Shown piece by piece: positions 1 to 38,704 of a DNA stretch of 38,704 nt. The position numbers and the translations under genes are program-made. Origin of the DNA: Acholeplasmatales bacterium (lineage in GTDB: Bacteria > Bacillota_I > Bacilli_A > Acholeplasmatales > Anaeroplasmataceae); the NCBI GenBank assembly GCA_016288855.1, contig JAEELJ010000080.1:1-38704 (forward strand), given 5' to 3'. The notes under the pieces were generated by a model, which did no database searches, was not told the DNA's origin, and worked only from the letters and a program-made list of their open reading frames with translations. Numbering within the stretch: position 1 is the stretch's first letter; each line of letters starts with the position of its first letter.

Positions 1-1
1 G

Positions 2-60
2 ATTCTTTAAAAAATCCGGTTGGTAGGTAGGTTGTTAGAGCAACCAACCAACTAAAGAAT
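2..60. repeat. Short palindromic repeat beside the IS
   Basis: The segment starts ATTCTTTA and ends with its exact complement TAAAGAAT. Inside it, GGTTGGTAGGTAGGTTG faces CAACCAACCAAC across the loop TTAGAG, so it can fold as an imperfect hairpin. The core GTTGGTAGGT is shared with copies at about 1511-1530, 1543-1584 and 19933-19974. It looks like a small interspersed REP-like element next to the insertion sequence. Its function is unknown. Confidence 0.6.
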
Positions 61-61
61 T

Positions 62-102
62 TAAGAAAAAAGTAAAAAAGGACAGGTTCAAAATGAATCT
101 GT
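62..102 (-). terminator. Terminator downstream of the ISL3 transposase
   Basis: Read on the minus strand, a 9-bp stem ACAGATTCA/TGAACCTGT (one G-U pair, 3-base loop, plus coordinates 82-102) is followed by a T-rich tail opposite the A-rich run 62-80. It lies just past the transposase stop at 130, so it should end that transcript. Confidence 0.6.
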
Positions 103-107
103 TCTTT

Positions 108-1465
108 TTGCTAAATAACACATATTTTTTTATTTTCTTTTTAGTCTTGGTATTTTAGAAATATCAACTCTTCCTATAGGTTCATCACCATTAATGACAT
201 ACATTATCCTATTTCTAAAATAGTAGAAGCTGTTACAACCATAGGATATTTTTTTGATTTCTTTAATTCTATTATTTTTGCCTTCAAGATAAGCGTTATT
301 TAGTCGTCTATCTCCAAAGCGAATATAAGAATTACCTATTTCATCAAACCAACGTTCAAACATTTTACTAACTGTAATAAACTCTTCAAATTCAGAGTCT
401 CTGAATAATTCTATGATTTCTTTTAATTCTTTAGCTCTGGTTTCAAAATGTATTGATTTATCTTTATCAATAAATTGTTCTTTCAAATCATATGCATATT
501 GTAAATCCTGATTTATGGATAAATAATCGCTAATTATTTCTGAAGTAAAAGTTTTACATTTTCTATAAGGATTATACTGATGATACTCCTCTAAATCTGA
601 CGATGGTTTAATATAAAGATGCCAGTATTTTTTGAGTAATCTATATTCTTTAGAATTATTTGGTAAAGTGTTCATGATTCTTATTCTAACTTTGTCACAA
701 GCATCATAAACATATCTAGCAAAATGAAAATGATCAATAATATGAATAGCGTTTGGTAAAAAAGTTTTTCTGATAGTTCTATATGATTCGTACATGTCAG
801 AAATGAAATATTTTACGTTATCTCTTTCCTTTATATCAATGCTGAAGAAATAGTCATTTAATGTTTCTAAACGCCTAGATTCAATAATATCAATTATTCT
901 AGGCCTAGTTGGATCTAGAAGAACCGCAGCATATTTACCACTTTGAGATTTTAGATTCTTGAATTCATCAATGCATACAACATCAGTAAGTTTATGTCTT
1001 TCAATAGATACATAACTTTCAAAAATATTATAAACGGATTGAACAGATAAATTATATTTAGCAGCTATAGTTGATAATGAAACATCAAATTTAAGATCAT
1101 TTAAAATAAGCAATTTTAGATGAGATGAAATAGATTTTTTAGGTTCAATAATAGAAGTAGAATCTTGAAATATATGTGAACAGTTTTTACATTTAAATTT
1201 ATGAATTTTTAATATAAACTTTGTTTTATAATCTGGGAATACTTTATCTAAAATATTTTTATAGTAATAACCATGTTTGATTATATGTTTTGATTTACAT
1301 ACATCACAAATATATTCATCTTTAGGTTTTAAATAAGCTTTAAAAATAATTAAATTTTCAAAAGTATCCTTAGACTCAATGATGATACGTTCATCTTTGA
1401 AAATATCATCATATGGATTATAATTATTTACGGGTATCCCTTCTTTCCATAGTGTTATCTAGCAA
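108..1465 (-). mobile_element. Probable ISL3-type insertion sequence
   Basis: The transposase frame is bracketed by a short inverted repeat: TTGCTAAATAACAC at 108-121 and, on the other strand, TTGCTAGATAACAC at 1452-1465 (13 of 14 match). This gives an element of about 1.36 kb, within the normal ISL3 size range. I see no clear 8-base target duplication outside these ends, so the true termini may lie further out. Both flanks carry GTTGGTAGGT repeats. Confidence 0.55.
130..1431 (-). CDS. ISL3 family transposase, start codon unclear
   Basis: Cut-and-paste DDE transposase of the ISL3 family. The reading frame is open from a stop at 1459-1461 down to 130. Its N-terminal part has a zinc-binding pattern: CDVC at about 1297-1308 and CKNC at about 1180-1191. 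The catalytic part shows D in CIDEFKN, D in FISDMYES and E in YLEGKNN. These are residues 49, 106 and 277 when counted from the TTG at 1111-1113. No ATG, GTG or TTG lies in frame upstream of that TTG, and starting there would delete the zinc finger. An AGAAGGG ribosome-binding-like sequence (minus strand, near 1438-1445) precedes the sequence coding VNNYNPYDD, where a start would be expected, but the codon there is GTA. The original start may have mutated, leaving a non-canonical start or a silent copy. The family call is firm and the start is not. Confidence 0.85.
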   Translation of the reverse strand, partial: VNNYNPYDDIFKDERIIIESKDTFENLIIFKAYLKPKDEYICDVCKSKHIIKHGYYYKNILDKVFPDYKTKFILKIHKFKCKNCSHIFQDSTSIIEPKKSISSHLKLLILNDLKFDVSLSTIAAKYNLSVQSVYNIFESYVSIERHKLTDVVCIDEFKNLKSQSGKYAAVLLDPTRPRIIDIIESRRLETLNDYFFSIDIKERDNVKYFISDMYESYRTIRKTFLPNAIHIIDHFHFARYVYDACDKVRIRIMNTLPNNSKEYRLLKKYWHLYIKPSSDLEEYHQYNPYRKCKTFTSEIISDYLSINQDLQYAYDLKEQFIDKDKSIHFETRAKELKEIIELFRDSEFEEFITVSKMFERWFDEIGNSYIRFGDRRLNNAYLEGKNNRIKEIKKISYGCNSFYYFRNRIMYVINGDEPIGRVDISKIPRLKRK

Positions 1466-1510
1466 TTACATTATAGATTAGGGATATCTTTTTTTGTACT
1501 CCTAAATTGT

Positions 1511-1584
1511 TTAACGACCTACCAACCGAAGAATTGAAGCTTTTCTTTAAATTAACAACCTACCAACTGAAGATTTTAAAGATA
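1511..1584. repeat. Two GTTGGTAGGT repeat units (inverted), incl. 42-bp unit
   Basis: Two units lie in tandem. Positions 1543-1584 are a perfect 42-base reverse complement of 19933-19974. Positions about 1511-1530 hold a diverged unit (GGTTGGTAGGTCGTTAA on the minus strand). The 42-base unit has complementary ends (CTTTAAA / TTTAAAG). It sits between the IS end and the hemW promoter. Confidence 0.8.
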
Positions 1585-1634
1585 CGGATATTCCTTATCT
1601 CTTTTATTTTTTTCTTTTTCTGGTTTACATAATA

Positions 1635-1643
1635 TGTTATAAT
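1635..1643 (+). promoter_or_regulatory. Extended -10 promoter for hemW operon
   Basis: TGTTATAAT at 1635-1643 is a perfect extended -10 element. No good -35 is seen at the usual distance, which extended -10 promoters tolerate. It would start transcription near 1650, just upstream of the TAAGGAG ribosome binding site at 1653-1659. Confidence 0.55.
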
Positions 1644-1668
1644 TTTTGATAGTAAGGAGCATAAAAAT

Positions 1669-2772
1669 ATGAAGGGCTTATATATACATATACCATTTTG
1701 CAAAAATATTTGTAGCTACTGTGACTTTCCTAAAATGGTATCTTCTGATTGTATAAAAACTAAATACGTTTCTAAGCTTATAAAAGAAATCTCATCATAT
1801 AAGAAACATTTTAAAGAAATAGATACAGTATTTATAGGCGGAGGGACTCCAAATTCACTATCCTTAGAGCTTTTAGAAAAAATATTTATATCTATTGATG
1901 ATGTATTAAAAAACTCAAAAGAATCAACAATAGAATTAAATCCAGAGCTTATAACATATGACCTATGTGCGCTTCTAAAAAAATATAATTTTACAAGAGT
2001 ATCTTTAGGAATAGAATCCATAAAAGAAGAAACAATTAAATTAATTAATAGAAGTCATAATAAAAAAATGGTAATTGACTCAATAAAACTGCTAAAGGAT
2101 TTTGGAATCAATAATATCAATTGTGATTTTATATTTGGATTCCCATATGAGGATATGAATGATATTAAAAATAATTTAGATTTCATTAAATCACTTGATA
2201 TTACTCATGTATCATATTATTCATTAATTTTAGAAGATAAAACTGTTTTTAAATACCAATATGATAAAGGCCTATTAAAACTCCCAGATGATGATTTAGT
2301 TGCTGATATGTATTATTACATAAAAAAAGAATTAGAAAACATGGGATACCATCATTATGAAATATCTAATTTTGCTAAAAATGGATATTATTCATTACAT
2401 AATCTAAAATATTGGAATTGTATAGAATATATAGGTTGTGGTTTGGCTGCGGCAGGGTATTTATCTGAAATAAGATATGAAAATTGCTCAAAAATGAAAG
2501 ATTATTTAGAAAATGATATTGTAATCATAGATTCAATAAAAATCGAAAATATCGATAAAAAGAAAGAATTTATGATGATGGGATTAAGATTAGTAGATGG
2601 TGTAAGCCAGAATAAATATTTTGAATTATTTAAAAATGATTTACTAACTGATTTCAAAGATGAAATAGAAAGACTATTAAAAAAGGACATTATAGAAATA
2701 AATGGGGATAAGATAAAAATTAAACCTGATAAATTATTTTTAGCTAATGTTGCATTTAGGGAGTTTGTATAA
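1669..2772 (+). CDS. hemW: HemW-like radical SAM heme chaperone
   Basis: Radical SAM protein of the HemW family (formerly annotated as oxygen-independent coproporphyrinogen oxidase), which in studied members binds heme and passes it to target proteins. The radical SAM cluster motif is C11-x3-C15-x2-C18 followed by DF, and the SAM-binding GGGTP is at 57-61. The length of 367 residues is normal for HemW. True coproporphyrinogen dehydrogenase (HemN) is longer, with a different N-terminus. The start has a TAAGGAG site 9 bases upstream. The last base of its TAA stop is the first base of the xerD ATG, so the two are translationally coupled. No heme-synthesis genes are nearby, so physiological heme use is not shown here. 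Confidence 0.88.
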   Translation: MKGLYIHIPFCKNICSYCDFPKMVSSDCIKTKYVSKLIKEISSYKKHFKEIDTVFIGGGTPNSLSLELLEKIFISIDDVLKNSKESTIELNPELITYDLCALLKKYNFTRVSLGIESIKEETIKLINRSHNKKMVIDSIKLLKDFGINNINCDFIFGFPYEDMNDIKNNLDFIKSLDITHVSYYSLILEDKTVFKYQYDKGLLKLPDDDLVADMYYYIKKELENMGYHHYEISNFAKNGYYSLHNLKYWNCIEYIGCGLAAAGYLSEIRYENCSKMKDYLENDIVIIDSIKIENIDKKKEFMMMGLRLVDGVSQNKYFELFKNDLLTDFKDEIERLLKKDIIEINGDKIKIKPDKLFLANVAFREFV

Positions 2773-3716
2773 TGAGAAAAAAAGAAGATGAAAATAAAAT
2801 AGAATTTTATGAAATATCTAACTTTAAATTCTATTTAGAAGATGATATGGGTTCTCCTATAAACACAGTCAATGCGTATATATCTGATTTAAGACAATAT
2901 CAAGATTTTTTAGTAAAATATGAAAATATAAATGATGTTTCTGAAATAACAAGAGAGGATATATTAAGATATATTGAATCATTAAAAAGAAAGGATTTAA
3001 GTAAAACATCTATTGCAAGAAAAATAACTGCAATAAAAGATTTTCATAGATATTTATGTAAAGAAGAAAATATAAGAGACAATCCAGCATTGCTAATTGA
3101 TAATCCAAAACCTGATAAGCCACTACCTGTTGTTTTATCAAAGGATGAAATAAATAAAATGATTTCATCAATAGATCAAGAGGATGTTTTATCTATTAGA
3201 AATAGAGCAATGATGGAATTATTATATGCAGCAGGATTAAGAATTACTGAATTATTAGATTTAACAGTAAGAGAATTACATCTAAAAGAAAAATATGTAT
3301 CAGTTATTGGTAAGGGTGATAAGGAAAGATTAGTACCTATAGGAGATATGGCTGTTTCATATGTTAGAAAATATGTTGAACACGCACGACCTATATTAAT
3401 GAAGGATAAGAATACTTTCTTATTATTCTTCAACTATAAAGGTGAAAAAATGTCTAGACAAGGCTTTTTTAAATATATTAAAAAGCTTGCTATAGATAAT
3501 GGTATAACTAAAAATATATCACCACATACTATAAGACATAGCTTTGCAACACACCTTCTTGAGGGTGGTGTTGATTTAAGAATTGTTCAAGAGCTATTAG
3601 GACATGAGGATATATCTACAACACAAATTTATACACATATTGATAAATCTAGACTTAAAGAAATGTATGATGAAACTCACCCACTTGCAAAAAGAGGTGA
3701 AGATGATGACATTTAA
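2772..3716 (+). CDS. xerD: Site-specific tyrosine recombinase XerD
   Basis: Tyrosine recombinase that, normally with XerC, resolves chromosome dimers at dif. The N-terminal SAM-like core-binding domain (about 14-100) is followed by the catalytic domain with the full residue set: R157 (AAGLRITE), K181 (GKGDKE), H252 and R255 (HTIRHSFATH), H278 (LGHED) and nucleophile Y287 (QIYTHI). The length of 314 is slightly above the usual 295-300, with an acidic extension at the C-terminus. It overlaps hemW by one base and deoB by about 11 bases. A xerD gene directly before deoB matches the Bacillus subtilis ripX-drm order, which favours XerD over XerC. The predicted dif lies less than 5 kb downstream. 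Confidence 0.9.
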   Translation: MRKKEDENKIEFYEISNFKFYLEDDMGSPINTVNAYISDLRQYQDFLVKYENINDVSEITREDILRYIESLKRKDLSKTSIARKITAIKDFHRYLCKEENIRDNPALLIDNPKPDKPLPVVLSKDEINKMISSIDQEDVLSIRNRAMMELLYAAGLRITELLDLTVRELHLKEKYVSVIGKGDKERLVPIGDMAVSYVRKYVEHARPILMKDKNTFLLFFNYKGEKMSRQGFFKYIKKLAIDNGITKNISPHTIRHSFATHLLEGGVDLRIVQELLGHEDISTTQIYTHIDKSRLKEMYDETHPLAKRGEDDDI

Positions 3717-4887
3717 AAGAGTTTTTTTAATTGTATGTGATTCATTAGGAATTGGTTCTGATACTGAGGCCATAAATTATGGTGATGATGGAGCAAATAC
3801 AATTAAGCATATTGCAGATAAATTAAATGGTATAAATATTAAAGAAATGGAATCACTTGGAATTGGTAATATCGAAGATATTAAAGGTGTTAAAAGGATA
3901 GAACCAAAAAATGGTTTTTATGGTAAGTGTCATGAAGCATCAGTTGGAAAGGATACTTTAACAGGACATTGGGAAATGATGGGAATAAAGACTATAAAGC
4001 CATTCAAAACTTTTACTAAAAATGGTTTCCCTAAGGAATTAATAGATTTGTTAATTCTAAAAACAGGACATAATATAATTGGAAATTATGCAGCATCAGG
4101 AACTGAAATACTAAAAGAGCTTGGAGAAAAATCTATAAAAAGTGGTGCTATGATTGTGTATACATCAGAGGATTCTGTATTACAGATTGCAGCTCATGAA
4201 AAATATTTTGGATTAGAAGAATTATATAGATGCTGTAATATAGCAAGAGAAATATGTATGGATGAAAAATATATGGTCGGAAGAGTAATTGCAAGACCAT
4301 TTATTGGAGAAGATAAAATGTCTTTTACAAGAACTCCAAATAGACATGACTATGCAGTATCACCAACATCAAAAACAGTATTAGATTCACTAAAAGAAAA
4401 TGGTTATGATGTAATAGCTATAGGTAAAATAAATGATATATTTAATGGTATGGGTATAACTGATTCAATTAAAACAATATCTAACAATGATGGAATGGAA
4501 AAGAATCTAGAATTATTAAATAAAGACTTTATAGGATTATGTTTTACTAATTTAGTTGATTTTGATGCAAAATATGGTCATAGAAGAAATGTTTTAGGAT
4601 ATCATAATGCTATTTTGGAATTTGATAAAGAGCTATCAAAATTAATAAAAAAACTAAAAGATGATGATTTATTAATTATAACAGCTGACCATGGAAATGA
4701 TCCTACATGGAAAGGAACAGACCACACAAGAGAATATGTACCACTATTAGTATATAATAATAAAATTAGTCATGGATCATTAGGCCTAAGAACATCATTT
4801 GCAGATATCGGTGCAACTATCGCAGAAAATTTTAAAGTAAAAAATCCAGGAATAGGAATATCATTCTTAAAAGAAATAACAAAATAA
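3706..4887 (+). CDS. deoB: Phosphopentomutase
   Basis: Interconverts (deoxy)ribose 1-phosphate and 5-phosphate in nucleoside catabolism and salvage. It belongs to the alkaline phosphatase superfamily, with two metal ions. Visible motifs are the N-terminal metal-binding Asp in FLIVCDSLGIG, the phosphorylated-threonine region GKDTLTGHWEMMG, and the C-terminal metal ligands TADHGND and GTDHTREYVPLL. I chose the ATG at 3706 because GAGGTG at 3694-3699 is 6 bases away. The adjacent ATG at 3703 would sit only 3 bases from it. A longer frame starts inside xerD but has no site. About 393 residues is the normal family length. It is the last gene of the hemW-xerD-deoB operon. Confidence 0.93.
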   Translation: MTFKRVFLIVCDSLGIGSDTEAINYGDDGANTIKHIADKLNGINIKEMESLGIGNIEDIKGVKRIEPKNGFYGKCHEASVGKDTLTGHWEMMGIKTIKPFKTFTKNGFPKELIDLLILKTGHNIIGNYAASGTEILKELGEKSIKSGAMIVYTSEDSVLQIAAHEKYFGLEELYRCCNIAREICMDEKYMVGRVIARPFIGEDKMSFTRTPNRHDYAVSPTSKTVLDSLKENGYDVIAIGKINDIFNGMGITDSIKTISNNDGMEKNLELLNKDFIGLCFTNLVDFDAKYGHRRNVLGYHNAILEFDKELSKLIKKLKDDDLLIITADHGNDPTWKGTDHTREYVPLLVYNNKISHGSLGLRTSFADIGATIAENFKVKNPGIGISFLKEITK

Positions 4888-4895
4888 TATGTATT

Positions 4896-4925
4896 ATCAC
4901 TCACTTAAGTGGGTGATTTTTTTAT
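4896..4925 (+). terminator. Terminator after deoB
   Basis: An 11-bp stem, ATCACTCACTT/AAGTGGGTGAT with one G-U pair and no spare loop bases, is followed by a T-rich tail. It ends the hemW-xerD-deoB transcript. Confidence 0.85.
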
Positions 4926-5064
4926 TTATAATACATAATAATTTTTTTATATTTCAGTTATTAATCTAGTTTTTAATACTATTTTGTTAAATAATAAATA
5001 TTCCATATACTTATATAAAATACTATATGTATAAAAATATCATCAAAAAGCAGCAAATTAACAC

Positions 5065-5085
5065 TTTAATATTTAAATATTAAGT
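5065..5085. repeat. 18-bp perfect palindrome, left copy
   Basis: TTAATATTTAAATATTAA at 5066-5083 is a perfect palindrome. The same 18 bases, plus one matching base before and two after, recur at 11929-11949 on the other side of dif. Confidence 0.8.
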
Positions 5086-7360
5086 AAAAAGATATCTGAA
5101 ATCATACTACAAAAAATAGATAATTTCGATTATCAAACTAGTTTTTATAATCACTACACAAATGTATAAATACCAAATATCACAATATCCAAAATTACTT
5201 TAAAGTTGAAATAATTGTAAATTATCACTTATATGCCATTATTTGAGACAAATCGAGACATATAAATGTGTTCAAAATCATATTTCGATGCGTAATAAAT
5301 TCCCTATGTCTTACCATTATATGGTAACAATATAGCAAAATACTCTATCAGCTATACAGGTCATCCCTCAAAAAAATATTTCGAAATCAATCTAGTTTTA
5401 GAAACCATTTAATAATTACAATTCATTGACACAAGAAGTTTTACAAACTACTTGCAAAACAAAATAAAAAGATTAGCATCAAAAAGTATGCTTATTTTTT
5501 CTTATTTTTAGCTTTAAAACAGATATACAATCAAACACTAAGGAATATAGTAAAAACGCAAAAAACGGCAAATTTTAAGGCTTAAATTTAAACAAAAAGA
5601 AGCTTACAAAAGCACCAACTATTTAGAAACCGAATAAAAAAAAGCAGAAGCAAATCAAAATCTAAAAAGAAGAAAATAAGCATTAATTCCAGATTTAAAG
5701 TGTTCATTTAGAATTCAAGTTCATAAACTTATTTAACGAAAATTTATCAATTTTAAGTGCTTTTTTTAAGTTCTCAGAAGTAGTATCAAACTAAAATGAT
5801 TTATCATTTGTCCCAAGTAAAAAAAGCAAAAAATAATCGAAAAATGGTGTCACAAAAGAAAACATTTTTTTAAGCCTTAATGCAAGCATTAAAGACAAAT
5901 GCAATTTTCTATAAAAAAATCTAGGAAAAATCAACTATAAAAGTGTTTTATTTATAAGCACAAAATTTTAGCATTCATTTTAAGCAAAAAAGCAAATTAT
6001 AGATCATAAAAAAATAATGCATTTTTCACCAACAGATTCATGGATTAAGTTCTCTAAATTATCACAGAGTGAGATATCCATCCAATAAAAAAAGTACAAA
6101 TTTAAATGACTAAAAAAGTTTCCTGGAGCATGCTATTTTAATCAGATTTCAATATTCCTTTAGACATTGCGAATAACGCATTTTATTGTATCTCAAAAAG
6201 ATTCCTCTTAACTTTTAAGTTAAGTATAATCAATTTACGAAAGCATAATAAAGCATCAAAATTTCCTATGATTTTTACGCCTGATTTTCGTTCAAATAAT
6301 AGTCAAAAAGCATATAGCTTTAAGTACTATCAAGCAGCACATAATAGTCAAAAAATTTCAGCACACAACTAGTTTTAAAAACAAGTTAAAAGAATATTAT
6401 AATCAAATTAATGTTGTTTAAGTAATTAGATACAATTTAAAAATAAATATGGTTTTTCATTATAAAAAATGCTAATTTTTATGACAAAACGAGATAGATA
6501 ATTATATGCATAATCAACACTAAAAAAACTAACAAAATGTTAGTATTCATTGTAACGAATCGAAGATCGAATATGCATCAAAATCTTCTATTCATTTCAT
6601 ATAAAAATCGAAGCGTAATGATATGTATCATTAGAAAGAGTTCTTATTTAGTTTAAAAATCATGTTACAAAAGCAGTAGTCAAAAGTAAGAATCCCAAAA
6701 GAAAAAAGTTAAAAAATTATCCTTTTCCTAATCTCAAAATCAGCATCAAAAAACAGATAAGAAAATGAATTCAAAAAGATCCAATTGAGCGTTAATCGTT
6801 CATGTCTTTTTATAGCCGTTGGATAAAAATTTCAATATCATAAAGAAAGCTAAATATCAAGATAAAGAAATAGGAAAGAGAAGAATTATATAATAAGAAA
6901 AGAAAAAGAATATATAAGAAAAAGAAATAAATAATAGATAAGCAATAACTATAAAATTCAGAATAATAGTTACAGTTTCAAAAAAAGAATATTAACAAAA
7001 TTGTTTTCAAAATACATACACATCAAAAAACACATTAAAAAGAACCTAACAGAAGAAAAAGAAAAAATTTCAATTTGTATATAGTTTTAAAAACTAGATA
7101 AGTTAAGGAAAAATTATTTACGAAATCAAAGGTAAAAAGTACATAATCTATAATCTAAATTTTCAACATTCAATAAAGAATTTTTCTTGAAAAAAAAGCA
7201 AATAATTTTCGTTGTTAATCTAGTTTAGATAACTAGTTGTTGAGATATCACTATAAGATAAAATGTGCTTTTTCTACAAAATTAAATCAAAAGAAGGAAT
7301 AACTAAATTAAAGTAGCTTTTTTATAAAGATCTAGACTTATATGTATTTCGTACAGAATC

Positions 7361-7389
7361 ATAGGGTATTTTCTATGACCCTATTTTTT
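7361..7389 (+). terminator. Orphan terminator, plus strand
   Basis: A 7-bp stem ATAGGGT/ACCCTAT (7361-7367 and 7378-7384) with a 10-base loop is followed directly by a run of T (7384-7389). No gene lies upstream for 2.4 kb, so it either ends an unrecognised non-coding transcript or is a leftover of a lost gene. Confidence 0.65.
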
Positions 7390-7501
7390 AAGCGAAGTTA
7401 GCAAAACATAGTCATTTAAGAACAAAATGAGGTAGTTTATAATCAAAAACGCCCCATGAACATGTCCATTTGGGTTAATCTGACTTGAAAGCAACGCGTG
7501 A

Positions 7502-7537
7502 AATCATCCAAAAATCTTCTATAATCATCCAAAAATC
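7502..7537. repeat. 15-base tandem direct repeat near dif
   Basis: AATCATCCAAAAATC occurs at 7502-7516 and again, perfectly, at 7523-7537 (21-base period). Its first nine bases recur at 7885-7893 on the other side of dif. The second and third copies are followed by a TTTCGATT stretch. Confidence 0.75.
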
Positions 7538-7610
7538 GTTTTTTCGATTTGTCTGAGCTAAAAATGTGGCAGAAATCACATTTTTCAGCAGTACTTTTGA
7601 GATTAGAAGA

Positions 7611-7835
7611 CTATGTTTAAAAATCACTTATTCACAAAATCAAGCAAACCCCCATCGTTATTGATTATTATGTTGGTTAACATAATATATATTATGATAA
7701 CTTATTTACTTTTTTAGAAACCTTGAAATATGCTTTGAAATATAGTCAAAAACACTATCTGACTATGTTTTTTGGGGTATTTTAGGCGTTTTTAGTCAAA
7801 TAAACTAATTCTTCTACTATGTTTTGACTATGTTT
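7611..7835 (+). repeat. Cluster of ACTATGTTT motifs around dif
   Basis: ACTATGTTT occurs on the plus strand at 7611-7619, 7762-7770, 7816-7824 and 7827-7835, three of them preceded by G. Minus-strand copies lie at 7404-7412 (also preceded by G) and 9639-9647. The 7827 copy is fused to TTTTGACTA, the complement of the TAGTCAAAA word that is also repeated nearby. This pattern looks like protein-binding sites. Confidence 0.75.
7675..7702 (-). other. dif: Chromosome dimer resolution site (dif)
   Basis: Read on the minus strand this 28-bp site is AGTTATCATAA (XerC arm), TATATA (central 6), TTATGTTAACC (XerD arm). It has the standard 11-6-11 layout. Escherichia coli dif has TTATGTTAAAT as XerD arm and CATAA at the inner end of the XerC arm. 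Bacillus and staphylococcal sites share the TATATATTATG core. The XerD arm is the better conserved one here, as usual. A further inverted half-arm TTATGTT lies at 7668-7674. Gene orientation and base skew both change around it, which supports a terminus location. The match is by eye and from memory of known sites. Confidence 0.85.
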
Positions 7836-8175
7836 AACGCATTTCTTTGTTTTTGACAACAAAACGAAAAAGTTGCTTCTTCATAATCATCCATTTCGAT
7901 TCAAATTCCACTTCTGAGCTTAAGCGAGGGAGCCACAGCCAACCCCAAGAGGTCTTAAGCGAAGGATTTAAAAAGGTACTCTTCTTCTACTTCTTCTCTC
8001 CTGGTTGAAGGGGTTCATATGCTGATCTAGTCAAAATAGTATAGCGTTTTCATAGTTTTTCATAATTTTCATGCTATTTCAGACTTTTTTCCCTTATATA
8101 AAGGCTAAATCCAGTTATTATAGGAACATATTATGATTGGTTTTTTGTATATATAAAAACGCTTACTTTTATTAA

Positions 8176-8379
8176 GTGTCATTATTTATGTATATTTAAT
8201 AAAATACGCAAAAATAATGTCATATTATATATTTATAGCTATTTTTAGCACAATATATATAGATTCAAATAATACACTCAATTTATGTAGCATTGCATCC
8301 ATATAGAACCTACCAAATCATTCCTTTTTATTTGCATATTTTGTCATTTTCAATTTGTGTCATTATTTATGTACATTTT
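8176..8379. repeat. 23-base direct repeat, two copies
   Basis: GTGTCATTATTTATGTA followed by T/C-ATTT occurs at 8176-8198 and 8357-8379 (21 of 23 match, 181 bases apart). Both lie downstream of the orphan gene at 8501-9586. They could be binding sites or remnants of a duplicated segment. Confidence 0.7.
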
Positions 8380-8465
8380 AAAAAACGTCGAAATTTTTCT
8401 TTTCGCCTATAAAACGCCTTGAATTATACTATTTTTAGATTTGTATTTATGTAGAAAACAAAAAA

Positions 8466-8488
8466 GACTCATAATTTTCATATGAGCC
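8466..8488 (-). terminator. Terminator of the orphan winged-helix gene
   Basis: On the minus strand GGCTCATA pairs with TATGAGTC (one G-U) around a 7-base loop and is followed by TTTTTT. It lies 13 bases past the stop of the gene that ends at 8501. Confidence 0.8.
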
Positions 8489-8500
8489 TTTAGTATTTTT

Positions 8501-9586
8501 TTAATTATTTTGACCGTTTAGAAGTTCTTCTATTGTCATTTGATTATATGAGCTTTGGAACTGTTCGTTGTGAACTATCTTTGTCCATGATGCCGATCTG
8601 CCTGTTCCATTTGGCTTAATTTTTCCTTCATCTCTAAGTTCAATTAATGCACGTTGTATAGTCGATTCAGAGAATCTAGGACATGCCTTTTTGACATCGG
8701 CTTTTGAGAACGTTTGAGGTAGGTGCATAATAGCTGACATTACTGTATCTTTTTTACCTGTACCATGATCAAAATTCTTGCGTTCAAGCATAGCTTCAGT
8801 TTCTTTATAACCATCAATCATTATCTCAATAAGCTTACCATTTAAATTTTGAGTGTCTGCAAATCCCGTTTCCCACTTGAATCCAGCCTCATCTGTATAA
8901 GTCTGGAACTCTTTCAAATTGTTGTAGTAACACTCAAAGAAACTAATATATTTAAACACATTAAATCTGGACTTAAAAAGTAGGCAATATTCTATCATCA
9001 AAGCCATAAAATCATTATGTTCAGTGAAAATATCTGTATGCAACAAATCCACATATAGGTTTGTGATAGCTTGTGTATCCTCTACCTTTTTGCCATTAAT
9101 AATGTCTTTATACATTTTTAACTCTTTAGCTAATAAATCACGGTTTGATACATTCTTTTTATTCTCCAAGAAGCCTGCTTTTTCATTCTCAACTTGTCTT
9201 GTTTTAAAGTTAATATCTTTAACATCCTGGAATATGATATTTGAAAGCTTTAAGAATTCATTATCATCAATCGTTAATTCTTCGCCTTTATCTTGTACGA
9301 TTCTAAAAATCTTCTTTAGATTCGCTAGCATTTTTTCATCTTTTGTTTTTGGTTCAGAGTCATTTACAACAACTAATCTTTCTCTGTTTTCTTTAACATT
9401 AAGTCCAAATATTTTACCAGCATAAATTGCATCTTTTTCAATAGTATCTTGCACTATGCCTTTCATATAATCAGCAAGCTGCTTTTCGTAGAAAAAATCC
9501 TTGCCTTTATAAGTGTATAATTCAGTCAATGTTTTTACTAACTGAGGAGAGAATGTTATACGACTGATATTTTCCAAACAATTCAT
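8501..9586 (-). CDS. Uncharacterised protein with C-terminal winged helix
   Basis: I do not recognise the family. The 361-residue soluble protein is mostly helical and charged. Residues about 285-345 read as a winged-helix module: a segment beginning TVMSAIMHLPQTFSKADV, then STIQRALIELRDEGKIK, then a GTGRSASWTKI wing. Such modules end many Fic proteins, and the order of the preceding helices is reminiscent of Fic. However, no HPFxxGNGR motif is present, so AMP-transfer activity should not be assumed. The start ATG has AGAGGTGA upstream. It is a single gene with its own consensus promoter and terminator, next to the gene-free dif region. A 9-base word repeated around dif lies in its promoter spacer, which fits autoregulation and binding near dif, but this is inference. 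Confidence 0.6.
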   Translation of the reverse strand: MNCLENISRITFSPQLVKTLTELYTYKGKDFFYEKQLADYMKGIVQDTIEKDAIYAGKIFGLNVKENRERLVVVNDSEPKTKDEKMLANLKKIFRIVQDKGEELTIDDNEFLKLSNIIFQDVKDINFKTRQVENEKAGFLENKKNVSNRDLLAKELKMYKDIINGKKVEDTQAITNLYVDLLHTDIFTEHNDFMALMIEYCLLFKSRFNVFKYISFFECYYNNLKEFQTYTDEAGFKWETGFADTQNLNGKLIEIMIDGYKETEAMLERKNFDHGTGKKDTVMSAIMHLPQTFSKADVKKACPRFSESTIQRALIELRDEGKIKPNGTGRSASWTKIVHNEQFQSSYNQMTIEELLNGQNN

Positions 9587-9628
9587 CTCTTAATTCACCT
9601 CTAAAATCTTATAAAAAATTGCAATATA

Positions 9629-9657
9629 ATTATATCAAAAACATAGTTTTATTTCAA
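9629..9657 (-). promoter_or_regulatory. Promoter of the orphan winged-helix gene
   Basis: On the minus strand, TTGAAA (plus 9652-9657), a 17-base spacer and TATAAT (plus 9629-9634) form a good sigma-A promoter. The spacer contains ACTATGTTT (plus 9639-9647), the word clustered around dif, placed where a bound protein would block RNA polymerase. Confidence 0.75.
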
Positions 9658-9780
9658 TTTTAAACTTACTCATTTCCACTCATTTGAGGTAATTTAGAAG
9701 AATTTGTTTAATAATGGTTATTTTTGGGCTTTAATTATCCTCAATCATCACAATATGATTTTATAAACAAAAATTAAAAA

Positions 9781-9801
9781 AACGGGCAATTTTAGCCCGT
9801 T
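9781..9801 (-). terminator. Terminator after the nucleoside kinase
   Basis: AACGGGC/GCCCGTT stem with a 7-base loop, followed on the minus strand by a T run (A run on plus before 9781). It lies 3 bases beyond the kinase stop. Confidence 0.85.
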
Positions 9802-9804
9802 TAT

Positions 9805-11457
9805 TTATGATTTATCATCGGTGTAGAATATAGAACCACCAATAAATTCTCTTAAAAGTGAATTACATGGAACCCATTTTGATGTTATCGGAAGGTAATA
9901 TTTTAAGAATTTTATCAATCTATTTGCGTCTATATAGCAATCACTTGTAGTAGGTATTTTTTCTAATAGTGGTAATGCATACTCCTTAAGAACTGAAAGT
10001 TCATATCCTAAGTCAGTATTGAATACAAAATCAGCATTATCCTCATATGGATAAATCCACTTAAATTCCCCTGCTCTAACAGAAGGCCAGATATTTAAGG
10101 TTGTTTCTGCAGATGCACCTCTAAATTCATGATCTCTAACTATTCTTCTTACAAGTCTAGCATCAGAAATAGAAATTGGTGTATGATCATCAATTTTATA
10201 TTGCACAACAGGGCATACAAATATTTTATATTTGAAGTTTGAAGGTAATGATGGTGCGATTCTATCATTTAAGCCATGGATACCTTCAATCAATATTGGA
10301 GTTTTATGAGATAATTTAACCTTCTTAGTGAATGTTGTTTCATATGTTTCGAAATTAAATTTAGGAAGAGATACCTCTTCTCCTGAAACTAGCTTTAATA
10401 TAGTCTCATCAAATAACTCAAGATTTAATGCATTGATATGTTCTAAATCAGGTTTTCCAAATTCATCAAGTGGCGCCTCTTGTGGTTTATTATAAAAATC
10501 ATCCATTGAAATCATTAACGGATTAATACCTCTAGACATAAGTTCAATTCTAAGTCTATTAGTAAAAGTTGTTTTACCACTAGAAGATGGACCTGCGACA
10601 AGAATCAATCTAATTTCATCCTTACCACGTTCTATCTCATTACCTAATTCGACTAGCTGTCTTGAAATTAGTGCCTCACTAATGTTGATATATTCTAAAG
10701 CTCTACCAGCTTCAACAAGATGATTTATTTTAGCAATTGTGTCAGTATTAGTAAGCTTAATTGAATTACCAGCAATTTTAAGATTTTGTCTAAATGTCCT
10801 TTCATCCTTAAATTCTGGTATTTCACCATTGTTTTCACTTCTAGGATATTGGAATATAAAACCAGGTGAGTATAATCTAAGATTATAAGCTTTAATAAAT
10901 CCTGTTGATTTTAGCATGTAACCAAACATATAATCCTTAAATCCATCACACTCATAAATATGCACTGTGTCACTTTCACGATATTTTAAAATATCTACCT
11001 TATCATCCCAACCAATACTCTTATAATACTCATAAGCTTCTTCTTTTGAAATTGTAGTTCTTATAATTGGAAGGTCAGATGCAATAATATTATCAAGTTC
11101 TTTTTTTATTTGATCTAAATCATACTGTCCAAAACTATGTCTTAGGTTTGTTACCTCACCATACATACTTTTAGAAACACTAAAGTTAAATGTTATCCTT
11201 GCTTTAGGATCAATTCTCATCAATGCCATTATTATCAAATATCTTAAAGTTGCTCTATAGATTCTTGAACCAGCAGTTGATGTAATATCTAATAATTTGA
11301 TTTCACAATCTGATGAAACAAGATAATCTAATTCTCTTAAAACATCGTTAACAGTACAAGCAAGATATTTATAATCTTTATTCTCGAATAGCTCATATAC
11401 TCTTTTTGGTTCATTAAGAACTATTTCTTTATTCAATAATTTAACGGTAAAACTCAT
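9805..11457 (-). CDS. Nucleoside kinase with N-terminal TGS/ThrRS-like domain
   Basis: Predicted uridine-kinase-family phosphotransferase of about 550 residues. The first 60 residues fit a TGS domain. Residues about 60-220 resemble the second additional domain of threonyl-tRNA synthetase. The C-terminal half is a P-loop kinase with Walker A GPSSSGKT at 289-296, SMDDFY and a second acidic motif within LIEGIHGLN. This fused architecture is a known Bacillota and Bacteroidota family annotated as nucleoside kinase, and its substrate cannot be read from the sequence. GGGGTGA precedes the ATG. It is monocistronic, with a terminator behind it and about 680 gene-free bases in front. An extended -10 (TGGTATAAT, plus 11745-11753) about 290 bases upstream could be its promoter. 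Confidence 0.82.
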   Translation of the reverse strand: MSFTVKLLNKEIVLNEPKRVYELFENKDYKYLACTVNDVLRELDYLVSSDCEIKLLDITSTAGSRIYRATLRYLIIMALMRIDPKARITFNFSVSKSMYGEVTNLRHSFGQYDLDQIKKELDNIIASDLPIIRTTISKEEAYEYYKSIGWDDKVDILKYRESDTVHIYECDGFKDYMFGYMLKSTGFIKAYNLRLYSPGFIFQYPRSENNGEIPEFKDERTFRQNLKIAGNSIKLTNTDTIAKINHLVEAGRALEYINISEALISRQLVELGNEIERGKDEIRLILVAGPSSSGKTTFTNRLRIELMSRGINPLMISMDDFYNKPQEAPLDEFGKPDLEHINALNLELFDETILKLVSGEEVSLPKFNFETYETTFTKKVKLSHKTPILIEGIHGLNDRIAPSLPSNFKYKIFVCPVVQYKIDDHTPISISDARLVRRIVRDHEFRGASAETTLNIWPSVRAGEFKWIYPYEDNADFVFNTDLGYELSVLKEYALPLLEKIPTTSDCYIDANRLIKFLKYYLPITSKWVPCNSLLREFIGGSIFYTDDKS

Positions 11458-12098
11458 ATTTAATCACCCCAATCATTTTTAGCGATTTTTAAAATATATT
11501 TTATATAAATATAAAATAACAAGTAATAATCTCACATAATAAATAGACTTAATCTAACTAACATTTTGTGTTATTTATTCCTTATGTACTTTTTAAAAAT
11601 ATAAAATGCACTTTATTTAATCACTTTAACTAGTTTTCAATACTATTTGTGTTTTGAAATATTTTTTTAGCACCTTATATAGAATCTTCTCTATCGCAAA
11701 ACATGTAGAATATAATTATAAATTATAACTAGTTAATTTTTTATATTATACCACATTCAGAAAAAATTTATAGTGAATAATTGGTTTAATAACCTCTTAA
11801 AAAAATTTGATTTTTAAAATAGTTTTTATTACTATTTTTTATCTATAATAATTTTAAGTATTAGTTTTTAAAACAAGATTGATATTCGAAATTATTTTTT
11901 ATTAGTCAAAAAGACTAATGAGTTCTAATTTAATATTTAAATATTAAGTTCCATTTTTGGCTAAAGTTTAATTTTGATAATAATTATTCATTTTTAGCAA
12001 TCTCGTATTACATACAATTAAATAGCATTGTTTTATTATATAATGTCATTTGAAAAACTATGTAGTCATTCGAAATTGCCTGTTTTAAGCATAAAAAA
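11458..12098. other. Gene-free AT-rich stretch upstream of the kinase
   Basis: About 640 bases without a credible gene. It holds a minus-strand extended -10 at 11745-11753, a CTAGTTTT copy at 11630-11637, a small hairpin TTAGTC-AAAAA-GACTAA at about 11902-11918 that contains a TAGTCAAAA copy, and the second 18-bp palindrome. It shares these motifs with the dif region on the other side of the orphan gene. Confidence 0.6.
11929..11949. repeat. 18-bp perfect palindrome, right copy
   Basis: Identical over 21 bases to 5065-5085. The palindrome proper is 11930-11947. The two copies lie about 2.6 kb left and 4.2 kb right of dif. Confidence 0.8.
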
Positions 12099-12124
12099 AA
12101 TAAGGCTATTTTGGTAGCCTTATT
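12099..12124 (-). terminator. Terminator of the acidic S26-like protein gene
   Basis: AATAAGGCTA/TAGCCTTATT stem, 6-base loop, with a T8 run on the minus strand (A run 12093-12100). It lies 15 bases past the stop at 12140. Confidence 0.9.
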
Positions 12125-12139
12125 TATATTTACTATATA

Positions 12140-13294
12140 TTATTCATTTTTTTGTTCTTCAGTCCCAGATGCAGTTTCATCAGCTGGTTCATCATTAGAC
12201 TCTACAGCTTCTTGAGTATTAGCATCATTTCCTTCAGATATAGTTTCTTCAGTAGCTTCTTCTAAAGACTCAATTTCTTGATTATCATCAGCCTCAGATG
12301 ATTCTAATTCCTCTTCAGATTCCACTTGAGCCTCTTCTAATGCTTCAGCCTCTTGGTTTTCATTAGATTCATCATCTACAACTTCGTAATTCATAATTCT
12401 ATTTCCGTTTTCATCTAGATAAATTGGATTACCATTTTCATCAACTTCAACTGGATTACCATTTTCATCTACATATTCAACATCTGAATTATCTTTAACC
12501 TTTTCTTCAAACAAGAATTCTTTTTCATTATAAACAGCATCAACAACAGTAGAAATTTCTCTAGATCTATTAACTTCAACTTCTCTAGCTAAATAATCTG
12601 GGTTTATGAATCCCTTTAATTCAGCATCCATATCGAAGTCGACTACATCTGTATTTTCTTGTTGAACCTTCTCTGTTTCTAGAGCCTTGATATTTTCCAT
12701 AGCGTTTTGTAATGCAATCTGGTTTTGATCATCATCGTAATTAAATACCTTCTTAATTCTCATACCAGCCATATTAATTTTCTTAAATAAATAAAATCTA
12801 TTTTTTCTCTTATCTAACGCAAAAGATAAATATTTAGTTCCACGTTGTCTACCGATGCCCTTTGCAATTATATCTTCCTTACGGATAACATGATAAACAG
12901 CTTCATCATCACCAGCAACATATATATTTAGACCTTCAAATTTGATAACACGTCTTATGAAATATTCATCATGTGAACAATATAATACAAAGTCTCCACG
13001 TTCAATTCTAACTGACTGTCTAAAATGGATTAAATCATCCCTTTTTATCATAGGTCTATTGATTTGATCTTTAATAAGTAGGGTACCAACCAATCCAGCT
13101 TTAATTCTTTCTAATGCTATAGGAAGGTTATTAGGATCATCCTCATCTAAAACAATTGGAGTGTCATCATCATCTTTTCTTTTTTTCTTTTTTTGAATTT
13201 CAGTAGATTCTGGAATTATAACTTCCGCTAAATCTTCTTCATCCAAGCTGATAGGACCTAGGTCCTGTTCTTCTAAATCATTGATTTTGCTCAT
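12140..13294 (-). CDS. Acidic protein with signal-peptidase-like (S24/S26) segment
   Basis: Function unknown. After an acidic, lysine-containing N-terminus (about 1-55), residues about 60-150 resemble the beta-rich fold of S26/S24 peptidases: GDFVLYCSHDEYFIRRVIKF, then AGDDEA. No catalytic Ser-Lys pair is evident and there is no signal peptide or membrane helix. The C-terminal third is very acidic and holds three 9-residue repeats (VDENGNPVE, VDENGNPIY, LDENGNRIM) encoded at 12392-12472, then a Glu-rich tail. I chose the second ATG (plus 13292-13294) because AGGTGA lies just before it, while the ATG 24 bases upstream has no site. It lies downstream of parC with about 250 bases between, so it is probably a separate unit. 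Confidence 0.6.
   Translation of the reverse strand: MSKINDLEEQDLGPISLDEEDLAEVIIPESTEIQKKKKRKDDDDTPIVLDEDDPNNLPIALERIKAGLVGTLLIKDQINRPMIKRDDLIHFRQSVRIERGDFVLYCSHDEYFIRRVIKFEGLNIYVAGDDEAVYHVIRKEDIIAKGIGRQRGTKYLSFALDKRKNRFYLFKKINMAGMRIKKVFNYDDDQNQIALQNAMENIKALETEKVQQENTDVVDFDMDAELKGFINPDYLAREVEVNRSREISTVVDAVYNEKEFLFEEKVKDNSDVEYVDENGNPVEVDENGNPIYLDENGNRIMNYEVVDDESNENQEAEALEEAQVESEEELESSEADDNQEIESLEEATEETISEGNDANTQEAVESNDEPADETASGTEEQKNE
12392..12472 (-). repeat. Three 27-bp coding tandem repeats (DENGNP)
   Basis: Three in-frame units of 27 bases encode V/L-DENGN-P/R-x-x. They lie between the folded segment and the Glu-rich tail of the acidic protein. Such D/N-rich units are typical of flexible or calcium-binding linkers, but no function is shown. 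Confidence 0.8.
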
Positions 13295-13511
13295 TCCATC
13301 ACCTGAATTCTGTTGCATATTCTTTATCTATTATATTATAAAGAAAATATCTATGAATTTCAAGCAAATAAGATAAACATAGCCTTTCTGTCCGAATATA
13401 TTATATAAACCAACAAGAATTACATTATATATGTATATAAAATATCTATAAATTTACGCATATTTTCAATTTTTAAGTCTAAAACGTATATTTTATCATT
13501 AAAATAAAGAA

Positions 13512-13540
13512 AAAGCCCTATTTTATTAAAATAGAGCTTT
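13512..13540 (-). terminator. Terminator after parC
   Basis: A 13-bp stem, AAAGCTCTATTTT/AAAATAGGGCTTT on the minus strand with a 3-base loop and one G-U pair, is followed by T-rich sequence. It lies 8 bases after the parC stop. Confidence 0.85.
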
Positions 13541-13547
13541 TTAATGA

Positions 13548-16277
13548 TTAATCATCAAATAATGTAATTTTCTTGAATAGGGTCATATCCTCTTCATCGT
13601 CTTTATCATCGATTTCAGGCTTAGATACAAATTCATTTCTTGGCTTTGCATCATCATTACCCTTTTTATTTTCTTTTTCAAGAATATCATTTAATTCATC
13701 AAATATATTTGTTTGCTTACCAGAAGACTTTATTGGAGTCTCATTTTCAATACCGAAATCTTGACTAAATAAATCCTGTTTAATTTCAACTAGGTAGTCT
13801 GGTGAAACAGGTGTGTCTTCCTTTGATGGCTTATCAATAAATAACATTTCAGGATCTTTAATTGTAGTATCCTCTAAAACAATTTGCTTACCGATATCTG
13901 CAACATTATATTTTAGATCACCTGCATTAATATCAAAATTACCATTTAAATATACTAAATGAATATTTACACGTTCTTTAAATTGATTTGGAGTCATCTT
14001 AATTGCATCTACAACCTCAGTTGGGTTAGATTTAACCTTCTTAATTGAAGATACACCTGAATGGCTTCTCTTAGAAAGTAGGATTTCATCTACTCTTAAT
14101 CTCTTTATTGTATTCTTTTGAGTTAATAATAAGATGTCATCTTCCTTATTAGCATAGAATGCGGATACAAGCTTATCCTTATTCTTAAGATTTATTCCCT
14201 TTACACCACCGGCATTAGTACCATATAAAGATACCTCTGATGCACGGAATCTTAAAATTTCAGCATCCTTAGTTACTGCAATAATTTCTAATGGGTTCTT
14301 AATAATATCAACAGAAACAACCTCATCGTCACTAACCTTCATAGCACGAACTGCCTTAGTATAACGGTTCACGTTAAATTGTGATAATAAAGTTTGCTTC
14401 ATTACACCTTTCTTTGTTGCAAGAAGTACTGTATAAGCATCACTGAAATCCTTAATAGTAAATACTCTAATAAATTTTTCACCTGCAGATACAGATACTA
14501 AAGATGAAATGAATGTACCAACATCTTTAAATTTTGCTTCAGGAATTTTATATACTGGTAAGTAAATAAAATTACCCATATTAGTAAAAATTAATAAAGT
14601 ATCAAGAGTTGAATTTTCAGATAAATAAATAACTGCATCATTTTCCTTTAATCCATTAACCTTAGAAGCATTATATGCTTTTAAAGTAGCTCTCTTTAAA
14701 TATCCTTCCTTAGAAATAGAAACCATAGTTTGTTCTTTTGAAACTAAAGCTGATTCTTCAATCTTAAGATCAGATACTTCATCCTCAATTACAGTACGAC
14801 GAGGACAAGGAAGATTTTTATTCATTTCCTTTAATTCATTCTTAATAACTTTTAATAATTCCTTTTCACTTGATAAAATCTTATTGTATTCAATAATATT
14901 TTCTTCAAGCTGCTTCTTTTCAGCAAGTAATGCATCAACATCCTGTCTTGTTAAAGAGTATAGACGCATCATTACAATTGCTTCTGCCTGTTCAGGTAAG
15001 AAGCCGAATGTCTTAACTAAGTTATCAATAGAATCTTGCTTAGAAATAGATTGTCTAATTACATGAATTACTTCATCAACTATATCAATCATCTTTAAAA
15101 GACCGTTTACAATAACTAATCTCTTTTCACTCTTGTTTAGTAAATAATTAGTACGGTTTGTAACTACTTCCTTTTGATGGTCAATATAATAATCTAAAAT
15201 AGGTAATATACCTAAACGCATTGGTCTACGATTAGCAATTACGACCATGTTATAGTTACAATTAATTTGTAAATCAGTATTCTTAAAGAAGAAATTAAGA
15301 ATTGCATCAATATTAGCATTTTTCTTTAAATCTATTGAAATACGTAATCCATCACGACCTGATTCATCTCTTACTTCAATAACATCAGGTACCTTACCAT
15401 CCATTCTTAATTGTTCCATTCTAGAAACAGTATGGCTCTTTAATGTATCATATGGGATTTCATCAATGACAATTCTTTTTTGACCGTCATTAGACATATC
15501 TTCGATATGATATTTACTTCTAACAATTACACCACCTGTACCAGTTAGGAATGCTTCTCTAATTTTATCTTTACCCTGAACAATACCACCTGTTGGGAAG
15601 TCTGGACCTGGCATGATTTTTAATAAATCATCTACAGTCATATCAGGATTATCAATTCTTGCGATAGTAGCATTAACTACTTCATTAATATTATGAGTTG
15701 GAATATATGTTGCATAACCAGATGAAATACCCATAGAACCATTTACTAATAGGTTAGGGAATTTTGCTGGTAATACAGTTGGTTCAACTTCTTCATCATC
15801 AAAGTTCGGAATAAATGGAACTGTATTTTTATCAATATCTTGTAATAAATATTCAGCATTTTTAGATAATCTTGTTTCAGTATAACGCATGGCAGCTGCG
15901 CCATCGCCATCTAGTGAACCATTATTACCGTGCATATCAATAAGAGGTACACTCATTTTCCAAGATTGTGACATACGTACTAAAGCTTCATAAATAGATG
16001 AGTCACCATGTGGGTGATACTTACCCATTACTTCACCAACAATTCTTGCTGACTTTTTATATGGTGCATTAGATGTAACATGTAATGCGTTCATACCATA
16101 TAAAATTCTTCTTTGAACTGGTTTTAAGCCATCACGAACATCTGGGATGGCACGTTCCTGAATAATATATTTAGAATATCTTCCGAAACGATCTCCTAGT
16201 GCTTCTTCTAATCTTAAATGCTCAAATTTTTCATTGAGGAACATGTCTAATTTCTTTTTTAAATCTTTTGCAGCCAT
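13548..16277 (-). CDS. parC: DNA topoisomerase IV subunit A (ParC)
   Basis: Breakage-reunion subunit of the type IIA topoisomerase that unlinks daughter chromosomes. The winged-helix domain includes QERAIPDVRDGLKPVQRRILYGM at about 40-62, and the catalytic tyrosine is Y132 (AMRYTETRL). The quinolone region GKYHPHGDSSIYEAL (86-99) keeps S93 and E97, the usual sensitive-type residues. The C-terminal half carries beta-pinwheel repeats (for example FRASEVSLYGTNAGGVKGI), and the last 80 residues are acidic and low in complexity. At 909 residues it is longer than usual (about 800). It lies next to parE, overlapping by one base, and away from the usual gyrBA locus, which is why I call ParC rather than GyrA. 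GAGGAGGA precedes the ATG. Confidence 0.93.
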   Translation of the reverse strand: MAAKDLKKKLDMFLNEKFEHLRLEEALGDRFGRYSKYIIQERAIPDVRDGLKPVQRRILYGMNALHVTSNAPYKKSARIVGEVMGKYHPHGDSSIYEALVRMSQSWKMSVPLIDMHGNNGSLDGDGAAAMRYTETRLSKNAEYLLQDIDKNTVPFIPNFDDEEVEPTVLPAKFPNLLVNGSMGISSGYATYIPTHNINEVVNATIARIDNPDMTVDDLLKIMPGPDFPTGGIVQGKDKIREAFLTGTGGVIVRSKYHIEDMSNDGQKRIVIDEIPYDTLKSHTVSRMEQLRMDGKVPDVIEVRDESGRDGLRISIDLKKNANIDAILNFFFKNTDLQINCNYNMVVIANRRPMRLGILPILDYYIDHQKEVVTNRTNYLLNKSEKRLVIVNGLLKMIDIVDEVIHVIRQSISKQDSIDNLVKTFGFLPEQAEAIVMMRLYSLTRQDVDALLAEKKQLEENIIEYNKILSSEKELLKVIKNELKEMNKNLPCPRRTVIEDEVSDLKIEESALVSKEQTMVSISKEGYLKRATLKAYNASKVNGLKENDAVIYLSENSTLDTLLIFTNMGNFIYLPVYKIPEAKFKDVGTFISSLVSVSAGEKFIRVFTIKDFSDAYTVLLATKKGVMKQTLLSQFNVNRYTKAVRAMKVSDDEVVSVDIIKNPLEIIAVTKDAEILRFRASEVSLYGTNAGGVKGINLKNKDKLVSAFYANKEDDILLLTQKNTIKRLRVDEILLSKRSHSGVSSIKKVKSNPTEVVDAIKMTPNQFKERVNIHLVYLNGNFDINAGDLKYNVADIGKQIVLEDTTIKDPEMLFIDKPSKEDTPVSPDYLVEIKQDLFSQDFGIENETPIKSSGKQTNIFDELNDILEKENKKGNDDAKPRNEFVSKPEIDDKDDEEDMTLFKKITLFDD

Positions 16278-18205
16278 TAGTCATTATCCTCCTCTTCTAA
16301 TGTGAATGAAACATGGTTTTCTAACCAATCTCTTCTTCTTGCAGAATCATTACCCATTAATACTTCAATCTGATTTTCAGCCTCAGCGGCATCATCAATT
16401 GAAACTTGAACTAATGTACGTGTTTCAGGATTCATAGTTGTATCCCAAAGCTGTTCCGCATTCATTTCACCAAGTCCTTTGTATCTTTGTAGAATAGTTG
16501 GACATTTTGCTTCTTTTAAAATTTTATCTCTTTCCTCATTAGACCATGCATAAAGAATTTCTTCTTTCTTACCACGCTTTGTAATCTTATATAGAGGTGG
16601 TAATGCTAAATAAATTCTTCCATCTTCAACAAGTGGTCTCATATATCTAAAGAAGAATGTTAATAATAATACCTGAATATGAGCACCATCATCATCGGCA
16701 TCTGTCATGATAATGACTTTCTTATAATTACATTTCTTTAAATCGAAATTAACACCATAATCAGCACCAATTGTATAAATCATTGTTGCGATTTCTTCAT
16801 TCTTTAAAGCTGATTCAGCATTAGCCTTTTCAGTATTTAAAACCTTACCTCTTAAAGGTAGGATAGCTTGGAACTTTCTATCTCTTCCTTGCTTAGCTGA
16901 ACCACCGGCAGAATCACCCTCTACTAAATATAATTCGTTAATTTCTTTATTCTTTTCACTTGTAGGTGCAAGCTTTTCACTAATATTTCTTTCAGCTTTT
17001 TCGTGACGATCCATTCTTGCACGTTCACGTGCCTTTCTTGCTTCCTCACGACCTTGAGCTTCTCTTAATGCCTTAGCAACAATACCTTCAGCTAATTCCT
17101 TGTTTTCCATTAGGAAATATCCTAATTTTTCACCAACAATATTTTCAACAGCTGTCTTTGCTGCAGGAGTACCTAGCTTACCCTTTGTTTGACCTTCAAA
17201 TTCAAGTAATGCTTCACCAATTCTAACAGATACAACTGCAGTCATAGCTGTACGTAGATCAGAACCATCAAGTGTAACATTAGCTTTAATTAAATTCATC
17301 TTATGTGCATAATCATTAAATGCTTTTGTTAAGGCAGACTTAAAACCGGTAACATGAGTACCGCCATCACCAGTCTTAACATTGTTAACGAATGATAAAA
17401 TAGTTTCAGAATAAGTTTCAGTGAATTGTAATGCAACCTCAACCTCAATTGAATGCTTTTCTGTTACAGGATAAATGCCTTCAAAATAAGCAGGCTTATG
17501 AAGTGGCTTTTTACCTTCTGATAAGAAGTCTGCAAATTCACTTATACCATCATGATAACAGAATTCTTCTTGCTTCTTCTTTCTCTTATCATTTAAAACT
17601 ATTTTTAAATCCTTAATTAAGAATGCAGATTCTCTTAATCTAGTTTTAATTGTATCGTAGTTATAAACTGTTGTTGTAAAAATAGATGAATCTGGTTTAA
17701 ATGTAACCTCAGTACCTGTTCTTTTAGTATCACCTAAAATTTCAACCTTAGATACTTCCATACCACCATTTTCAAATTTAATTTGATGAATTTTACCTTC
17801 TCTATATGATTTAACAATCATGTATTTAGATAAGGCATTAACAACTGATGCACCTACACCATGTAAACCACCAGATGTCTTATATCCACCTTCACCAAAT
17901 TTACCACCAGCATTAAGCTGTGTATAAATAATTTCCATTGTATTTTTACCAGTTTTATGTTGACCACATGGAACTCCACGGCCATTATCTAAAACTGTTA
18001 TAGAGTTATCTTCATTGATGGTAACATCAATTTCACGTCCATAACCATTAATTGCTTCGTCAATTGAGTTATCTACAATTTCCCAAACAAGGTGATGTAG
18101 ACCACGCTCATCAGTTGAACCAATATACATACCAGGACGCTTTCTAACATGCTCTAAGCCCTCTAAGACTTGAATGGAGCTGTCATCATAAGTGTTCTTA
18201 GCCAT
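16277..18205 (-). CDS. parE: DNA topoisomerase IV subunit B (ParE)
   Basis: ATPase subunit of topoisomerase IV. The GHKL ATPase motifs are EIVDNSIDEA, VLDNGRGVP and the GGLHGVGASVVNALS lid region. A transducer domain follows, then the TOPRIM domain with LVEGDSAGGSAKQGRDR, the PLRGKVLN loop and the metal-binding TDADDDGAHI. The length of 642 is typical. Its stop overlaps the parC start (TAATG). It is divergent from plsY, the same arrangement as parE and plsY in B. subtilis. A likely promoter (TTGAGA, 17 bases, TAATAT) lies at plus 18236-18264. Confidence 0.94.
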   Translation of the reverse strand: MAKNTYDDSSIQVLEGLEHVRKRPGMYIGSTDERGLHHLVWEIVDNSIDEAINGYGREIDVTINEDNSITVLDNGRGVPCGQHKTGKNTMEIIYTQLNAGGKFGEGGYKTSGGLHGVGASVVNALSKYMIVKSYREGKIHQIKFENGGMEVSKVEILGDTKRTGTEVTFKPDSSIFTTTVYNYDTIKTRLRESAFLIKDLKIVLNDKRKKKQEEFCYHDGISEFADFLSEGKKPLHKPAYFEGIYPVTEKHSIEVEVALQFTETYSETILSFVNNVKTGDGGTHVTGFKSALTKAFNDYAHKMNLIKANVTLDGSDLRTAMTAVVSVRIGEALLEFEGQTKGKLGTPAAKTAVENIVGEKLGYFLMENKELAEGIVAKALREAQGREEARKARERARMDRHEKAERNISEKLAPTSEKNKEINELYLVEGDSAGGSAKQGRDRKFQAILPLRGKVLNTEKANAESALKNEEIATMIYTIGADYGVNFDLKKCNYKKVIIMTDADDDGAHIQVLLLTFFFRYMRPLVEDGRIYLALPPLYKITKRGKKEEILYAWSNEERDKILKEAKCPTILQRYKGLGEMNAEQLWDTTMNPETRTLVQVSIDDAAEAENQIEVLMGNDSARRRDWLENHVSFTLEEEDND

Positions 18206-18235
18206 TAAATCACTCTCTTTCCAATCATATTTTTT

Positions 18236-18264
18236 ATATTAACATAAAGGTTATGCTTTCTCAA
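18236..18264 (-). promoter_or_regulatory. Likely parE-parC promoter
   Basis: On the minus strand TTGAGA (plus 18259-18264) and TAATAT (plus 18236-18241) are separated by 17 bases. This lies about 35 bases upstream of the parE ATG, in the divergent spacer shared with plsY. Confidence 0.5.
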
Positions 18265-18355
18265 TGAAATAAAAATATTTTTATAGTTTTCATTTTTTTC
18301 ATAATATTTTTTTATTATAAAATATATATTTTATATATTATAGTTAATAATCATT

Positions 18356-18383
18356 TTGACTATATGTTTTTTTATAGTATAAT
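18356..18383 (+). promoter_or_regulatory. plsY promoter
   Basis: TTGACT (18356-18361), a 16-base spacer and TATAAT (18378-18383) are near-consensus sigma-A elements. The ribosome binding site follows at 18395-18400. Confidence 0.8.
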
Positions 18384-18408
18384 TTTAGATGTTTAGAGGT
18401 AAATGAAT

Positions 18409-19221
18409 ATGAATTTTTTAGAGACCATTACTACAGTTATTGATACTATAGAAAGATCATCTACTAATCAGGCATTAGGATATGTTATTTGTGTATGTGC
18501 TCTAATATTGTCTTATCTTATTGGTTCAATTCCATTTGGAGTTGTAATAGGTAAACTAATATGTCATAAGGATATTAGAGAATATGGAAGTAAAAATATA
18601 GGTTCTACTAACGCTATAAGAGTATTAGGAAAGCCAGTAGGATTTATTGTATTCTTCTTTGATGTATTTAAAGGTGCATTAATTATACTTTTAATGATGC
18701 TTCTTAAAGCAACTAATGTTTATGTAACACCAATTGATTACTTTTGGTATGGTGCTTTCGCAATAGTAGGACACTCATTCTCAATATTTTTAAAATTTAA
18801 GGGTGGTAAGGCTGTTGCAACATCATTAGGTGTTGTATTAGTATTATCTCCTATGTCTGCTATTAACTGTTTAATTGTATTTTTATTAATTTTATATATA
18901 ACTGGATATGTATCTTTAGCATCTACAGGCGCAACAATCACAGTTGTTACAACAGGCTGGATATTATATGCAGTTGGAATTCCTTATGGTGAAGCTTCAA
19001 ATTTCTTAGAATACTATATATCTAATCCTGGATTAGGCTTATGTATTCTATTCTGCATTATGGGACTTTTAATTATTCTTAAGCATATAAAGAATTATAA
19101 GAGATTAATCAATGGTACAGAATCTAATTTCAAAAAAGCTAAAAAAGAAAAGAAAGAAGCTCTTTTAAAAGAAAAAATGGAAAAGAATGATTCTTCTAAT
19201 GCTGAAGAAAATAAACAATAA
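18409..19221 (+). CDS. plsY: Glycerol-3-phosphate acyltransferase PlsY
   Basis: Integral membrane enzyme that transfers acyl groups from acyl-phosphate to glycerol 3-phosphate, the first step of phospholipid synthesis. All three family motifs are visible: GSKNIGSTNAIRVLG, then GHSFSIFLKFKGGKAVATSLG with KFKGGKA, then the SLAS loop. Several hydrophobic helices surround them. AGAGGT at 18395-18400 is 8 bases from the ATG at 18409, while the ATG at 18403 is only 2 bases away, so I use the second. At about 270 residues it is longer than the usual 190-220: it has an extra N-terminal segment, an insert before the last helix and a lysine-rich cytoplasmic tail. It is divergent from parE. Confidence 0.92.
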   Translation: MNFLETITTVIDTIERSSTNQALGYVICVCALILSYLIGSIPFGVVIGKLICHKDIREYGSKNIGSTNAIRVLGKPVGFIVFFFDVFKGALIILLMMLLKATNVYVTPIDYFWYGAFAIVGHSFSIFLKFKGGKAVATSLGVVLVLSPMSAINCLIVFLLILYITGYVSLASTGATITVVTTGWILYAVGIPYGEASNFLEYYISNPGLGLCILFCIMGLLIILKHIKNYKRLINGTESNFKKAKKEKKEALLKEKMEKNDSSNAEENKQ

Positions 19222-19225
19222 TAAA

Positions 19226-19251
19226 AATCCGGTCGAACCGGATTTTTTTTT
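19226..19251 (+). terminator. Terminator after plsY
   Basis: AATCCGGT/ACCGGATT stem, CGA loop and nine T. It faces the terminator of the convergent ferredoxin gene. Confidence 0.92.
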
Positions 19252-19256
19252 ACTAC

Positions 19257-19282
19257 AAATAAAAAAGAGACTAAGGAGTCTC
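19257..19282 (-). terminator. Terminator after the ferredoxin gene
   Basis: On the minus strand the stem GAGACT/AGTCTC with a 4-base loop is followed by six T. It lies 16 bases past the ferredoxin stop. Confidence 0.8.
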
Positions 19283-19298
19283 CTTTTATAAGTTTATA

Positions 19299-19469
19299 CT
19301 ATTCTTCAACGATAGCATCAACTGGGCATACACCTTGGCAAGAACCACAATCAATGCAAGTTTCAGGATCGATGTGAGAAACATCTTCTACAGTAATTGC
19401 ACTAACTGGGCATTCACCTGCGCAAGCACCACAAGCAATACATGTATCTTCAATAACTTTTCTAGGCAT
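19299..19469 (-). CDS. 2[4Fe-4S] ferredoxin
   Basis: Small electron carrier of clostridial type, 56 residues. It has two classic clusters of cysteines, C10-x2-C13-x2-C16-x3-C20-P and C38-x2-C41-x2-C44-x3-C48-P, each exchanging one Cys for the two cubanes. I chose the ATG at plus 19467-19469 because AGGAGG lies 8 bases upstream. The longer frame with six extra residues runs through that site. It is alone between two terminators, so it is monocistronic. It implies anaerobic or low-potential metabolism. Its redox partners are not in this window. Confidence 0.92.
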
Positions 19470-19636
19470 AATTAATTCCTCCTTCATTTCTTGTAATTTT
19501 ATTATAACATTTAAATAATTAGTTAGTCTATAATAACAATAATTTATAATAATATTAAAATTGTCTTAATCAATTATAATTTATAATTGAAAATAATGAT
19601 TAACAAGTGTAAAATAAAAGCGTTGAGGTGAATATA

Positions 19637-19885
19637 ATGTTTCTAGAAATTTGGCAGTTCATTATAATTGTTATAGTTTTAATCGTATTAGTTGCCATTG
19701 CTACATTCTTTATCACAAGAAAGATATTTGAACGTACATTAGAAAAGAATCCTCCAATTAATGAGGATATGATTCGTGCAATGATGACTCAGATGGGACG
19801 TACTCCATCAGAAAAGCAAGTTCGTGCAGTTATGAACAGCATGAATAATGCAAAAACTAAGTCTGATAAAAAAGAACAAAAGTAA
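19637..19885 (+). CDS. YneF family (UPF0154) membrane protein
   Basis: 82-residue protein with one N-terminal membrane helix (about 4-28) followed by a short cytoplasmic domain containing [13 protein letters not shown] and [19 protein letters not shown], which is the conserved signature of the YneF/UPF0154 family in Bacillota. Function is unknown, though it is widely conserved. GAGGTG at 19625-19630 places the start at the ATG at 19637 rather than the GTG within that site. In B. subtilis yneF lies near plsY/parE, as here. The C-terminus is lysine-rich. Confidence 0.85.
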
Positions 19886-19898
19886 TAAATTACTTTAA

Positions 19899-19931
19899 AA
19901 GAGGTTCTCGTTTTGAGAACCTCTTCTTTTT
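19899..19931 (+). terminator. Terminator after yneF
   Basis: An 11-bp stem AAGAGGTTCTC/GAGAACCTCTT with the loop GTTTT, then a T-rich tail. Confidence 0.92.
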
Positions 19932-19932
19932 A

Positions 19933-19974
19933 TATCTTTAAAATCTTCAGTTGGTAGGTTGTTAATTTAAAGAA
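19933..19974. repeat. 42-bp interspersed repeat, second copy
   Basis: Perfect 42-base reverse complement of 1543-1584. The ends CTTTAAA and TTTAAAG are complementary and the core is GTTGGTAGGTTGTTA. It is intergenic, between the yneF terminator and the lipoprotein gene, with no transposase nearby. Confidence 0.85.
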
Positions 19975-20018
19975 TCAAATAATTATTCATAAGCTTTTAC
20001 TATAAAAGACCAAAAATT

Positions 20019-20405
20019 TTAATATAATTTAACAATTCTACCATCAAGCTTACCATCTTCAACCTTTTGATAATAAGTCTGATAAGTTTCTTTTGTTGTA
20101 TCTTCTACTGTTTTTTCTTGAAAATGATAAATAAAATATTTATTAATATTTTCTTCATCAACAGTAATATTTAATTCATAATAATATGTTCTTACTTCTT
20201 TTGTTTCATTGTCGTTCTTAACACTTTGTCTAACATAAACATAAGTACATGAATCATAATTTATATCTTTACCTTCATATAATGAAGAAAGATTTTCTTT
20301 GTATAAATCTAATCCATTTTCTGCTGAATTCATTTTACAAGATGTTAATAACATAATCGTAAATAACATTATTATTGAAAAAATAATTTTAAATTTAGTT
20401 TTCAT
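20019..20405 (-). CDS. Small predicted lipoprotein
   Basis: Unrecognised family. The N-terminus is a lipoprotein signal: basic MKTKFK, a hydrophobic core, then LLTSC with the lipidated Cys at about residue 23. The roughly 105 mature residues are hydrophilic, rich in Tyr, Lys and Glu, and probably beta-rich (YYELNITVDEENINKYFIYHFQ). It should be anchored outside the membrane. It overlaps the end of the upstream membrane-protein gene by 11 bases, so the two are probably co-expressed. The function cannot be inferred. Confidence 0.7.
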   Translation of the reverse strand: MKTKFKIIFSIIMLFTIMLLTSCKMNSAENGLDLYKENLSSLYEGKDINYDSCTYVYVRQSVKNDNETKEVRTYYYELNITVDEENINKYFIYHFQEKTVEDTTKETYQTYYQKVEDGKLDGRIVKLY

Positions 20406-20727
20406 TCTTTTTATCCTTTGCTTCTATACTAGTAATTCCATATATCTTACAATATCTTTTATATGCTTCATTATCAGTGTATGATTCAATTTTTTGTTTA
20501 GCAATTTTATTAAATTTTATTGCAAGTGGAATATCAAATATTCCAGCTAAAATCATAACAACGCCGATAATAAGTATAGACTTATTGTAATTTTCTATAC
20601 AAAGGAAAATACCAAATCCAACAAAAGAAACACCAAAAATAATTAATATAATAGCCAAGACTAAAATTAATTTTCTTTGGTGACTTCTATATTTATTAGC
20701 GTATATCCTTACGTTTTCATTTTCCAT
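20395..20727 (-). CDS. Small two-helix membrane protein
   Basis: A 110-residue protein with a basic N-terminus and two hydrophobic stretches (about 20-43 and 50-70), then a charged C-terminus. No family is recognised. TTGGTGA lies before the ATG. It overlaps the lipoprotein gene downstream, which suggests a two-gene envelope unit. Confidence 0.65.
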   Translation of the reverse strand: MENENVRIYANKYRSHQRKLILVLAIILIIFGVSFVGFGIFLCIENYNKSILIIGVVMILAGIFDIPLAIKFNKIAKQKIESYTDNEAYKRYCKIYGITSIEAKDKKNEN

Positions 20728-20780
20728 TTGAAATCACCAAAGAAATTATATCATAAATTTATTTAAATTTAATACTATTT

Positions 20781-22829
20781 TTAATCTTCTGCCTTATATG
20801 CCTTCTTTAATGTCTCTTGAACATTATATGGAGCTTCTTCATATCCATAGAATTCACGGTTAAAGAAACCAGAGCCCTGAGTTATACTCTTTAAATCATT
20901 AACATATTCCATAATTTCAGCCTCAGGTACAACTGCAGTAATCTTTTGATTACCTGTTGAAGAAACACCCATATCAATGACCTTAGCACGTCTTTGATTT
21001 AAATCAGATAATACAGCACCAACGTCATTAGATGTTACATTAACATTAATTAAGCACATTGGTTCTAAAATAACAGGCTTACAATTTAGATACGCATCCT
21101 TAAATGCAAGCTTTGCAGCCATCTTGAATGCTAATTCATTAGAATCAACTGGATGATACTTACCATCCTTTAATATTGCATGAACACCAATTACTGGATA
21201 TCCAGCAAGTAAACCTTTTTCTAATGCTTCAAAGAAGCCTTTTTCAACAGCTGGGAAGTAATTTTTAGGTACTGCACCACCAAATACTTCTTCAGTAAAT
21301 ATAGATTCTTCTGCAGGTTCAAAATCCATTTCAACAACTCCATAGAATCCTGAACCACCACTTTGTTTAATATATCTACCATTACCAGTTGCTTTTGATC
21401 TAATTGTTTCACGATAAACAATTTTAACGTCTTCAACATCAACCGCAAGCTTATAAGTATTCTTCATTCTATCAAGAATATAATTTAGATGACCTAATGA
21501 TGTTGTACCAATAAGTTGCTGACTTGTTTCAATATTTCTCTTTAATTCTATAGATTGGTCTTCTAGCATAAATTTAGCTAAAACTTGTCCCATCTTATCT
21601 TCATCAGCCTTAGAATGTGGTACTAAAGACTTATAATAAACTGCAGTTGGGAATTCAATTTTTGGATATTTAACAATATTTTTAGGATCAGATAATGTCA
21701 TTGATGTCTTTAATCCATCAATCTTAGAAACAGCACCTATATCACCTGCATGTATTTCCTTTGCAGAATCTAATTTTCCACCACAAACAGTATATAATTG
21801 AGAAACTACAATAGTCTTATCAAGTTCAGAAACATATAATGTATCACCTTGCTTAATAACACCTGAATTTACTTTAAAAATTGATGTAACTCCACTATAA
21901 GGATCAACATTTGTTTTAAAAATAAATGCACTTGCAGGCTCACTATCTATAGTCTTTCTTTCAACTAAATTACCATTATTATCTTCAGCCTTTAGAGATT
22001 CTAAATCACTTGGATTAGGTAAGTAGTCAACAAACATTTGTAACATTGTATGTAGACCGATATTCTTTGTTGCAGAACCAACTAAAACTGGTGTTAATTC
22101 ACCATTTAGAACGCCATTTCTTAAGCCAGTTTGAATTTCTTCTTTTGTAAGCTGTTCACCACCAAAGAACTTTTCAAGTAATTCTTCATCTGTAGATGCA
22201 ACGGCTTCAATCATAGTATTATGTAATTCAAATACCTTTGCGCGCTTTTCAGGATAAATTTCTGCATCAACACAATCTTTTCCGTTATATTTTCTAGCAG
22301 TTAATGTAACGCAGTTAACAAATCCATCAAATTCATCTTCATGTCCCATTGGATAACAGAATGGAATAGCTTGCTTACCAAGCTTTTCTCTAATATCTTC
22401 TAATAACTTATCGAATTTAACATTCTCTTTATCCATTTTATTAACATAAATAATTGTTGGAATGTTTCTCTTTCTTAGCATACGATAATGCTTAACAGTT
22501 TGAACCTCAACACCTGCCTGTGCATTAACAACTAATACTGCGCCTTTACAAATATTAACAGATGCAATAGCTTCCCCAATAAAATCATCTGAGCCTGGAA
22601 TATCAATTAAATTAATTGTATATCCATTATACTTAATAGGTACAATAGATGACTTAATTGAGGATAATTTAGCCTTCTCCTCTGCTAAATAATCTGAAAT
22701 TGTAGTTCCTTTTTCTACAACCCCTTTTTCTTTACCTGTAGTAAGAGAATATAATGCCTCTACTAAGGTAGTCTTGCCACTCCCTAAGTGGCCAAGTACT
22801 GAAATGTTTCTGATTTTTACATCAGCCAT
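20781..22829 (-). CDS. EF-G-like translation factor GTPase
   Basis: Paralogue of elongation factor G with the full domain order (G domain, II, III, IV, V), 682 residues. The P-loop GHLGSGKT is at 13-20 and NKMD at 130-133. The G3 motif reads DIPGS (76-80), where canonical EF-G has DTPGH, so the catalytic histidine is replaced by Ser80. This class of EF-G-like proteins (often annotated FusA-like or EF-G type II) has no settled role, and the true fusA normally lies in the str operon. I chose the ATG at plus 22827-22829 because AAAGGAGTGA lies in front of it. The 14-codon longer frame covers that site and the promoter. Confidence 0.88.
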   Translation of the reverse strand: MADVKIRNISVLGHLGSGKTTLVEALYSLTTGKEKGVVEKGTTISDYLAEEKAKLSSIKSSIVPIKYNGYTINLIDIPGSDDFIGEAIASVNICKGAVLVVNAQAGVEVQTVKHYRMLRKRNIPTIIYVNKMDKENVKFDKLLEDIREKLGKQAIPFCYPMGHEDEFDGFVNCVTLTARKYNGKDCVDAEIYPEKRAKVFELHNTMIEAVASTDEELLEKFFGGEQLTKEEIQTGLRNGVLNGELTPVLVGSATKNIGLHTMLQMFVDYLPNPSDLESLKAEDNNGNLVERKTIDSEPASAFIFKTNVDPYSGVTSIFKVNSGVIKQGDTLYVSELDKTIVVSQLYTVCGGKLDSAKEIHAGDIGAVSKIDGLKTSMTLSDPKNIVKYPKIEFPTAVYYKSLVPHSKADEDKMGQVLAKFMLEDQSIELKRNIETSQQLIGTTSLGHLNYILDRMKNTYKLAVDVEDVKIVYRETIRSKATGNGRYIKQSGGSGFYGVVEMDFEPAEESIFTEEVFGGAVPKNYFPAVEKGFFEALEKGLLAGYPVIGVHAILKDGKYHPVDSNELAFKMAAKLAFKDAYLNCKPVILEPMCLINVNVTSNDVGAVLSDLNQRRAKVIDMGVSSTGNQKITAVVPEAEIMEYVNDLKSITQGSGFFNREFYGYEEAPYNVQETLKKAYKAED

Positions 22830-22869
22830 AAATATCACTCCTTTTTTTGAAAACGTTTTTGTTAAATTC

Positions 22870-22878
22870 ATTATACCA
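22870..22878 (-). promoter_or_regulatory. Extended -10 promoter of the EF-G-like gene
   Basis: On the minus strand TGGTATAAT (TATAAT at plus 22870-22875) lies about 40 bases before the chosen ATG. This matches an extended -10. Confidence 0.6.
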
Positions 22879-22920
22879 TGAGAGCAATTATTTTTAAACT
22901 ATTTTTAATTACAAAAATAA

Positions 22921-22940
22921 AAACAGTGTTTCCACTGTTT
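22921..22940 (-). terminator. Terminator after popT (DUF368)
   Basis: AAACAGTG/CACTGTTT stem with a 4-base loop. On the minus strand it is followed by TTATTTTTG. It separates the DUF368 gene from the EF-G-like gene. Confidence 0.85.
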
Positions 22941-22945
22941 ATATT

Positions 22946-23974
22946 TTAGTTATTATTATCTAAAGAATTTAGATTTTCTTCTATATTTTCTTCTTTAATA
23001 TTTTCATTTAATGTATTTATTTCTTCTAATTTTTCTTCAAATGCTTTATCTTTATTATTCTTTTCAGTAATCTTTGCAATCATAAATGATGCAACAACAC
23101 CTAAGAGTAAAACAATAACACCAACTATAATTCTCCATGACTCATCTAGAAGTGATGGATAAACATATCCATTACCTGCTTCAACAGCTTCAATTGTTAC
23201 AGAACTGTTATTTGTAAAATAATTAAAGAAAATACAAACAATTGAACCGATAACGAATCCTATAATTGCATAATAAGAACCAATTGGGAATTTCTTCATA
23301 AGCTTACGAATAATCTTTGCGGCAGGTATAATACCACATAATATACCTAATCCAACAGGTAACGCAAATAATATTACATCTGGCCATGAATGAATATGTA
23401 CTACATTTGATATTGCTGTAAGTAATGGTTCATAATAACCTAGAATTAAGAATATTAAAATACCTGATACCCCAGGGATAATCATTGCGAATATTCCAAT
23501 AAAGCCACATAAGAATAATAATATATAATCAGTTGCTTTTAAATCATTATATGCCTTAGTTGAATCACTTTTTAAGAAATATCCTAATAGCATAAATCCA
23601 ATGATTACTGAAAGTGAAATTAAAAATGATAAAAAATACTTCCAGTTAATCTTTTTAATAACAGGCTTAATAGTTGAAGGAAGTGTACCAATAATAATTC
23701 CTGCAAAGCCACATATTGTTATAAAAGGAATATATTTTAATAATATTTTTTTAATTAATATTCCGCCACCTAAAACACCAATTACAGTACCTATTAATAA
23801 AATAGTTAAAAATATAATTGATTTTTTAAATGTTTTTCTAATATTTGAAATACTTTCTAGTGTTTCATCATAAATACCACATATTACTAACGTAGTACCA
23901 CCTGAACCACCAGGAATAAGATTTGAAACCCCAAAAAGAATGCTTTTTAACAACAAAATAAATTTACTAAACAT
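22946..23974 (-). CDS. popT: DUF368 membrane protein, PopT-type undecaprenyl-phosphate translocase
   Basis: Polytopic membrane protein (about 8-9 hydrophobic helices, 342 residues). It has the two hallmark DUF368 loops: NLIPGGSGGTT near residue 20 and MIIPGVSGILIF in the middle. DUF368 proteins (PopT) have been shown to recycle undecaprenyl phosphate across the membrane for wall synthesis. That role is taken from the family and not shown here. The last 50 residues are a charged cytoplasmic tail rich in Glu and Asn. It is 42 bases behind radC on the same strand and ends in its own terminator. AGGTGAG precedes the ATG. Confidence 0.85.
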   Translation of the reverse strand: MFSKFILLLKSILFGVSNLIPGGSGGTTLVICGIYDETLESISNIRKTFKKSIIFLTILLIGTVIGVLGGGILIKKILLKYIPFITICGFAGIIIGTLPSTIKPVIKKINWKYFLSFLISLSVIIGFMLLGYFLKSDSTKAYNDLKATDYILLFLCGFIGIFAMIIPGVSGILIFLILGYYEPLLTAISNVVHIHSWPDVILFALPVGLGILCGIIPAAKIIRKLMKKFPIGSYYAIIGFVIGSIVCIFFNYFTNNSSVTIEAVEAGNGYVYPSLLDESWRIIVGVIVLLLGVVASFMIAKITEKNNKDKAFEEKLEEINTLNENIKEENIEENLNSLDNNN

Positions 23975-24016
23975 CTCACCTAAAACCTCACAAATTCGAT
24001 TATAACCGATTTAATA

Positions 24017-24700
24017 CTATTTTTCAATTTCATCGTATAATTTTGATTCAGTTATAGAATAAAAACTATTATCACCTAATACTATATGATCAAATAAATG
24101 TATATTTAATTTATTTAAAACATTTGCAATATCCTTAGTTGCTTCAACATCACTTAATGAAGGAGTTGGATCTCCTGATGGATGATTATGTATCATAAAT
24201 ATTCCAAAGCATTCATAAGTTAATGCATGCTTAATAATAATCTTATCAGGCACTAAAACCTTATTAAGCTCATTATTCATATATTTTTCCTTCTTTATTA
24301 CCCTACACTTATTATCAACATATAAAATAGTAAGAATCTCTTTTTTCTCTAAAATATAATCATTACATATATAATCATATACATCATGTGCATATAATAA
24401 TTCTTTATTTTTATCTTTAACCTCAAGAACACGTCTTGTTATTTCAAATGCGGCAAGTAATTTTGTAGCCTTTGCTTCCTTAATTCCTTTTATTTCCTTC
24501 AATTCATCATATGACATCATAAAAAGTCCTTTTAATGAATAATTATGTATCAACCTTTGGGATAAATCTAAAACTGATTCATCCTTATTACCTACCCCAA
24601 GCATAATTGCCAGTAATTCAATATCAGATAAGCTCTTAACGCCACCTTTAATAAGCTTCTCTCTTGGTTTTATATCATCATCTAGCATAGACATCTTCAT
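24017..24700 (-). CDS. radC: RadC family JAB-domain protein
   Basis: The protein combines an N-terminal helix-hairpin-helix region (ELKEIKGIKEAKATKLLAAFEI, about 66-87) with a JAB/MPN domain whose zinc motif is complete: E121, H171-N-H173-P, S181 and D184. RadC proteins are conserved in bacteria, but a DNA repair role is doubtful and the biochemical role is unsettled. I use the ATG at plus 24698-24700, six bases from GAGGTG. The GTG upstream is part of that site. The ribosome binding site is the 3' arm of a 9-bp hairpin (AAAATCACC/GGTGATTTT), which may reduce translation. Confidence 0.9.
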   Translation of the reverse strand: MKMSMLDDDIKPREKLIKGGVKSLSDIELLAIMLGVGNKDESVLDLSQRLIHNYSLKGLFMMSYDELKEIKGIKEAKATKLLAAFEITRRVLEVKDKNKELLYAHDVYDYICNDYILEKKEILTILYVDNKCRVIKKEKYMNNELNKVLVPDKIIIKHALTYECFGIFMIHNHPSGDPTPSLSDVEATKDIANVLNKLNIHLFDHIVLGDNSFYSITESKLYDEIEK

Positions 24701-24812
24701 TAAAATCACCTCTTTGGTGATTTTATCATTTATATAAAAATATATAAATTTTCTAAATTAGAATATTATTTATTTTTAGAAAAAATACTAATTAATTATT
24801 TATAGAATAAAT

Positions 24813-24838
24813 AAAAGAGCTAAATCATTAGCTCTTTT
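24813..24838 (-). terminator. Terminator after folC
   Basis: An 11-bp stem AAAAGAGCTAA/TTAGCTCTTTT with the loop ATCA. T-rich sequence follows on both strands. It lies just beyond the folC stop and ends the T-box operon. Confidence 0.85.
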
Positions 24839-24849
24839 TAGAAAAATTA

Positions 24850-26088
24850 TTATTTTACTTCTTTTAATTTTTTTAATATTTCCTGTTTTACTTGAAAACT
24901 TAAATGAAATGAACCTGAAAATACAATTATATTATCATCATCAAATGATATATTAGAAACCAAATCAGAAATATTATTAAATAATTTATATGGTTTCGTT
25001 AAGCAAGATGCAATATCTTCTTTTTTACTACATCTCTTATCATCAAAATCAGTTATATAATAAGAATCTGAGACAGTATCAAGTAATTTTATTACCTCTT
25101 TATAATCCTTATCCCTTAAAGATTGATATATGATTAATATTTTCTTTTCGCCTTTATTTCTTTTTAAATAAGAAACTAAATTAATGACTGCATCCTTATT
25201 ATGACCACCATCTATAATAACTAATGGCTTATTATTAATTATCTCCATTCTAGATGGTAGCATAGTATAATATATACCATAGCTTAAAAAGTCATAGGGT
25301 ATATTTTTCATAACATTAGTTGCAAGCTCTATTGCGATTGAAGCATCATATGCTGAATAATAACCTGGTATATATTTTTTATAATTATTACCTTTATAAA
25401 TAAATTCATAATCATTTATAATTTCTAAATCATCTAAAACATTAATTAATTTAATATTTCTTTTAGAGCAATAATCTTTAATTAAAGGTAATAATTCTTT
25501 TTCTGATGTTATTAATGTTTTATTTTCTCTTGTAATTCCAAGCTTATTTAGACATATTTCTTCTTTAGTATTACCTAATAAATCCATATGATCTAAGCCA
25601 ACATTAACTAAAATAGATAATTCAGGTTCTAATACATTAACTGAATCATTAATACCACCAATTCCAACCTCAAATATACCATAATCAATTTCTCTATCTT
25701 TATAAAACATTAAAGCCATTAAAAAAGTTAATTGGAAGAAAGATAATGAATCATTATTTTCTGATATATATTTGTCATTTATTTTCTCAAGCTCCATTGT
25801 ATAATACATAACCTCGGAATTAGATATGTATCTATCATTAATCATTATTCTTTCATTAAATGATTCAACATGTGGGGAAGTAAACATACCTACATGCATA
25901 CAATTCTTAAGAATGTTTTTTGCAAAATGACAAACCTCTCCTTTCCCATTTGTACCTGTTATGATACAAACGGGATATGTTGGAGTTAGATTATTTTCTT
26001 CAATTATTTTTTTTAATTTTTCATTGCTTTTATTTTGATTTCTTTTTGAAAATAAGTATTCAAGTGCTTCAAAATATGTATTAATCAT
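24850..26088 (-). CDS. folC: Divergent FolC-like Mur ligase family protein
   Basis: Resembles dihydrofolate synthase/folylpolyglutamate synthase, which adds glutamate to folates. Its 412 residues are the usual length, and the order of motifs fits: the P-loop, HMDLLGNTKEEI, a DGGHN segment and a C-terminal GSFHL. Several motifs are degenerate. The P-loop reads TGTNGKGE (44-51) where a Ser or Thr normally follows GKG. NKLGI stands where EKAGI is usual, and DGGHNKDAV where DGAHNP is usual. It may be a FolC with altered activity or a relative with another substrate. Its start lies within the last codons of valS (8-base overlap), a common valS-folC order in Bacillota. Confidence 0.8.
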   Translation of the reverse strand: MINTYFEALEYLFSKRNQNKSNEKLKKIIEENNLTPTYPVCIITGTNGKGEVCHFAKNILKNCMHVGMFTSPHVESFNERIMINDRYISNSEVMYYTMELEKINDKYISENNDSLSFFQLTFLMALMFYKDREIDYGIFEVGIGGINDSVNVLEPELSILVNVGLDHMDLLGNTKEEICLNKLGITRENKTLITSEKELLPLIKDYCSKRNIKLINVLDDLEIINDYEFIYKGNNYKKYIPGYYSAYDASIAIELATNVMKNIPYDFLSYGIYYTMLPSRMEIINNKPLVIIDGGHNKDAVINLVSYLKRNKGEKKILIIYQSLRDKDYKEVIKLLDTVSDSYYITDFDDKRCSKKEDIASCLTKPYKLFNNISDLVSNISFDDDNIIVFSGSFHLSFQVKQEILKKLKEVK

Positions 26089-28684
26089 TGTATTCTTTTA
26101 AAGTTTTTAGAATTTCATCATACTGCTTTTGATATTCAGCTTGCTTAGCTTTTTCAGCATCAATCTTATCCTTTGGAGCCTTAGATAAGAACTTTTCATT
26201 TGAAAGCATATTCTTAGAACGCATTAATTCGCCTTCTAATCTAGCTTTTTCTTGATTTAATTTCTTAATTACTTCTTCTTTATCTACTAAATCAGCTGTT
26301 GGTACATATACCTTAGCCATTGGTAATACTAATGTTACATAATCCTTTGGATCAATATCATTAGTTAAGAATTGTAAGTTTCTTGGGTTTGTAAATTTTT
26401 CTAAGTATTCCTTAGTTGATTCGATCATCTTAACAACATATTCCTTATCAGAATAAATTGAAATATCAATAGGCTTAGATAATCCCTTACCTGCTTTATT
26501 TCTTTCATTACGGATTGCAGTAATGATTTCAATCATATCATCAATTGATTCAATTGCATCATCATTATTAAATCTTTCATCTACCTTAGGCCATAAAGAG
26601 ATTGTAATTGATTCTTCATTATGTGGTAATGCTTGATAGATTTCTTCTGTTATAAATGGAACAAATGGATGAAGCATCTTAGTAATAGCTAATAATGTAT
26701 GTAATAAAACATTCTTAGTCATTTGAATATTTTGTTCATCAGATGAAGCTAAATCAACCTTAGAAATTTCAACATACCATGATGCGAAATCATCCCAAAC
26801 GAAGCTATATAATGTTCTTGCAGCTTCACCAAATTCATATTTTTCCATATTGTAATCTACATTTTCAATTACCTTATTTAATTTAGCTAAAATCCATTTT
26901 GAAGCTAAATTTAATTTATTTGGATCAATATCAGTTGGAATGAAATCTTCACCAAGATTCATTAAAACATATCTACTAATATTCCATACTTTATTTAAAT
27001 AATTCCATGCAGATGCAATCTTTGTTTCATCATATCTTAAATCTAATCCTGGAGCTGAATTTGTTGTTAAGAAATAACGTAATGAATCACATCCGTATTT
27101 ATCAATAACATCAAATGGGTCAACACCATTACCTAATGACTTAGACATCTTTCTTCCTTGTGGGTCACGAATTAAACCGTGAATTAAAATATCCTTGAAT
27201 GGTGCATGCTTAGTAAATTCAACACCCTGGAATAGCATTCTTGCAACCCAGAAGAAAATAATATCATATCCTGTAACTAATACATTAGTTGGATAATATC
27301 TTTCATATAAAGCTGTTTTTTCTGGCCAGCCTAATGTTGAGAATGGCCATAATGCACTTGAGAACCATGTATCTAATACATCCTCATCTTGCTTCCAACC
27401 ATCACCTGGGCATTCAACTTGAACCTTAACTTCGTCTCCCTTATACCATGCTGGAATTCTATGACCCCACCATAATTGTCTTGAGATACACCAATCCTGA
27501 ATATCAGTTAACCAATGCTCTAAAGTTCCTTTAAAACGTTCAGGTACGAAACGATATTCATCATTTTCTAATACTTGCTTTGCTAAAATATCCATCTTAA
27601 CAAACCATTGCTTAGATAATCTTGGTTCAACAACAACACCAGTTCTTTCAGAATGTCCTACAGAGTGAACAATCTTTTCTTCCTTAATAAATAATCCAGC
27701 CTTAGCTAAATCTTCGCATAATGCTTTACGACAGCTGAAACGATCCATACCTTCATACTTACCAGCCATCTTATTCATTGTACCATCGTCATTCATGCAA
27801 AGTGGCATAGCTAAATTATGTCTCTTACCAACCTCAAAGTCATTAGGGTCATGTGCTGGTGTAACTTTAACTGCACCAGTACCGAATTCCTTATCTACAT
27901 ATGAGTCAGAAATAACTGGAATTTCAACATTAGTTCCTGGAATAAATACCTTCTTACCAATTACATTCTTATATCTTTCATCTTCAGGATGAACCATAAT
28001 AGCTTGGTCTGCAAACATTGTTTCAGGTCTTGTTGTTGCAATTGTTATTGCACCACTTCCATCAGTAAATGGATAGTTGAAATGATAGAAAGCACCTTCA
28101 TCATCTTGGTGAATTACTTCAATATTAGATAATGCAGTTCTTGCTTCGCAGTCCCAGTTAATTATTCTTTCACCTTGGTAAATTAATCCCTTATTATATA
28201 AAGTAATAAATACATAATTAACAGCCTTAGATAAGCCTTCATCTAATGTAAAACGTTCCTTTGTATAATCTAATGATAAACCTAAGCCAGCCCATTGAGA
28301 ATGAATAGTTTTAGCATATTCTTCCTTCCATTTCCAAGCTTCTTTTAAGAAAGCCTCACGGCCAATATCATATCTAGATATTCCTTGTTCCTTAAGTTTA
28401 GCATCAACTTTAGCTTGAGTTGCAATACCTGCATGGTCCATACCAGGAAGCCATAATGCATCAAAGCCTTGCATTCTTTTTCTTCTAATAATAATATCTT
28501 GTAAAGTAGTATCCCAAGAATGTCCTAAATGTAATTTCCCTGTTACATTTGGTGGTGGTATAACTACTGTAAATGGTTGCTTTGAAGTATCACCTGCTTC
28601 AAAAAATCCACCCTTTAACCAGAAATCATACTTACCTTGTTCTACTTCCTTGAAGTCATACTTTGGTTTTAATTCTTTACTCAT
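26081..28684 (-). CDS. valS: Valyl-tRNA synthetase
   Basis: Class I aminoacyl-tRNA synthetase charging tRNA-Val, with 867 residues. The HIGH motif is HLGHS in PPPNVTGKLHLGHSWD, and the KMSKS loop is GRKMSKSLGNG. The editing (CP1) insertion with TTRPETMFADQAI lies between them. The C-terminal coiled-coil arm (about 800-865, rich in Lys and Glu) is typical of ValRS. The ATG overlaps the end of the preceding acetyltransferase gene by 8 bases, and folC overlaps its own end. Expression is controlled by the valine T-box at the head of the operon. Confidence 0.97.
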   Translation of the reverse strand: MSKELKPKYDFKEVEQGKYDFWLKGGFFEAGDTSKQPFTVVIPPPNVTGKLHLGHSWDTTLQDIIIRRKRMQGFDALWLPGMDHAGIATQAKVDAKLKEQGISRYDIGREAFLKEAWKWKEEYAKTIHSQWAGLGLSLDYTKERFTLDEGLSKAVNYVFITLYNKGLIYQGERIINWDCEARTALSNIEVIHQDDEGAFYHFNYPFTDGSGAITIATTRPETMFADQAIMVHPEDERYKNVIGKKVFIPGTNVEIPVISDSYVDKEFGTGAVKVTPAHDPNDFEVGKRHNLAMPLCMNDDGTMNKMAGKYEGMDRFSCRKALCEDLAKAGLFIKEEKIVHSVGHSERTGVVVEPRLSKQWFVKMDILAKQVLENDEYRFVPERFKGTLEHWLTDIQDWCISRQLWWGHRIPAWYKGDEVKVQVECPGDGWKQDEDVLDTWFSSALWPFSTLGWPEKTALYERYYPTNVLVTGYDIIFFWVARMLFQGVEFTKHAPFKDILIHGLIRDPQGRKMSKSLGNGVDPFDVIDKYGCDSLRYFLTTNSAPGLDLRYDETKIASAWNYLNKVWNISRYVLMNLGEDFIPTDIDPNKLNLASKWILAKLNKVIENVDYNMEKYEFGEAARTLYSFVWDDFASWYVEISKVDLASSDEQNIQMTKNVLLHTLLAITKMLHPFVPFITEEIYQALPHNEESITISLWPKVDERFNNDDAIESIDDMIEIITAIRNERNKAGKGLSKPIDISIYSDKEYVVKMIESTKEYLEKFTNPRNLQFLTNDIDPKDYVTLVLPMAKVYVPTADLVDKEEVIKKLNQEKARLEGELMRSKNMLSNEKFLSKAPKDKIDAEKAKQAEYQKQYDEILKTLKEYND

Positions 28685-29219
28685 ATTTTTTCATCCTTTC
28701 AAAATCATCTTTAGTCATGGAATAAAAATCCGCATCGACCACTCTTCCATCATATAGCTTTTTATATTTACAGAATCTTCCGTCATATATAAAGCCGCAT
28801 TTTTCAATGACTCTTTTACTCTTATAATTATCACTATGATGTCCTACTTCTAAAACTTCACAATCAGTATTAGTAAATACATAGTTAATGACTAATTTTA
28901 CAGCCTCAGTCATATAACCATTATTCCAGTATTCTTCATTCATTGAAAAACCTAATTGTTTAACGTATCTATATTTTCTAATGCCATAATTATAAAGTGA
29001 TAAAGTACCAATCATTTTGCTTTCACTTTTTAAAACAATTGCAAAAACATCCTTTTGTAAGACTTGACCAGCAATAACTCTTTTAGCTGTTTCATAATCC
29101 TTAATAGGCTTCCAACCAGCCATAGGTCCTACGTTTTGTGATCCACAATATAAAAAGTAATCATCAACATCTGTTAATTCTAAATCCCTAACAATAATTC
29201 TTTCCCCATTTAATCTCAT
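28677..29219 (-). CDS. GNAT N-acetyltransferase (RimJ/RimL type)
   Basis: 180-residue acetyltransferase of the GNAT fold. It has the N-terminal RLNGERIIVRDLELTDVDDYF, a central GTLSLYN strand, the acetyl-CoA-binding region QLGFSMNEEYWNNGYMTEAVK, and SKRVIEKCGFIYDGR. This pattern is typical of the RimJ/RimL/MarR-adjacent subgroup that acetylates protein N-termini or small amines. The target is unknown. I start at the ATG at plus 29217-29219. The frame continues upstream only through the T-box RNA. The start codon follows the T run of the T-box terminator directly, and the only ribosome-binding-like sequence (TAAGGAC) is in the terminator stem. Confidence 0.85.
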   Translation of the reverse strand: MRLNGERIIVRDLELTDVDDYFLYCGSQNVGPMAGWKPIKDYETAKRVIAGQVLQKDVFAIVLKSESKMIGTLSLYNYGIRKYRYVKQLGFSMNEEYWNNGYMTEAVKLVINYVFTNTDCEVLEVGHHSDNYKSKRVIEKCGFIYDGRFCKYKKLYDGRVVDADFYSMTKDDFERMKKYE

Positions 29220-29453
29220 AAAAAAAGTCCTTAGAAAATAATATTCTAAGGACGAATTATCGCGGTACCACCTTAGTTCTATGAAAAAATAATTCATAGC
29301 ACTCAATTAATCTTTAACGCAGAATACGGGTCTTACTACTAAGCTCATAAAACCAGCTCCATGACTACCTTCTTCATTAAAACCTAAATACTTTCACCAA
29401 ACGTATTCTCTCTTAAAGGTTTAAAATGAATACTCCTTCACTTCAAAGCTTTG
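29220..29453 (-). promoter_or_regulatory. Valine T-box riboswitch
   Basis: Leader RNA that senses uncharged tRNA-Val. The T-box sequence AAGGTGGTACCGCG (minus; plus 29261-29274) and the competing terminator GTCCTTAGA/TCTAAGGAC with a T run (plus 29220-29253) are both clear. Stem I carries AGAGA and GGTGAAAG. The specifier loop reads GGTAGTCA (plus about 29362-29369), where either GTA or GTC would be the specifier triplet, and both are valine codons. That agrees with valS being in the operon. Confidence 0.95.
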
Positions 29454-29458
29454 TTAAT

Positions 29459-29487
29459 ATTTTACTTTTATTCATAATTAAAGTCAA
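29459..29487 (-). promoter_or_regulatory. Promoter of the T-box operon
   Basis: On the minus strand TTGACT (plus 29482-29487), 17 bases, TAAAAT (plus 29459-29464). It is correctly placed at the 5' end of the T-box leader. Confidence 0.85.
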
Positions 29488-29498
29488 CAAATAAAATA

Positions 29499-30161
29499 TT
29501 ATAAATGTAACTTTAAATTCATATGAACATTAATCAAATAATATTTATTAATTTCTTTTAATAATTCTTTAAAATTACAATCATCTAATTTTAAAATATT
29601 ATCCTTTGAATAATAATATATGCTCCAATATTTTAATAAATCATTATAACCAGAACAACAATTATTACATAATGCACCACCATCAACAATAGAAAATCCA
29701 ATTAGGTCAGTTTTCTTGCCACACTTAGAACAGCTTTTAAGATTTGGGCTTACTCCAAATGGATATAACATTTTTATCAAAAATATAGATAAAACCTTAT
29801 ATGGATTTATATTTAAGATATTCATAAATGCATCTTCTATAAATTGATACATTAATTTATGCGGGGCATCTTCTGGTAGGTAATTAATGACTTCAACCAT
29901 AACTCTTAAGACATCAATAGTATCAAAATTATTACTACAATCAAGATTTGATTTTATTGTATCAAATTCAACTAATGATGGAAATTGCGAATCTGTATAT
30001 GTAAAATCAATTATATTACCTGTAGTAAGGTTACCAGCTACTACATTCTTTTTTCCTTTAATACCTATAACCTTATATCCTTTTAATCCAAGAATAGTAT
30101 AAATAAATACTATTTTTGATTTTTCCTTATAATCAAGGGACTTGATTATAATTCCTCTCAT
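29499..30161 (-). CDS. recO: DNA repair protein RecO
   Basis: Recombination mediator of the RecFOR pathway that helps load RecA on gaps. The N-terminal OB fold starts MRGIIIKSLDYKEKSKIVFIY. The C-terminal helical part has a four-cysteine zinc site, CSKCG and CNNC. The length is 220, close to the family's roughly 240-250. Its ATG overlaps the era stop by one base, and it is last in the ybeY-cdd-era-recO operon. No strong terminator is visible before the T-box promoter. Confidence 0.92.
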   Translation of the reverse strand: MRGIIIKSLDYKEKSKIVFIYTILGLKGYKVIGIKGKKNVVAGNLTTGNIIDFTYTDSQFPSLVEFDTIKSNLDCSNNFDTIDVLRVMVEVINYLPEDAPHKLMYQFIEDAFMNILNINPYKVLSIFLIKMLYPFGVSPNLKSCSKCGKKTDLIGFSIVDGGALCNNCCSGYNDLLKYWSIYYYSKDNILKLDDCNFKELLKEINKYYLINVHMNLKLHL

Positions 30162-31078
30162 TATTCAAACTTATCTGAAGAATAACCAAGTAATGCTAAA
30201 TCACCAGGTCTATCCTTCCAATCCTTTTTAACTTTTACCCAAAGGTCTAAATTAATCTTTTGACCTAAAAGCTTCTTGATATCTGATTTAGCTAAATCTT
30301 TAACATGCTTAATCAAAGAACCATTTTTTCCAATAATGATTTGCTTTTGACTATCACGTTCAACATAAATTGTTGCATATATATCTTTAATAGATTTATC
30401 TTCCTCATTATCCTTCATTAATTCAACAGTTACAGCTATTGAATGAGGAACCTCTTCTTTTGTAAGATATAAAATCTTTTCTCTTATAATTTCAGAAATT
30501 AAGAATTTATTATCATGATCAGATACCATATCATCAGGATAAAATTTAGGTCCTGGAGGTAAAATGTCATATATTGCATTTAATAAATGCTCAATATTCT
30601 TATTTTCTAAAACAGATATTGGGAAAAATCCCTGGAATGGATATAAGTTTTGATATAATGCTAAAGTTAAATCAATATCATTAAATCTCTTTAGCTGATC
30701 AACTTTATTAATAACTAAGAAAACAGGTATTTTAGTTTTCTTAAGGTTATTCATAATAATTTCATCTCCAGGAAGAATCTTTTTTGTTGGTGTAGTCATA
30801 AAAATAACAGCATCAACTCCAGATACAGAACCATAAGATGCATTTACCATTCTTCTATCAAGTTCACTATTAGCTTTATGAATACCAGGTGTATCAGTGA
30901 AAGCAATTTGATAATTATCTCCATTAACTACACCTAATATTTTATTTCTAGTTGTTTGAGGTTTATCACTCATTATTGCTACTTTTTTACCAACAACCTT
31001 ATTTAGGAATGTTGATTTACCTACATTAGGTCTACCAATAATAGTAACAAAACCAGATCTAAATTCATTATTTTGCAT
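30161..31078 (-). CDS. era: GTPase Era
   Basis: Ras-like GTPase and KH-domain RNA-binding protein that binds the 3' end of 16S rRNA during 30S maturation. G1 is GRPNVGKS (15-22), followed by DTPG and NKVD. The C-terminal KH domain contains the IIIGKNGSLIKHV loop and the LWVKVKKDWKDRP ending. The length of 305 is typical. GAGGATT precedes the ATG, and it is 2 bases from cdd and overlaps recO. The grouping with ybeY, another 16S-processing factor, is standard. Confidence 0.97.
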   Translation of the reverse strand: MQNNEFRSGFVTIIGRPNVGKSTFLNKVVGKKVAIMSDKPQTTRNKILGVVNGDNYQIAFTDTPGIHKANSELDRRMVNASYGSVSGVDAVIFMTTPTKKILPGDEIIMNNLKKTKIPVFLVINKVDQLKRFNDIDLTLALYQNLYPFQGFFPISVLENKNIEHLLNAIYDILPPGPKFYPDDMVSDHDNKFLISEIIREKILYLTKEEVPHSIAVTVELMKDNEEDKSIKDIYATIYVERDSQKQIIIGKNGSLIKHVKDLAKSDIKKLLGQKINLDLWVKVKKDWKDRPGDLALLGYSSDKFE

Positions 31079-31080
31079 TA

Positions 31081-31479
31081 TTAATCCTCATTTAAAACGA
31101 ATGCATGTGGCAATAACTCATCAAGGGTAAGCTCAATATAATCTCTATTAAGGTTTGCTAAAATAACTTTAGTATTAGGAGCTAATAATTCCATTAAAAC
31201 CTCTCTACATGCACCACAAGGTGAAGTTGGAGATTTAGTATCAGCAACAATACAAATTGCTTCTACGTCATTTTTAGTCTTACCTTCAGATATTAATTTA
31301 AAAGCTGCATTTCTTTCAGCACAGATAGACAATCCTAAGCTCTTATTTTCAATATTACATCCTAAAACATATTGTCCATTTTTTAATAATATTGCACAGC
31401 CCACTTTAAATTTAGAATAGGGTGCATAAGCATGAAATCTTGCAGTTAAAGCCATATCCAAGATATTATCTACATTCAT
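31081..31479 (-). CDS. cdd: Cytidine deaminase
   Basis: Zinc enzyme converting cytidine and deoxycytidine to uridines in pyrimidine salvage. The zinc ligands and catalytic Glu are in C53-A-E55 (CAERNAAF) and C88-x2-C91 (PCGAC), and the short tetrameric form (132 residues) is normal. It overlaps the ybeY stop by four bases (ATGA). In B. subtilis dgkA stands between ybeY and cdd. It is absent here. Confidence 0.95.
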   Translation of the reverse strand: MNVDNILDMALTARFHAYAPYSKFKVGCAILLKNGQYVLGCNIENKSLGLSICAERNAAFKLISEGKTKNDVEAICIVADTKSPTSPCGACREVLMELLAPNTKVILANLNRDYIELTLDELLPHAFVLNED

Positions 31480-31901
31480 CTTTTAATTCCTGCCTTATTT
31501 AAAATATCATCTTGCTTAGAAAACATAATTTGCTCTTCTTCTTTAGTTTGATGGTCAAATCCACAAAGATGTAAATATCCATGAACAGCTAAGAATGCAA
31601 CCTCTCTATTAATTGAATGTCCATATTCCTTTGCTTGTTCATATGCTTTATCAAGACAAATAAATACATCACCTAAGCTTGATTTTATTTCATTTTCTAA
31701 ATCATCACAAAGTGCAAATGATATAACATCTGTAACTTTGTCAATATTTCTAAATTCTTTATTAATTTCATGGATTCTTTCTTTTGTAACAAAGATAAAA
31801 TTAATATCTTTTTTTACATTAAAATCCCTAAATATTTTATAAAGAAGATGCTCATAGCATCTTACTTTTTGTTCTGTTTCATTATAAAAATTAACTTTCA
31901 T
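31476..31901 (-). CDS. ybeY: Endoribonuclease YbeY
   Basis: Metal-dependent RNase acting in 16S rRNA 3'-end maturation and ribosome quality control. The three-histidine zinc motif HGYLHLCGFDH is intact, and the preceding DVISFAL and SLGDVFI segments match the family. The length of 141 is typical. It ends in TGA, showing that TGA is a stop in this organism. It starts 2 bases after the HAD gene stop. Confidence 0.96.
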   Translation of the reverse strand: MKVNFYNETEQKVRCYEHLLYKIFRDFNVKKDINFIFVTKERIHEINKEFRNIDKVTDVISFALCDDLENEIKSSLGDVFICLDKAYEQAKEYGHSINREVAFLAVHGYLHLCGFDHQTKEEEQIMFSKQDDILNKAGIKR

Positions 31902-31903
31902 CC

Positions 31904-32758
31904 TTACTCACCTAAGTTTCTTTTTAAATAAGTTGATAATTGTTCTTCTTCAATATGTTTTAAATCATTTTGTATACATCTAGATTGAATCATTGCTTTA
32001 ACGAATTTTTCTAAAGAAGAATCCTTTTGATAATCAGCAACACATACAAAATTAATTCTTTTATCCTCAACAAGGTTTTTAACCTTTTCTTCAGAGCCTT
32101 GAGGATATAAAGCAATAGATTTACCACCAGCATCCTTTACAATTTTCATACAAGGAATATCTGTTAGTCCGTCTCCAATATATATCATATTTTCAAAAGG
32201 AATTGGCTTTAATTCCATATGCATATTAACTGAATCATCATCAGTTATATCAAGTGCTCCTTTTGCAATTCTAAATATATATTGAGTCTTTTGAGTATAA
32301 TTAATTGAAAGACTTGGCCACATTGCAACACCATCTTCATCATATAAGAAATTACATCCATATATCTTTTTAAAATATTTTGCAATTGGAGTTCCCATAA
32401 TAATTTCAGTTGTTCCTGATGAAATTATATAATGTTCTACTGTTGCGCCTAAAGAATTAGCATACTCGTTAATTCTATCGAACCAAGTTAAAACACCATT
32501 TTGAAATTCAACATCTTTGCCACATTCATTTAAAAATTTTTCTGTAAGCTTAATGCCTTTTTCTTTTGATTTTTTTACCATCATAAACATATATGATAAA
32601 ATCTTATCCATGTGATTTTTTTCTGTTAATTCTGAGGTTTCACCCCAAAATTCACTTGTTGACATTCCAAGTTTCTTTATGAAACCAAAGTTTTGCATGT
32701 CAGATGTAGATAAAGTTTTATCAAAATCATACATTATTGCAATGGTTGTTTTTGCCAT
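31904..32758 (-). CDS. HAD family hydrolase (phosphoserine-phosphatase-like)
   Basis: Haloacid dehalogenase phosphatase of 284 residues. Motif I is DFDKT (about 11-15), where the first Asp is the nucleophile. Motif II includes IISSGTTE. Motifs III/IV are a Lys in the central region and GDGLTDIPCMK. A helical cap follows motif I. This is closest to the SerB-like subclass, but the substrate is not predictable. It lies between the LRR protein gene (9 bases) and ybeY (2 bases), so it belongs to this ribosome-factor operon. Confidence 0.82.
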   Translation of the reverse strand: MAKTTIAIMYDFDKTLSTSDMQNFGFIKKLGMSTSEFWGETSELTEKNHMDKILSYMFMMVKKSKEKGIKLTEKFLNECGKDVEFQNGVLTWFDRINEYANSLGATVEHYIISSGTTEIIMGTPIAKYFKKIYGCNFLYDEDGVAMWPSLSINYTQKTQYIFRIAKGALDITDDDSVNMHMELKPIPFENMIYIGDGLTDIPCMKIVKDAGGKSIALYPQGSEEKVKNLVEDKRINFVCVADYQKDSSLEKFVKAMIQSRCIQNDLKHIEEEQLSTYLKRNLGE

Positions 32759-32767
32759 ATAATCTTC

Positions 32768-34225
32768 CTACTTCTTTTTTGTATTATTATACTTAAATTC
32801 ACTAAATTCTTGATTTAAACTCTTCATTTCTTGGTAAACATAATTTAAGAAATCTGCATGAAGAGTGTAATTGTTTTGATTCTTAATAAAGTCTTCTTGT
32901 GCTTTTTTGATATCATCTTCTGACATAGCATTTCCTAATAGGTCAACAACATCAATTTGATATTGATTTGCTAATTCATCTAATGTTTTACCTGTTGCTT
33001 GTTCTACACCAATCATAACATCATTTTGTGCATCAAAGCATATTTCTTTAAATGAATTAAAATCACTCATCTTATCATAGAATTCAAATAACTTATCAGT
33101 TAAGAATTGATCTAATTGAGTATGATCTGTATTATCATCATTTAAATATGCACGGATAATATTATATACATAAGTCATTATGTATGCACCATCTACTTGA
33201 GATAAGAAACCATCCATTGTTACATAGATACGGTTATTAATAGTATCTCTAATATATGTTATTTGTTCATTATCAACTAAGCCCATTGCATGTTGTGTTT
33301 CAAATTTGCCTAATAAATCATCAAACATATTTAATGCAAATTGTCTATCATAATTACCAGTACCATAGCATTCCATATTTGCTTTAACAACTAAGAAATA
33401 GTATGTCATACCGTCATGCTCAAGCTTTTGCTTTGATACAATATCAAATGTGCAATTTTCAAAGTAAGGTGATTTAAATACAAATTCAGAAACCTCTTCT
33501 TCTTTACTCATAACTCTTACTCTTACATTTAAGAAATCAGGGTCATCAACAGAGTATAAGCCCATCTTTGTCTTTGTTTCACTTGATAATTCAAGTGTAA
33601 GTTCATTTTCAAATGCCTTACGGTTGAATACACATAATAAGAATTGATCTCCATCAAATACAAATGGAATATCTAATTGAGAATTAGTTAAATTTCCCAT
33701 TAATCTTTCATCAAATTGCTTATCAATCTTTTTAGATTCAAGCTGAATATATGTATCAGTTATTTTTCTTAAATTTTCTTGTAAAGATAAAGGTAAAATG
33801 CAGCACTTGTTGTTTGTATGATTCTTAGGTTTCTTAATAGAATTAATCTTTTCTAAATATTCATCAACATCATGCTTACACTTATTACCAATAAAAGCAT
33901 TAGAACCTATTGATTTAATTGTAGAAGGTAATTTAATTTCTTTAATATTACAATTAATGAAAGCCCAGTCTTCAATAGTTTCAACACCCTCATCTAAAAT
34001 TACTTGTGTTAGATTTGGACATGAAGCAAATGCGTAAGGTCCAATTACCTTGCATGAACCAGGGATTTCAACTGCTGTTAAATTCTTCTTTTCTGCAAAA
34101 GCATCTGGTGCAATTTTTGATACAGGTAGGTTTTCAATTGTATCAGGTAAACCTAATTCTGTTTCAGTATCATCACATCCTAAAAGAACTACTATTTTAT
34201 TTCCTTGTACTTCGTATTTTATCAT
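32768..34225 (-). CDS. Protein with N-terminal BspA-type leucine-rich repeats
   Basis: 485 residues. Residues about 15-110 hold four LRR_5/BspA-like repeats (for example KIAPDAFAEKKNLTAVEIPGS and VIGPYAFASCPNLTQVIL). The rest (about 130-485) is a mixed alpha/beta then helical region that I do not recognise. No signal peptide or membrane helix is seen, so unlike classical surface BspA proteins it appears cytoplasmic. CGGAGG precedes the ATG. It heads the HAD-ybeY-cdd-era-recO gene string. Its role there is unknown. Confidence 0.7.
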   Translation of the reverse strand: MIKYEVQGNKIVVLLGCDDTETELGLPDTIENLPVSKIAPDAFAEKKNLTAVEIPGSCKVIGPYAFASCPNLTQVILDEGVETIEDWAFINCNIKEIKLPSTIKSIGSNAFIGNKCKHDVDEYLEKINSIKKPKNHTNNKCCILPLSLQENLRKITDTYIQLESKKIDKQFDERLMGNLTNSQLDIPFVFDGDQFLLCVFNRKAFENELTLELSSETKTKMGLYSVDDPDFLNVRVRVMSKEEEVSEFVFKSPYFENCTFDIVSKQKLEHDGMTYYFLVVKANMECYGTGNYDRQFALNMFDDLLGKFETQHAMGLVDNEQITYIRDTINNRIYVTMDGFLSQVDGAYIMTYVYNIIRAYLNDDNTDHTQLDQFLTDKLFEFYDKMSDFNSFKEICFDAQNDVMIGVEQATGKTLDELANQYQIDVVDLLGNAMSEDDIKKAQEDFIKNQNNYTLHADFLNYVYQEMKSLNQEFSEFKYNNTKKK

Positions 34226-34314
34226 AAAAAATACCTCCGAATTTTCAATTATAAAAGCAATCTGCTATTATTAATATTTTACCTTTTTTTTATACTATTT
34301 TCAACAAATAAAAC

Positions 34315-34334
34315 ATCCCCAAATAATTGGGGAT
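34315..34334 (-). terminator. Terminator after obg
   Basis: ATCCCCAA/TTGGGGAT stem, 4-base loop, followed on the minus strand by GTTTTATTTG. It lies 7 bases past the obg stop. Confidence 0.85.
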
Positions 34335-34341
34335 TGATAAT

Positions 34342-35619
34342 TTATTCTATAAATTCAAATTCGAAGTCAAAAATACGAACTGTATCTCCATTTTTTACGC
34401 CTCTTTTTCTTAAGGCATCATCAAGTCCATATTCTCTTAATTGTCTTGCAAAACGAAATCTTGCAGTTTCACTATCGAAGTCTGTCATATCAAATGCACG
34501 CTTTAGCTTAGCACCTGTAACATTGAATACACCATCATCCTGTAATTCAATGATAAATGGCTCTTCATCTTCAGTATAAGTATATTCTCTAACCTCAAAT
34601 TCATCTTCTTCGAAAATAGAGAATGTTTCTGCGGTTTCTAATGTATCAGCAATCTTAAACTTTAATTCATCAAGATTTTGCTGTGTATATGCTGAAATCG
34701 CAATTACATCAGTTAAGCCAGTCTTTTCCTTAAATACTTTTAAGTTTTCTTCTGCTTCTGGCATATCCATTTTGTTTGCGACAACAATTTGTGGACGCTT
34801 GATTAAATTCATCTTATAGCTCTTTAATTCTTCATTAATCTTAATGTAATCATCATATGGATCTCTACCTTCTGTACCAGCCATATCAATTACATGTACA
34901 ATTACTCTGCATCTTTCGATGTGACGTAAGAATTCAAGACCTAATCCGGCACCATTATGAGCACCTTCGATAATACCAGGTAAATCAGCCATAACAAAAT
35001 CTCTACCATCATCAAGCTTTACCATACCTAAATTAGGTTGTAATGTTGTGAAATGATATGCTGCAATTTTGGGTCTAGCATTAGATACTGCTGAAATAAT
35101 TGTTGATTTACCAACGCTTGGGAATCCAACAAGTCCACAGTCAGCTAATACTCTTAATTCACAGCGTATATATCTATGTTCACCTGGTTCACCTTTTTCA
35201 CAGAAATCAGGACACTTTAGACGATTAGATTGGAAAGCTAAATTGCCTCTTCCTCCTCTACCTCCATGTGCAGCTATAACCTTTTCTCCATGCTTTGTAA
35301 TATCTCCTATTACTTTATTTGTGTCAGCATCATATACAGTAGTACCAACAGGAACACGGATTAATGTATCATCGGCGCAAGCACCCATCATACCTTTAAT
35401 TTTACCTTTTTCTCCATCGTTTCCTTTTACTACTTTACTATATCTTAAGTCAAGTAATGTAGACATACCTTCATCACCAACGAAGATAATATCTCCACCT
35501 CTTCCACCAGAGCCACCATAAGGTCCACCCATAGCAACCTTAAGCTCACGACGATATGAAACAATACCATCGCCGCCTTTACCAGCTGTAATTTCAATGT
35601 TAACTTGATCTACGAACAT
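34342..35619 (-). CDS. obgE: GTPase Obg
   Basis: Essential ribosome-associated GTPase needed for 50S assembly and stress control. The glycine-rich Obg fold fills the first 155 residues (AGKGGDGIVSYRRE and GPYGGSGGRGG). The G domain has G1 GFPSVGKS (165-172), DLPG and NKMD. The C-terminal OCT domain (about 345-425) ends EYGLDDALRKRGVKNGDTVRI. The length of 425 is normal for low-GC Gram-positives. CGAGGTGAT precedes the ATG. A strong terminator lies between rpmA and obg, so obg expression relies on readthrough or its own promoter. Confidence 0.97.
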   Translation of the reverse strand: MFVDQVNIEITAGKGGDGIVSYRRELKVAMGGPYGGSGGRGGDIIFVGDEGMSTLLDLRYSKVVKGNDGEKGKIKGMMGACADDTLIRVPVGTTVYDADTNKVIGDITKHGEKVIAAHGGRGGRGNLAFQSNRLKCPDFCEKGEPGEHRYIRCELRVLADCGLVGFPSVGKSTIISAVSNARPKIAAYHFTTLQPNLGMVKLDDGRDFVMADLPGIIEGAHNGAGLGLEFLRHIERCRVIVHVIDMAGTEGRDPYDDYIKINEELKSYKMNLIKRPQIVVANKMDMPEAEENLKVFKEKTGLTDVIAISAYTQQNLDELKFKIADTLETAETFSIFEEDEFEVREYTYTEDEEPFIIELQDDGVFNVTGAKLKRAFDMTDFDSETARFRFARQLREYGLDDALRKRGVKNGDTVRIFDFEFEFIE

Positions 35620-35641
35620 GTTTTTATCACCTCGAATTTTA

Positions 35642-35670
35642 TAAAAAAGGTGCCCATTTTTTAGGGCACC
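35642..35670 (-). terminator. Terminator between rpmA and obg
   Basis: GGTGCCC/GGGCACC stem with an 8-base loop and six T on the minus strand, between the L27 stop and the obg ribosome binding site. It likely lowers obg transcription relative to the ribosomal protein genes. Confidence 0.9.
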
Positions 35671-35683
35671 AATGAATTATTAA

Positions 35684-35971
35684 TTATTCAGCAATTGGAT
35701 AAACAGAAATCTTCTTCTTGTTCTTTCCTAAACGCTCAAATTTAACAGTTCCTGATACAGTAGTGAATAATGTATCATCACCGCCACGCTTTACATTATT
35801 ACCAGCGAAGAACTTAGTTCCTCTTTGACGATATAAGATTGAGCCTGCAGTAACTACTTCACCATCTGATACCTTAGCACCTAGTCTCTTAGATTCTGAA
35901 TCACGGCCGTTCTTTGTAGAAGAAACACCCTTCTTAGATGCGAATAATTGAATGTTAAGTCTTAATAACAT
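35684..35971 (-). CDS. rpmA: 50S ribosomal protein L27 with cleavable leader
   Basis: L27 (95 residues) reaches the peptidyl transferase centre with its N-terminus. The sequence starts [10 protein letters not shown] and then [15 protein letters not shown]. The first part matches the Bacillota leader that must be removed by Prp (cut after the LF, before ASKKG). The KKG and RQRGTKF segments are conserved. GGAGGAT precedes the ATG. It lies 12 bases behind prp, its processing protease, in the standard rplU-prp-rpmA order. Confidence 0.97.
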
Positions 35972-35983
35972 GTTTTTATCCTC

Positions 35984-36289
35984 CTAATATATTTTTTTGA
36001 TATTGTTAGGAAAATCTTCAGTTAAAACTTGTAAAACTTCTTCTAAGGTCTTAATTGTAAGATCAATTTCCTTATTTCTCTTCACTTCAAGATGAAATTT
36101 ACCACTCTCATTAACTAAATTAAGAATGTTGTAACCATAGCCGAGATTATCAATTTCATTTGCAGTCATTATTAATGCAGTTGATATTGATGCGCAGACA
36201 ATATCATAACCCACATCTCCATAGCCAGAATGGCCGGATACATCAACTGTTATTGTATCATTACTTTTTAGTATTTTATACTTTGTCAT
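35984..36289 (-). CDS. prp: Ribosomal-processing cysteine protease Prp
   Basis: Cysteine protease that trims the N-terminal leader of L27 (YsxB family, formerly DUF464). The catalytic His is H20 in SGHSGYGDVGYD and the Cys is C32 in IVCASIS. The spacing and the length of 101 residues agree with the family. It starts 2 bases after the rplU stop. Confidence 0.93.
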   Translation of the reverse strand: MTKYKILKSNDTITVDVSGHSGYGDVGYDIVCASISTALIMTANEIDNLGYGYNILNLVNESGKFHLEVKRNKEIDLTIKTLEEVLQVLTEDFPNNIKKIY

Positions 36290-36291
36290 TA

Positions 36292-36603
36292 TTACTTAGC
36301 ATTGATTGCTGTAATAGTAAGCTTAGTATATGCCTGACGGTGACCCATCTTAGATGCAGAATGCTTCTTTGGCTTATACTTGAAGATTGTGATCTTCTTG
36401 CCTCTTCCCTGCTTTTCAACCTTAGCAGTAACTGTAGCGCCCTCAACATATGGAGCACCAACCTTAGTAGACTTGCCAGATACTAATAATACCTTGTCGA
36501 AAGTTACAGTATCACCTTCGTTAGCTTCTAACTTTTCAACGAAGATTACTTCCTTTTCTTCAACCTTTACCTGTTTTCCACCAGTTTCAATAATTGCGTA
36601 CAT
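36292..36603 (-). CDS. rplU: 50S ribosomal protein L21
   Basis: 23S rRNA-binding protein of 103 residues with the L21 signature: [18 protein letters not shown] at the start, and [19 protein letters not shown] near the C-terminus. AAAGGAGGT precedes the ATG. It is first in rplU-prp-rpmA, behind a consensus promoter and a structured leader that probably gives feedback control. Confidence 0.97.
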
Positions 36604-36693
36604 GTCGTGTTACCTCCTTTTAATTTTTAAGACACACTATTAAGGTAGGATATTATCCTTTTACGACCTTTTCTATGTGGTGCATGTTACAAC
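36604..36693 (-). promoter_or_regulatory. Probable L21 leader RNA
   Basis: About 90 transcribed bases precede rplU. They contain paired segments such as AGGATA-TATCCT and GATGTTG-CAC-rich parts. Bacillota rplU transcripts are known to carry an autoregulatory L21 leader. Position and length fit, but I judged structure by eye only. Confidence 0.55.
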
Positions 36694-36699
36694 ATCATA

Positions 36700-36728
36700 A
36701 TTATATATTAAAATATATATAGTGTCAA
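36700..36728 (-). promoter_or_regulatory. rplU operon promoter
   Basis: On the minus strand a perfect TTGACA (plus 36723-36728), 17-base spacer and perfect TATAAT (plus 36700-36705). It is the strongest promoter match in the window, as expected for ribosomal protein genes. Confidence 0.95.
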
Positions 36729-36759
36729 ATACTTTTTTTAGATATTTAAAAATTAATAA

Positions 36760-36777
36760 AAGCCTCGCTAGAGGCTT
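36760..36777 (-). terminator. Terminator after the 182-residue hypothetical gene
   Basis: AAGCCTC/GAGGCTT stem with loop GCTA and a T-rich tail on the minus strand. It separates this gene from the rplU promoter. Confidence 0.85.
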
Positions 36778-36780
36778 AAA

Positions 36781-37329
36781 TTATGGTCTAAAATAATCTT
36801 CAGGCTTAATAGTTGTATAATCTAGATGTTCTTCTTCACCTAATTCTAAGAATCCAGGGAATGTAACTCTAAATACATCACCCTTTAATGCTAATCCAGC
36901 CTTTGCTCTTTCTTCATCAGTTGAACGATATCCAACAGGTGCGAATAAAGCAATTCCACCATTCTTCTTTACCATTTCAACAAATTTCTTTCTGAAATCA
37001 TCAGATAAACCAACAAATTGTGGATATACACTTGGGAATACAATAATTGCATAAGTCTTTCCATCTTTTTGACAAACGATATTTGGATTTGCCATTCTTG
37101 GGAATCCTGGTTCAATCTTGAAACCCTTTTGTACAATAACCTGTTCAGAAATATATTTAACAGCCATTGCAATCATCTGTTGTGTAGTTAACTTATCTTC
37201 TTCCTTAATATTAGCTGGAACTCCATCAGCCCATACACTTTCAGGAGCTTCTGCACCAGATACATTTGGTTGAGCAGCTTGTGGAGTTACTTCTTCGTTA
37301 GTTAACTTCTTATCTTCATTGTTTTCCAT
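36781..37329 (-). CDS. Conserved hypothetical protein
   Basis: 182 residues, family not recognised. The first 45 residues are acidic and disordered-looking, with Ala and Pro. Residues about 50-150 look alpha/beta: NPNIVCQKDGKTYAIIVFPSVYP resembles the central hairpin of restriction-endonuclease-like folds, but the catalytic Asp-Glu-x-Lys residues are not present. The end is acidic (LGEEEHLDYTTIKPEDYF). It has no signal peptide or membrane helix. GAGGTATAAC precedes the ATG and a TATAAT (complement at plus 37391-37396) lies upstream, so it is probably a single-gene unit. Confidence 0.65.
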   Translation of the reverse strand: MENNEDKKLTNEEVTPQAAQPNVSGAEAPESVWADGVPANIKEEDKLTTQQMIAMAVKYISEQVIVQKGFKIEPGFPRMANPNIVCQKDGKTYAIIVFPSVYPQFVGLSDDFRKKFVEMVKKNGGIALFAPVGYRSTDEERAKAGLALKGDVFRVTFPGFLELGEEEHLDYTTIKPEDYFRP

Positions 37330-37433
37330 GTTATACCTCTTAATACTCTATACTATTTTATATTAATGTTCTAATATCAATACAAATATGATTATACTAC
37401 ATAAATTAAATAAATTCTACAAACGTTTTACAA

Positions 37434-38318
37434 TTAATTACCATATGTAGCATAATACTTTTCAATACCTATTGGATTTAATTCCTCTTTAAATTTTTCA
37501 TCAATTGAATCACCATGATTAAAATCTAATTCTAGATATCTTGATGCAATTCCACATGTTTTAGCAAATGATGATACAAGCATTTCTTTTGCACCATCAG
37601 TATCATCAGAAATAAGCTGATAAATATATGCAGTATTACCAAAAATACTTCCAATCGCATATCCAAATATTTTCTCATCATTCATAAGAATAATGCCAAT
37701 TAAATCTAATTCATACATATGCTCCATAGAAGATTTAAGCATATTTAATAATGAATAATATTCACTATCAATGCTACTTGTATTTAATGTCATATTCCAT
37801 GTATTAATAAATTCTAAAATTGAATTAAAATCTTCTTTTTCCATTCTTTTAAAATAAGCATTCTTATAATGTCTATTAAATGAATCATATTTCTTTTTAG
37901 CCTTTTTTACCTTACTAGGCTTCATAAAAGCAATATCATCATTTAAATATGTATATGATTCATATTTTTTTAATTCAATTAAATTTATCTTTTGACCTAA
38001 GATTTTATAATACATAGTATCATCTACAGGTCCCATATTAAAATCAATTCCCTGTTCTTTAGCATCATCAAATATCTCATTTAATGCATCATGAGTATTC
38101 AATTCATCACCAATTGGAGGAAAATATGTAATACCTACACCAGGAACATTAATTCTTATATAGCACATATTATTTTTAAAAGCTATTTCAGGATGATATA
38201 CATCACTCCATAAAAATAACCAAATAGGATTATATGAAGTTAGTTTTATACTCCTATTTACATAAAATTGTGATAATTTCTTAATGTCTAAATAACCATA
38301 CTTATGAAAATTAATCAT
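37434..38318 (-). CDS. DUF2156 (LPG synthase C-terminal-like) protein
   Basis: 294-residue soluble protein resembling the C-terminal catalytic domain of phosphatidylglycerol lysyltransferase (DUF2156; tandem GNAT-like folds), without the membrane part. Support comes from LTSYNPIWLFLWSDVY near the start, ITYFPPIG, a Lys-rich central helix (KPSKVKKAKKKYDSFNRHYK), and the C-terminal LELDFNHGDSIDEKFKEELNPIGIEKYYATY. Free-standing members are common in Bacillota and their substrate is unknown. AAGGGG lies upstream of the ATG, with an extended -10 (TGTTATAAT, complement from plus 38339) right before it. Confidence 0.78.
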   Translation of the reverse strand: MINFHKYGYLDIKKLSQFYVNRSIKLTSYNPIWLFLWSDVYHPEIAFKNNMCYIRINVPGVGITYFPPIGDELNTHDALNEIFDDAKEQGIDFNMGPVDDTMYYKILGQKINLIELKKYESYTYLNDDIAFMKPSKVKKAKKKYDSFNRHYKNAYFKRMEKEDFNSILEFINTWNMTLNTSSIDSEYYSLLNMLKSSMEHMYELDLIGIILMNDEKIFGYAIGSIFGNTAYIYQLISDDTDGAKEMLVSSFAKTCGIASRYLELDFNHGDSIDEKFKEELNPIGIEKYYATYGN

Positions 38319-38371
38319 TTTATCAGCCCCTTATTAGAATTATAACATATAAAATAATTATATAAAAATAA

Positions 38372-38394
38372 AAATCACTAGAAACTAGTGATTT
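38372..38394 (-). terminator. Terminator of an upstream minus-strand transcript
   Basis: A perfect 10-bp stem AAATCACTAG/CTAGTGATTT with loop AAA. On the minus strand it is followed by TTATTTTTAT. The transcript it ends must come from 38395 or beyond the right edge, where no clear gene is visible. Confidence 0.8.
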
Positions 38395-38704
38395 CTTAAG
38401 TAGGATGTTCCTACGAGGATTTAATTTTATGAGCTTTGGCTTTATTTTTTTAGGGTAGTATTGAAATGAGTTGATAGTAAGCCAAAACTCACAAAAATGA
38501 CTTGTCACACAAAACAACAATGTGACAATAAAATATGAATAAAATGGATAAAAGGATCCTATATTCATAAGTGATATGCTCCTAACAATTTTTTTAGGGT
38601 AGTATATTGAAATGAGTCGATAGTTAGTTAGTGCATATCTGAATCAAGTTTTCCTCAATTCACCTTAATTCTAAAGTGCGAACTTAAATTTAACCTAAAG
38701 AAAA
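38395..38704. repeat. Direct-repeat region without a clear gene, open at the edge
   Basis: Two similar blocks lie at about 38397-38478 and 38567-38624. Each starts AAGTxxxATGyTCCTA and ends with TTTTTTAGGGTAGTA, TTGAAATGAGT and GATAGT (second copy with two extra bases). Between them is a perfect 8-bp hairpin, TTGTCACA/TGTGACAA (38502-38528). The only long frame here overlaps the terminator and looks spurious. It may be the edge of a mobile element or a structured RNA. Confidence 0.6.

Follow-up and report, generated by a model that had tools for sequence, protein, structure and literature searches.

Only two unrelated chromosomal replication fork traps, Tus-Ter and RTP-Ter, are described in reviews, each of them in few bacteria, and the reason for the existence of fork traps is debated (PMC10331603, PMC13220808). 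In both systems ter sites are found in the terminator's own promoter, and dif lies between the innermost ter sites (PMC10331603, PMC13220808). Here we describe the dif region of an Acholeplasmatales bacterium (GenBank assembly GCA_016288855.1), analysed in a window of 38,704 nucleotides that is one whole contig (JAEELJ010000080.1), together with the corresponding loci of relatives.

The polar elements that surround dif in this family resemble RTP-Ter of Bacillus subtilis in being asymmetric imperfect inverted-repeat sites of about 30–40 bp arranged in two opposed groups around dif, and in having a winged-helix candidate protein, Orf361, whose gene adjoins dif and whose operon carries sites in its promoter region. 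They differ in that the family has no RTP homolog, Orf361 being a 361-residue Fic-fold protein, and in that the array reaches only about 5–6 kb to either side. The elements do not appear recognisable as copies of the RTP consensus. With Tus-Ter of enterobacteria the locus shares polar sites in two opposed groups, dif between the innermost sites and a candidate terminator gene near a site; in contrast, no Tus was found in 40 relatives, and the sites are far nearer dif and partly palindromic.

An ordinary XerC/XerD dif site at the terminus

The first-pass annotation of the window had proposed a dif site at 7675–7702 with the 11-6-11 layout of XerC/XerD sites, and inspection of the sequence bore out both layout and coordinates: the plus strand reads GGTTAACATAA-TATATA-TTATGATAACT and the minus strand AGTTATCATAA-TATATA-TTATGTTAACC (Table 1). 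The XerD arm is, as described, close to known arms (TTATGTTAA). A search of the bacterium's own genome (1,770,187 bases in 88 contigs) that allowed up to 3 mismatches found this site with 0 mismatches and a single other place with 3, leaving 7675–7702 as the lone good match. Matches were found in 53 of 60 relatives, many at 0–1 mismatches, and the site is conserved across the order; in the genus 3 of its 28 positions vary among 18 aligned loci, and the XerC arm (AGTTATCATAA) is nearly palindromic. An additional TTATGTT half-arm at 7668–7674, which the annotation had singled out as unusual, is present in the window but missing at that place in relatives, the closest (L048) included. The significance attached to it did not hold up, and a third Xer arm was rejected for want of conservation, the sequence being private to this genome.

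Table 1. Features of the dif region in the window
Feature	Position	Strand	Remarks
xerD	2772..3716	+	TIGR02225, 354 bits
Intergenic island around dif	4888..8500		deoB–orf361 interval; composition changes from A-rich to T-rich at dif
Polar element	5373..5413	+	XerD side; matrix 28.7 bits, R1 23.2
Polar element	6350..6390	+	XerD side; matrix 39.0 bits, R1 31.3
Polar element	7062..7102	+	XerD side; matrix 42.4 bits, R1 37.4
Polar element, weaker	7201..7241	+	XerD side; matrix 20.4 bits, R1 20.2
TGTGAATAA, DnaA-box-like	7628..7636	-	Fixed distance beyond XerD arm, conserved across order
dif	7675..7702	-	XerC arm 7692-7702, central region 7686-7691, XerD arm 7675-7685
Two GAAGAAG (KOPS-type)	7981..7996	-	XerC side, pointing to dif
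orf361	8501..9586	-	Degenerate Fic-fold protein, C-terminal putative winged helix; candidate element binder
udk-like nucleoside kinase	9805..11457	-	Upstream gene of probable udk-orf361 operon
Polar element	11625..11665	-	XerC side, upstream of udk, facing dif; matrix 34.7 bits, R1 26.4

The xerD gene, about 4 kb from dif, scores over the TIGR02225 cut-off; a second recombinase on a different contig has XerC as its top match yet stays under the equivalog cut-off, and an FtsK with a gamma domain is encoded as well, so that an XerC-like recombinase, XerD and FtsK gamma are all present in the genome. Three closely spaced phage-integrase-type genes (L005–L007, G000:C56) lie on another of its contigs. 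The site shares with the CodV/RipX-dif system of B. subtilis the 11-6-11 layout, the conserved XerD arm, the terminus position, XerC/XerD homologs and FtsK gamma, but differs in the near-palindromic XerC arm of the genus and in motifs at fixed positions on both sides.

Genes to the right of dif are mostly on the minus strand, as first described; to the left, the reported plus-strand orientation holds for hemN, xerD and deoB but not for a far-left ISL3 transposase on the minus strand. This ISL3-family gene occupies window positions 130–1113, near the contig end. The reported change of the plus strand from A-rich to T-rich is also seen, the cumulative AT skew of the window peaking at 7654, adjoining dif. 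Its cumulative GC skew peaks away from dif, at 4856; the A-richness of the non-coding stretch from 4.9 to 7.6 kb is not matched by G-richness, which accounts for this position. With the genome split into 88 contigs, of which the window is one in full, long-range skew was tested on relatives. Cumulative GC and AT skew peaks lie 310 and 67 bp from dif in 410 kb of a family member (G028, on a 665-kb contig), and 179 and 193 bp from dif in 100 kb of a genus member (G003). The skew inflection expected at dif thus falls within about 300 bp of it in two relatives. The sole best genome match, order-wide conservation, skew inflection in relatives and the encoded XerD, XerC-like and FtsK gamma proteins together support, on sequence grounds, the original assignment of a genuine, ordinary XerC/XerD dif marking the terminus.

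The heptamer GAAGAAG is the KOPS of Lactococcus lactis (PMC6466248). In the 410 kb around dif of G028 it has a strand bias of 173:13, ranking first of 3792 7-mers, and its strand preference switches at dif. Within the intergenic island of the first 21 loci, the XerC side has a count of 40:0, and there are recurrent copies near positions −94 and −295 relative to dif. The heptamer is identical to that of L. lactis and converges on dif here, and it is predicted to be a KOPS-type motif recognised by FtsK gamma; the difference from L. lactis is that it sits in an XerC/XerD genome and has these two recurring copies.

Further short motifs lie at fixed distances in the 100 bp past the XerD arm across the order, namely TnnTGCG, a DnaA-box-like TGTGGATAA and AAATTTCGGCTTCT, also seen at L069–L075 and L118–L127. 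The clearest of these signals is TGTG[GA], which 34 of 47 loci from the order have at +30 to +52 (background frequency 1.6%), in several of them within a perfect DnaA-box complement (TGTGGATAA). On the XerC side the genus has the motif CATAnTCAAA at fixed places around −130 and −65 from dif, represented in the window by CATAGTCAAA copies on the minus strand at about 7760–7840. Both groups of motifs may be accessory sites for the control of Xer recombination, a reading to which we give somewhat less than an even chance and which is compatible with the explanation preferred below: the frequency of TGTG[GA] and the fixed positions in the genus argue for it, but a chromosomal dif usually works without need of accessory sites. 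An RNA explanation was rejected, no Rfam family being found near dif and only a T-box elsewhere. This T-box leader (RF00230, 147.7 bits) lies at 29245–29455 on the minus strand, upstream of an acetyltransferase-like ORF and valS.

A 41 bp polar element confined to the terminus

A k-mer analysis of the gene-free islands surrounding dif found ATCTAGT/ACTAGAT enriched on the XerD side. Reading out the copies gave an asymmetric 41 bp consensus, AAAAAATTTCRAAnnnTATCTAGTnTTnAAAACTAGATA, in which an AAATTTC half lies 14 bp away from a 21 bp imperfect palindrome, on one side. The copies differ in sequence, and what they share ends at about 41 bp; there are usually 3–8 per locus, within about 5 kb of dif, throughout the family. 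We found no description of the element in open-licence papers, and as far as that literature shows the array looks undescribed.

A sequence-only profile (R1) was made from 50 copies with the window excluded. Run against eight whole genomes at E≤0.05, it returned 75 matches, of which all except three fall close to dif on the contig that carries it; of the three, two are overlapping readings of a single palindrome in the bacterium's own genome and the third is a weak match in a relative. At E≤1e-4, in a search of 60 relatives that scored only first-pass best candidates in mostly metagenome draft assemblies, 30 genomes matched; these cover the seven genera of the family, bar one known from a 63%-complete genome, and outside the family there were only two partial matches. 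An R1 search across 149 genomes of the class likewise returned, beyond the family, partial, palindrome-only matches and nothing more. With a weight matrix at ≥20 bits, the family loci have 127 sites within 6 kb of dif, 0 in 184 kb farther out and 0 in 470 kb of control DNA. The matrix found no such elements near dif in two other families of the order, and neither k-mer enrichment nor repeat search found a comparable repeat family in the remaining ones; a weak TACTAAACT motif in one other family was set aside as partly coding.

The elements are strongly polar with respect to dif. Within 2.5 kb of it, 84 of 87 (matrix ≥20 bits) face dif and 3 do not, and in a held-out test, with a genus-only matrix applied to the window and to eight genomes from other genera, all 44 of 44 face it. 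To exclude selection bias in orientation, sites were also chosen by their symmetric core only: 121 such sites lie within 6 kb of dif and 1 beyond, and their TTTC half is dif-distal in 89 cases against 8. By interval, the ratio of elements facing dif to those facing away is 18:0 between orf361 and dif and 68:4 between dif and deoB. Elements are intergenic, the promoter region of the udk-orf361 operon included, and none lies inside udk or orf361 in the family loci. The polar array around dif is real, and statistically very strong.

It is very improbable that dif is simply an ordinary dif and the elements a small mobile or decaying repeat piling up in gene-poor terminus DNA. The region is indeed AT-rich and non-coding and the copies vary in sequence, but sites, orientation and location are kept across genera despite diverged intergenic surroundings, other intergenic DNA has no sites, the shared sequence stops at about 41 bp, and the conserved polarity speaks strongly against such a repeat.

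The elements might instead act on SMC, as polar roadblocks or unloading sites, or organise the terminus at the septum, in the manner of XerD-SMC unloading or of MatP. Their restriction to the terminus around dif suits this, and terminus proteins acting on SMC are known in other bacteria; on the other hand, the elements have no sequence in common with the XerD arm, and an organiser such as MatP needs no strong polarity towards dif. MatP sites are symmetric palindromes and are scattered across hundreds of kb. We consider these roles unlikely.

Orf361 and the conserved gene neighbourhood

The gene adjoining dif on the XerC side, orf361, is found there in the family loci with enough sequence, its products showing 33–88% identity. 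Four families of the order preserve the arrangement parE-parC / udk / orf361 / dif / deoB / xerD / hemN; dif has a different location in a fifth, where parE-parC-udk-orf361 are still together. In one family (L069–L075, L108–L117) dif has moved away from parC-udk-orf361: three genomes show a separation of 15–20 kb, and a further one a separation of 285 kb.

A profile search matched residues 8–335 of Orf361 to a Fic-family protein of Bordetella bronchiseptica (8uqu, E=2e-32), and its AlphaFold model (mean pLDDT 86) aligns with 8uqu at a TM-score of 0.90 by target, placing Orf361 in the Fic fold. Homology and fold are thus shared with 8uqu over this range; the differences are linkage to dif in the family and the absence of the Fic motif HPFxxGNGR, which is missing from ten orf361 sequences, the window having DIFTEHNDF instead. 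Orf361 is probably catalytically dead, and its C-terminal elements in the model fit a winged helix.

Upstream of udk there are 42 elements, 33 facing dif and 9 facing away, clustered at about −90 to −200 and some of them forming inverted pairs. This grouping, and the predicted winged helix of Orf361, would suit operators through which Orf361 or another regulator controls the udk-orf361 operon and its neighbours, the position next to dif being inherited synteny. Most copies, however, lie between dif and the convergent end of deoB (the 68:4 interval), kilobases from any udk promoter, and element orientation flips at dif. We regard this reading as distinctly unlikely, and an operator role restricted to the promoter was rejected because it leaves the dif-deoB orientation unexplained.

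RTP and Tus were searched for by profile. RTP (PF02334) had no match in the family, with weak sub-cutoff matches in only two genomes of another family, and Tus (PF05472) was found in 0 of 40 relatives; identity of the array with RTP-Ter or Tus-Ter was rejected, neither protein having been found.

A putative fork trap around dif

The loci carry multiple polar sites in two opposed groups that flank dif and are confined to the terminus, which is the arrangement of a fork trap. Opposed polar groups, a linked protein of DNA-binding type and sites in its promoter are hallmarks of fork traps, as in Tus and RTP. We put at about even the chance that dif is surrounded by a narrow, replication-fork-trap-like array of polar elements bound by a protein, most likely Orf361; the protein binding, fork arrest and autoregulation that this entails are what we infer, while dif, the elements, their restriction to the terminus, their polarity and the synteny are direct observations. 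XerCD and FtsK would resolve dimers at dif in the usual way, while the 41 bp elements on both sides would be bound by a protein with sequence specificity, for which the adjacent pseudo-Fic/winged-helix Orf361 is the likeliest candidate. A fork heading to dif would meet the A-tract/TTTC half first and pass; a fork past dif would meet the palindromic half first and be stopped or slowed, and forks would thereby meet next to dif. By analogy with RTP, the strong subsite may be the palindromic half, which a fork overrunning dif would encounter first. Through the copies upstream of udk the binder would also be able to control its own operon, in the manner of Tus and RTP.

Some observations count against this explanation. 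On the XerC side of dif the window has a single strong element, at a distance of 3.9 kb, and the inverted pairs upstream of udk (9 of 42 elements facing away) are more in keeping with a promoter operator than with a barrier to forks. The skew turn within about 300 bp of dif suits a fork trap, but a sharp skew change at dif also occurs in chromosomes without one. Furthermore, orf361 is also present in other families of the order that are without elements; gene presence is thus no predictor of site presence, and Orf361 as the binder is a lead only.

Significance

That the family related to Anaeroplasma and Acholeplasma has a third, independently evolved chromosomal fork trap, made of 41 bp polar sites and a probably dead Fic-fold winged-helix terminator, is a tentative proposal, to which we lean somewhat less than halfway. 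If true, this third and very compact trap, tied to dif, would mean that selection has repeatedly favoured the confinement of fork fusion to dif. It would also provide a testable system in which sites, candidate protein and polarity are predicted beforehand, and Orf361 would stand as a rare example of a Fic-fold protein lacking the active-site motif and possibly serving as a DNA-binding chromosome factor. For this family of gut and rumen bacteria, the array around dif would be an apparent trap for the replication machinery.
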